Shown here in pieces: positions 1 to 51,478 of a stretch of 51,478 nucleotides of DNA. Each line of letters starts with the position of its first letter. Positions within the stretch are counted from its first letter, which is position 1. The position numbers and the translations under genes are program-made. The notes beneath the pieces were generated by a model. That model had not been told where the DNA came from. It saw only the letters and a program-made list of their open reading frames with translations, and did no database searches. The stretch comes from a bacterium (GTDB taxonomy: Bacteria; Zixibacteria; MSB-5A5; WJJR01): contig JAKAKI010000086.1 of assembly GCA_021813505.1 (NCBI GenBank), positions 1 through 51,478 of the forward strand, written 5' to 3'.

Positions 1-109
1 GGGAAGGCCATCCCCCCCAGGTGAACTTCGTCCCCTGCCTGCTACAGAAGCTGGGCACTAGAAACCTCCGGTCATTCGAGGGACAAGAGGGACACGCCGG
101 TAAGTAGCC

Positions 110-177
110 GTAGGGCGGGTGATTCACACCCGGACAGCTTCCCTAGCGGATAACGCCCGGTGAATCACCCGCCCTAC
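110..177. repeat. Inverted repeat (18-bp perfect arms) at the end of tonB
   Basis: Two perfect 18-bp arms, GTAGGGCGGGTGATTCAC at 110-127 and its reverse complement at 160-177, enclose a 32-bp spacer. The right arm overlaps the stop codon of the minus-strand tonB (174-176). The structure looks like a REP or MITE-type palindrome and could also act as a transcript-end hairpin, but no T-run follows it. I see no gene in bases 1-173. Confidence 0.75.
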
Positions 178-956
178 CGGTGCGACAGGCGAAACTCCAC
201 CTTGAACGCAATCCTCACCGCCACCGGGCGCCCATTTTGTATCGCCGGTCTGTACAGGTGTCTCAAGCTGAAATCGACGGCCGCCTGCTCGAAGCCGACA
301 TTGCTGCCGGAGGGTTTCTTGACGATCGCCTCACGAACTCTGCCCTCACGATCGACCAGCGCCTCAACAACAACGACACCCTCCGTACCGGTCAGCGCGG
401 CCATCTCGGGATATTCCAACTTCGTCCTATCGATCCGCACCGGCAGGATCTCAACGGGCACGAATTCCCCGGACTTGGGAAAATACTCTGCGTCGTTGTC
501 AACAGGGCCCGGGACTACATAAGCCTCGGGAGTTTCCCCGGTCGTGGGCGGGAGTGTTGGATTGATTGCAGCAAGCTCGTCCTTCGTGGGAAAATGGACT
601 TGCGCTGGGGCTTCCTCATCCGGGACCGGTTCAGGGATTCCGAACTCAGGCATGGCAACATCCGGGTTCGAAACCTGCGCATGCGGTATAACGTGTGTCA
701 TCTTCGGTATCGGCGCCAGGTCTTTCGGGCCGCTGAGGATTATGATGACCGGTTCATCCATCGCGGCGGGCGTCAAATGTCTGTACACTCCGACCCCGCC
801 AACAATCAAGAGGTGAACGGTCGCCGCCAGCAGGACACCAACGGCCATGTTGCGCTGATAACAGCGTTTGATCTCGAGGGCGCCATAGAGCACGTACCCT
901 GGTCCCGTTCCCGCCATAGGACTCGTCAGCGCCATTGATCCCAATGCCCTGCGCAT
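174..956 (-). CDS. tonB: TonB-family energy transducer (solo copy)
   Basis: A 260-aa TonB-like protein. TonB spans from the inner membrane to outer-membrane TonB-dependent receptors and passes on energy from ExbB/ExbD. Visible here are a cytoplasmic start, one membrane segment near residues 36-54 (MAVGVLLAATVHLLIVGGV), a Pro/Glu-rich periplasmic linker, and a C-terminal TonB domain (about 175-260) with the typical GTEGVVVVEALVDREGRV and YRPAIQNGRPVAVRIAFKVEF stretches. The ATG at 956 is preceded by AAGGAGG with a 6-nt spacer, which supports it. The protein is clearly paralogous to the TonB at 1139-1891. A terminator at 1075-1104 separates the two, so this copy probably has its own promoter in 957-1074. 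The stop codon lies inside an inverted repeat. Confidence 0.9.
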   Translation of the reverse strand: MRRALGSMALTSPMAGTGPGYVLYGALEIKRCYQRNMAVGVLLAATVHLLIVGGVGVYRHLTPAAMDEPVIIILSGPKDLAPIPKMTHVIPHAQVSNPDVAMPEFGIPEPVPDEEAPAQVHFPTKDELAAINPTLPPTTGETPEAYVVPGPVDNDAEYFPKSGEFVPVEILPVRIDRTKLEYPEMAALTGTEGVVVVEALVDREGRVREAIVKKPSGSNVGFEQAAVDFSLRHLYRPAIQNGRPVAVRIAFKVEFRLSHR

Positions 957-1074
957 GGACTGCCTCCTTGCTGTAATGATTCCGCCGGTCCGCTCACGCG
1001 TCCGGAAATCACGGCTCGTGTGTTATCCAAAAGGATTACGCCTGGCCGGGAGACTTATTCCATTACGCAGCAAG

Positions 1075-1104
1075 AAAAAGCCCCCCGCCTGTTATGGCGA
1101 GGGG
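1075..1104 (-). terminator. Rho-independent terminator of the exb/ton operon
   Basis: Read on the minus strand, a 9-bp stem (CCCCTCGCC pairing with GGCGGGGGG, one G-U) closes a 6-nt ATAACA loop and is followed at once by CTTTTTCTTG. It sits about 35 bases after the stop of the upstream tonB and before the start of the downstream tonB, so it should end the operon that begins near 6914. Confidence 0.85.
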
Positions 1105-1138
1105 CGGAAGACCTTTGCTCTGCGCTGGCGCGCCTGAG

Positions 1139-1891
1139 CTATTTGGTTTTGAATTCGACTTTGTAGGAAACCCAGACCGCGACCGGTCGGCCGTTTTGGA
1201 TGGCCGGTTTGTAGCGGTTCTTGAGCGCCGCTTCGAGGGCCGCTTCCTCGAACCCGACTTTGCTGCCGGAGGGCTTCAGAACACGTGCGTCGCGGACTTT
1301 GCCCTCTTTGTCGACGAGCGCCTGAATCCACACCACGCCGGTCGTCCCGGTCAGGGTGGCCAATTCCGGCGTTATTGGGTTTTCGTGGGAGATCTCCACG
1401 GGCTGTTCTTCAACAGCCACAAACTCACCGGCCTGTGGGAAATACTCCTCGTTGAGCGCACTGGGATCAACGACCACCGAATCACCGCGTCCCCCGGTCG
1501 ATGGCGCCACCACCGGCGCGGACAGTTCGGCCAATTCCGCACGCGTGGCGAAATGCACATCCTCCGGAGCTTCTTCGTCCGGCACGGGTGTCGGGATACC
1601 GATCGATGGCGGGGCAATATTCGGCTCGGCGACGTTGACCTGTGGTTTGGCCGCAGTCATCGAGGGTGGCGGAGCGATGTCCGAAAGCGCTTTGATACGC
1701 ACGATGCCGACCGCTTCGACATCATTGCGCGATTTGATGTACTGGTAGATCAGCATTCCGGCTACCAGGGTAATGTGGAGCAGAGCGGCCAGCCCGACTC
1801 CCATTGCCATATTGCGCTGGTACGAGCGCTTGAGCTCAAACGCTCCGTACCATCCCCCCGGCATTACCGCCGCAGATGGTTTTGCGCTCAT
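1139..1891 (-). CDS. tonB: TonB-family energy transducer (operon copy)
   Basis: A 250-aa TonB paralogue. It has a single membrane anchor (about residues 31-50), a Pro-rich periplasmic linker containing PVPDEEAPEDVHF (near-identical in the solo TonB), and a C-terminal TonB domain ending GRPVAVWVSYKVEFKTK. The domain carries the family pattern of TGTTGVVWIQALVDKEGKV followed by an ALKNRYKPAIQNG motif. The start codon overlaps the stop of the preceding exbD (ATGA at 1888-1891), which implies translational coupling and a role as partner of the ExbB/ExbD genes upstream. A strong terminator lies just downstream. Confidence 0.92.
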   Translation of the reverse strand: MSAKPSAAVMPGGWYGAFELKRSYQRNMAMGVGLAALLHITLVAGMLIYQYIKSRNDVEAVGIVRIKALSDIAPPPSMTAAKPQVNVAEPNIAPPSIGIPTPVPDEEAPEDVHFATRAELAELSAPVVAPSTGGRGDSVVVDPSALNEEYFPQAGEFVAVEEQPVEISHENPITPELATLTGTTGVVWIQALVDKEGKVRDARVLKPSGSKVGFEEAALEAALKNRYKPAIQNGRPVAVWVSYKVEFKTK

Positions 1892-2484
1892 GGCGTCGCC
1901 GTCCCTTCTTCCACCTCCGCTTCACCGGTTACCTTGGCAATCGTCTTGGTATCCAGTCGCGTCCAGGGCCCCAGAGAGAAGGTATAGGAGAACTCGGGGT
2001 CATCCTTGGGGACGGTACCCCTCTCCTTGCCTAGTTTCTGTGCCTCCTTGAGGCGGTATTCAACGATTTCAATTCGGTCGAGAACCTCGACCATCCGGGA
2101 ATACCGGGCGCCCTTGTTAATCTTCACAAGTGTGATCAACCCCGGAATCTCATGGACTTTGTCCTGCAAAAGCTTGGGGAGCGCGGGAAGTTCGACGGCT
2201 TGCGGATCGTCCTTTCCGACGTTCCAGAAGATGCGATTCTTGGCGTCAATCCGCAGAGTCAAGACTTTGGACTCGCCGGTCGGCTTCTCCGTTTGTGTGG
2301 GCGGCAGATTGATCTCCATCGCCTGGGGTTCGGAGAAGATGGTTGAGACCATGTAGAAGATCAGGAGCAGGAAGGCGATATCGACCATCGGGGTCATATC
2401 GATCCGAACTGCCACCCGCCTTTTGGGCCGCCGCAACCCCTTCTTTTTTTGTGGCTTATCGCCGCCGAGATCAACAGAACCCAT
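1888..2484 (-). CDS. exbD: ExbD/TolR-family proton-channel subunit (second copy)
   Basis: A 198-aa ExbD/TolR protein, the peptidoglycan-side partner of the ExbB proton channel. A basic N-terminus precedes one membrane helix with the conserved aspartate (RIDMTPMVDIAFLLLIFYM, about residues 29-47). Asp in MVD is the proton-carrying residue of the family. The rest is a periplasmic domain, longer than in the other copy, with a charged, Lys-rich C-terminal region. GAGGGAG stands upstream of the ATG. It is coupled to tonB downstream by ATGA. Two adjacent ExbD genes of different periplasmic sequence suggest a heteromeric ExbD pair, as known in Bacteroidetes and some Proteobacteria. Confidence 0.93.
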   Translation of the reverse strand: MGSVDLGGDKPQKKKGLRRPKRRVAVRIDMTPMVDIAFLLLIFYMVSTIFSEPQAMEINLPPTQTEKPTGESKVLTLRIDAKNRIFWNVGKDDPQAVELPALPKLLQDKVHEIPGLITLVKINKGARYSRMVEVLDRIEIVEYRLKEAQKLGKERGTVPKDDPEFSYTFSLGPWTRLDTKTIAKVTGEAEVEEGTATP

Positions 2485-2598
2485 TACTTAACTCCCTCAA
2501 AGAGGTGGCACCCTGGACCACGTTTGGCCAATCCAGGGACTCCAACTCCTCGCAGATCATGCCTGCACTCTGTTATACGCTTCCAAATCCGCATTCGA

Positions 2599-3111
2599 TC
2601 ACCCGCCGCCGACGGTCCTTGAGAGGGTGCGATCCAGATCGGTTACCACCTGGAAGCTCGTAAGATTTTGATCCTGCATTGCTTTCATGATCTTCTCGAC
2701 CACACCGAATGATGCGTCCTTATCCGCTTTCATGACCAGGAAGAGGTCCTTGATATTCTGCGAGATGGCTTTCAGCCGCATCTTCTGGATTTCGTTCCCG
2801 ACCCCCTCCGGTGTGGAGGTCAGGTATTCCCGCTCCGGCAGCTCAATCGAGTCCCCGATGGTTGGATCGAACTTCTTGACCTTGAGGATGTAGTCAAGGA
2901 AGACCGAATCCTGCTTCGTCACCGTGATCGTGATGAAGTTCTTCAGCGGCAACTGGCGTTGCGAGGTCGAGGTCGGCAGCACCACCTGCTTCTGTTCCGG
3001 CGGTTTGAACTGCGTCGTCGTCATGTAGAAGATCAACAGCAGGAACGCAATATCCACCATCGGGGTCATATCGATGCGGACAGCGATCCGTCTTTTACTC
3101 TTTTTGGTCAT
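2599..3111 (-). CDS. exbD: ExbD/TolR-family proton-channel subunit (first copy)
   Basis: A 170-aa ExbD/TolR protein. It starts MTKKSKRRIAVRIDMTP and has a single membrane segment with the conserved Asp (MVDIAFLLLIFYM, about residues 18-30), then a periplasmic alpha/beta domain that includes the usual VMKADKDASFGVVEKIMKAM segment. The start lies only 3 bases after the exbB stop. It is followed by the second exbD after a 114-base gap in which I see no gene. Confidence 0.93.
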   Translation of the reverse strand: MTKKSKRRIAVRIDMTPMVDIAFLLLIFYMTTTQFKPPEQKQVVLPTSTSQRQLPLKNFITITVTKQDSVFLDYILKVKKFDPTIGDSIELPEREYLTSTPEGVGNEIQKMRLKAISQNIKDLFLVMKADKDASFGVVEKIMKAMQDQNLTSFQVVTDLDRTLSRTVGGG

Positions 3112-3114
3112 GAC

Positions 3115-3855
3115 TTAGGCACCAGCCGTGCGCGCTTCACGCGACTTGAGAAGTTGGACAACCTCATACGATGCTTCGTCAATCGTGTAATTGAAACTGT
3201 CGACCTTGTTCACGAAGAAGTTGTACGCCACGATGCCGATGATGGCATCCAGAAGCCCGCCGGCCGTATTGACCAGCGCCTCGGAAATACCGGTGGCGAG
3301 GGAGGTCGCATCAATGACACCGCCCGCGGCGTGACCGGTGGCCTTAAACGCACGAATCATGCCGATCGTGGTTCCGAGCAGCCCGATCATGGTGGCGATG
3401 GAGGCGATGGTCGAGAGGGCGATCAGATTGCGCTCGAGAAGCGGAACTTCCAGAGAATTGGCTTCTTCGATCGCACGCTGTGTCTCTTCGACTCGCTTGT
3501 CTGTATTTAATGAGTGGTCGTCCTTCACCTGCGAGTACCGTTCGATACCGGCGCGCAAGACGTTGGCGCAGGATCCGCGCTGCTTGTCGCAAGCGGCCAC
3601 AGCGCCCTTGTAATCACCTTTGTGGAGGGCATCGACGACATGCTTAAAGAACGCCTGCACCGAACTGGCGCCGCGCGCCTTCCGGAGCGTGAACAACCGC
3701 TCGAGAATGAAGGCCACCAGCATCACCGACAACGCAATCAGGAGGGCAACCAGGTACCCGCCCTTTTGAAGATAGTCCGGCAGTTGCGTCCAGATGATGA
3801 AGCCGGTAGCCAGCGAGACCACCAGCACGACCACGACGAACAAACTCTGTTTCAC
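3115..3855 (-). CDS. exbB: MotA/TolQ/ExbB proton-channel family protein
   Basis: A 246-aa ExbB/TolQ homologue, the inner-membrane proton channel that energises TonB. Membrane segments lie near residues 7-25 and 34-52. A cytoplasmic loop follows (about 55-150), and then the two conserved helices, first LLERNLIALSTIASIATMIG leading into LLGTTIGMIRAF, then EALVNTAGGLLDAIIGIVAYNFFV. The start is GTG (3853-3855), chosen because AGGAGG stands 6 bases upstream. The C-terminal tail after the last helix is cytoplasmic and charged. The following exbD starts 3 bases after the stop. The paired ExbD and TonB genes downstream make an ExbB role more likely than MotA or TolQ. Confidence 0.93.
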   Translation of the reverse strand: MKQSLFVVVVLVVSLATGFIIWTQLPDYLQKGGYLVALLIALSVMLVAFILERLFTLRKARGASSVQAFFKHVVDALHKGDYKGAVAACDKQRGSCANVLRAGIERYSQVKDDHSLNTDKRVEETQRAIEEANSLEVPLLERNLIALSTIASIATMIGLLGTTIGMIRAFKATGHAAGGVIDATSLATGISEALVNTAGGLLDAIIGIVAYNFFVNKVDSFNYTIDEASYEVVQLLKSREARTAGA

Positions 3856-4007
3856 CGACCGCCTCCTTTGACCCGACTGACTTCGCCTCGATGGTCATCC
3901 CTGCGAAGCGCCGTCATTGTACGTTTTCCCACTTGAGTGATTCTCCGACTACAACCAGTTATGATGCAACATGCGACCGGGCTGGCCTGAGCCGTCACCG
4001 GCAGCGA

Positions 4008-4751
4008 CTACAAATCCCCAGACTTCACGCCGGCGACGAACCCGGCTCCCAGCGCCGAGTACGCGCCATAGGAAAGCAGCGTCAGCAGACCGCCCAAGCC
4101 ATACGATTCGCCGGGATCGATCATTCCCCAGGACGCGTAACCCGGGATCTGACCGCCCGCGAGCGATAATACCAGAATGGCCACCCCGGCAAAAAAGACT
4201 CCATAACCGAACTGCAACGGCTTGCGCAGCCGCTCCTGAAATGCATCCTCCGATGGCGCCTTCGTCCAAAGCAATGCCAGAATCCAGATCCCGAGCAGCG
4301 GTGTGACAATGGCCGAAACCAGCGCCAGGATAGCCGACAGCCCGACGGTCAAGCCGCCCGAAAAAGCCGTCCCGATTCCGCCCAGCAGCGTTCCAATCAC
4401 GCCCATCCACGAGAGCGAGAAGTCGCTGCCGGTTGCGGTTCGGAACTGCACCCAGGGCAGCACTGCGGTCAGGAGCATGACCGCCCCCACCGCCGTCATC
4501 ACCAGTTTGTCGACCTTGGAGAGAGCGACGTCATGCAAAAGCGAAAAGTCGCGATCCAGAGACGAAACGCCGACACCGAGTTGCACCTGCTTTGAATACT
4601 CGGCGGCTTCGGCATCGGATTTCCAGAACCGTGGCACCTGCTTCGAATAGACTTCGAAGCCGATGAACCGAAACCGCGTTTCTTCGCTGATGTCCTGATC
4701 CGCAGGCGGCTGCGGCGGGGCCGAATTGGGTTGTGTGGCAGTCATTGTCAT
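4008..4751 (-). CDS. Uncharacterised multi-span membrane protein in the exb operon
   Basis: A 247-aa protein I do not recognise. The first 95 residues are soluble and probably cytoplasmic (Pro/Gln-rich start, then RFRFIGFEVYSKQVPRFW). Five or so hydrophobic segments follow, near residues 80-99 (LVMTAVGAVMLLTAVLPWV), 110-130, 132-160, 177-195 (FGYGVFFAGVAILVLSLAGG) and 212-240 (Gly-rich). It sits 37 bases after the TPR gene and 152 bases before exbB, on the same strand. It is therefore probably an accessory inner-membrane part of this Exb/Ton machine; that role is inferred from position only. Confidence 0.75.
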   Translation of the reverse strand: MTMTATQPNSAPPQPPADQDISEETRFRFIGFEVYSKQVPRFWKSDAEAAEYSKQVQLGVGVSSLDRDFSLLHDVALSKVDKLVMTAVGAVMLLTAVLPWVQFRTATGSDFSLSWMGVIGTLLGGIGTAFSGGLTVGLSAILALVSAIVTPLLGIWILALLWTKAPSEDAFQERLRKPLQFGYGVFFAGVAILVLSLAGGQIPGYASWGMIDPGESYGLGGLLTLLSYGAYSALGAGFVAGVKSGDL

Positions 4752-4788
4752 CCGTTGGCTAAACTGTGTCCATCAATCCGCAGAAGGC

Positions 4789-6669
4789 TCAATTCTTCTC
4801 GATAATCTGTTCGTCGATCAACCGCATGAGATCCTTCGCGTCCTTGTTCCCGGGGTCGCATGCGACAACCTTCTCGCAAAGCTTGTAGGAGGCGTCCTTC
4901 TCCCCGGATTCGTACAACGCGTAGGCGAGCCACCAGCGCAGTTCGTTGAACTTACAGGCCGGCTCCTTCGTTGCCTCGAAACACTTGTAAGCGCGCTGCA
5001 GGACCGGCACTGCACCGGCGTAGTCCTTCGCGGCAAATAAAGTGAATCCATACCACTGGCGGTGATCACAAACCTCGGGCTCGCGATCCATCAGCCAGCG
5101 GTAGCATTTCTGGGCATCCGCTGTCCGCATCATCTTGATCAGCCGCGGCGCGGCCAGCTTGTAGCCGCGCTCCTCGTAGACCTTGCCGGCCGTCGTGTCG
5201 TTCTCGGCCGCACGGAGCAGGTACTCGACGGCTTTCTCATTGTTATTGAGCTGCATGTAGGGCAGCGAGGCATTGAACAGATTCCGGGAATCGGTGGGGT
5301 GCTTGACAATCAGCTTTTCGTACTCAACAGCGGCTTCGGCATAGCGCCCAAGCTTGTGGTAAGCCAGGGCCAGCCCGCCAATCGAACGTTCATCATTGGG
5401 ATCCAGTTCAACGGCCCGGCGGTAATTGTCGGCAATCTGCTGTTCGTAGGAGCTGTCCTTCAGCGCTTCCATGCACATCGCCGTCCGCCAGAACAGTTCG
5501 GCATCACCCGCGACATAAACATGCGGCGGCTGCATACTGTCGAGTGTCCGGCGATAGCCGGTAAACGCTTCGATCGCCTTGTCGTACTGCCCCAGCAGCA
5601 TATTGGATCGACCGAGATAGAAGGCCAATTCCGGATCGGACGCACCGGCTGAAATCGCATTCTGCAATTCGACGATCGCAGAATCGTGGGCGTTCAGAAG
5701 GTAGTAGACGGTGGCGATGTTCTTGACAACCAGAATAGGATCCGCTTTCGGATCGACAGTGCGAACCTTGCGGTAGAGCGACAATGCGGCCTTGTAGTAT
5801 TCGGTCGCCTCGCTCATCGGGCGGCTCTTGGCCGCCAGCATGTAGATATTGGCTAGGCGCAGATAGGCCTCGTGGAACGTCGAATCCTTCTTCAACAACT
5901 CAACGAGAAGCGGCCGCGCCTCATTCAGGCGGCGCTGCTGGTAAAACGCGTCGGCCAGCTTGTACATAATGTCCAGCCGCGTCGAATCGCCGGCCAAGAC
6001 CGCCTCATACTCGCTCGCGGCCAACGGATAAACCTGGCCTTTGTAGTAGGCGTCACCAAGATCAATGCGGTACTGGAGATTCTGCTCGTCGTCGTAGCGC
6101 GCGCCCAACAGCAATTCCTGCGCCTTCGAATAGTCGCCCAAGGAGAATTGCGCCCGCCCCCAAGCATTCTTGAGCATAGCGCCGATCTTCGGAGTCTTGG
6201 GCTTTTCCAACGGCTTGGCAAGAAGTGGCCCAACCTCAGCTGCACGTCCCAGCAAGATCAGAGCATTAGCACGGCCGACGTACGCTTCCGGCTCCCGGAA
6301 TTTGTTGTCAATCGCCTTCATGAAGGCCTGTTCGGCCTCCGCCGCCTTGCCCAGCCCGATCAGGGCTTCACCCTGGAGGCAAAGCGCCTCGCCATTCTTG
6401 TCATCCGCACTCAGAATGGGCGCCAGCAGGTCCAATGCGCTTTGGAAGTTGTGGGCAGTCAAAGCCGCCTGAACACCTGACAGATCCGGCTTAACCGAAG
6501 AAACGCCAGGATTCGCGAGGAGTGTGACCAACAGCAGGACAGACACGGATGTCCATCCGATCCAGAACCGATACGGATACACTCTGGTCGCGCTGCGCCA
6601 CATAGATTTGCAATGATTCGCTTCATGAGCCGCACAGTCAAGCGGATTTTGGTGTCGGAGGTGTCTCAT
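4789..6669 (-). CDS. Membrane-anchored or secreted TPR-repeat protein
   Basis: A 626-aa tetratricopeptide-repeat protein. After a 22-residue lead it has one hydrophobic segment (WIGWTSVSVLLLVTLLANPG) that acts as signal peptide or anchor. About a dozen TPR-like helix pairs follow, recognisable as GEALIGLGKAAEAEQAFMKA, LAYHKLGRYAEAAVEYEKLI and YALYESGEKDASYKLCEKVV. TPRs bind proteins, and the predicted place is the periplasm. The start at 6669 is chosen because its ATG overlaps the TGA of the upstream 82-aa gene (ATGA), implying coupling; an internal ATG at 6603 is an alternative. Membership in the exb/ton transcription unit suggests a scaffold or cargo-binding role in outer-membrane transport. 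This is inference. Confidence 0.88.
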   Translation of the reverse strand: MRHLRHQNPLDCAAHEANHCKSMWRSATRVYPYRFWIGWTSVSVLLLVTLLANPGVSSVKPDLSGVQAALTAHNFQSALDLLAPILSADDKNGEALCLQGEALIGLGKAAEAEQAFMKAIDNKFREPEAYVGRANALILLGRAAEVGPLLAKPLEKPKTPKIGAMLKNAWGRAQFSLGDYSKAQELLLGARYDDEQNLQYRIDLGDAYYKGQVYPLAASEYEAVLAGDSTRLDIMYKLADAFYQQRRLNEARPLLVELLKKDSTFHEAYLRLANIYMLAAKSRPMSEATEYYKAALSLYRKVRTVDPKADPILVVKNIATVYYLLNAHDSAIVELQNAISAGASDPELAFYLGRSNMLLGQYDKAIEAFTGYRRTLDSMQPPHVYVAGDAELFWRTAMCMEALKDSSYEQQIADNYRRAVELDPNDERSIGGLALAYHKLGRYAEAAVEYEKLIVKHPTDSRNLFNASLPYMQLNNNEKAVEYLLRAAENDTTAGKVYEERGYKLAAPRLIKMMRTADAQKCYRWLMDREPEVCDHRQWYGFTLFAAKDYAGAVPVLQRAYKCFEATKEPACKFNELRWWLAYALYESGEKDASYKLCEKVVACDPGNKDAKDLMRLIDEQIIEKN

Positions 6670-6914
6670 GACTCTGCCTTCCCTGATTGCGACAGCCGAT
6701 ACAACACCAAGCGTACCAACGCGTACACAATGAGCATCCAGCCCAGCAGACGCCCGCTTCCCCCAGCCACCACCACGCCCGACAAAACCAACCAGAGCCC
6801 CAATCCGAAGAGCAAGATCGAGAAACCCCACTGCCAGAGGCTCAATACTGCTATTGTTCTGCCCCAGAAACCGCCGCTTTCACTCAACTGGACACCAACT
6901 CCAAGACCCCCCAT
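6666..6914 (-). CDS. Small two-span membrane protein
   Basis: An 82-aa hydrophobic protein with two clear membrane segments, near residues 23-49 (LSLWQWGFSILLFGLGLWLV) and 54-73 (GRLLGWMLIVYALVRLVLYR), and a short charged C-terminus. Its stop overlaps the start of the TPR gene by ATGA, the main reason to take it as real. There is no good Shine-Dalgarno before the ATG at 6914. It would be the first gene of the exb/ton operon. No known family was recognised. Bases 6915-7152 hold no gene that I can support. Confidence 0.6.
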   Translation of the reverse strand: MGGLGVGVQLSESGGFWGRTIAVLSLWQWGFSILLFGLGLWLVLSGVVVAGGSGRLLGWMLIVYALVRLVLYRLSQSGKAES

Positions 6915-7152
6915 CCGAATGTCTTACCACTGAAACACGGTTTTATTTCCTGTCCAGGCGAATAAATCGAGGTTTTGGACACACCGGACCGCCCCCAAGA
7001 GCCAGCGGAGAGAGAGAATACGCCACAACTGCTTCAACGCCACGCTCAAACAGGGACTGACTCAAGCAAAGAATGAGCCGACGTTTTCTCGCGGTCCCCT
7101 GCGGGCCGAACACAATATCCAGCCGGTTCTTTGCGACAATAGCCAGTGACGA

Positions 7153-8130
7153 CTAAGGAGCGTCGGAGCGCTTGATATCCAGGATTGCCGATGGATAAGA
7201 GTCCGTCGCCGTCCAATCCAGGAGCGTTAGGGTTGATGGCACGATCGACCCGGACAAGGTCGTCGTGAGCAGCGTGACGCCAAAGCCACCCAGACCGGGT
7301 GAATAATCGGGTTCGAGAGCCACTGAAATTATGTCGCCGCGGGCGAGAGTCAACGGGAAGGTGAATCCCAGGCCCGAAGGCGCGTTTTGGAGAAAATCCT
7401 CGCCGGGGAATGGTGGTTTAGCGCCGGGACCACAATACGGATTGTCCAGATCTATCCCTATGGGATCCTGAAAACGTCCCGTTGACAGGTTGGATCCCAG
7501 GTGGCGAATCCACCCCTCATAGATCCATCCGGTCGGTGCGGGCGGAAGCGTCAGGCCCGAATCGTCAGCCTGCGCTGGATCCCTCGAGATAAACCACACA
7601 CCCGAAAGTTCATCCGAGGTGTCCGTGTCCGTCGGCGAGAGTATCATGAAGGCGCTCTGCCCCTCACCGAACGTATGCGGGAATTCGAGCTTGGGCAGAT
7701 GCAGATTCGTCAGATCGGCAGGGATATTCCCATGCAGAAGGACCACGGCGGAAGGCACCGACACCATGCTGCTGAGCCGCTCAATCGTAATCTCCAGTGA
7801 ATCGTAATCGTCCAGATTCACCGGGAGGTTCTTGACAGCGTTGTCCGTAATGGCGGCCCCATTCGAATCGAGCAGGTTTCCGGTGGCATTGATGTTAAAG
7901 CGGGTCAGAGGCACCCATGGCTGTTCGACCGCCGCCAATCCGGTATCCGCGGCTTTCGCCCAGAGTTTGAATGCGAATCCCACCGGCAGAGGGTGTGACT
8001 GGTAGATATTGACGACCACCTGGTTGAATGGCTTGGGTGGCTCCGGCTCGCTCCCCTTCTTGCTGCAGCCCGCCCAGATCAGTGCACCGAGGGACACCAA
8101 AATCGCCACACGTGCGAGGGACTTCTTCAT
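7153..8130 (-). CDS. Secreted lipoprotein of unknown function
   Basis: A 325-aa protein with a lipoprotein signal: MKKSLARVAILVSLGALIWAG then Cys at about residue 22, followed by SKKGSEPEPPKP. The ATG at 8130 is preferred over an upstream GTG at 8142, because AAGGTGG stands 8 bases before it. The mature part is beta-rich. A segment near 205-225 (TGWIYEGWIRHL, then LSTGRF) resembles the YEGW...STG pattern seen at the C-terminal region of anti-sigma-K-like extracellular domains; this is only a weak hint. Asp/Pro-rich loops suggest an extracytoplasmic location. I cannot assign a function. Confidence 0.75.
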   Translation of the reverse strand: MKKSLARVAILVSLGALIWAGCSKKGSEPEPPKPFNQVVVNIYQSHPLPVGFAFKLWAKAADTGLAAVEQPWVPLTRFNINATGNLLDSNGAAITDNAVKNLPVNLDDYDSLEITIERLSSMVSVPSAVVLLHGNIPADLTNLHLPKLEFPHTFGEGQSAFMILSPTDTDTSDELSGVWFISRDPAQADDSGLTLPPAPTGWIYEGWIRHLGSNLSTGRFQDPIGIDLDNPYCGPGAKPPFPGEDFLQNAPSGLGFTFPLTLARGDIISVALEPDYSPGLGGFGVTLLTTTLSGSIVPSTLTLLDWTATDSYPSAILDIKRSDAP

Positions 8131-8361
8131 CACGGCACCCACCTTTGAATCGCTCTCATGTCATTAACGGATATCCGCCCCACCCACCGGGGCTCTTATC
8201 ATAATATACAACTTGAACGCCCCGCCGAACTACACTTTACGCACGTGTGATCAGCCAGGGGCATCGGAAACACTGTTGACACCCAGCCGCGCCCCGTCCG
8301 ACACAACGAGCTACAATCCATAGACTTCCGGGCTCGAGGTGAAGCTCCAGCACTGCTGGGG

Positions 8362-9279
8362 CTAGAAGCGTGCCTCACCGGCGATGGGCTGAAAGAGGTA
8401 GTCAAATGTCACTGACGACGTGTCGCTGCTGACAACAGGGTCTCGAGGGCGCAGTTTGGCCATTCGGCCGTCATCTGTGACGACCAAAATCGTGTGCCCC
8501 GGGATGAGTGCCGCTTTCTCATCACCGTACCCCTGGAGGGGGCAATCGGGGAAATCATCAATCGAAGCCGACGGTCCCAGATCCGAAAGCCGTGTGCTCC
8601 GCAGTAGTGGATTCAATCTGGCGGGGCTGCCAAGGAACAGGCCATTCTTCATCGCAAACAAGTAGACATCGTTTGAGTCGGAGAGACTGGAAACGCTCCG
8701 ATCGGCCGCAAACGAGAACCCGTCACCGGCCCCGGCAAACCGGGACCGCAGGGTGAGCACACCCCGTGGTCTGGCGATGACCTCGTACTCAGCCGACGGA
8801 GGACCTTGCGCGCCTCCGGGCAAGGCTGTACGCACATGCAGGTAGTACTGTGACCCACGCGTGACCGGGGCGATGATGACGGACTCGCTGTCAATGATAC
8901 CATCGGTGTCCCCCGGGTATGCGGTTCCGCCGAGCAGGCAATTGACAAGCTGAGGGTCGTTACTCGCCAACCGGTCGGCACCGGGAGTGGTTGAAACATA
9001 CACGTTGTACCCGGCAACCACGTCACGAGGCGTGCGATGGGTCAGCCAGGTCAGTTCCAGGCGATCGCCGAATCCCTCCGCGCGGGTGATCACGGGCGCA
9101 GGCAGGATTCGCGCGGCACCGCCGATAGGCATGGGTGGAGGCGGTGGGGCCGGCGACGGTGGTGGCGCCAGCGTGCAGGAGATCGCTACGAAGGCCAAGA
9201 GCGCTGCGCAGCCCGCCAGGCAACGCTTGGCAGCTGTTCTGCGACGTTCGATCATCATACGCCTTAAGACAACGTTCAT
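8362..9279 (-). CDS. Putative lipoprotein with a fibronectin-III-like domain
   Basis: A 305-aa protein. The hydrophobic signal ends in a lipobox (ALLAFVAIS then Cys, about residue 35) and is followed by a striking Pro-rich tether (APPPSPAPPPPPMP). Residues 60-165 look like a fibronectin type III fold: APVITRAEGFGDRLELTW, then VVAGYNVYVSTTPG, then SQYYLHVRTALPGGAQGPPS. The C-terminal half (170-305) is unrecognised. The start may be any of the Met codons at 9279, 9258 or 9255; AAGG precedes the latter two. It is likely exposed on the periplasmic or outer face. Bases 8131-8361 before the next gene show no ORF of interest. Confidence 0.75.
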   Translation of the reverse strand: MNVVLRRMMIERRRTAAKRCLAGCAALLAFVAISCTLAPPPSPAPPPPPMPIGGAARILPAPVITRAEGFGDRLELTWLTHRTPRDVVAGYNVYVSTTPGADRLASNDPQLVNCLLGGTAYPGDTDGIIDSESVIIAPVTRGSQYYLHVRTALPGGAQGPPSAEYEVIARPRGVLTLRSRFAGAGDGFSFAADRSVSSLSDSNDVYLFAMKNGLFLGSPARLNPLLRSTRLSDLGPSASIDDFPDCPLQGYGDEKAALIPGHTILVVTDDGRMAKLRPRDPVVSSDTSSVTFDYLFQPIAGEARF

Positions 9280-9396
9280 GACGCTAACTACCGATGTCTG
9301 ACGATTGGGCCGCCACGGTCGTTGGATACTGACTCTCGCCGGATCATCGGTCCGGATCCTGGGGATGGCAGCGATACCCTGTGCGAATTGGGTCGA

Positions 9397-10158
9397 TTAT
9401 GTGCGTTTCGCTTCGCGCTGAAGATGGGCCGTCCAATCATCTTCGATTTCCTTCAATGTGCCACCGTAAATCTTCTCGAGAGAAGACGGCAAATCCAGAA
9501 CACTCTTCCAGAGCATTTTGAACCGATCCACACCTTGCGTCTGGATCAAATAGGCGACAAACGAAGCACTCTCGAGCCGATAGGCATCGCGATCTGTTAC
9601 CGTTGAGGGATTCACCAACGCGGACAGCGGGATCCACCGGCCACCGTTTTTCAAGTTGGCCGCGTCACCATGGATGTTATCACTCTCGCCGTCGAACGCC
9701 TCACGCAGTCCATCCTTGATCATCTCAAACGATGGCGCCTCAGGATCAATCGACGTAAAGGCCGCCACGGCGATTGCGCCCCCGACCGGCGACCCGATGC
9801 GCGTGTAAATCCGGTAACCCTCCACGTAGACGGCGGGGTGGCCAATCGCTGCTTCACAATCCTGATTGGTGATAAACCGGTAGATCGAAATCTTCTCCTT
9901 CACATCCAGATTGAGCAGCTTCGACAAATTCGCGTATGCTTCTTCACACGCTTGGGCCAGAACCCTCAACTGGGCCACTCGGGGAGATTGCGGCGGATCG
10001 AATAGGCGGAAGTGCGCCGTCGAATCGGACACCCATCCCACCGCGAACGTCGCGGGATCGATCGTCTTCTGCCGCTTGCCACAGGCAATCAACGCGGGGA
10101 TTGCAGATGCGATTGCAAGATAGCGCCAGTAGCGCTGGATAATGTGCTGTCTGGACAT
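9397..10158 (-). CDS. Lipoprotein resembling a gluzincin peptidase without the HExxH motif
   Basis: A 253-aa protein with a lipoprotein signal (LAIASAIPALIA then Cys at about residue 26). The second half follows the pattern of secreted gluzincin (peptidase MA-like) domains: a candidate EGLA-like segment IKDGLREAFDG, then GGRWIPLSALVN, then LESASFVAYLIQTQGVDRFK, then EKIYGGTLKEIEDDWTAHL. The zinc-binding HExxH expected before it is not present, so it is probably not an active metalloprotease. The ATG at 10158 is chosen from GAGGAG 6 bases upstream; the longer ORF to 10713 would overlap the neighbouring gene. The similarity is judged by eye. Confidence 0.75.
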   Translation of the reverse strand: MSRQHIIQRYWRYLAIASAIPALIACGKRQKTIDPATFAVGWVSDSTAHFRLFDPPQSPRVAQLRVLAQACEEAYANLSKLLNLDVKEKISIYRFITNQDCEAAIGHPAVYVEGYRIYTRIGSPVGGAIAVAAFTSIDPEAPSFEMIKDGLREAFDGESDNIHGDAANLKNGGRWIPLSALVNPSTVTDRDAYRLESASFVAYLIQTQGVDRFKMLWKSVLDLPSSLEKIYGGTLKEIEDDWTAHLQREAKRT

Positions 10159-10250
10159 GAACACGTTCTCCTCGTCTGAGGCGATTATACAATCCGGCCG
10201 CGCACGGAGCCAACGCTTTCTGGAGAGGATCGAAGTCCGGCGGGAAAAGC

Positions 10251-10868
10251 TCAGCGGGCAACTCCCAGCCAATCGACTAACAGGAATTGTACCCGCCCGA
10301 TCAACAATGACACACGCGCCATGACGGTATAGCCAAAGTGGGCGCCGAAGGCCACCATGATAAATCCTATACCCACAGACGCGATCCAGCCGAGTGTCCC
10401 GGTGTGGGGTTTGGAAAAGTAGAAATAGATCAGTGTCGTCAGGACCCCGACGATGATCAGGATATTCCGCAGGGAATCGAGCGGCAGCAGGGTCCGCCCG
10501 ACCTGGGGAAGAACCATGCCATGCAGTTGCTGGATGAACATGATCCCGGCCGTACTCCCGATCACGAATGCAAGCGGCAGCCGTGTGGTCCAGCCGATTC
10601 TGGGGAAAAATCGCGCGAACATCAACAGTCCCAGCACCCCGGGAACCAGGACGCTCCATTGGCCATCCTGGGTGAGCGGCATCCAGACCTGCTGCCTGAT
10701 CACCGACTGCCAAATGAGACCGAAGTAGTATCCGGCGGACAGCCCGGCGAAGACATGCTCCGCGAGCTTGAACATCGGGTTGTCTTTATAGAGGAATGAG
10801 AAGATCGCCAGCGTGAAGAACGCCGTCGGCAGCAGCAGGAAGAACGGATGGGAGTACCACTCAGGCAT
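10251..10868 (-). CDS. Uncharacterised six-span membrane protein of the DUF6754 module
   Basis: A 205-aa integral membrane protein with about six hydrophobic segments, near residues 7-26, 40-60, 73-88, 97-117, 135-153 and 160-185. It starts MPEWYSHPFFLLLPTAFF and carries the notable sequence YKDNPMFKLAEHVFAGLSAG just after the first helix. It begins 6 bases after the stop of the 291-aa gene, so it is surely in the same operon. I recall similar YKDNP...AEH...G.SAG proteins only as hypothetical proteins in other uncultured bacteria. No catalytic motif is visible. Confidence 0.8.
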   Translation of the reverse strand: MPEWYSHPFFLLLPTAFFTLAIFSFLYKDNPMFKLAEHVFAGLSAGYYFGLIWQSVIRQQVWMPLTQDGQWSVLVPGVLGLLMFARFFPRIGWTTRLPLAFVIGSTAGIMFIQQLHGMVLPQVGRTLLPLDSLRNILIIVGVLTTLIYFYFSKPHTGTLGWIASVGIGFIMVAFGAHFGYTVMARVSLLIGRVQFLLVDWLGVAR

Positions 10869-10874
10869 GGCCGG

Positions 10875-11750
10875 TCAGTTCTGACCTTTCTGGGACTGCT
10901 CGCGGCGCAGCATAAAGAATCCGAAGTTCCCGAGGATGATGAATGCGATGATGAGGAAATGGATCAGCGACTGCGCGTCCATCCCCCGGCTGGCTTTGTC
11001 GGAGTGTTCAATCAGTTGTTCGTACTCCGCGGCCCCCTTCATACCACCTAACAATCCGAGCAATTGGTGCGACTGGATATACGAGAGCATCTTCGGAGCC
11101 ATGATGGCCGTCACACCCGCGACCATCGGCAATCCGTAGCGAGCGTTTACCAGAGCCACCCAGTAGTCGGTCATGGCGTTGTCCGAAACGATCAGCACGA
11201 ATTTCACGGAATCGTAGTTGGGCACCTGACGCATGAGCGGAATCGAGTCGAGACGCGTGCCGCGATGGTCGGTCGGAAAGATATCAGCGATCTTGGATCC
11301 CATCCCCAGCAACACGGCCGAGTAGTTCGCTTTGTAGCCCAAATTGACATAATCCACGCCATACGTTTTGTGGAACTCGGCTCCGATAGAGTCGAGAAGC
11401 CGGTCGGCGATCGACGGGCCACCCATGCCTACATTAGAGAGGCCAACGACACGCAGGTTTTTCCGGAAGCAGTGTCGCAGTCCCGCCACCGCCATCGGCT
11501 CAGTCTCCGGCAGTGTCGATGGCCAGAAGTCGAATGGGAAAAGCACCACCGAACCTGAAGGCAGGGAATCGACCGCGTTAAAGAATGCCCTCGATTCCGG
11601 CGTAACCGGCGTCGGCAAGTGCAGGGGCCAGAGAATGGGAATGATCACGGAGGCGAAAATCAGCGTGTACAGAATTCTTCTGTCCACACCTTGAAGCCGT
11701 TCCCAGAACGACTTTCCGGATATACCCATCGCCGTCCCGTTCATCGTCAT
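10875..11750 (-). CDS. Uncharacterised membrane-tethered alpha/beta protein of the DUF6754 module
   Basis: A 291-aa protein with an N-terminal membrane segment (about 25-42, ILYTLIFASVIIPILWPL), a soluble domain of about 205 residues, and a C-terminal membrane segment (about 261-281, LIHFLIIAFIILGNFGFFML). The soluble part looks like a Rossmann-type alpha/beta fold with repeated strand-turn units (SGSVVLFPFDFWP, KNLRVVGLSNVGMGGP, SVKFVLIVSDNAMTDYW). It has a Gly-rich LLGLLGGMKGAAEYEQLI segment before the last helix. The start overlaps the preceding stop by ATGA. The layout of helix, alpha/beta domain, helix is the same as in the 339-aa neighbour. Function unknown. Confidence 0.82.
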   Translation of the reverse strand: MTMNGTAMGISGKSFWERLQGVDRRILYTLIFASVIIPILWPLHLPTPVTPESRAFFNAVDSLPSGSVVLFPFDFWPSTLPETEPMAVAGLRHCFRKNLRVVGLSNVGMGGPSIADRLLDSIGAEFHKTYGVDYVNLGYKANYSAVLLGMGSKIADIFPTDHRGTRLDSIPLMRQVPNYDSVKFVLIVSDNAMTDYWVALVNARYGLPMVAGVTAIMAPKMLSYIQSHQLLGLLGGMKGAAEYEQLIEHSDKASRGMDAQSLIHFLIIAFIILGNFGFFMLRREQSQKGQN

Positions 11751-12367
11751 CCGCGCCCCAGGTACGTGCGTTCAATGCCAAGGATAATGCGCAACGACAT
11801 CGATGCCGCGCCCAGGGCGGCACCGATTAAGATGCCTCTCTGGACCGCCATCGAGGGGACGGTCATGATCCAGTCGGCCCATGACGGCAGACCGTGATAG
11901 ATGTACTGGCCCATTGGGATGCGGCCCAGCATGACCAGCACCGCGGCGACCAGCAGAATCGCCGACGACGCTGAGCGCGCCCGGAAGGCTCGGTACGCGG
12001 CCGACGCAATAAAGAAGGCGAGAACGGAGAACATCGTCGACATCATCGGCGCCTGGATGCGCTGGAACAGCGTGTCGAAGAGCGTCCCGCTTCCGATCCC
12101 GTAGAACACACCCGAACCACCCATGACGACGAAGCAAATCAACAGACACAGCGAGTAGAACCGATCCTCATGCCTGGTGGCGACTTTCTTCCAGTGCACC
12201 CGGGCGATTGACACGGCTCCAAGAAGGAGCGAGAACCCGCCGACGATCGTTTGCCAGGTTAACGCCCGATCGGAAACCGCATCGACAACAGTGCCTCTCC
12301 CGAAGAACGCCAGGATCATCAGCGCGCCGGAGATGAAAGCGACGAGCACCGGAAGGCGGGACTTCAT
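11747..12367 (-). CDS. Uncharacterised multi-span membrane protein of the DUF6754 module
   Basis: A 206-aa integral membrane protein with about six hydrophobic segments (for example SRLPVLVAFISGALMILAFF, FYSLCLLICFVVMGGSGVF, STMFSVLAFFIASAAYRAF, AILLVAAVLVMLGRIPMG). I start it at the ATG at 12367. The 12-codon longer form would need a TTG at 12403 and overlap the upstream gene. The stop overlaps the next start by ATGA. No known domain was recognised. Order and coupling indicate one complex with its three neighbours. Confidence 0.8.
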   Translation of the reverse strand: MKSRLPVLVAFISGALMILAFFGRGTVVDAVSDRALTWQTIVGGFSLLLGAVSIARVHWKKVATRHEDRFYSLCLLICFVVMGGSGVFYGIGSGTLFDTLFQRIQAPMMSTMFSVLAFFIASAAYRAFRARSASSAILLVAAVLVMLGRIPMGQYIYHGLPSWADWIMTVPSMAVQRGILIGAALGAASMSLRIILGIERTYLGRG

Positions 12368-12389
12368 GAAGTGGATTCCAGGGGAGTGG

Positions 12390-13409
12390 TCACTTGGCCT
12401 CAAATATCGCGGTCAGCCATTCCGGATTTTGCCCGAAGGTGATGGCGAGCACACCGGCGAGGACGATGACGGTAATGACGATCTTCATCAAGTCCTGTCC
12501 TTTCAGCGATCCCAGAATCTTCGGGTCGCCGGACAGATAGGCGCTGGCGGCGTAAAGTTCCTCGCCGATCAACACGTAGTCGCAAGCCGCGATGAAAAAC
12601 GGCAGTTGGTCGGGTGCGGCCGTTCCCGCAATCTGAATCGCCCCAGTCGACTGGCCAACCTCGGCGATCAGCAGGGATTCTGCGGTGAAAAGCCCCATGT
12701 AGATCGCCGCCCCGGGCCGTTCACGCATCATGATCCCGCCGACACGCGCCGAGTAGGAAAAGGACTCGCCGGCGACATACTGAACAGTTTCCGGGTCCTG
12801 ATGCTCGACGCCTTCGTCGAGGTATGCCTCGCGCACTGTCTCTTGCGCCGCCGCCATCGGTAAGGGATACAGCACCGGCACGCGGAGCGGCGTGTTGTAC
12901 CGCGCGGTCACGCGGGCGACTCTTCCGAGAATCGAAAGCCCGGCGATCGTTTGAATCTCGTCGAGGTCTCCCGTTCCAGGGATATAGACGACCGGACGGC
13001 CCATCTCAGTCGCCCGGCCAACAGCCTCATCGACGGCCGAGAGTCCGGGAATCGGCCGGACATACATTTTCGCACCCCGGCGGGCCTGCGCGATGTACCA
13101 CAGCACGGCAGCGCCGAACACGACCGACAAGACGAGTGCGTTGATTCGCTCCATGCGAAAGACACCCGCAAGCTGGCCGTCGCCGGTTGAGACACTTGGG
13201 AGAATCACTTGCACTGTGAGAACGATAGTGATGAGTCCGGTGAACGCTTGCTCCGCAGCAGAAAGACGTCTGCCGCATTCTCGAATCGCCTTCACGCCCC
13301 CGACGTCATTCCCGCGAAAGCGGGAATCCAGCGCTGCCCGGACACGCTGGATTCCCGCATCCGCGGGAATGACGTCGGGGCGACTCTTCGGGTGCGTGAC
13401 GATGTTCAT
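12390..13409 (-). CDS. DUF6754-like membrane protein with a repeat-encoded N-terminus
   Basis: A 339-aa protein. Membrane segments lie near residues 54-72 (AFTGLITIVLTVQVILPS), 90-106 (ALVLSVVFGAAVLWYIA) and 312-330 (IVITVIVLAGVLAITFG). The domain between begins YVRPIPGLSAVDEAVGRATE then MGRPVVYIPGTGDLDEIQTI. To my memory this matches the uncharacterised DUF6754 family; a profile search would settle it. The ATG at 13409 overlaps the pgi/pmi stop (ATGA), which supports this early start. If so, residues 11-37 (VIPADAGIQ and LDSRFRGND) are read from a REP-type palindrome. A later start, such as the Met of MERINAL at about 13154, is possible. Confidence 0.82.
   Translation of the reverse strand: MNIVTHPKSRPDVIPADAGIQRVRAALDSRFRGNDVGGVKAIRECGRRLSAAEQAFTGLITIVLTVQVILPSVSTGDGQLAGVFRMERINALVLSVVFGAAVLWYIAQARRGAKMYVRPIPGLSAVDEAVGRATEMGRPVVYIPGTGDLDEIQTIAGLSILGRVARVTARYNTPLRVPVLYPLPMAAAQETVREAYLDEGVEHQDPETVQYVAGESFSYSARVGGIMMRERPGAAIYMGLFTAESLLIAEVGQSTGAIQIAGTAAPDQLPFFIAACDYVLIGEELYAASAYLSGDPKILGSLKGQDLMKIVITVIVLAGVLAITFGQNPEWLTAIFEAK
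13297..13380. repeat. REP-type palindromic element inside a coding sequence
   Basis: A perfect 19-bp terminal inverted repeat (CCCCGACGTCATTCCCGCG at the left, its complement at 13362-13380) holds nested inner palindromes (GCGGGAATCCAGCG and CGCTGGATTCCCGC). The sequence belongs to the widespread CATTCCCGC...GCGGGAATCC family, similar to the Neisseria dRS3 core. In frame it encodes the well-known VIPA.AGIQ...LDSRFRGND peptide. It lies within the first 38 codons of the 339-aa gene. Confidence 0.85.
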
Positions 13410-14512
13410 TGGGCTTTCGCGGCCAGCGCTTTCTTCAGGGCATCGATGGCGGCAATCGGCGTCGGGTTATGGCCGTTGAGGATGGCCAGATGGTAACTGA
13501 TGAAATCGCCCATTTGCACGAGTGACAGGATGCGCTCCAACCGGGTCGTCCCTTCGCCCGCCAGATGAATGAGTGGAACCCCCAGATTGGAGATGATCCG
13601 CTTGAACGCCGCCTGCTGCGCCGAGACGCCGGGATTATCATCAGCGGTGGATAACAGGATGATCGCAAGCCGGTCACTCGCGTTGGCGAGATCCGCGACA
13701 CCCACAATCTCATTGTGTGTCACCTCGGGGAAGGAATTGGCGAAGGCCAGGGCCTTGCCGTTCTCACAGAGCTGACTTTTGATCCGGGCTGCGATGACGT
13801 CGGTTGTCCCTGAGGCACCGAGAACCGAAACAATGCGTCCACCGATCCGAGCGGCGGCCTTCTTAGCCGGATTAGTCGCCTCGGGATTGGCACGATCCAG
13901 CAAAGCAACTCGACTAGCCAGAAAATCTGCCGCCGCCTGCAATTCCTCCGTCAGATTCGCCACCAACATCGCCGGATTGTTCCCGGCGATACCCCATTGG
14001 GCCAGCGCCATCATCACCGCGCCGAAGGAATACCCAAGCGCCGCTCGCGGCATCAGGCCACCGGGCAAGTGGATCAGAGGCCAGTGGTTTTCTGCGGCCA
14101 TGGTCGCGAGCCGGCCCTCCGAGGCGAGTGCCAGCACACGACGGCAACCACGCTGGGCAGCTTCTGATACCGCGGCCAGAACCTCTTCGGTATTGCCCGA
14201 ATAACTCGAGGCTATCACGAACCAATGGTCATTGATGAAAGTTGGCAGGCGATGGTTTCTGACAACGACAATCGGCATGGGAGATTGCGGCTCCCAGTAC
14301 AGACGGGCCAAGTCACCACCGATGGCGGAGCCGCCCATGCCACAGATGCACACGCCCTGGGGCGTGGTGGGCTTCTGTGCCGACCAGTCAATGCCGCTCT
14401 GCAACTGGAGCGAAGCTTTGAGATGTGCCGGAAACACCGCGATCAGGTCGTGCATCAAGCCCGGATCAAGTTCACGGTGGCGCGCGAGGTTGTCCAGGTT
14501 CGAGACTGACAT
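13406..14512 (-). CDS. Bifunctional phosphoglucose/phosphomannose isomerase
   Basis: A 368-aa SIS-domain isomerase of the archaeal-type PGI/PMI family. It interconverts glucose-6-phosphate and fructose-6-phosphate, and mannose-6-phosphate likewise, in the cytoplasm. First SIS domain: ICGMGGSAIGGDLARL and FVIASSYSGNTEEVLAAV (about 65-125), with the sugar-phosphate-binding Ser/Thr loop. Second half: IVSVLGASGTTDVIAARIK, ENGKALAFANSFPEVTHNE (Glu/His of the family active site) and a C-terminal GHNPTPIAAIDALKKAL. I start it at the ATG at 14512, 37 bases after ptsI; the longer ORF runs back into ptsI. Its stop overlaps the start of the DUF6754-like gene (ATGA). Confidence 0.9.
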   Translation of the reverse strand: MSVSNLDNLARHRELDPGLMHDLIAVFPAHLKASLQLQSGIDWSAQKPTTPQGVCICGMGGSAIGGDLARLYWEPQSPMPIVVVRNHRLPTFINDHWFVIASSYSGNTEEVLAAVSEAAQRGCRRVLALASEGRLATMAAENHWPLIHLPGGLMPRAALGYSFGAVMMALAQWGIAGNNPAMLVANLTEELQAAADFLASRVALLDRANPEATNPAKKAAARIGGRIVSVLGASGTTDVIAARIKSQLCENGKALAFANSFPEVTHNEIVGVADLANASDRLAIILLSTADDNPGVSAQQAAFKRIISNLGVPLIHLAGEGTTRLERILSLVQMGDFISYHLAILNGHNPTPIAAIDALKKALAAKAQ

Positions 14513-14549
14513 GTTCACATCGCTCCGCGCCTGCCTGGGGTTCGGCGGC

Positions 14550-16316
14550 CTAAACTTTGATTCCGTGTTGTCCGGCAAAGCGCAACGCCAGTTGGCGACC
14601 CTGCTCCAGAGTGGGTGTCTCCAGGAAGCGCTCGACCAGCTTGCGGGCGTCGGAGTAACGCGAATTGCGAATGATCGATTTGATTTTCGGAATAGAATTG
14701 GGATGACAGGAGAGCGAATCGATTCCCAGCCCCAGGAGAATCGGAACAACCTGGGGATCGGTGGCGATTTCGCCGCAGATCGCGACCGGCCGGCGAGCCC
14801 GGTGGCCGGCTTTGATCACCGTGGCCATTTGCCGCCACAGCGCGGGGTGCCAACGGTCGTTGGGGTGGGTGACGGCGCGATTGCCGCGATCGGCAACCAC
14901 CGTGTACTGGAGTAAGTCGTTGCTGCCAATCGAAAGAAAATCGGATGCTTCGGCCAGCTCCTCGATCATGCAAACGGACGATGGCGTTTCCACCATGATT
15001 CCCAGCGGCGTCTTAGCGTCGAACTTGACACCCTTCTTCTTCAACGTGGATTTCGCGCTTTGCCAGAGCCTCCGCGCCTCAAGAAACTCCTCCACGTCGA
15101 TCACCATCGGCAGCATCACCCAAACGGGACCCAGGGCCGACACCGACAACAACGCCCTGAACTGCGCCAGCAAGGTCTCGGGGTAGCGTAACGACAGGCG
15201 CAGCCCGCGCAAACCAAGAGCCGGGTTCGGTTCCGGGGAGCGGCCGGGTATTGCCTTGTCGCTGCCCAAATCAAACGTCCTGACCACCAGCGGCCGGCCA
15301 TCTAGTGCCTCGACCGCCTCGCGATACGTGGCGCGTTGCGCGCTCTCCGACGGATACTTGCCGTGTTCGAGGAACAGGTATTCTGTCCGATAGAGTCCGA
15401 CGCCGTCGGCACCAGCCTCGGCGACCGATGCCGCCTCGCGACCAAGGTCGATATTGGCCATCAACCGGACGCGGTGCTTGTCAGGGGTCGTGGCCGGCAG
15501 TTCGCGAAGCACTTCGAACTTCTTTGGCCACGGCGCCAGGGTGCGTTTGCGCTTCCGCTGGATGAACTCGACCGTCGCCGGGTCCGGCTCCAAAATGACG
15601 AGGCCGTTGTATCCGTCGACCGCCACCAGACTGCCCGATCGCACCAGCCGGACATCAAGACCGACGCCGACAACCGCGGGAATGCGCAACGACTTGGCGA
15701 GCAGGGCCGTGTGTGACGTCTGGCCGCCGCCCTCGGTAACGATCCCGAGTACGCAGTCACGTTTGAGTCCGATAATATCCGATGGAGTGATGTTGTCGGC
15801 AAACAGGATGACCGGGGAAGACAGCGGTGTATTGAGCGAGGCTCCCAAGCCCAGCAGGCAATTGACAACCCGTGTCTTGACCGCCTCGATGTCATTGACC
15901 ATTTCGCGCAAGTACGGATCAGACGCGCGCGCAATCGATTGCTGTGCGTCGGTGAGCACACGCGAGTAGGCGTTCTCGGCGCCGATCTGCTCCCGCTGGA
16001 TGAAGCCCTTGACCTGTGCTACGATGGCAGCATCATCGACGATCATGACCTGCGCGTCAAAGATCTTGCCGAGGGCCGAACCCACGGTGCCGCCGGAGTC
16101 TCCCTTCAAACGCAAGAGATCAGCTCGCACCAGCGAGAGTGACTCTGTCAGGCGGACGAACTCGGCTTCGACTTCTGCGGGGGACGCCAGATGCCGGATT
16201 GGGGGCTGCTCGTGGCGTACACTGTGAACGAACGCCGGTCCCAGGGCGATACCAGGCGCCGCCGGGATACCCCGCCATCGCCGTCCCGTACGCTTCTTGG
16301 TCGCTTCCTCGGTCAT
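14550..16316 (-). CDS. ptsI: Phosphoenolpyruvate-protein phosphotransferase (enzyme I)
   Basis: A 588-aa enzyme I of the PEP phosphotransferase system, passing phosphate from PEP to HPr in the cytoplasm. The swivelling domain has the phospho-histidine site GGGQTSHTALLAKSLRIPAV (about 197-216). The TIM-barrel PEP domain has GLYRTEYLF, RPLVVRTFDLGSDK, IGSNDLLQYTVVADRGN and the cysteine segment AICGEIATDP near 525. The length fits the family (about 575). It starts 5 bases after ptsH. No enzyme II gene is present in the window, so EI/HPr may serve regulation or EII components elsewhere. Confidence 0.95.
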   Translation of the reverse strand: MTEEATKKRTGRRWRGIPAAPGIALGPAFVHSVRHEQPPIRHLASPAEVEAEFVRLTESLSLVRADLLRLKGDSGGTVGSALGKIFDAQVMIVDDAAIVAQVKGFIQREQIGAENAYSRVLTDAQQSIARASDPYLREMVNDIEAVKTRVVNCLLGLGASLNTPLSSPVILFADNITPSDIIGLKRDCVLGIVTEGGGQTSHTALLAKSLRIPAVVGVGLDVRLVRSGSLVAVDGYNGLVILEPDPATVEFIQRKRKRTLAPWPKKFEVLRELPATTPDKHRVRLMANIDLGREAASVAEAGADGVGLYRTEYLFLEHGKYPSESAQRATYREAVEALDGRPLVVRTFDLGSDKAIPGRSPEPNPALGLRGLRLSLRYPETLLAQFRALLSVSALGPVWVMLPMVIDVEEFLEARRLWQSAKSTLKKKGVKFDAKTPLGIMVETPSSVCMIEELAEASDFLSIGSNDLLQYTVVADRGNRAVTHPNDRWHPALWRQMATVIKAGHRARRPVAICGEIATDPQVVPILLGLGIDSLSCHPNSIPKIKSIIRNSRYSDARKLVERFLETPTLEQGRQLALRFAGQHGIKV

Positions 16317-16321
16317 GTCAA

Positions 16322-16588
16322 TCAGGCTTCACCGAATCGGATTTCGAAGACACGTGCCAGCGCTTCGATGGCCTTGTCCTCATCCGGACCATCGGCCTTG
16401 ATGATGACAGTCGATCCCATTTCCGCGGCAAGAGTCATTACACCCAGCATGCTCTTGCCGTTGACCTCGTTGCCGTCTTTCGACAGCCAAATCTCAGACT
16501 TGAACTTGGCGGCAGTTTGGACCAGCATCGCGGCAGGACGTGCATGCACCCCGAGGGGGTTGGTCACTTTCACTTTACGCTCGTTCAC
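16322..16588 (-). CDS. ptsH: HPr phosphocarrier protein
   Basis: An 88-aa HPr, the usual length. The start is taken as GTG at 16588 because it puts the phospho-histidine at position 15 (NPLGVHARPAA) and a serine at position 46 (NGKSMLGVM), exactly as in classical HPr. Longer starts would run into dprA. His15 accepts phosphate from enzyme I. Ser46 is the site used by HPr kinase in species that have it; no hprK is seen here. It lies 38 bases after dprA and 5 bases before ptsI. Confidence 0.93.
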   Translation of the reverse strand: MNERKVKVTNPLGVHARPAAMLVQTAAKFKSEIWLSKDGNEVNGKSMLGVMTLAAEMGSTVIIKADGPDEDKAIEALARVFEIRFGEA

Positions 16589-16626
16589 GATCCCAACGGT
16601 TGGCCCACCAGCCGGCTGCGAGCGTC

Positions 16627-17796
16627 TCAAGCTTCTCGTGAGAACATGTTCCCCGCCGATTGCCTGACGGCGCCCTTGAGTTCCAAGGTCAACAACACGG
16701 CGGCACACTCGGCAGCCGACAGGTTCAAAGAAACGGCCAGCCGGTCGATGTGGCAAGCGGAACCTCCCAACCCGGCGAAAACACGGGCCTCCATTTCCGT
16801 CATCGCCGGCAGGGGACGCGCGATTCGGGAGGGCACGGCCGACAATGAGGAGGATCGAAGTCCCAACTCCGAGAGGATGTCGTCGACGCAGGTGACCATT
16901 TTGGCTCCCTGCTTGATCAATTCGTTGACGCCGGCCGCGTGCGGCTGGCCGATTTCCCCGGGTATGGCGTAGACGTCCTTTCCCTGTTCGAGAGCATGAT
17001 GTGCCGTCAGGAGCGCGCCCGATCGCTCGCGGGCCTGCACGACCAGCACGCCGGCCGAGAGTCCGGCAATCAGGCGATTGCGCACCGGGAAATTCTGAGG
17101 CTCAGGGGGAGTCCCGAACGGAAACTCGGTGACGACACCGCCCTGGTCGATGACTTTTGGAATGAGAGGCTTGTTCTCGCTGGGATACACAAAGTCCGGA
17201 CCACATCCCCAGACGGCCAACGTGGCGCCGCCGGCATCGAGCGCGCCGACATGTGCTGCCGTATCGATTCCCCGTGCAAATCCGGAAACGATGAGCACAC
17301 CGGCGGCGGCCAGATGACTGGCCATGTCTTTCGCCGTCCTCATGCCGTAGTCAGTGGACTGACGGGAGCCGACAATTGCGATGCTGGGCTGCTCCGGAAT
17401 TTGGCCCCGGAAAAACAAGTACGGTGGCGGTGTATGCAGGGAAGTCAGCGCCGCTGGATAATACGCCCCCCCGAATACCGCCAGGGTCCACTGGCTGGCG
17501 GTCAGCAATCCAACCTGCTTTTCTCCCCATGCCAGTGCCTTCTGCCGGTGAACTCCCGTCTCGATGCCGGAGCGGACCAAACCGGCCCCAATCCAGTCGT
17601 GGTCGGAATGCTCCCAGGCGATGCGAGGCGTCCCGTACGCTTCGATCAATTTCATGTACGAACGCCTGCCGACACCCGGCAGACGCGACAGGGCCAGCCA
17701 CAACTCCGCATCCGGAGGAATTCGTTCACGGCTCTCACCCACCACGGACTCCCCGAGGGTCGTGTCACCCGATGTCGCCAATCCTGCCCTATCCAT
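16627..17796 (-). CDS. dprA: DNA-processing protein DprA
   Basis: A 389-aa DprA/Smf protein, which binds single-stranded DNA and loads RecA during natural transformation. A short N-terminal helix-hairpin-like region (LSRLPGVGRRSYMKLIEAYG, about 35-54) is followed by the extended Rossmann core: IAIVGSRQSTDYGM, IVSGFARGIDTAAH, FPVRNRLIAGLSAGVLVVQA and SGALLTAHHALEQGKDVYAI. A C-terminal winged-helix DML1-like part follows (about 325-385). All core motifs are intact. It sits 35 bases after obg and 38 before ptsH. No other competence genes are in the window. Confidence 0.95.
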   Translation of the reverse strand: MDRAGLATSGDTTLGESVVGESRERIPPDAELWLALSRLPGVGRRSYMKLIEAYGTPRIAWEHSDHDWIGAGLVRSGIETGVHRQKALAWGEKQVGLLTASQWTLAVFGGAYYPAALTSLHTPPPYLFFRGQIPEQPSIAIVGSRQSTDYGMRTAKDMASHLAAAGVLIVSGFARGIDTAAHVGALDAGGATLAVWGCGPDFVYPSENKPLIPKVIDQGGVVTEFPFGTPPEPQNFPVRNRLIAGLSAGVLVVQARERSGALLTAHHALEQGKDVYAIPGEIGQPHAAGVNELIKQGAKMVTCVDDILSELGLRSSSLSAVPSRIARPLPAMTEMEARVFAGLGGSACHIDRLAVSLNLSAAECAAVLLTLELKGAVRQSAGNMFSREA

Positions 17797-17831
17797 GCTT
17801 GCTGCGGTCCACGCCTCAGATCAAACTGTCA

Positions 17832-19651
<1,820 letters not shown>

Positions 19652-19798
19652 GACCCATTCTCTCCGAGCTGAATCAACAAACCGACAACCGCAACTTAGG
19701 GGCGCGGGATCGGCAGGTCAATCATCTAGCGCGATTTTGAAAAGAGAATCCCGCAGGTCTCATGGGATTTGCGGGGCTGGGATGCCCGGCGCAGACTG

Positions 19799-20638
19799 CT
19801 AAGGTATGGGGGATCGGCCGGCTTGGGCACCGGCGATCGATTCGGCCACGCGTAGCGCCTTGCGGGTCGCGGCAACATCATGAACCCGGACGATCCTGGC
19901 ACCATGCAGGGCGGCCCAAACGGCAGCCGCAAGAGATCCCTCGAGACGATCCGGGGTATCGTCGCCGGTAATCTTGCCGATGAAGGACTTTCGCGACGCC
20001 CCGACCAACACCGGAAATCCCAACTCTGCGATTCGCGGCAGATTGCCCAGAATCGCCAGATTGTCGTCCTGCCTTTTGCCGAAACCGATGCCGGGATCGA
20101 CGACAAGGCGATCAACTTTCACGCCCAACCCTAAGGCGAAATTCGCTCGCTCCTGGAGGAAGTCTCGAACTTCTGTAACCACGTCGGAGTAATCGGGCGC
20201 CGTCTGCATGGTCCGCGGCGTTCCCTGCATGTGCATCAGAACAACCATGCTCCCGGATTTGGCGGCGATGTCAGCCATGCCGTCGTCGTCGCGGAACGCG
20301 GAAATATCATTAATCCAGTTGGCCCCCGCCGCCAAGGCGGCTCTGGCAACCTCTGCCTTTGTGGTGTCGATCGATATTGGGCCATCCCAGAAGGATCGGA
20401 TGTGCTCGATCACGGGGATGGTGCGGCGTATCTGCTCTGCGGGATCGACGGGCAGGGAACCAGGACGCGTGGATTCCCCTCCGATGTCCACGATGTCCAC
20501 TCCCTCCACGATCATTCGCCGCGCATGCGCCACGGCCGCATCGGCTGCCAGGAATCGGCCGCCGTCCGAAAATGAATCGGGCGTGCAGTTGAGCACGCCC
20601 ATGATCCAACATCCTTTGGAGTCTGGAATAAGCCGCAT
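19799..20638 (-). CDS. folP: Dihydropteroate synthase
   Basis: A 279-aa FolP, joining p-aminobenzoate to the pterin diphosphate in folate synthesis. TIM-barrel motifs are all visible: MGVLNCTPDSFSDGGRF, VDIGGESTRPGS, WINDISAFRD, MVVLMHMQGTPRTMQ, VVDPGIGFGKRQDDNLAIL, VGASRKSFIGKITGDD and RVHDVAATRKAL. The ATG at 20638 is preferred (22 bases after the ftsH stop); a GTG at 20671 would add 11 residues and overlap ftsH. Between its stop and the cdaA start at 19651 there is no overlap; the two share the strand and are 147 bases apart. Confidence 0.95.
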   Translation of the reverse strand: MRLIPDSKGCWIMGVLNCTPDSFSDGGRFLAADAAVAHARRMIVEGVDIVDIGGESTRPGSLPVDPAEQIRRTIPVIEHIRSFWDGPISIDTTKAEVARAALAAGANWINDISAFRDDDGMADIAAKSGSMVVLMHMQGTPRTMQTAPDYSDVVTEVRDFLQERANFALGLGVKVDRLVVDPGIGFGKRQDDNLAILGNLPRIAELGFPVLVGASRKSFIGKITGDDTPDRLEGSLAAAVWAALHGARIVRVHDVAATRKALRVAESIAGAQAGRSPIP

Positions 20639-20660
20639 CGGGCAATTCCCAAGACGAGTA

Positions 20661-22652
20661 CTAGGTTGCACGAGCCGGCTGAGGCGTTATGTCCGCCGAC
20701 GACGGCTTCGCCGGTGTGCCATTGGGCGGACGCTTGGCCAGTGTATCACCACGGAGAATCGCGTCGATCTCGTCGCCATCGAGTATTTCGCGTTCGAGAA
20801 GCGACTTGGCGATGGCGTGCAGATCGTCCAAGTGGCTGGAGAGCACTTCCGTCGCTTTGGCCTCAGCTTCGGCGATAATCCGCTTCACCTCGTCGTCGAT
20901 CATCTGCGCGGTGCGCTCCGAGTAGTCGCGATGCTGCGCGATTTCGCGCCCGAGGAAGATCTCTTCCTGCTTTTTCCCAAACGTCATGGCACCGAGCTTC
21001 TCGGACATTCCCCATTCGCACACCATCTTCCGTGCGAGAGCGGTCGCCCGCTCGATGTCGTTTCCGGCCCCGGTTGTGTACCGGTCGAAAACCAGTTTCT
21101 CCGCGACCCGGCCGCCCATCGTGTAAATCAGACGCGCTTCGAGATACTCCTTCGAGTGCGTGTGCTTCTCGTCGATCGGCAGGAAGTGCGTCAGGCCCAG
21201 AGCCATACCGCGCGGGATAATCGTCACCTTGTGCACCGGATCGGCGCCGGGAGACAACTTGCCGACCAACGCGTGACCCGCTTCGTGGTAGGCCGTCGTC
21301 TTCTTTTCCTCTTCGGTGATGACCAACGAACGGCGCTCGGTCCCCATCATGACTTTGTCTTTGGCATCCTCGAAGTCGGTCATCGCGACTTTGTCGCGAT
21401 TGCGGCGTGCCGCCAAGAGTGCCGCCTCATTCACCAGATTGGCAATGTCGGCGCCCGAAAGCCCCGGTGTTCCACGGGCAAGCACTTTCAGGTCGACATC
21501 CTCGGCCACCGGAATTTTCCGAGTGTGGACTTTCAGGATCCCCTCACGCCCGCGAACATCGGGCGAATCAACGACAACCTGCCGGTCAAACCGGCCGGGG
21601 CGCAGAAGCGCGGGATCCAGCACATCGGGACGGTTGGTGGCCGCCAGAAGTATCACACCCTCGTTCGATTCGAAACCATCCATCTCGACCAGCAACTGAT
21701 TCAACGTCTGCTCGCGCTCATCGTGGCCGCCGCCCAGACCGGCCCCGCGATGACGGCCGACGGCGTCGATTTCATCGATGAAGATGATGCACGGTGCCGA
21801 GCGCTTGCCCTGCTCGAACAGATCGCGCACACGGGAGGCGCCGACACCGACAAACATCTCGACAAAATCCGATCCGCTCATCGAGAAGAATGGCACGCCA
21901 GCTTCTCCAGCGACCGCACGGGCCAACAGGGTCTTTCCCGTCCCCGGAGGGCCGAGAAGCAGCACGCCTTTGGGAATCTTGCCGCCGAGCTTCTGAAACC
22001 GTCCGGGATCACGCAGGAACTCGATGATCTCTTCCAACTCTTCTTTGGCTTCCTCGGCGCCGGCGACATCATTGAACGTCAGCTTGGGCTTGTCCTCGGC
22101 CAGAAGCTTGGCCCGGCTCTTCCCAAAAGAGAAGATTCCCTTGGGGCCGGATTGCATCTGGCGGAACATGAACACCCAGAAGAAGACCAGAATCAGAATC
22201 CACGGCGCGAATCCCAGGATCAGGCTGGTCCAATTGATGCCCTCTTCCTGAGCGTTGATCTTCACGTGCTTGAGTTCCACGCGTGCAACGAACGGCGCGG
22301 GATCGGTCATCGGCAGCAGCATCCAGAATTCACGGACTTTGACACTCTTGCGCCCAACCGTCTTGAGAATCTCGACTTTGAATTCGCCCTCGACCTTGCG
22401 GTCCACGATCGTAATGGACGTCACGTTGTCGGCATCGAGTTGCTCGACAAACTCGGTATAGGTGACCTCGGTTTGCTGCGCCTTGCCGAAATTGTAGTAG
22501 TTGATCAGGAGCGCTGACATGGTGATCAGCGCCAGCCAGAAGATCAACGTTCGGGACGACTTCTTCCAGGGGAACTGCGGTTTGTTATCGCTCTCGCTCG
22601 GGCGCTTGCCGGATCGGGGAAGTCCCGGAAGCTTGTTGGGGGAATCACTCAC
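20661..22652 (-). CDS. ftsH: ATP-dependent zinc metalloprotease FtsH
   Basis: A 663-aa FtsH, the membrane AAA+ protease for membrane-protein quality control. Two membrane helices (about 34-50 and 145-163) flank a periplasmic loop. Walker A is [20 protein letters not shown], Walker [12 protein letters not shown], and the second region of homology [20 protein letters not shown]. The zinc site is [13 protein letters not shown]. The C-terminus is a coiled coil plus a Pro/Thr-rich tail. The start is GTG at 22652, overlapping the hpt stop by 8 bases; GAGGAG lies 10 bases upstream. Confidence 0.96.
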
Positions 22653-23241
22653 TGGTTGGCATCTCCTCTGCGGCAGTCAAGTCGAGCTCCGCAATATGGG
22701 GAAGGTGACGGTAGCGTTCGGCCAGATCCAATCCGTAGCCTACGACAAATCCTCCGCCAATCTCAAACCCCACGTATTCTATCGGCAAATCCGTCTCCCG
22801 CCGGCTCTTTTTGTCAAGAAGCGTGGCGATCGCGAGACGCCTGGGCTGCCGGGCCAGCAGGAGCCGGCGAATATAGGCCATCGTCAGTCCGGAATCGATG
22901 ATGTCCTCAATAACAATTGCCGACCGCCCGGTTATATTTACACTCAAATCCTTTAATAGTCTCACTCCTCCGGAGTGGGAGGTTCCTCCCCCGTAGGCGG
23001 CGATGGCCATAAAATCCACCAGGTGAGGAATCGTCACCGCCCGGCAGAGGTCTGCCAAGAAAATGAAGCTGCCCTTCAGGAGTCCAATCAGAACCGGAGT
23101 TTCATTGGCAAAATCGGCGTCAATTTGCGCGGCAAGTTCGATCACGCGCTTCTGCAATTGGTCGGCCGTGATCAGAACTTTCATCGGCACCGGATGAATT
23201 GCGGACCCGGATGGGGCCGGTGTTTGCGCATTGTTTGTCAT
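22645..23241 (-). CDS. hpt: Hypoxanthine phosphoribosyltransferase
   Basis: A 198-aa purine-salvage enzyme, converting hypoxanthine or guanine plus PRPP to IMP or GMP. The PRPP-binding motif is [17 protein letters not shown] (about 119-135). The N-terminal loop is [15 protein letters not shown] and the base-binding region [19 protein letters not shown]. The start at 23241 is chosen because its ATG overlaps the tilS TGA (ATGA); the longer ORF runs into tilS. The order tilS-hpt-ftsH is widely conserved in bacteria. Confidence 0.95.
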
Positions 23242-24662
23242 TGGTGCTGCACCGCTACCCGCAGAATGCGGCGGGTCCTTTTGGTGATCTTCACACGCTC
23301 CGCAATTGGCTGTCCAACAGGCCACAGGATCCCATCTGCGTCGGTGAGCACAGGAACCATGCGCCTCTCGAACACCGGAATGTTATGATCTGCCAACACA
23401 TCAAACACCTTTTTTGTTCCACGCAGGCCGAGTGGACGATACCGGTCACCCGCCGCAACCGGTCTCAATTCGACCGGCATCTGAACATGATCGAGATCAA
23501 GAAACACCTGGTGTCGGTCATCAAACTGGTCCGGGGACGCCTCTGCGACGATTTCCGCTTTGAACGTCCATTGGCCCTGCCCGGCACGTGAATCGCGTGC
23601 GACGGCGGTGTTCGCGTCTCTCCCCGATCTCACCCGCTTCTGGGCGCTCACGGCGATTCGGCCCTTCGAACGCACGATTGAGAGTTGCCCTTGTTCGACA
23701 TGATCCGATCCGTGCGTCTCACGCAGCCGGGAAAACCGCTCAACAGTCGCAGAGGTTGGCGCCACTGGAAGGCCCAGCCGCGCGGCGAGTTCTCTTAGAA
23801 TAAAGGGATCAAGAGATGCATCCACATGGGAAATCCGTGAGGCGTCGAGCGTGATCCGCTGCGCATTCTCGGTGATCACGGCCCGTTTCAGGACTCGCAC
23901 TGCCTGCGCCTGCATGTACTGCTGCTGCCTCCAAAGCTGCTCACCAAGACGCGCCAGACCGCCCACAATCGCTGGGTTGCCCTTGGCCCATGAAGGAATT
24001 GTCTCCAGGCGAATTCGATTACGCCGGTATGCCTGCGTGAGATTCGAGCAATCCATCCGGTAAGAAATCCCCTCAGAGCCCAGAGATTCGCGAATCTCTT
24101 CCGGCGAACAGTCGAACACTGGCCGGATGATCCTGTCCCGCACCGGCGGGATACCACTCAGCGCAAACGTCCCCGCCGCATCGAGTACCGCGGCCGCCAC
24201 GGTCTCGGCACGGTCGCCCAGGTGATGCCCGACGGCAATCCAATCGAACCCCTCGCGGTCCGCGATCTTCTCCAGAAAATCGTAACGAATCTGGCGGGCC
24301 CACGACTGAAGATTGAATCCTCCGCCCTTTTTGGCATGCGATGGACGCAGCCGGAAGAATTCAATCCCATGACCACGACACAAGTCTCGGCAGAAATCCT
24401 CATCCTGGTCCGATTCCTCACCTCGCAACCGATAGTTGACGTGCCCCGCGGCAATTCGCCAATGCCGTTCCTTCGCCAAAGCAAGCAATGCCTGCAAAAC
24501 GCAAACCGAATCAGGCCCGCCGGACAGCGCTACCAGAATGGCGGAACCGCGTTTCGGCCATCCGTACCGTGCGAAGTATCCCCGGACTTTGGTCATGATC
24601 TCCGGTGACATCGGCGGAAGATCGGACACGATTGGAATGCGCTTGGCGGCTTTCGTGCTCAT
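23238..24662 (-). CDS. tilS: tRNA(Ile)-lysidine synthase
   Basis: A 474-aa TilS, which changes the wobble cytidine of the AUA-reading tRNA-Ile to lysidine. The PP-loop is ILVALSGGPDSVCVLQALLA (about 30-49). HVNYRLRGEESDQDEDFCRD and WIAVGHHLGDRAETV follow, as in the N-type ATPase domain, then the substrate-binding region (RMDCSNLTQAYRRNRIR). A C-terminal domain (about 385-460) includes DRYRPLGLRGTKKVFDVLAD. The ATG at 24662 overlaps the phosphatase stop (ATGA), pointing to coupled translation. Confidence 0.94.
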   Translation of the reverse strand: MSTKAAKRIPIVSDLPPMSPEIMTKVRGYFARYGWPKRGSAILVALSGGPDSVCVLQALLALAKERHWRIAAGHVNYRLRGEESDQDEDFCRDLCRGHGIEFFRLRPSHAKKGGGFNLQSWARQIRYDFLEKIADREGFDWIAVGHHLGDRAETVAAAVLDAAGTFALSGIPPVRDRIIRPVFDCSPEEIRESLGSEGISYRMDCSNLTQAYRRNRIRLETIPSWAKGNPAIVGGLARLGEQLWRQQQYMQAQAVRVLKRAVITENAQRITLDASRISHVDASLDPFILRELAARLGLPVAPTSATVERFSRLRETHGSDHVEQGQLSIVRSKGRIAVSAQKRVRSGRDANTAVARDSRAGQGQWTFKAEIVAEASPDQFDDRHQVFLDLDHVQMPVELRPVAAGDRYRPLGLRGTKKVFDVLADHNIPVFERRMVPVLTDADGILWPVGQPIAERVKITKRTRRILRVAVQHQ

Positions 24663-26464
24663 AGAATACGAATCACCACCATCGTGATGTCGTCCCATGC
24701 GCCCTCGGGATCGGCGAAAGCATGAATCGATTCCTGAACCGCGGTGACAATCTCCTGGGCAGGTTTGCCCACGGATGCGTGCAGGACGTCGATCAACCGT
24801 TCTAACTCATACATGCTGCCATCCTTGCCCGTCGCTTCCGTCACGCCGTCCGTGTAAAACACGACCAGATCCCCGGATGCCAGACTAATCGCCCGCTCGT
24901 CGTATTTGGAATCCTTGAAAATCCCCAGCGCGGTGCCGCCCTCCTTCAACAGAATTACGGTCCCATCGGCGCGGCGCAGAACACCGGGGTTGTGCCCGGC
25001 ATTGCTGAATGTGAGCACACGGTTCCGGGTATCGAGGACACCATAAATCGCCGTCACGAACCGTGCCGAATCGTTCCGTTCGCACAGCAGGCGGTTCACC
25101 TTCTTCATGATGACCCGCAGGGCGTAGTTATTGCGAATCTCGGCAATCAGGGATGCCCGGAACGACGCCATGATCAGCGCGGCCGGGATTCCTTTTCCAG
25201 CCACATCGGCAATGGCAATGCCGAGTTGGCCATCGACGATATTGATGAAGTCGTAGTAGTCGCCGCCCACCTCCTCGGAGGGGATATTGACACCGGCGAC
25301 ATCGAATCCCTCAATAATCGGTGCTTTCTCAGGCTGGAAGGTCTTTTGGATACTGCGCGCCGTCTGGAGTTCCGCCATGATCCGGCGCTGCTCCATTGAT
25401 GCCGCGTGCATGCGGGCACGTTCGATCGCGACACCGGCGTGCTGGGCAAAGGCATGGACGAGATCCAATTCGGCCTCAAAGAAGCCGGCCAGCACATCGC
25501 GTTCGACGTTGAAGATGCCGACCAGAAGTTCGCCGGCAAAAATGGGCACGACCATTTCGGAGCGCGTTGCCTCGCGTGCTTTTTCGTAGCGCGAATCCTT
25601 GGAAACGTCATCGATGACCAGTGGTTTCCCGGTCGACGCCACCCATCCAACCAGCCCCTTCCCCGCCTTGCCTTCAAGGCACGACCGACCCTCGGGACCA
25701 TAACCACGATCCACGATCCGTTCGACCTCGCCCTTTGAATTCACCAGGAAGATTCCCACCGCATCGTACGGAATCGCCTTCTGCAGCGAATTCATGATCT
25801 CATCCAGCACTTCATCGAGATCGAGTGACGACATCAAAAGCCGGCTCGACTCGAGCAGGATCTGCGTCTCGAGTGACTGCCGTTCGGCGCGGCGGTAGAG
25901 AATCGCATTGTCCAACGCAATGGCCGCCTGCTCTGCCAGTGGAACCAAGAGCGTGTCGGCACGCGGCAGATATCCACTGTTGCCGGCCAAGACTCCGAGT
26001 GCCCCCAACAAACGCCCGCGAATTACCAGCTTGACCCAGCGGACGGCGTTGAGATGCGTGCCATGGTTTTGCTCGACGACCTTGCGTGTTTGCTCCGGAA
26101 TATCGTCAAAGCAGGCAGCGTGATCCCCGTGCTCCCCAAGCCAGTCAAGAAACGCACGCCCCTCACCGACCGGCAGATCGCAGACGATCCCGTCGGACTC
26201 CTTGAGCATCTTGAAGATGATTGGATGGTGGGTACGGGGGCGCTGGACGAGAAGCACCGCACCCTGGGCACCGGTGAGAAGGGTTAGGACGCGCAGAGTG
26301 ACTTCGTATAAGTCGTTGAGTTTCAACGTGGAGTGCATGGCGCGGGCTGCCACGATCAGCAGTTCGGCGTCGCTTTTCCCCTCCAGCCCGACCAAGTCAG
26401 CAAACGGCATCATAGATGTAGAGACACCTTGCTGATCGCCCTCCAATGTCGATGATGCCACCAT
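24659..26464 (-). CDS. GAF-domain PP2C (SpoIIE/RsbU-type) serine phosphatase
   Basis: About 601 aa. Two GAF sensor domains (about 35-195 and 215-375; NAVRWVKLVIRGRLLGALGV, KGLVGWVASTGKPLVIDDVS) are followed by a short coiled linker (RRIMAELQTARSIQKTFQP) and a SpoIIE/RsbU PP2C domain. Metal-binding acidic residues are present: EEVGGDYYDF, IAIADVAGKGIPAAL, VVFYTDGVTEATG and GAWDDITMVVI. Such phosphatases usually dephosphorylate anti-anti-sigma factors; no STAS or HPK gene is adjacent. Starts at 26500, 26464 or 26413 are possible; AGGCAG precedes 26464. Confidence 0.92.
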   Translation of the reverse strand: MVASSTLEGDQQGVSTSMMPFADLVGLEGKSDAELLIVAARAMHSTLKLNDLYEVTLRVLTLLTGAQGAVLLVQRPRTHHPIIFKMLKESDGIVCDLPVGEGRAFLDWLGEHGDHAACFDDIPEQTRKVVEQNHGTHLNAVRWVKLVIRGRLLGALGVLAGNSGYLPRADTLLVPLAEQAAIALDNAILYRRAERQSLETQILLESSRLLMSSLDLDEVLDEIMNSLQKAIPYDAVGIFLVNSKGEVERIVDRGYGPEGRSCLEGKAGKGLVGWVASTGKPLVIDDVSKDSRYEKAREATRSEMVVPIFAGELLVGIFNVERDVLAGFFEAELDLVHAFAQHAGVAIERARMHAASMEQRRIMAELQTARSIQKTFQPEKAPIIEGFDVAGVNIPSEEVGGDYYDFINIVDGQLGIAIADVAGKGIPAALIMASFRASLIAEIRNNYALRVIMKKVNRLLCERNDSARFVTAIYGVLDTRNRVLTFSNAGHNPGVLRRADGTVILLKEGGTALGIFKDSKYDERAISLASGDLVVFYTDGVTEATGKDGSMYELERLIDVLHASVGKPAQEIVTAVQESIHAFADPEGAWDDITMVVIRIL

Positions 26465-26581
26465 GTTCACTGCCTGCCCTCGGGCTCCTCGGGCAGACAC
26501 GACCGAGAAACTCAGATGGAAGATACGAGGAATGGCCCGGTTTGTGCTGGAAAAATGGCCTGTCGAACTTCTAAGTGACTG

Positions 26582-27505
26582 TCAATACTGGACCGGGGGC
26601 CCGCCGGGGAATTGCGCTTCTGCCTGCATCCGTTCCACTTGGCGTGCGCCGGCAGCGGCAGGCTCGGTCAGGCGGTGGAATTTCCAAACTGCGGCCAGCA
26701 TGACAATTCCCCCCAAAACTGTCCAGTACCAGGGAATGAACTCCGGCCGCTTTTCCCAGTGCTCGCGGCCCTGAACATACAGCAATGACAACGCACAGGC
26801 GTTGTTGATCAGGTGCAACACGACCGCCGGATACAGCGAGCGCGTTCGCTCGGTGACATATCCGAGGAAACAGCCGAGGCTCCAAAGACTGATGAAATTC
26901 CACGGGTTCATATGCAGCAGCGCAAAGAGAAGTCCGGTCCAGACTACCGCGTGGCGAGGCCCATAAGACCATCGCAGTCCGCCCTGAATCAATCCTCGAA
27001 ATGCAATTTCCTCGAATACGCCGGGAACGACCGCGGCCACGAGAATCAACCCAATCAGACCGCTGGCGCTTTCCGGAGCCAGGTATTTCCGAAACATGTC
27101 CAGTTGCGAAGTCGGGATCGGATACAGGCGATCCAACAGCACGAGCAAGTTGCTTTGCGCAACAACAAATGCCAGCACCGCCACGATCGCCCAGGGCCAC
27201 ATCATCGCCGGCCCCGCCGGTTTCGATATCCAGCCTCGCCAGCCGGTCCGGAAAAAGCGGCTCAGAAGTATCGGGATGAGGCCGAAGGCAATCGCCTCGG
27301 AGGCAATCACCGATCCGTTGAATCCCAACGGATCGATGAAGCTGATTGTCATGAGCAGAGACGAGAACGCGGCGAGGACGAAATAGAGAATTGCGCGTCC
27401 GCCATCCCATGATGGCCGGAAATCCTCAACATGGAATTCCTGTTCAATCACTGGTTCGGCGGATTGATCCCCACTTGGTTCAATGATGTCGCCGGGTTCG
27501 TCCAA
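26582..27505 (-). CDS. CPBP family intramembrane protease (CAAX/Abi type)
   Basis: A 307-aa integral membrane protein with about eight hydrophobic segments. It has the three CPBP glutamic-protease motifs: EExxxR (PGVFEEIAFRGLIQGGL, about 158-174), FxxxH (WTGLLFALLHMNPWNF) and HxxxN (LHLINNACALSLLY). These place the active site in the membrane; substrates are unknown. The start is a TTG at 27505 with GAGGG/AGGCG upstream, so a later start is possible. It is the first gene of the long minus-strand housekeeping run, and 81 or more bases separate it from the phosphatase gene. Confidence 0.88.
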   Translation of the reverse strand: MDEPGDIIEPSGDQSAEPVIEQEFHVEDFRPSWDGGRAILYFVLAAFSSLLMTISFIDPLGFNGSVIASEAIAFGLIPILLSRFFRTGWRGWISKPAGPAMMWPWAIVAVLAFVVAQSNLLVLLDRLYPIPTSQLDMFRKYLAPESASGLIGLILVAAVVPGVFEEIAFRGLIQGGLRWSYGPRHAVVWTGLLFALLHMNPWNFISLWSLGCFLGYVTERTRSLYPAVVLHLINNACALSLLYVQGREHWEKRPEFIPWYWTVLGGIVMLAAVWKFHRLTEPAAAGARQVERMQAEAQFPGGPPVQY

Positions 27506-27615
27506 GTCGCCTGCCCTCTTTCACTACATCGGCGTGCCACGGTCCACCACCGGACACCGGTGTTGGTGATCAATTAACGCTTGGGGAGTCTTACAGACAC
27601 CCCCTAAAGGGGAGG

Positions 27616-27646
27616 AACCCCGGGTCGAGGGCGGCGACCCGGGGTT
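27616..27646. repeat. Perfect inverted repeat AACCCCGGGTCG
   Basis: Arms AACCCCGGGTCG (27616-27627) and CGACCCGGGGTT (27635-27646) surround a 7-base loop. A CCCCCTAAAGGGGAGG stretch precedes it and TTGGAGGGG follows. It could fold into a strong hairpin in either transcript, but no T-run marks it as a terminator. It looks like part of a dispersed repeat. Confidence 0.6.
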
Positions 27647-28083
27647 TGGAGGGGAACTGCTATGGGTCTCGGGGTCGAGTGGGCAATTTGGGGTGGTTCC
27701 AGTCTCCTTTGCCGGTGCATCCACCGGCGTCGTGAGAGCTATCCCCTGCAAATGTGCGACCGGTTATCAGGGAAAATCCGCGCTGCGGCGTAACGAATTG
27801 TATCCTTATGGATTAGACGAGTGCGCAATCGCTGCACAGCAGGAAAAGGGCTGAACAGCCACTGTCGACAACGCGACTTTTGTGGGGAGGCCCCGAGAGA
27901 GTGATGGGGCTGGACCACTTCCCCCATTGTGGCGCAGGCGCCCATCGCCCGCGTGCGCGCGAAGCGCGCATCTTTGGCCACAACACGAGGGGACACGCCC
28001 CACGCCAGAGTGTTCGCCGCTCCGCGGCAAACGTGGGCGAGGGCACCCGCGCCACATTCTGCAACGCTAATCGTTACAGGAGA

Positions 28084-28101
28084 ATTCTCCCCTCTCCCTC
28101 A
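28084..28101. repeat. Short CTCTCCCTCAGGGAGAGG palindrome
   Basis: A near-perfect palindrome followed by GGTCGGGAGTGAGGGCG. This combination is a familiar dispersed repeat of many GC-rich bacterial genomes. It lies shortly before the end of the SGNH hydrolase gene on the minus strand. Confidence 0.5.
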
Positions 28102-28167
28102 GGGAGAGGGGTCGGGAGTGAGGGCGCTCCGGCGACCGTCCGCGGTGCCGCCAACTTCACGATTCTG

Positions 28168-29235
28168 TCACCGCTTCGAATCTGTGGTATCGGGCTTGAC
28201 ACCAAGGATGTATCGGGCGAGAAACTCGCCGGCGAATACGTGGCCGGCGGCATTGAAATGTTCGTTATCCAGCATCGCATTGGAGAAGAACTCGGGATGC
28301 TGGTCGAAGGCATTTGCCAGCTCGGCAAACTCCGCGCCGGTGTTGTCCGCGCCATAGCGAACCATGCGTCTGTACCGCTGGTGATAATGGAAGATACCCG
28401 ATGTGTCGGATTTCCCCGGTGGAGGCCAGGAGATCGGCGAGGTCACGTAGACCGGACGGGCATTCACGATCTGGGCCGCACGAGTGAGCTTCTCGATGTT
28501 CGATACAAGATCCGTGAGGCCGACCCGCCACACGCGCCGCTCTTGTGGACCCGATTGTGGCTTTGTCTCCGAAAGCGATGCCCCGGCGTGAAGCGCCCAT
28601 TGAACGGCCACCGATTTCCGAAGGGTTTCATTCAGCCGAAGCCGCCAAAGCGGCGGAACACGGATTTCAGCGTCCGCTACGTCTCTCCCCGCCGGCTGGT
28701 GATCTGCCCACGAGAAGTTGTAGAGCACGATGTCCGGCTTCCAGACCGGCAGCCAGCGTTGCGCCAGGTGGACACCCTGATAGCTTGAGTAGTTGGTCAC
28801 ACCGGCATTGATGACTTCCCACTGACGGTGTTCGGGGTCGAGACGGTTCAACTGCAGTTCCAGTTGGCGGGGATAGGCCAGTTCATCTGATACCCCCCAT
28901 CCAAACGTCGTCGATTCTCCGATACAGACAACGCGCTTTCCGTTGGCGGGCTTCGTCGCTTGCGGCTCCGGCCCTCGAAATCCCAGCGAGTTGATCGTGT
29001 AGGTACCAGGTGCGAAGAATCCACCGCTGATGACCTGATTCGGCTTGTATGTCCAGAACAGTTCGCGGTCCTTGGCGATCTGCTCCGGATAGTTCCATTC
29101 CGGCGCCTCGATGAATGCCGCATCAGCACTCGATCGCGGCCGTCCGACCAGCCTCGCCACGATTTCAACCAGAAGAAGTGCGACTATGACGATGGCAATG
29201 GCCACGATGGCGGTACGAGACTTCCTCATGCTCAT
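28168..29235 (-). CDS. Membrane-anchored SGNH/GDSL-family hydrolase
   Basis: A 355-aa protein with an N-terminal membrane anchor (about 8-29, TAIVAIAIVIVALLLVEIVA) and an SGNH-type domain outside the membrane. Block I is RVVCIGESTTFGWGVSDE (about 100-117), with Ser in GEST as the nucleophile; then EVINAGVTNYSSYQGVHLA for the Gly/Asn blocks, and DNEHFNAAGHVFAGEFLARY near the C-terminus for the Asp-x-x-His pair. SGNH proteins of this layout often act as esterases or acetyl-transferring/removing enzymes on envelope glycans; the substrate here is unknown. Repeat-laden gaps flank it on both sides. Confidence 0.87.
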   Translation of the reverse strand: MSMRKSRTAIVAIAIVIVALLLVEIVARLVGRPRSSADAAFIEAPEWNYPEQIAKDRELFWTYKPNQVISGGFFAPGTYTINSLGFRGPEPQATKPANGKRVVCIGESTTFGWGVSDELAYPRQLELQLNRLDPEHRQWEVINAGVTNYSSYQGVHLAQRWLPVWKPDIVLYNFSWADHQPAGRDVADAEIRVPPLWRLRLNETLRKSVAVQWALHAGASLSETKPQSGPQERRVWRVGLTDLVSNIEKLTRAAQIVNARPVYVTSPISWPPPGKSDTSGIFHYHQRYRRMVRYGADNTGAEFAELANAFDQHPEFFSNAMLDNEHFNAAGHVFAGEFLARYILGVKPDTTDSKR

Positions 29236-29270
29236 CAGAGAACTCCACGCATCGCGGTGTCAGCCGGCAG

Positions 29271-29405
29271 TGTCACCATGAGGAGCGGCCCCCGCGAGAC
29301 CGCTCCCTCCACGCAACCCGTAGCGACGAATGGTCTGCAGTGAATGCCCGCAACTCGCAGAGACGGACTGCAGATTCTTCGTCGCTACGCTCCTCAGAAT
29401 GACCA
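29271..29405. repeat. Imperfect inverted repeat of the GAGGAGCGTAGCGACGAAGAAT type
   Basis: CGTAGCGACGAATGGTCTGC (29319 onward) is matched in reverse complement by GCAGATTCTTCGTCGCTACG (ending near 29389), with outer arms CACCATGAGGAGCG and CTCCTCAGAATGACCAT. This matches a widespread dispersed repeat built on TCATTCTGAGGAGCGTAGCGACGAAGAATCT-like words. The element fills nearly the whole gap between the SGNH hydrolase and aminopeptidase genes. Confidence 0.7.
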
Positions 29406-29438
29406 TCTCTTCACTGCGCATGGATCGGGAAAGCGTCA

Positions 29439-30563
29439 TTATCGCAACGCCTGCGCCGACAGTTTGTTCTTCAGCGCCGGATGGATGAATATGCCATCCT
29501 GACGGATCAACTGGTCATCCATGAAGATCTGCCCGCCACCGAATTCCTTGGTCTGAATCAGCACCAGGTCCCAGTGGATCGCCGATTTGTTGCCATTGGG
29601 CGCTTCGTCATAAGCCTGACCGGGAGTCAAATGGATCGACCCAAAGATCTTCTCGTCGAACAGCGTGTCCTTCATCGGCAGGCGCACGTTGGGATTGAGT
29701 CCGAATGAGAATTCGCCGACATACCGCGCCCCGGGATCGGTGTCGAAGATCTTGTTTAACTGCTTGTTGTCCCCCGCGCACTCGGCCTTCACGATCTTAC
29801 CGTTCTTGAAGACGAGATGAATCTTCTCGTAGACAGCCGATTCGTAGATCGAGGGCGTGTTGTAGGTGATTTCGCCGCTGATCGAGGTGCGAACCGGCGC
29901 GGTATAGACTTCGCCGTCCGGAATATTGCGGTGACCATCGCACTTGACCGGCGGGATTCCCTTGATCGAAAACTTCAGGTCGGTGCCGGGACCGATTATG
30001 TGGACGCGGTCGGTCTTCGCCATTAGCTCGGCCAGCGGGTCCATCGCCTTGGACATCTTCACATAGTCCACATTGCAAACGGAGAAGTAGAAATCCTCGA
30101 ATGATTCCCGGGAGGTCTCCGCCAACTGCGCCATCGCGTCATTGGGATAACGCAACACGACCCAGCGCGTCTTCTTCACCCGCTGTTCGAGATGCACCGG
30201 TTTGTAGAAGTACTTTTGGTACCATTCGCGCTGTTGCGCGGGCACGTCCGCCATCGTGAACGCGTTATTTGCGCCGCGCACCGAGATGTAGCAGTCGGTG
30301 TCTTTCATCGTCTTCAAGTGCATCTGCCCGAACGCCTTGATCTGGGCCTCGGCCGCGTGCATGACCCAGCGCCGTTCGACTTCCTCGTCATTGTGATACC
30401 ACCGTGCCACGCCACCAGCCTTGGCGACTTCGGTCACGATATCTTTGACAAGCGATGTCGCGTCATTCCCCTTGGACTCGACCAGCACCTTCTCCCCCGG
30501 CTTGACCCCGCACGAGTAATTGACCAGCGTGTCCGCCAGCTTCTGCCAACGTGGATCCTTCAT
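29439..30563 (-). CDS. M29-family aminopeptidase
   Basis: A 374-aa leucyl-aminopeptidase of the thermophilic metalloprotease M29 family (AmpS/PepS/aminopeptidase T), a cytoplasmic peptide-degrading enzyme. Candidate metal ligands of the family are present: Glu in SGEITYNTPSIY, Glu in RYVGEFSFGLN, His in FGSIHLTPGQAY, and His/Asp in AIHWDLVLI. The N-terminal part (LVNYSCGVKPGEKVLVES) is typical. The ATG at 30563 has GGAGGAGGA directly upstream; the longer ORF to 30659 adds a non-homologous lead. The gap to the next gene (30564-30772) shows no ORF. Confidence 0.88.
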   Translation of the reverse strand: MKDPRWQKLADTLVNYSCGVKPGEKVLVESKGNDATSLVKDIVTEVAKAGGVARWYHNDEEVERRWVMHAAEAQIKAFGQMHLKTMKDTDCYISVRGANNAFTMADVPAQQREWYQKYFYKPVHLEQRVKKTRWVVLRYPNDAMAQLAETSRESFEDFYFSVCNVDYVKMSKAMDPLAELMAKTDRVHIIGPGTDLKFSIKGIPPVKCDGHRNIPDGEVYTAPVRTSISGEITYNTPSIYESAVYEKIHLVFKNGKIVKAECAGDNKQLNKIFDTDPGARYVGEFSFGLNPNVRLPMKDTLFDEKIFGSIHLTPGQAYDEAPNGNKSAIHWDLVLIQTKEFGGGQIFMDDQLIRQDGIFIHPALKNKLSAQALR

Positions 30564-30772
30564 TCCTCCTCCAATCTCGCTTCCTCCCGGAGAGCGCGGC
30601 GCCAGACCAATCCGGCAAAGGCCCTCGCTCTCCCCGGCTGCCGGGCGGAATATACGCAATCGGGGGGTGCGCCGGGAGTGGTTGATCTTACCCCAAAAGG
30701 GACTACCGCCACTTCCATAGACGGTGATTGATCAATCTCAATTGGGGAAGTAAGAGACGGAGGACGGTTGAT

Positions 30773-32551
30773 TCACGGTGTGATGACCAAATCTCTGTCC
30801 CGCCGCCACTCATCGAGACGGCGGTAGCCTTCCAACAGCAAGGCGGCGGTTGGCGCGAAGACGTTCCGGGCGGGCACGTCGTCGGTAGTGTGGACTTCAA
30901 AGGTCCCGTCGTGCCACTTGACCAGATCGAAAAAGGCACTCTCGCCGCTGAGTTTGCCGGATTGCGCAGTGACGATTTGGCCCTGCTGAAACCACAGGGC
31001 CGCTTTGTTCCCCAGGCGGCTGAAGATCACCTTCGCGGTCTTTTGTGACGCCGACAAAACCTGCACGAGATCGGCCAGGCTCATCTCCGCAAGCTGACCG
31101 GCCACCGAGGGAAATCCCGCAGGCTTTGCAGCAGCCGATGTTGCCTGTTTGTCCGTGGCCGCACCCGACCGTGGCGGTGACAGAACGTGTTCCATTCGCG
31201 CAAAGATCGCTTCGGCGCCATCCGACTCGGCGATGACCTCGGCGAGACCCGAACGCGCCAGTCCCGTGACGCGCACACTCACGCCGCCGCCGATGATCAG
31301 AATGACATGCGTCGAGTGGCGTGGCGCGGCGCCAAAGATGTCGGTCAATTCATTGTAGGTCGAGCCGGTCTCCGTGGCGACATGCACACACACCAGATCG
31401 GGCGCGCGCCGCCGGATCAATCCAAGAGCCTCCGCCACAGTGGCGAGTTTGAGGCAGCGATGCTCCGCGGCGCAAACCCGTTTCTCCAATTCGTCGGCCA
31501 GGGGGGTGGTACCCACGATCATCGCTTCGCGCGGCGGATGATCCAATTGCTGGCTCTGCCGCCATTCCCGCACAATCGAGAATGCCATGGCCACGAATTC
31601 CGGACTGAGGTTCCATTTGACCGAACTGGCGACTTTGCTCTGCCAATCGTCTACCGCCGCATCGGTCACCGCGGATGGCCTGGCCTCGCCGACCGCAAAC
31701 GCGGTCCGAAGGACCTGGGCCGCCGGGCTGGGTGCGCTGGCATCGCTCCAGCGGACGCTCTCATTGAGAAGGTCTGCGAGATCGGTGGGCAGGTCGAGCG
31801 ACGCGGTTACCGAGTGTGATCGCTCCAGGAGCGTGCTCGCCGATTCGTCGGGGATCGGCCGATGCCACGCCGCACAGAAGGCGGTCAACGCGGTGAGGTG
31901 AACCATCTGCGCCGTCTTGTATGACAGCCCCAGGCGCACCGCCATCTCCTCGGCGAGGCGCGCGGTCCAGATCGAATCGATGCTCCGCGATTTGCGGTTG
32001 CGCTCGGCGGCGCTGACCGCCATTTCCAGAAGAATGATCACCGGCCGCGGGATCGGCTCGGCGCGCAGCGGACTCGGACGTCCGCTGCTTGCCGGTTCTG
32101 CCGCCAGAGCGGCGGGCAAGAGAGACTGGGTGAGCACGGCGTGAATCGCGGACTCCGCCGCGACGAACTTGTTCACACGCGCCGGGTCAACCGCCTGACT
32201 AACCGCCCACACCGCATCGGCATTTGCCGGCTCTGCGAACGCAACATCCATCGTATTCGTGGCACGGTCGTAGGACAACGGAACACAGTGATACGACTCT
32301 GCCAAACGCCGGGGCAGATATTCGAAAAGGGCAGGATCGAGCTCACGTCCGGTCAGGCAGACACCGGGCACGCCGAACTGTTCGGATAGGGCGCCGACGA
32401 GTTCAATCTCACGGATATCCCCGGCACGCAGGAGATGCTCGCCCAGCTTCCCTCCATGCATTCGCTGCCGGCTCAAGGCCGCCCGGATCTTGGTTTCCGT
32501 GACCAGGCCCTTGGTCAGGAGAATCTGGTCCAGTCGTTTGCGTACCGCCAT
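30773..32551 (-). CDS. MshEN / degenerate HD-GYP-like / DUF4388 signalling protein
   Basis: A 592-aa multidomain protein. Residues 1-145 resemble the MshEN/GspE N-terminal domain (RKRLDQILLTKGLVTETKI, LGEHLLRAGDI), which can bind c-di-GMP. Residues 165-335 look like an HD-GYP helix bundle without the HD pair and GYP loop (ARLAEEMAVRLGLSYKTAQM, then TALTAFCAAW in place of the usual HDIGK stretch). Residues 345-465 are receiver-like but lack the usual Asp-rich pocket. The C-terminus (about 495-580, LAEMSLADLVQVLSASQKTA) is a DUF4388/PatA-type domain. It is more likely a scaffold or sensor than an enzyme. It is transcribed away from the ThyX-like gene. Confidence 0.78.
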   Translation of the reverse strand: MAVRKRLDQILLTKGLVTETKIRAALSRQRMHGGKLGEHLLRAGDIREIELVGALSEQFGVPGVCLTGRELDPALFEYLPRRLAESYHCVPLSYDRATNTMDVAFAEPANADAVWAVSQAVDPARVNKFVAAESAIHAVLTQSLLPAALAAEPASSGRPSPLRAEPIPRPVIILLEMAVSAAERNRKSRSIDSIWTARLAEEMAVRLGLSYKTAQMVHLTALTAFCAAWHRPIPDESASTLLERSHSVTASLDLPTDLADLLNESVRWSDASAPSPAAQVLRTAFAVGEARPSAVTDAAVDDWQSKVASSVKWNLSPEFVAMAFSIVREWRQSQQLDHPPREAMIVGTTPLADELEKRVCAAEHRCLKLATVAEALGLIRRRAPDLVCVHVATETGSTYNELTDIFGAAPRHSTHVILIIGGGVSVRVTGLARSGLAEVIAESDGAEAIFARMEHVLSPPRSGAATDKQATSAAAKPAGFPSVAGQLAEMSLADLVQVLSASQKTAKVIFSRLGNKAALWFQQGQIVTAQSGKLSGESAFFDLVKWHDGTFEVHTTDDVPARNVFAPTAALLLEGYRRLDEWRRDRDLVITP

Positions 32552-32690
32552 AGACTCTTCGACTCACATTGGTGCATTCGTTGAAAAGCCCTGCTCCTCG
32601 CTAATCTATTTATCGGCAGTGATGGGCCGTTTCCGAGATGGTGGACTCGCTGCAAAGCACCCGCCGCCTCGCACTTGGGAAGGCGTGTGG

Positions 32691-32781
32691 TGGGAGGGCG
32701 AGGCTCCTGCCGAGCCTTGACTCCGCGCGGACACCAAGCTCACGCGCGGAAACATGGCTCGGCAGGAGCCTCGCCCTCCCA
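32691..32781. repeat. Palindromic repeat, GGGAGGGCGAGGCTCCTGCC family, copy 1
   Basis: Perfect 26-bp terminal inverted repeats at 32691-32716 and 32756-32781 (core GAGGCTCCTGCCGAGCC) enclose a 39-base centre. A second copy lies at 50368-50437. Translated, this repeat gives the EGEAPAEP / GRSLALP peptides that often pollute planctomycete and related protein sets. Confidence 0.88.
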
Positions 32782-32813
32782 TCCCTACACTTCCGGGACA
32801 TTAGTGATGAAGT

Positions 32814-32930
32814 GAGATCGCTTTCTCCCCACTACGTCTTCGGCGCAGACGCTCCTCACAATGACCATTTCAACAAGAATCTCTCAATAGCGTCATTGCG
32901 AGGCGCGGCTTTTTGCGCCGAAGCAATCTC
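32814..32930. repeat. Inverted repeat of the GTCATTGCGAGG...GAAGCAATCTC type
   Basis: The right half runs GTCATTGCGAGGCGCGGCTT to GCGCCGAAGCAATCTC. The left half is its imperfect reverse complement (GAGATCGCTT ... GGCGCAGACGCTCCTCACAA, then TGAC). This is a MITE-like form of a dispersed repeat known in many bacteria. With copy 1 of the GGGAGGGCGAGG repeat it fills most of the divergent gap between 32552 and 33021. No clear promoter could be fixed there. Confidence 0.7.
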
Positions 32931-33021
32931 GGCGAATCAGCGCGCGGACCTTCCACCAAAGTGATCAATGTCTGCAGTGACTGTTTGACGCCTGCCCGAT
33001 TCGTCTCTATCTTCGGAAGAC

Positions 33022-34506
33022 ATGACCGACCGCGAGCCAAGGACATCAATGCCAGCGACGCACAGTATGGATCAGACAACCTCAACATCACCGCTGACCG
33101 CCGAAGGCTGCGCTCGCCGGATATATGTGATGCCCGACCTCCCGCCCGAGGTTGTTGCGGTCGCATTTGCCAAGACCTCCCGCTCGCCGGAGCCGTTCGA
33201 TCAGATCGCTGCGGAATTGACGGCGACGGCGTCGGCCAAATTCCACGAAAAGTGGGTGGTGGGGTATGGCCACGCATCAGTGGCCGAACACGCGGTGTTG
33301 TCGCTGGCCGTCGAAAACGTGTCGATCCTGGCGGCCAAGGCCATAGAAGACAACCGCTTGGCGTCGTACACCGAGAAATCAACGCGTTACCAGGTGTACG
33401 ACCCCAACCATGTTTACCGACCGACATCGTTCGCGAGCTCGCCGCAATTGAACAAACTGTACGAATCGCTGATCACCACTCTGCTTTCGAACTACCAGAT
33501 CTGGCATCGCCGCGCAGTCGACTGGCTGAGAACAACGGCACCCAAGACAGAGAACGAAACCGACCGGGCGTGGGAAACACGTTTGCGAGCCAGGGCCTGC
33601 GACTCGATTCGCTACCTCTTGCCCACTGCGACACTCACCAATCTCGGGTGGACCGTCAACGCCCGGGCTCTGGCGGCGGCCATCCGCAAACTCTCCGGTT
33701 CGGACATCGCTGAGTTTCGCGCTATCGCCGCGGAACTCAAAGCGACAGCGCTTAACGAAGTCCCCACTCTGCTCAAGTACTCCGATCCTGACTACTCTCG
33801 CGTAGAATCGGCGAAAGCTGTTGCCGGCAAGCTCTCCTCGCTCAGAGTAACGCATCAAGAAGAACACAATGAGCAGACATCGGAGACTCGTTTACTGAGC
33901 TTCGAAACCGACGGATTGCACCGGCTCTGTTGCGGCGTCGCCTATGCTAACCAACCCGCTGGATGGTCCGCCCTCGACAAGAATCTGAGCGGCTGGTCAG
34001 CCGACGACATGATGGCGTTGCTGCGCGCGTCGTTGACCGGCATGGCTCCATACGATCCCCTGCCGCGTGCCTTCGAGTGTCTGAATTACCTGTTTGAAGT
34101 GACCGTCGATTTCGGCGCCTGGCGTGATATTCAGCGGCATCGCATCGGCACACAGATCGCCCAGGAGCTTTCACCCGATCTCGGCTATGCTGTTCCTCAG
34201 TTGATCGCGGATATGGGTTTGAAGAGCGAATTCGAAGATATGGTCGCGTCATCGGCGTCGGTCTGCAAGGCGCTGTATGAGAATTATCCCGCCGAAGCAT
34301 CGTACGCGCTCATGCTGGCGTTCCGGAAGCGTACCCTGTTCAACTGGAATCTGCGCGAGGTATTCCACTTTGTCCGGCTTCGCGGCACTGCGAAGGGCCA
34401 CGATGCCTACCGGAAAGTGGCATTCGATCTGTGGCGCGAGGTTCTGGAGAAACAACCGTGGCTGGCCGATTTGCTTTTCCCGCTGGGTCCGGATTTCCGA
34501 CGGTAA
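33022..34506 (+). CDS. Tandem ThyX-like (flavin-dependent thymidylate synthase family) protein
   Basis: A 494-aa protein built of two ThyX-like halves; ordinary ThyX has about 220-250 aa and works as a tetramer. First half: GYGHASVAEHAVLSLAVENV (81-100), then DNRLASYTEKSTRYQVYDP (110-128), which aligns with the ThyX motif RHRxxSxNExSxRY but has DNR for RHR. Second half: FGAWRDIQRHRIGTQIAQEL (from about 365, RHR at 372-374), which keeps RHR but loses the SxRY part. Together they might form one composite site. GGAAG precedes the ATG. Whether it makes dTMP or does another flavin reaction is open. No ThyA appears in this window. Confidence 0.85.
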   Translation: MTDREPRTSMPATHSMDQTTSTSPLTAEGCARRIYVMPDLPPEVVAVAFAKTSRSPEPFDQIAAELTATASAKFHEKWVVGYGHASVAEHAVLSLAVENVSILAAKAIEDNRLASYTEKSTRYQVYDPNHVYRPTSFASSPQLNKLYESLITTLLSNYQIWHRRAVDWLRTTAPKTENETDRAWETRLRARACDSIRYLLPTATLTNLGWTVNARALAAAIRKLSGSDIAEFRAIAAELKATALNEVPTLLKYSDPDYSRVESAKAVAGKLSSLRVTHQEEHNEQTSETRLLSFETDGLHRLCCGVAYANQPAGWSALDKNLSGWSADDMMALLRASLTGMAPYDPLPRAFECLNYLFEVTVDFGAWRDIQRHRIGTQIAQELSPDLGYAVPQLIADMGLKSEFEDMVASSASVCKALYENYPAEASYALMLAFRKRTLFNWNLREVFHFVRLRGTAKGHDAYRKVAFDLWREVLEKQPWLADLLFPLGPDFRR

Positions 34507-34807
34507 GTCACGCTTTGACGGCGCGATATTCCGGGGATTTTGACAGGCCGCACCACTCGAGAATTGACTTATTAACCGAGAATTCCGATCCTGAATAACT
34601 GTCGAGGGGACTTCGTGCCTGAATGGGTCAGGCATGAAGGCCGGCACTCGATCTGTCAATTTCCACCCGGTATTTTGACCATCATGTCAATCGTATCAGT
34701 TGAGTCACTGACAGGAGACTTGGGAACTTGCCAAACAACCGATATCGCCAGATGGTAAAACACTCTGGGAGGATGCGGTAACCGATGGAAGGACTTGAGG
34801 GACAACA
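34507..34807. other. Intergenic region upstream of the 2-oxoacid oxidoreductase operon
   Basis: About 300 bases with no ORF of note. It contains a short inverted repeat, GTGCCTGAATGGGTCAGGCA, near 34615-34634. It probably holds the promoter of the downstream operon, but no confident -35/-10 pair was found. Confidence 0.45.
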
Positions 34808-35083
34808 ATGACGCAGACAACTGCCACGAAGACACCGCCGACGCTCCCCTGGGTGGATGTCACCAGCCGCCTTTGCAAGGGATGTGATTTTTGCGTCGAG
34901 GCCTGTCCGCCCCGGGTGCTGGGGTTCTCCACAGATATCAATGAGCGCGGGTACCGCTACTCTTTCTACCTCGGTGACGGATGCACCGGGTGCGGAATCT
35001 GTTTTTACAACTGCCCCGAACCGGGCGCCATCACAGTCTGGCGCAAACCGGCCGACGCCAAACCACGCAAGGTGCTCCAGTAG
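34808..35083 (+). CDS. 2[4Fe-4S] ferredoxin-type delta subunit of 2-oxoacid oxidoreductase
   Basis: A 91-aa ferredoxin-like protein with two cysteine clusters for 4Fe-4S centres: [13 protein letters not shown] (about 19-31) and [17 protein letters not shown] (about 60-76). The gene stands 39-48 bases before the alpha-subunit gene, as in VOR/KOR operons, where the small subunit takes electrons from the thiamine-diphosphate centre. GAGGGAC lies before the ATG. Confidence 0.92.
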
Positions 35084-35131
35084 CCGCGGCAAAGGTAGCC
35101 GTCTGACACGTGATCAGAAAGGGTGGAATTC

Positions 35132-36187
35132 GTGAGCAAGGAACTACTCAAGGGCAATGAGGCAATAGTCGTCGGAGCGATTCTGGCGGGCTGCCGTTCG
35201 TACTTCGGCTACCCGATCACTCCGGCTTCGGAGATCGCCGAGACGGCGGCTCTTTTGATGCCAAAAGTCGGCGGGACATTCATCCAGGCCGAATCCGAAA
35301 TCGGTGCCATCAACATGGTGTATGGCGCCGCCTCCTGCGGCCAACGGACGATGACCGCATCATCGTCGCCGGGCATCTCGCTCAAGCAGGAAGGCATTTC
35401 GTACTGCGCCTGCGCCGAGCTGCCGATCGTGGTGGTCGACATTATGCGCGGCGGCCCCGGTCTTGGCAACATTGGCCCGGAGCAGGGTGATTACAATCAG
35501 ATGGTCAAGGGCGGCGGACATGGCAATTACAAAGTCGTCTGCCTCGCACCCAACGGCGCGCAGGAGATGTGCGACCTGACCATGCTGGCGTTCGATCTGG
35601 CCGACACCTACCGCAATCCCGTCGCGATTCTCGCCGATGGCTTCATCGGCCAGATGATGGAACCGGTGGAGATCCCGGCGCCGGTCATCGATCTGCCCGA
35701 AAAGAAGTGGGCGGTGAAAGGGACGGCGGACACCAGAGACAATCTGGTCAGCTCGATTTACCTGAAGCACGATGATCTCGAAGCGCAGATCCACAAGCTG
35801 TACGCAAAGTACAGCGAAATCGAAAAGACCGAAGTCCGGTTCGAAGAATACCGCCTCGACGATTGCGAGTACGTGGCGGTGGCCTACGGCATCGTTTCCC
35901 GCATTCTGATGTCCGCAATCGATGAGGCGCGTGATGCCGGCATCAAAATCGGCATGCTGCGCCCGATCACGCTTTGGCCATTCCCCAATGAGCGGCTGCG
36001 CGAATTGTCGCGCCACGTCAAGGGAATGCTCGTCGCTGAATGTTCCACCGGGATGCTGATCGATGACGTCAAGCTCGCCATCGAATGCTCCGTCCCAGTA
36101 CGCCTCTACTCCCGTGTTGGAGGCAATATCCCATCGGCGACCGAACTTGGAAATGCCATCCGACAGCTGCAGGAGGAATTGCCGTGA
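35132..36187 (+). CDS. vorB: 2-oxoacid:ferredoxin oxidoreductase alpha subunit (VorB/KorA-like)
   Basis: A 351-aa alpha subunit (transketolase pyrimidine-binding domain) of a 2-oxoacid:ferredoxin oxidoreductase. Family signatures are [53 protein letters not shown] and [20 protein letters not shown]. The sequence looks nearest to VorB (branched-chain) or KorA types, so the substrate is likely 2-oxoisovalerate, 2-oxoglutarate or similar; this cannot be fixed by eye. The start is the GTG at 35132; a GTG at 35123 gives three more residues. The stop overlaps the next GTG (GTGA). Confidence 0.92.
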
Positions 36188-37629
36188 AGGACGTCTTCAA
36201 GAAACCCGATTCTTTCTTCGACGAATTCTCCCGCAGCGCCGGGGTGGACAAGGAAGCCACGCATTACTGCCCGGGCTGCGGCCATGGCAATTTGCACAAG
36301 CTGGTCGCAGAGGCCATCGACGATCTCGGCATTGTCGATCGCACTGTGTTCGTCTCGCCGGTGGGCTGTTCCGTGTTCGGCTACTATTACTTCCACGTCG
36401 GCAATGTGCAGGCGGCGCACGGCCGCGCTCCGGCTGTCGCGACCGGCGTTCGCCGGGCCCTGCCGCAATCGATCGTGATCTCCTACCAGGGAGACGGAGA
36501 TCTGGCGGCCATCGGCGCCAACGAGATCCTGCAGGCGGCAAACCGTGGCGAGCTGATGACGGTGATCTTCGTCAACAACGCCATTTACGGCATGACGGGC
36601 GGCCAGATGGCCCCTACCACGCTGTTGGGTCAAAAGACCACGACCACGCCCTACGGACGTAAGGTCGCCAATGAAGGCTATCCCCTGCGCGTGAGTGAAT
36701 TGCTCTCAACACTCACCGCTCCGGTTTACATCGAGCGCTGCACACTGGAAGACAGCAAGACGATCATGAAGACGCGCAAGGCAATCCGCAAGGCCCTCGA
36801 GTACCAAATTTCGGGCAAAGGCTTCTCGCTGGTCGAAGTGCTGAGTCCGTGCCCAACCGGATGGGAAATCGAACCGCTGGCATCGCGCGAGTGGCTGACC
36901 AAGAACATGGTCTCGGTGTTTCCGCCGGGAGTCTATAAGGAACGGACAGACGCCGAGCCCAGGACGATGGAACCGCTGAAAGTCCTGAATGCCCAGGAAG
37001 TGCTCGGCGCGCTGAATATGAGCGCCGGTCCGGATCAAAGGGCCACATCGATCCCGCCGGACTTCCCCACCCACGAGTTGGTGCTGGCCGGTTTCGGCGG
37101 CCAGGGCGTGTTGCTCCTGGGGCAATTGCTGACAAAATCCTCCATGACGGAAGGGAAGTTCGTTTCATGGCTGCCCTCGTACGGGCCGGAGATGCGTGGC
37201 GGCACCGCGAACTGCCATGTGGTCGTGTCCCGGAAACGGATCGGGTCTCCGTTCGTGCCCCGTCCGACTCTGCTCATCGCCATGAACCAGCCCTCGCTGG
37301 AGAAATTCGCCGATTCGGTTCGTCCGGGCGGAATGGTGGTCTACGACAGCTCGTTTGTGAAGACTGCCTCGATTCCCTCGCATGTGACTCCGGTGCCGAT
37401 CCCGTTCTCGGAGATCGCGAATCAACTGGGCAACGCCAAGACGGCCAACATGGTGGCCGCCGGTGCGATTATCGCCCTGACCGGGATTACCGAAGAGGAA
37501 TCGTTCACAGCATTGATCAAGAAGCTGAGAAAGAAGGAACTGATTGAAACGAATCTCAAGGCCCTGGCAGCCGGTCGGGAATCGGCGCTGGCCTTGGGTA
37601 TTCAGGTTGCCGGGGTTGGCATTCATTAG
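36184..37629 (+). CDS. Fused beta-gamma subunit of 2-oxoacid:ferredoxin oxidoreductase
   Basis: A 481-aa protein joining two subunits that are often separate. Residues 1-290 are the thiamine-diphosphate-binding beta part: [32 protein letters not shown], and [20 protein letters not shown] then [16 protein letters not shown]. Residues 325-480 are the gamma part: [41 protein letters not shown] linker of about 40 residues (290-325) joins them. The GTG at 36184 overlaps the alpha stop and has AGGAGG 8 bases upstream, so alpha and beta-gamma should be made in equal amounts. Confidence 0.92.
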
Positions 37630-37716
37630 TTTCTGAAAGTCTTTGAACTGTCGGTCCCGGTTCTGGTGACGCTCATGGGTGTCCGCTCGCTTGCGAGTAG
37701 GATTGGAGAGTGAGCC

Positions 37717-38823
37717 ATGCGTATCGGGATTCTCAAGCAAATTCAACTTCAAGAGCGCCGTATACCGCTCGTTCCGGCGGGAGCACATCTGCTCGCCAGC
37801 CGCGGGCACTCCGTGTTCGTCGAACACGAGGCCGGGCTGCCGGCCGGGTTCACGGATGACGACTATCTTGCCGCCGGCGCGGGGATTGTCTATTCCCGCT
37901 CCGAGGCGGTCGGGCGGGCCGAATTGGTGCTCGGTGTCGCTCCAGTTCAGCCGGAGGACATCTCGCATCTGCTCCCCAATCAGACGCTGATGACCTTCGG
38001 GCATCTGGTCACGCTGCGCCCCGAGACTTTCCGGGGGTTGTGTGACAAGTCAATTACCGCGGTGGCGTATGAGCTGATCGAGAACGATCAGCGCCGCCGT
38101 CCGATCGTGGAAGTCATGGGCGAAATCGCAGGACCGATGGCGGTCACCATGGCGGCCAGATTTCTCGAAAGCCATCAAGGCGGCCGCGGCGTGCTCCTCG
38201 GCGGACTCCCCGGGACGCCTCCGTCCCACGTGGTCGTTATTGGCGGCGGCAATGTCGGCATGGCCGCGGTCCGGGCGGCTCTCGGACTGGGGGCGCAGGT
38301 CACGCTGGTCGACAAGGATCCGGAACCGTTGCGCAATGCCGCAATCCAATTCGACCGGCGCGTGACGACCTATTTGAGCTATCGCTACAATCTCGAACGT
38401 GTTCTACCGACGGCGGACGTCGTGATCGGCGCCGTCTGGGTGTATGGCGGCCGGCCGCCAATCCTGATCACGCGGGAAATGGTTCGCAGCATGAAACCGG
38501 GCAGCGTGATCGTGGATTGTTCCATCGACCAGGGAGGCATCTGCGAGACCGGGCGGCCCACGTCGTTCGCCGATCCGGTCTTCGTCGTCGATAAGGTGAT
38601 CCACTGCTGTATTCCCAACATGCCGGCGTCGGTCGCACGCACCGCCTCATTTGCACTGGCGAACGCGCTCTTCCCCTATGTGCGTAACCTTGCCGAGGGG
38701 GGGCTCGAAAAAGTCCTCGAAGACCAGCCGAATTTCAGTGAGGGAATCTATGTGCGCGATGGGCGCATGGCCCATCCCGCCATGGAGATGTTTGCGGCAG
38801 ACACGGCTCCCGTGAGCTACTAA
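37717..38823 (+). CDS. Alanine dehydrogenase homologue lacking the catalytic lysine
   Basis: A 368-aa member of the alanine dehydrogenase / PNT family, full length. Residue numbering matches the classical enzyme. Arg15 (QERRIPLVPAG) and His96 (TFGHLVTL) are kept, as are the Asp of CSIDQGGICET and the NAD-binding VVVIGGGNVGMAAVRAALGL. The KVKEP motif with catalytic Lys75 is replaced by LGVAPVQPE, with Ala at position 75. Normal deamination of alanine to pyruvate is therefore doubtful. The place directly after the 2-oxoacid oxidoreductase still suggests a role in amino-acid or 2-oxoacid use. GGAGAG precedes the ATG. Confidence 0.85.
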   Translation: MRIGILKQIQLQERRIPLVPAGAHLLASRGHSVFVEHEAGLPAGFTDDDYLAAGAGIVYSRSEAVGRAELVLGVAPVQPEDISHLLPNQTLMTFGHLVTLRPETFRGLCDKSITAVAYELIENDQRRRPIVEVMGEIAGPMAVTMAARFLESHQGGRGVLLGGLPGTPPSHVVVIGGGNVGMAAVRAALGLGAQVTLVDKDPEPLRNAAIQFDRRVTTYLSYRYNLERVLPTADVVIGAVWVYGGRPPILITREMVRSMKPGSVIVDCSIDQGGICETGRPTSFADPVFVVDKVIHCCIPNMPASVARTASFALANALFPYVRNLAEGGLEKVLEDQPNFSEGIYVRDGRMAHPAMEMFAADTAPVSY

Positions 38824-38871
38824 CGCAGGTCCGAACGATATTGCCGGCTCACAACCCGGCTGGAGTATAGA

Positions 38872-40221
38872 ATGTTCACACCCAATCCCACATCATCACC
38901 ATTCACAACGGCGTCACAGCGCACTCCAACCTGGTTTGAGGAATACCGGCGAAAACTGACGACTCCCGAGGAGGCGTTGAAGGCGGTACACTCGGGGCAC
39001 CGGGTGTACATTCACCCCGGATGCGCGGAACCGGAAACGCTGGTGCACGCGCTGGTGGCGCGCAAAGACGAGCTTGAAAACGTCGAAGTCGTCCATATCC
39101 TGACCATGGGCTCGGCGCCATATGTCGCGCCGGATATGGCGGGGCATTTCCGCCATCGTTCCCTGTTCACGGGCAAGAATGTGCGCGATGCGGTGAACGA
39201 CGGCCGGGCGGACTATACGCCGATATTCCTAAACGAAATCCCAGCGCTCTTCTCGGACGGGACACTGCCGCTCGACGTGGCATTGGTCCAGGTATCACCA
39301 CCGGATGAACACGGCTTCTGTTCGTTTGGCGTTGGCATCGACATGACGAAGCCCGCCGCCGAGAACGCCAAGATAGTCATCGCTGAAATCAACCGGCAGA
39401 CTCCGCGCACGCTGGGCGACAGCTTCATCCATCTCCACAAGCTCGACCATATCGTGGCGGTTGATCGTTCCATGCTGGAACTCCCCCGCCTTCACATGAC
39501 CGATCTGCACTCTCAGATCGGCGCCCACGTGGCGGAACTGGTCGAGAACGGGTCGACCCTGCAAATGGGAATCGGCGGGATTCCGGACGCCGTGCTGTTC
39601 CATCTCCAGGGCAAACAGGACCTGGGTATTCACACCGAGATGTTCTCCGACGGCGTGATTGATCTTGTGCGCCAGGGAATCATCAACAACGAGAAGAAGA
39701 CGCTCCATCCCGGCAAGATTGTGGCGTCCTTTGTCCTCGGCTCGCGCACGTTGTACGATTTCATCGACAACAATCCCATCTGCGAGTTCCACCCGGTCAG
39801 CTATGTGAACGACCCGTTCATCATCGCCAAGAACGACAAGATGGTCGCGATCAATTCGGCGCTGCAGGTGGATCTGACCGGCCAGGTGTGCGCTGATTCC
39901 ATCGGGTACTCGATCTACTCCGGCTTCGGAGGACAGGTCGACTTCATCCGGGGCGCCGCCCGGTCGCGCGGCGGCAAACCGATTATTGCGCTGCCGTCGA
40001 CCGCGAAGAATGACACCCTGAGCCGGATCAGTCTCCATCTGGACGAGGGCGCGGGCGTTGTCACGAGCCGCGGCGATGTGCACTATGTGGTGACCGAATT
40101 CGGTGTCGCCTACCTGCATGGACGATCAATACGGGAGCGCGCCAAAGCCCTGATCGAGATTGCCCATCCGAAATTTCGGGATGAACTGGCCGCCCAAGCC
40201 CGCAAAGTCAAGTTCCTTTAG
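38872..40221 (+). CDS. Acetyl-CoA hydrolase/transferase family CoA-transferase
   Basis: A 449-aa protein of the acetyl-CoA hydrolase / 4-hydroxybutyrate CoA-transferase family. It moves CoA between carboxylic acids in the cytoplasm. The family features are YIHPGCAEPETLVHAL (about 44-59), LVQVSPPDEHGFCSFGVGID, LQMGIGGIPDAVLFHL, the catalytic glutamate in GIHTEMFSDG, and the C-terminal GGQVDFIRGAARSRGGKPII. With the oxidoreductase upstream, it may pass the acyl-CoA product to acetate or another acid. Substrates cannot be read from sequence. It begins 48 bases after the alanine-dehydrogenase-like gene. Confidence 0.92.
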   Translation: MFTPNPTSSPFTTASQRTPTWFEEYRRKLTTPEEALKAVHSGHRVYIHPGCAEPETLVHALVARKDELENVEVVHILTMGSAPYVAPDMAGHFRHRSLFTGKNVRDAVNDGRADYTPIFLNEIPALFSDGTLPLDVALVQVSPPDEHGFCSFGVGIDMTKPAAENAKIVIAEINRQTPRTLGDSFIHLHKLDHIVAVDRSMLELPRLHMTDLHSQIGAHVAELVENGSTLQMGIGGIPDAVLFHLQGKQDLGIHTEMFSDGVIDLVRQGIINNEKKTLHPGKIVASFVLGSRTLYDFIDNNPICEFHPVSYVNDPFIIAKNDKMVAINSALQVDLTGQVCADSIGYSIYSGFGGQVDFIRGAARSRGGKPIIALPSTAKNDTLSRISLHLDEGAGVVTSRGDVHYVVTEFGVAYLHGRSIRERAKALIEIAHPKFRDELAAQARKVKFL

Positions 40222-40450
40222 CGCGCTCGATTTGCGCAACTGTGCAGATTCTGAACGCTCTATAGGATTTTCACACCTAAGTCTCTCGATCTTGCGCGAG
40301 GATGCGGTGCCGCCACGAGCACTGTTCGTGACTGGTGACACGATCGGGATTTGGTCGTGAATGTCGGTCACGTACAGGCCGATACTTGGGAAAAGGCGAG
40401 TACTATGATCGCCCAGGCACGATGACTGCGATCCAAAGGCGGGACACTGC

Positions 40451-42043
40451 ATGAAATTGACGGATACTGCTCGCATGGTGCTGGTTCGGGCCGAGGTCTT
40501 CATGGACCTGCCCACCGATTATCTCGCTTCGATCCGCCAGTATCTCGAGGAACAACATCTGGCCGCCGGCCTGACCGTCTTTCGCGAAGGGGAGACGGGC
40601 GATAAACTCTATGTCGTGCGGCGCGGCAATGTCCGTCTGCAACGGGTTCGTGACGGGGTCCTGTACGAAGTGGGACGGCGCGGTCCCGGCGACATGCTCG
40701 GCGAAACAGCGTTGATCGATTCTTCGCCCCGCAATGTGACAGTGGTGTGCGTTGGTGAATGCGACTTCTTCACGCTGTCGCGCGATGCGTTCTACGATAT
40801 TCTTGCCAAGCACCCGGCCGTGGCCACCAAGATCCTGCGAGTGCTGACCGCACGAATCAGAGACATTGACGCTGCCCGGCTACAGGAACTGGAAGAGAAG
40901 AATGCCACCCTCGAACAAACTCGGGACCGTCTCAAGGAACTGCTCGCGCACTTGGAATCCACGAATGATCAGTTGGAAGCGGCCTTGTCGACACGCGACT
41001 GCTTCCTGACCGTCTCGCCCTATCCCGTCGTACTGACCGATGCGAGTCACAATGTCCGCCTCAGCAATCCGGCGGCCACGCGCCTGTTCGGCGATTCCCA
41101 CAGCCGCAATATCTGGGAGTGGTTTCGTCCGGCCGCGCCGGAAGCCGTCTCCGCAATCGAAACGGCATTGCGTGCAGGAGATTCATGGGCGGGGGAACTG
41201 GAACTCTGCGGACTCGATAATCGCTCCCTTCTCTGCAATGTAACGGTCACACCCATTGCCGGTGGCGCCGATGGGACACCCGCTGGGTTGTGGTTGCTGG
41301 AAGATCGGACAGAGACGCGCTCCCGGGAGGAGCAATCTCGTCAACTCGACCGGCTCGCCGCCAAAGGCGAGATGGCCGGGGAAATCGCCCATGAACTGAA
41401 CAACCACCTGGCCATTCTGTCGGGCAACGCAGAATTGCTCGAGATGCACTTGGGAAATGGATATCCGGAGAAGGCGGGCCGCTGCCTGAACAGTATTCGT
41501 CAGTCACTGGATCGCGTACGGGTCTTTACGGACGACATGCTCAGCGCCCATCACCGTGGGGGAGCGGCCACGCCACTAGATATTAATGCCCTCCTGACGA
41601 ATCTGGTGGCATTCCTCCGGCCGCAGCGAACGTTCAAGAAGGTGATCTTCAAGACCGAGTTTTCATCCGACCTCCCCCCGGTCACTTGCGATCCCGCTGA
41701 TATCCAGCAGGCAGTCTTCAATCTCCTGCTGAATTCGGCGGAGGCATTGACCGAGACCGCCGGGGCACATAGCACGATTTGGATCGGCACGGAGTACGCC
41801 CGCGGCGACGGACTTGTGCGTATCCGCATTGCCGACGACGGCCCCGGTTTGGCACCAACAGTGCGACCGTGCCTCTTCAATCAGACAGTCTCCAGCAAAC
41901 CGGGCAAGCACGGCTTCGGACTTCTCACCGTTCATCGAATCGTCACGAGTCACGGCGGCCGAGTTTCCGCCGGACCAGGTCCCAGTGGCGGCGCAGAATT
42001 CACGATCGAACTGCCGCCAGCCGCGCCCAGCCGTGCGCGGTAG
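40451..42043 (+). CDS. Sensor histidine kinase with cNMP-binding and PAS-like domains
   Basis: A 530-aa, apparently soluble histidine kinase. Residues 15-130 are a cyclic-nucleotide-binding-type domain (VFREGETGDKLYVVRRGNVR, RGPGDMLGETALIDSSPRNV). A coiled coil follows (about 138-180), then a PAS-like domain (about 185-300), a HisKA domain with the phospho-acceptor in EIAHELNNHLAILSGNAELL (about 313-332), and a HATPase_c domain (QAVFNLLLNSAEAL, ADDGPGL, KHGFGLLTVHRI). No response regulator gene is adjacent. No membrane segments are seen. The preceding 229-base gap shows no other gene. Confidence 0.92.
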   Translation: MKLTDTARMVLVRAEVFMDLPTDYLASIRQYLEEQHLAAGLTVFREGETGDKLYVVRRGNVRLQRVRDGVLYEVGRRGPGDMLGETALIDSSPRNVTVVCVGECDFFTLSRDAFYDILAKHPAVATKILRVLTARIRDIDAARLQELEEKNATLEQTRDRLKELLAHLESTNDQLEAALSTRDCFLTVSPYPVVLTDASHNVRLSNPAATRLFGDSHSRNIWEWFRPAAPEAVSAIETALRAGDSWAGELELCGLDNRSLLCNVTVTPIAGGADGTPAGLWLLEDRTETRSREEQSRQLDRLAAKGEMAGEIAHELNNHLAILSGNAELLEMHLGNGYPEKAGRCLNSIRQSLDRVRVFTDDMLSAHHRGGAATPLDINALLTNLVAFLRPQRTFKKVIFKTEFSSDLPPVTCDPADIQQAVFNLLLNSAEALTETAGAHSTIWIGTEYARGDGLVRIRIADDGPGLAPTVRPCLFNQTVSSKPGKHGFGLLTVHRIVTSHGGRVSAGPGPSGGAEFTIELPPAAPSRAR

Positions 42044-42091
42044 TTTCCCTCGTGACACCGGGCAATATCGGCCTCCCTGCAAAGAAATCGC

Positions 42092-42114
42092 CCCGCCTTC
42101 ATTCTGAAGACGGG
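42092..42114 (-). terminator. Likely terminator between convergent genes
   Basis: CCCG-C-CTTCA / TGAAG-A-CGGG forms a stem of nine pairs with one mismatch and a 3-base loop. Read on the minus strand it is followed by GCGATTTCTTTGC, moderately T-rich. On the plus strand the tail is weaker. However, the minus-strand gene ends at 42140, so the hairpin lies just after that stop and also after the plus-strand kinase (stop 42043), fitting a bidirectional terminator. Confidence 0.55.
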
Positions 42115-42139
42115 ACGTCATTCTTATTGGGATCGCGGA

Positions 42140-43492
42140 TTATCGGGGTCCCGGGGCGTGCTTGAATTGCTTGTCGTGGAACTTAATGATCTCCCGGAGA
42201 CGCTCCTGAAGGAACTGGGAATGTCCCGCCGGCACGCCACCGAATCCCTGATACTCCTTATAGACGTGCGGTGTGCCTGCCATCGCGGTATTGAAGTCAC
42301 GGTTCTGGGAGATGTATCCCCACTCACGCTCATCATCGTCTACGCCACAGTCGAAATACACCGCCGTGCTGTCGAAGATATGGGGATTGGCAACATAACA
42401 GCTCTTGATATCCTGGGAGAGCCAGAGCGGCCAAACGGCGGCGATCTTTTCGCGCCGTGAATCGAACGGCAGATCAACTCCCAGCGGCTTCGGGTTGATA
42501 AACAGCACCGTGTCGACGCAAGTCCGCTTCTTTTCGAGCGTTGCGAACTTAATCGTCGTTGAATAGGCGTCGTTTTGGGTGAACGATGAGCAGGGTGCGC
42601 AAGGTTCGTATTGCCAGGGGCCATCGCAGATCCCCAGCGGCCGTTTGCACACCCAGCATGTATCGCGTGGTGCAGGAAGGACCAATTGCTCGAGAGCGTG
42701 CGGAGAGAACGCAATGGCCATCGCAATCAGCCGCCGAGTGTACTTGCGATCCCACGATGGGAAGATTTGCAGGTACGCCGAGTCGTTACCGGCCGTCACG
42801 TTATTCTCAGCGAAGACCGAATCGATCCAGTTGAACACACCCGAATTACCGTCGGCTCCGCCGAGTGAGAGCGGCCCGGACATCGAAGACACTGCACCAA
42901 ACAAGTCCGGCCGATCCATGGCGAATCGCATGGCGCCGAATCCTCCCATGCCATGCCCCGCGATCGCACGCGCCGAACGTCCGCCCTGCGTGTACACACG
43001 GAAGGTCCGCTCGACGTGCGCAATGACGCTGCCGACCAGATCCGCATATTGTCCGGATGCTGCCGAATTGCGATAGTAGGAGCCGTGGAAGAAATTGCCG
43101 GCATCCACCGTCACGACCATCATTCGGCCAATCTCGCCATTGCGGTAAAGATCTTCGAGAATACCCTGTAAGTTGTATTGCTCGAAATACTTGGCGTCTC
43201 CATCGAAATCATGAAGCAGGTAGAGAACCGGGAAGGGCTGCTGTGGCACCTTCAGGGAGGCATCCGAAGCAAAGGCCACCGAGAGAACCCGGCCAGTCGG
43301 GTCATTCCACGGATTATTGGCCAGAACCGGGAACCCAAGAATCTGGGATCCGGCCACTCCGGGGATCGGCCGGGCAGGATCAACTGGATTGTCACCCTGT
43401 GTGCAGCCATACACAACTGCAAGGATTGCAAGCGCCGCGCCGAGAGCAGATTTGGTATGTCGTTTCGAGATTCTCATAATTGCCTCATTCAT
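42140..43492 (-). CDS. Esterase-fold lipoprotein with a replaced nucleophile
   Basis: A 450-aa lipoprotein (signal ending LAILAVVYG then Cys30) with an alpha/beta-hydrolase domain of the putative esterase (esterase D-like, PF00756) family: FPVLYLLHDFDGDAKYFEQ, then ARAIAGHGMGGFGAMRFAMD at about 175-194. The nucleophile elbow is normally GHSMGG; here it is GHGMGG, with Gly181 (codon GGC) for Ser. The acid and His regions (FDCGVDDDEREWG, VPAGHSQFLQERL) remain. A Cys-rich insert (about 285-310, CWVCKRPLGICDGPWQYEPC) is unusual. Its ATG shares one base with the stop of the barrel gene (TAATG), so translation is probably coupled. Hydrolase activity is doubtful. Confidence 0.85.
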   Translation of the reverse strand: MNEAIMRISKRHTKSALGAALAILAVVYGCTQGDNPVDPARPIPGVAGSQILGFPVLANNPWNDPTGRVLSVAFASDASLKVPQQPFPVLYLLHDFDGDAKYFEQYNLQGILEDLYRNGEIGRMMVVTVDAGNFFHGSYYRNSAASGQYADLVGSVIAHVERTFRVYTQGGRSARAIAGHGMGGFGAMRFAMDRPDLFGAVSSMSGPLSLGGADGNSGVFNWIDSVFAENNVTAGNDSAYLQIFPSWDRKYTRRLIAMAIAFSPHALEQLVLPAPRDTCWVCKRPLGICDGPWQYEPCAPCSSFTQNDAYSTTIKFATLEKKRTCVDTVLFINPKPLGVDLPFDSRREKIAAVWPLWLSQDIKSCYVANPHIFDSTAVYFDCGVDDDEREWGYISQNRDFNTAMAGTPHVYKEYQGFGGVPAGHSQFLQERLREIIKFHDKQFKHAPGPR

Positions 43493-44952
43493 TAGAACCG
43501 GTATGACATCGACAGAAGTGTCTCAACTCTTAGTGCACTGTATTCGCCGGGATAAACCGTCTGTCCCACGCCATAGGCGGAGGTTGGAACATTCCGCTTC
43601 GAGTAGAAACCGAGATCCTCTGCCACACCCACTTCGAAATGTCCATTGAGCATGTACGATCCGCCAAACGTCAGGCCAATCCGGTTGCCAACGTCCGGGA
43701 AACCAGGTCCGAATGTGGAATCCGGCGCCGCGGTCCCATCGTAGTAAAGCCCCCCGCGCACCACCAGATCCTCACGCGCCATGTACTCCGCACCAGCCGA
43801 AAGGCGAATCTGATCCTTCCAATTAAAGGGGACTTCAACTTTGTCGAGGTGCGATACCCCGGTATTCAAACCGCCGTTCTCGAAAGTGATGACCCACTTG
43901 TCCATCACCGACCAGAATGTCACCGCGGCATCGAAGGCCAATGTCAGCTTGGAAGAGGCCGTCCAGCCCAAACCCGCTCCCAACTGTGCCGGGAGTCGCA
44001 TATCCATCTTGAAAGGCCGGAAGTCATCGGACTTCCGGGAATTCCCGATGCTGTAATTGCCAGAAAAGAACACATCCGGCTTAAGAGTGTCACCTTCCAC
44101 CACAACCGTTAACTGCTTCGTGGCCAAGGCAGTATTTTTTGGCCAAGCCATGCTCAATGTCGCGTTCCCCTTGACCTTGATCGTGACCGGCGTCTGCGCA
44201 CTGATACCGAGCGAGAGTTTGTCGTTGAGCTTCCAGAGAACACCGCCATTGGCACCAACCGAGAATCCCTTGCCGTCTATCCGGAAATCCCCGAGGAAAT
44301 TGTTGTATGGAAGGTCGTCAAATGGTGCACCGAATGGATTCGCGACGAACAAAATCTTCCGGAAGACCAAGTCGCCGTTCGTGAGAGACAAACCGGCACC
44401 AACCGACAGATTGTCGTTGATCTTCTTCGCGGCGACCGGGTGGAAATCGATCACATCGAGATCGGTCCGGAAATTTCCCTCCGCGAACTGATAATCGTTG
44501 TAATAAGTGTCGGGCGCCTTGAACAGGTCCCAGCCATAATTGGCGTCCTGTGTCCAGTAGATTGCGCCACCGAACACCCAGCCTTTGGATTCCGAGGGGA
44601 CACCGACACCACCAAACGAGGGAATCGGGAAGAGTTCGTCGAGCGGATACCGCTTCTGCCGGTCCTTGAACCCGATGTCGTAGTCATTGGGGGACAGGTT
44701 CGGGGTATACGCCATACCAGGGGTATAAGTCCCCAGCGAGACGTTTAATTCGCTTGCCTTCATGAAGGCAAGCCCGGCAGGATTGTAACTGGCGGCGCTC
44801 CAGTCGTCGGCAACACCTCGAAAGGCACCGCCCATGGCCCGCGCCCTGACCCCGACCCCGGCGTAGGAAAGACCGCCGGCGAGGGAACTGGAAGCCGCGA
44901 ACATGGCCAATCCCATGATCATCACGAACGCTCTGCCCCACATGGACTTCAT
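43492..44952 (-). CDS. OmpP1/FadL-like outer-membrane transport protein
   Basis: A 486-aa outer-membrane beta-barrel of the FadL/OmpP1/TodX type, known for uptake of hydrophobic compounds such as fatty acids or aromatics. Signal peptide MKSMWGRAFVMIMGLAMFAA leads to SSSLAGG. The family hallmark near the mature N-terminus is present (ARAMGGAFRGVADDWSAASY then NPAGLAF). Alternating barrel strands run to a C-terminal phenylalanine (LLSMSYRF), the usual BamA signal. The ATG at 44952 is chosen for the signal peptide; an ATG at 44976 adds eight residues. The stop overlaps the lipoprotein start (TAATG). Confidence 0.88.
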   Translation of the reverse strand: MKSMWGRAFVMIMGLAMFAASSSLAGGLSYAGVGVRARAMGGAFRGVADDWSAASYNPAGLAFMKASELNVSLGTYTPGMAYTPNLSPNDYDIGFKDRQKRYPLDELFPIPSFGGVGVPSESKGWVFGGAIYWTQDANYGWDLFKAPDTYYNDYQFAEGNFRTDLDVIDFHPVAAKKINDNLSVGAGLSLTNGDLVFRKILFVANPFGAPFDDLPYNNFLGDFRIDGKGFSVGANGGVLWKLNDKLSLGISAQTPVTIKVKGNATLSMAWPKNTALATKQLTVVVEGDTLKPDVFFSGNYSIGNSRKSDDFRPFKMDMRLPAQLGAGLGWTASSKLTLAFDAAVTFWSVMDKWVITFENGGLNTGVSHLDKVEVPFNWKDQIRLSAGAEYMAREDLVVRGGLYYDGTAAPDSTFGPGFPDVGNRIGLTFGGSYMLNGHFEVGVAEDLGFYSKRNVPTSAYGVGQTVYPGEYSALRVETLLSMSYRF

Positions 44953-45055
44953 CTGTCTCGTCAGTTCCAAAGGCATTCCCCCTGTCTTCTCGGCTCCATG
45001 CATGTGTTCATTCAAAACGAGGGTCAATCCAGTCTCCCGAAAAAAACGAGCCGCA

Positions 45056-45083
45056 ATTAAACAACTCCGAAGCCACGGGTCAA
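45056..45083 (-). promoter_or_regulatory. Putative sigma70-type promoter of the FadL-like gene
   Basis: On the minus strand TTGACC (45083-45078) and TTTAAT (45061-45056) are spaced by 16 bases, matching five of six positions in each consensus hexamer. It would give a leader of about 100 bases before the ATG at 44952. The rest of the gap 44977-45417 shows no gene; it should also hold the uvrA promoter on the other strand. Promoter rules in this lineage are unknown. Confidence 0.35.
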
Positions 45084-45417
45084 ACGCTTTTTGCCGGGCA
45101 AGAATTGCGACTGACGCAATCGCTCTGACGTCTTCCCGCCCGTTCTCGGCACTTGGTTGATCTGTCCGCGATCCCAAGGATGTCCGATTTCAATCTCCCT
45201 GATCCTGTCCGTCCCATACGCGAAATCAACCCGATGCATCGTTTCCCCCCACCACTGAGTCCATGTGGCCGCGATACTTTACCCACGACACGACACGTTA
45301 TTCCCTCCACCAAATCTTCGTAGTGACAATTTCGTCCAAATGATTGCGGAACCGGTGGCAGTTGGCTAGATTACCCAGTTCGGGTTTTCCCAACCCCGGC
45401 ACCGAGGATGCGGAGAC

Positions 45418-48309
<2,892 letters not shown>

Positions 48310-48397
48310 CACAACAATCAAGACGTCCGGCGAATTCGATTGATGCATGCGTGAACGGCCATTATCGTAGCCGTCGGTTTATATAATGGAGGCTCAA

Positions 48398-50323
48398 ATG
48401 GGAAAGAACATTACACAAAAGATTATCGAGGCGCATCTTGTCGAGGGGAAACCCGAGGCAGGACAGCCGATCGCGATTCGCATCGACCAGACACTGACAC
48501 AGGATGCCACCGGAACGATGGCCTACCTGCAATTCGAGGCTCTCGGGATCGAGAGAGTGAAGACCGAACGTTCTGTTTCCTACGTCGATCACAATATGCT
48601 TCAGGCCGGATTCGAGAATGCCGATGACCATCGCTACCTGCAGTCGGTCGCCGCGCACTTTGGCATCGACTTCTCGCGGCCCGGCAACGGCATCTGCCAC
48701 CAGGTGCACCTCGAGCGGTTCGGCGTGCCCGGCAAGACACTGCTCGGATCCGATTCGCACACTCCTACAAACGGCGGGCTCGGCATGCTGGCGATTGGCG
48801 CTGGTGGTCTTGATGTCGCGGTCGCCATGGGCGGCGGTGCGTTCCATCTTGCGATGCCGAAAGTCGTGTGCATCAATCTCAAAGGAAAGCTGCAGCCCTG
48901 GGTCGCCGCCAAGGATGTCATTCTTGAAGTCCTTCGCCAGTTGACTGTCAAGGGTGGCGTTGGCAAGATCATGGAATATTCGGGTGAAGGCGTTGCCACG
49001 CTCACTGTCCCCGAACGCGCCACGATCACGAACATGGGCGCCGAACTTGGAGCCACGACTTCGATCTTCCCGTCAGACGAGAACACCCGGAAATATCTCG
49101 CTTTCCAGAAACGCGAGGCCGAGTGGAAGGCGTTGGCGGCGGATCCGGATGCCAGGTACGATGAGGAAATCACGATTGATCTGTCGAAACTCGAGCCGAT
49201 GCTGGCGCAGCCGCATTCACCCGACAAAGTCGTCCGGGTGCGCGATGTCGCCGGATTGAAAGTGGATCAGGTGTGCGTGGGTTCCTGCACGAACTCCTCG
49301 TTGTATGATTTGACGGTCACCGCGGCGATCCTCAAAGGCAAGCATGTCCACCCGAACCTCAGCATGACCGTCACTCCGGGCTCCAAGCAGGTCTTCACGG
49401 CGATCTCCCAGACCGGTGCGCTGACCGATATGATTGCCGCCGGCACACGCATTATCGAATCGGCCTGCGGTCCCTGCATCGGCATGGGACAGGCGCCGTC
49501 ATCGGGCGCCGTCTCGATCCGCAGCTTCAACCGGAACTTTGAGGGGCGTTCCGGTACGAAGGACGCCAACGTCTACCTCGCGTCGCCCCAGGTGTGCGCC
49601 GCCTGCGCGCTGACCGGCGTCATCACCGATCCCCGCGATCTGGGAGCCGAACCGAAAATCACACTCCCGACCGAGATCATCATTGATGATGCCATGGTGA
49701 TCAAGGCGCCATCCAACGGGAGTTCGGTTGAGATTCTGCGCGGCCCCAATATCAAGCCGCTGCCGATCCAGAAGCCCTTGACCCCAACAATCAGCGGTGA
49801 GATTCTTCTCAAAGTTGGCGACAACATCACCACCGATCATATCATGCCGGCCGGCGCCAAGGTGCTGCCCTTGCGCTCGAACATTCCTGCGATCTCCGAA
49901 TATGTCTTCGAGCGCGTCGATGCCACATTCCCGAAACGCGCCAAAGAGAAGGGCGGCGGTATCATCATCGGCGGGGAGAATTACGGACAGGGTTCGTCCC
50001 GTGAACATGCCGCGCTGGCGCCGATGTTTCTGGGCGTGCGCGCGGTGATTACCAAGTCGTTCGCACGAATCCATTACGCCAATCTGATCAACTTCGGCAT
50101 CCCGCCGCTGACATTCGCGAATCCCGCCGATTACGACAAGATCGCGCAAGGTGACATGATCGAAATCGCCGATGTCGTCGAGACGATCAAGAATGGTGGA
50201 AATCTCAAAGCGACGAATAAGACGAAGGGATTCTCCTTCGACCTGAAGTGCGATCTGTCGCCATCGAGCCGTGCGGTGTTGATCGAAGGCGGCCTGCTCA
50301 ATTACACGAAGAAGCATGCGTAA
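48398..50323 (+). CDS. acn: Aconitate hydratase
   Basis: A 641-aa aconitase, isomerising citrate to isocitrate in the TCA cycle. The shorter length (about 640 instead of 850-900 aa) fits the aconitase form common in anaerobic and uncultured bacteria. Iron-sulfur ligands are Cys in VGSCTNSSLYDL and two Cys in ESACGPCIGMGQAP. Substrate and catalytic segments are LGSDSHTPTNGGLGMLAIGA, TTDHIMPAGAKVLPLRSN and GGENYGQGSSREHAALAP. The start is the ATG at 48398 with GGAGG six bases upstream; an ATG at 48386 is less likely. A GGGAGGGCGAGG palindrome follows the gene. Confidence 0.95.
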   Translation: MGKNITQKIIEAHLVEGKPEAGQPIAIRIDQTLTQDATGTMAYLQFEALGIERVKTERSVSYVDHNMLQAGFENADDHRYLQSVAAHFGIDFSRPGNGICHQVHLERFGVPGKTLLGSDSHTPTNGGLGMLAIGAGGLDVAVAMGGGAFHLAMPKVVCINLKGKLQPWVAAKDVILEVLRQLTVKGGVGKIMEYSGEGVATLTVPERATITNMGAELGATTSIFPSDENTRKYLAFQKREAEWKALAADPDARYDEEITIDLSKLEPMLAQPHSPDKVVRVRDVAGLKVDQVCVGSCTNSSLYDLTVTAAILKGKHVHPNLSMTVTPGSKQVFTAISQTGALTDMIAAGTRIIESACGPCIGMGQAPSSGAVSIRSFNRNFEGRSGTKDANVYLASPQVCAACALTGVITDPRDLGAEPKITLPTEIIIDDAMVIKAPSNGSSVEILRGPNIKPLPIQKPLTPTISGEILLKVGDNITTDHIMPAGAKVLPLRSNIPAISEYVFERVDATFPKRAKEKGGGIIIGGENYGQGSSREHAALAPMFLGVRAVITKSFARIHYANLINFGIPPLTFANPADYDKIAQGDMIEIADVVETIKNGGNLKATNKTKGFSFDLKCDLSPSSRAVLIEGGLLNYTKKHA

Positions 50324-50367
50324 GCAAGAGTACAGTCGTGATGAGCAGTCAATGTTGCTCCCCGCGA

Positions 50368-50437
50368 GGGAGGGCGAGGCTCCTGCCGAGCCTTGCTTCC
50401 GCGCGGGAACATGGCTCGGCAGGAGCCTCGCCCTCCC
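50368..50437. repeat. Palindromic repeat, GGGAGGGCGAGGCTCCTGCC family, copy 2
   Basis: 25-bp inverted arms at 50368-50392 and 50413-50437 match copy 1 at 32691-32781, but the centre is only 20 bases (39 in copy 1) and partly different. It stands between aconitase and gcvT, where it may form a strong hairpin in the transcript. Confidence 0.88.
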
Positions 50438-50503
50438 ATCCAGGAGCCTGATCCTGTCCATTGATCAATTGGGAATCTGAGTATACAACGAGAAGGACTG
50501 CTG

Positions 50504-51478
50504 ATGACACAGACTGACACTTCCGCCGCGAAACCCACTCCCCTGCTCGCTCGTCACGAGGCGCTCGGCGCGCGTATGGCGCCATTCGCAGGCTACATCA
50601 TGCCGATCCAATACTCGAGCATCATCGCCGAGCATCGCGCGGTCCGCAACAGCGTGGGGATATTCGATCTTTCACATATGGGCGAGTTCGAAGTCCAGGG
50701 ACCGGGCACGCTCGAGTTTCTCGAGCGGATGACCACCAACGACGTTGGATCGCTGCAGTTCTTCCAGGCGCAGTACACTTTGATGCTCAATGACGATGGC
50801 GGCATCGTCGATGATCTGCTGATCTATAATCTGCCTGGACGGGCGCTGTTGGTCGTCAACGCTGCCAATCTCGACAAGGATTTTGCCTGGCTGCAGAAGC
50901 ATTGCCCGCCAGGAGTAAAGCTGACCAACCGTTCGGACGAGACCGCGCTCATCGCCATCCAGGGACCCAAGGCTGAGGCGGTCATGAAGCGGATGGCGGA
51001 GTTCGACCTCGCTTCGGTGAAGTATTACCACGCCGCCGAGGGGAAAGTGATGGGTAAGAACGTCGTCTTCTCCCGGACTGGTTACACCGGTGAAGACGGA
51101 TTCGAGATCTACCTGCCCAACGACATGGCGCTCGATTGCTGGGATGCGGCGATGGATGCCGGCAAGGAATTCGGAATCCTTCCGATCGGATTGGGAGCTC
51201 GCGACACACTTCGCCTGGAAATGAAGTTCGCACTTTATGGCAATGACATCGACGACACGACCAATCCGATCGATGCTGGTCTCGGCTGGGTCGTCAAGCC
51301 GGACAAGCCAATCGAGTTTATCGGCCGCAAACACGTAGTGACCGCGAAGCAGGGTGGCTCCAAACGCAAACTGGTCGCATTCACACTCAACGAAAAAGCC
51401 ATCCCCCGCCACGGCTGCGATATCCAGGTTAACGGAGCTTTGGCCGGTGTCGTGACCTCCGGTACCCATTCGCCGAGC
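50504..51478 (+). CDS. gcvT: Glycine cleavage system T protein (aminomethyltransferase), 3' end cut by the window
   Basis: 325 codons are open to the window edge; the family has about 365 residues, so roughly 40 are missing. GcvT moves the methylene group from the H-protein aminomethyl arm to tetrahydrofolate. Visible are MAPFAGYIMPIQYSSIIAEH, RNSVGIFDLSHMGEFEVQG, FLERMTTNDVGSLQ, FSRTGYTGEDGFEIYLP and ILPIGLGARDTLRLEMKFAL with the folate-binding acidic residues. AGAAGGA stands before the ATG. gcvH and gcvP may follow outside the window. No glycine riboswitch was recognised upstream; a palindromic repeat occupies that space. Confidence 0.95.
   Translation, partial: MTQTDTSAAKPTPLLARHEALGARMAPFAGYIMPIQYSSIIAEHRAVRNSVGIFDLSHMGEFEVQGPGTLEFLERMTTNDVGSLQFFQAQYTLMLNDDGGIVDDLLIYNLPGRALLVVNAANLDKDFAWLQKHCPPGVKLTNRSDETALIAIQGPKAEAVMKRMAEFDLASVKYYHAAEGKVMGKNVVFSRTGYTGEDGFEIYLPNDMALDCWDAAMDAGKEFGILPIGLGARDTLRLEMKFALYGNDIDDTTNPIDAGLGWVVKPDKPIEFIGRKHVVTAKQGGSKRKLVAFTLNEKAIPRHGCDIQVNGALAGVVTSGTHSPS

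Follow-up and report, generated by a model that had tools for sequence, protein, structure and literature searches.

Gene organization of the locus

The window (the whole stretch of DNA analyzed here, 51,478 nucleotides from a Zixibacteria MAG) contains four adjacent open reading frames (ORFs) on the minus strand at positions 10251–13409, here called genes A, B, C, and D (Table 1). The initial annotation had described them as a closely spaced membrane module, and its coordinates, spacing, and ATGA overlap were borne out: a 22-base gap lies between A and B, the B and C frames share 4 bases (ATGA), and C and D are separated by 6 bases, in frame. The start of gene B was placed at the ATG at 12367 by family alignment, which gives 206 aa and the 22-base gap to gene A.

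Table 1. Features of the four-gene locus in the window.
Feature	Position	Strand	Description
Gene A, DUF6754 protein	12390..13295	-	Longest ORF extends to 13409; PF20539 match; probable start placed from the repeat and the alignment with L016; predicted layout: signal-like helix, transmembrane (TM) helix, cytosolic Rossmann-like domain, TM helix
Gene B	11747..12367	-	206 aa; six predicted TM segments; N-terminus and C-terminus inside by charge bias; without known family
Gene C	10875..11750	-	291 aa; predicted TM helix, periplasmic Rossmann-like domain, TM helix; without known family
Gene D	10251..10868	-	205 aa; six predicted TM segments; without known family
Dispersed inverted repeat GTCATTCCCGC...GCGGGAATGAC	13298..13380	.	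Dozens of further matches in the genome; outside the A protein

Gene A had been listed as a protein of 339 aa. The ORF does extend that far, but the protein probably starts at the GTG at 13295 (301 aa), because the 5' end of the ORF is the dispersed inverted repeat, the alignment with relative L016 favors the shorter form, and a positively charged signal-like helix lies just after the GTG. The first ~38 codons of the ORF fall within the repeat, which is read through in frame. The same repeat region is carried by L016, which is 97% identical.

Gene A encodes a full-length DUF6754 member (PF20539, E 6e-105; score 350 bits, cut-off 27; profile positions 5–250 of 257), which confirmed the likeness to this family that had been noted for the ORF. 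B, C, and D were scanned against Pfam and NCBIfam, both singly and with 39–46 family members, and none exceeded a curated cut-off, in keeping with the earlier statement that the rest of the module has no recognized function. The C-terminal tail GIERTYLG is conserved in B, and the motif FLYKDNPFYKFAEH is conserved in D. Other identities were considered and dropped. The match of B to Mrp antiporter subunit G in NCBIfam reached 21 bits over ~72 residues against a cut-off of 122, and Pfam scores for OST3/OST6 and 8xMP were under cut-off. A plasmid-borne element was rejected, as gene A had no match among 72,556 plasmids. The ORF at 9397–10713 on the minus strand overlaps D and contains, directly after D, a probable lipoprotein that matches Peptidase_MA weakly (E 0.09).

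Recurrence and co-inheritance of the cassette

The source MAG (3.9 Mb in 95 contigs) encodes five DUF6754 proteins, each followed by B, C, and D. These five complete cassettes are distributed over contig C36 (three), contig C51 (one), and the window (one). A profile search of genome contigs with gene C found at least 525 relatives, which came from Zixibacteria, Eisenbacteria, WOR-3, Latescibacterota, Coatesbacteria, Fermentibacteria, TA06, and one MAG labeled Deltaproteobacteria. Among the cassettes in the loci examined, 76 of 95 had complete ABCD in the same order, and most of the rest were partial sets at locus ends. With five complete cassettes here and many more elsewhere, in a fixed order, the recurrence is far beyond chance. 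DUF6754 was present in all 132 genomes of the phylum, mostly in 3–6 copies, and in none of 14 control genomes.

For 90 complete cassettes, we compared the pairwise distance matrices of the four proteins. The Mantel r was 0.82–0.89, where 300 permutations reached at most 0.13; these correlations partly mirror species relationships, but several paralogous cassettes per genome were among those compared. Correlations that embrace paralogous cassettes indicate that, as judged from sequence distances, ABCD is inherited and duplicated as one unit. The initial annotation had looked to joint recurrence for support and had named singly scattered homologs or hits to separate known transporters as contrary evidence; the four genes do recur together, and neither kind of contrary evidence was found.

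The clearest breaks of the ABCD spacing were insertions between B and C. The inserted genes encode a Ser/Thr-kinase-like protein (L022), a LiaF-like protein (L018), and a STAS-domain protein (L034).

Predicted topology and folds

Family-average hydropathy gave six TM segments for B and six for D, the two proteins that had been called helix-rich with about six spans, and two TM segments flanking the domain in each of A and C. Family-wide charge bias placed the A domain inside, the C domain outside (with strongly positive C tails), and both ends of B inside, and it gave no clear orientation for D. Judged by charge bias, the A and C domains would thus lie on opposite faces of the membrane.

We modeled the A-B pair (from orthologue L033) and the C-D pair (from the window) with AlphaFold2, each read through the intervening stop codon as one chain. 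In both models the domains of A and C were predicted with high confidence as alpha/beta folds with six helix-strand repeats and a last helix, followed by a TM helix, and the pLDDT of the A domain (L033 model) was mostly >90. The same predicted order of elements in both agrees with the shared plan that had been proposed for A and C. The C-D model had a pTM of 0.83, which implies contact between C and D because independent halves would give ~0.6 by our own estimate, with an artificial linker. The A-B model (pTM 0.63) implies no A-B contact. The models thus suggest an interface for C-D and none for A-B, and a physical complex of A–D is only hinted at.

The similar segment before the last helix, which had been pointed out in A and C, was recovered by comparison of the deeper profiles, but the match was weak (probability 13.6%) and confined to this segment, and its score of 29.6 was matched by 2 of 40 block shuffles. 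Sequence homology of A and C in the pre-TM segment is therefore no more than hinted at; a five-row profile comparison of A with C found nothing, and profile comparison of B with D found no homology. A fold search of the PDB with Foldseek at a threshold of E 0.001 gave best matches of E 0.024 (A-B) and 0.0088 (C-D) with low TM-scores, all to generic Rossmann or membrane-helix folds, and A–D profiles had no significant match among PDB sequences. Both A and C contain dense invariant polar residues that resemble ligand sites. In some A paralogs an FN3 domain precedes the rest of the protein (L018, E 2.5e-7); A of the window has none.

A MutL-like ATPase and the adaptor E

Outside Zixibacteria, ABCD is preceded by a protein of ~375 aa, here called E, and a MutL-family protein. 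Eisenbacteria have the order MutL-E-ABCD, and both Coatesbacteria and Latescibacterota have E-ABCD. Zixibacteria loci selected for MutL and DUF6754 on one contig were arranged as MutL-E-(ABCD)x2-3, either co-directional or divergent. MutL was found in 93 and E in 92 of the 98 genomes of the class, mostly as single copies. In the source genome (97% complete), MutL lies at the left end of contig C71 and E is missing, the only such case among the high-quality genomes. This absence probably reflects a contig break, because MutL and E are adjacent in G130, a genome of the same genus.

We then inspected 20 E loci sampled at even steps down the E match list. MutL adjoined E in 16 of them and ABCD lay beside both in 5, with several of the other loci lying on short contigs; a Tol-Pal operon was located downstream of E in 9. 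Assuming a single-copy locus, few cassette loci, a 3-Mb genome, and ~5 kb on each side, the chance of adjacency is ~1% per genome. Both frequencies, 5/20 for ABCD and 9/20 for Tol-Pal, are far above this expectation, though the genomes share ancestry. Several genomes have divergent MutL-E fusion ORFs of 771–989 aa (L164–L172), with no ABCD beside them; one example is the ORF that starts from 7967 on the minus strand of L172.

The MutL-like protein matches the full PF13941 domain (E ~1e-126) and contains the ASKHA-like phosphate motifs DCGSTTTKA and DIGGATTD. From family and motifs, we infer that this branch of MutL would hydrolyze ATP. E had no family of its own; matches to barrel-sandwich families (RnfC_N best, 3.6e-7) and weak ones to KOW were obtained with some of its members. 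In many Zixibacteria, a protein of ~260–290 aa is encoded between MutL and E, with an N-terminal signal, a 'YPDDW' domain, and mostly a C-terminal TM helix (for example, L184:8109-8927 and L142:1254-2033); it had no Pfam match. A role in anti-phage defense was rejected, as a PADLOC scan of A–D, E, and MutL gave no match.

Gene neighborhood

By Pfam, the Tol-Pal operon next to E comprises MotA_ExbB, ExbD, TonB_2, PD40, OmpA, and TPR proteins. L194 combines two ABCD cassettes, MutL, a short protein with a membrane anchor, E, and Tol-Pal in a single locus. FtsE, FtsX, and an M23 peptidase come after E in two WOR-3 genomes.

The cassette of the window belongs to a gene order that is conserved in Zixibacteria: dprA, HPr, PtsI, SIS isomerase, ABCD, (lipoprotein), NDP-sugar nucleotidyltransferase, MetK, and AHCY. 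The window differs from this order in having other genes after D. It also contains an ExbB-ExbD-ExbD-TonB-TonB cluster, as assigned by Pfam, which shares the strand of the cassette and lies ~6 kb downstream of it (174–3855, minus), and relatives L016 and L017 have an ExbB-like gene at a similar distance from the cassette. A CdaA-type diadenylate cyclase (PF02457, PF19293) is encoded upstream at 18890–19651 on the minus strand, in the same house-keeping neighborhood.

A candidate envelope machine and its alternatives

The interpretation starts from observed features, namely gene content, fixed order, co-inheritance, predicted folds, charge bias, adjacency and fusion of MutL and E, and the Tol-Pal and FtsEX neighborhood. 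We give an even chance to the reading that ABCD forms the membrane portion of an envelope machine, undescribed and ATP-dependent, that is worked by MutL-E alongside Tol-Pal. B and D, with six TM segments each, would form the membrane core; the Rossmann-like domain of A would face the cytosol, and its similarly built counterpart in C would face the periplasm. The soluble MutL/GlmL-like ASKHA ATPase and the barrel-sandwich adaptor E would act on the cytosolic face, most likely via A. The nucleotide cycle of MutL might then be relayed through the membrane to C, as well as to the FN3 domain of some A paralogs. One MutL-E pair could serve several cassettes, among them solitary copies like that of the window, and the task would be envelope maintenance or constriction alongside Tol-Pal. 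In this scheme we infer a single complex, ATP hydrolysis by MutL on behalf of ABCD, contact between E and A, and the process served. Three observations speak against it: the pTM of the A-B model is only 0.63; ABCD is beside MutL-E in only 5 of the 20 E loci, with the cassette of the window being solitary; and Tol-Pal adjoins MutL-E but adjoins ABCD only in some genomes, and neighborhood does not equal function.

An alternative is that ABCD moves an envelope glycan or lipid as a transporter or flippase, with sugar nucleotides or carrier lipids bound by its Rossmann-like domains, and that MutL-E is a separate house-keeping pair. Many window-type cassettes of Zixibacteria are indeed preceded by an SIS protein of the phosphoglucose isomerase type and followed by an NDP-sugar nucleotidyltransferase, similar transferases occur upstream in a few other loci (Eisenbacteria included), and the ligand-site-like polar residues of A and C would suit such a role. 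GT-B enzymes are among the weak fold matches of both domains; however, these matches are generic Rossmann at E >0.008, and we recognized none of the catalytic motifs of known glycosyltransferases or flippases. Neighbors differ at other cassettes, and the MutL-E-ABCD clusters across phyla would be left unexplained, so we regard a transporter as unlikely. Slightly less likely still is an envelope sensor or signaling complex, in which periplasmic C (and the FN3 domain of A) would sense and cytosolic A would report. Conserved polar residues on both sides of the membrane are consistent with this idea, as is the Ser/Thr-kinase-like, STAS, or LiaF-like protein between B and C in a few loci, but no kinase, cyclase, or receiver domain is conserved alongside the cassette, and an ATPase partner with five cassettes per genome suits a machine at least equally.

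The identity of the ATPase was also weighed. Glutamate mutase is the classical client of MutL, and membership in PF13941, the family of GlmL/MutL, would allow the protein to be an ordinary accessory ATPase of that enzyme, with the ABCD neighborhood being incidental. However, it fell short of the GlmL cut-offs (NF040745 equivalog, 230 vs 475 bits; subfamily, 179 vs 204), glutamate mutase E (PF06368) exceeded its cut-off in 5 of the 98 genomes compared with 93 for MutL, and MutL is linked, even fused, to E. This role is very improbable, and on these sequence criteria we rejected it.

The initial annotation had suggested an undescribed envelope machine or sensor. The machine fits the MutL-like ATPase, E, and the Tol-Pal and FtsEX neighbors, whereas the sensor found no specific support. 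Since ABCD is kept in every searched genome of the phylum, usually in multiple copies, and is common to neighboring candidate phyla, it is likely a core element in building or holding the envelope of these bacteria. Present annotation does not see this gene set: apart from A, none of the membrane proteins belongs to a family, and neither does the adaptor. The links to Tol-Pal, FtsEX, and a repurposed MutL-like ATPase lead to concrete testable predictions and give DUF6754 its first functional setting.

Comparison with known systems

Our literature search, whose scope excluded many subscription papers and preprints, found no paper mentioning DUF6754, PF20539, PF13941, or 'GlmL family', and within that scope no described system made up of these components. 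DUF6754 (PF20539), to which gene A belongs over its full length, is a family without assigned function, and B, C, and D, which constantly accompany it, belong to no family. More tentatively than the machine itself, we propose a new class of ATP-powered trans-envelope machine, in which a MutL-like ASKHA ATPase and an adaptor would drive several parallel four-protein inner-membrane complexes that have related Rossmann-like folds on both faces, are coupled to Tol-Pal, and are near-universal in Zixibacteria and related candidate phyla.

The partner ATPase shares the full PF13941 domain and the ASKHA-like phosphate motifs with the GlmL/MutL ATPases (PF13941, NF040745, TIGR01319). It differs from them in scoring under the GlmL equivalog and subfamily cut-offs, in having >100 extra C-terminal residues, and in being linked to E and ABCD with no link to a B12 mutase. 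Tol-Pal and ExbBD-TonB are, like the proposed machine, envelope systems energized at the inner membrane, and Tol-Pal often neighbors MutL-E; unlike their components, A–D had no Pfam match to TolQ/R/A/B, Pal, ExbB/D, or TonB, and the ATPase partner has no counterpart there. FtsA, PilM, and GspL belong to envelope machines that contain ASKHA proteins. No shared membrane components were seen with these, and the likeness would lie in the pairing of an actin/Hsp70-fold protein with an inner-membrane assembly.
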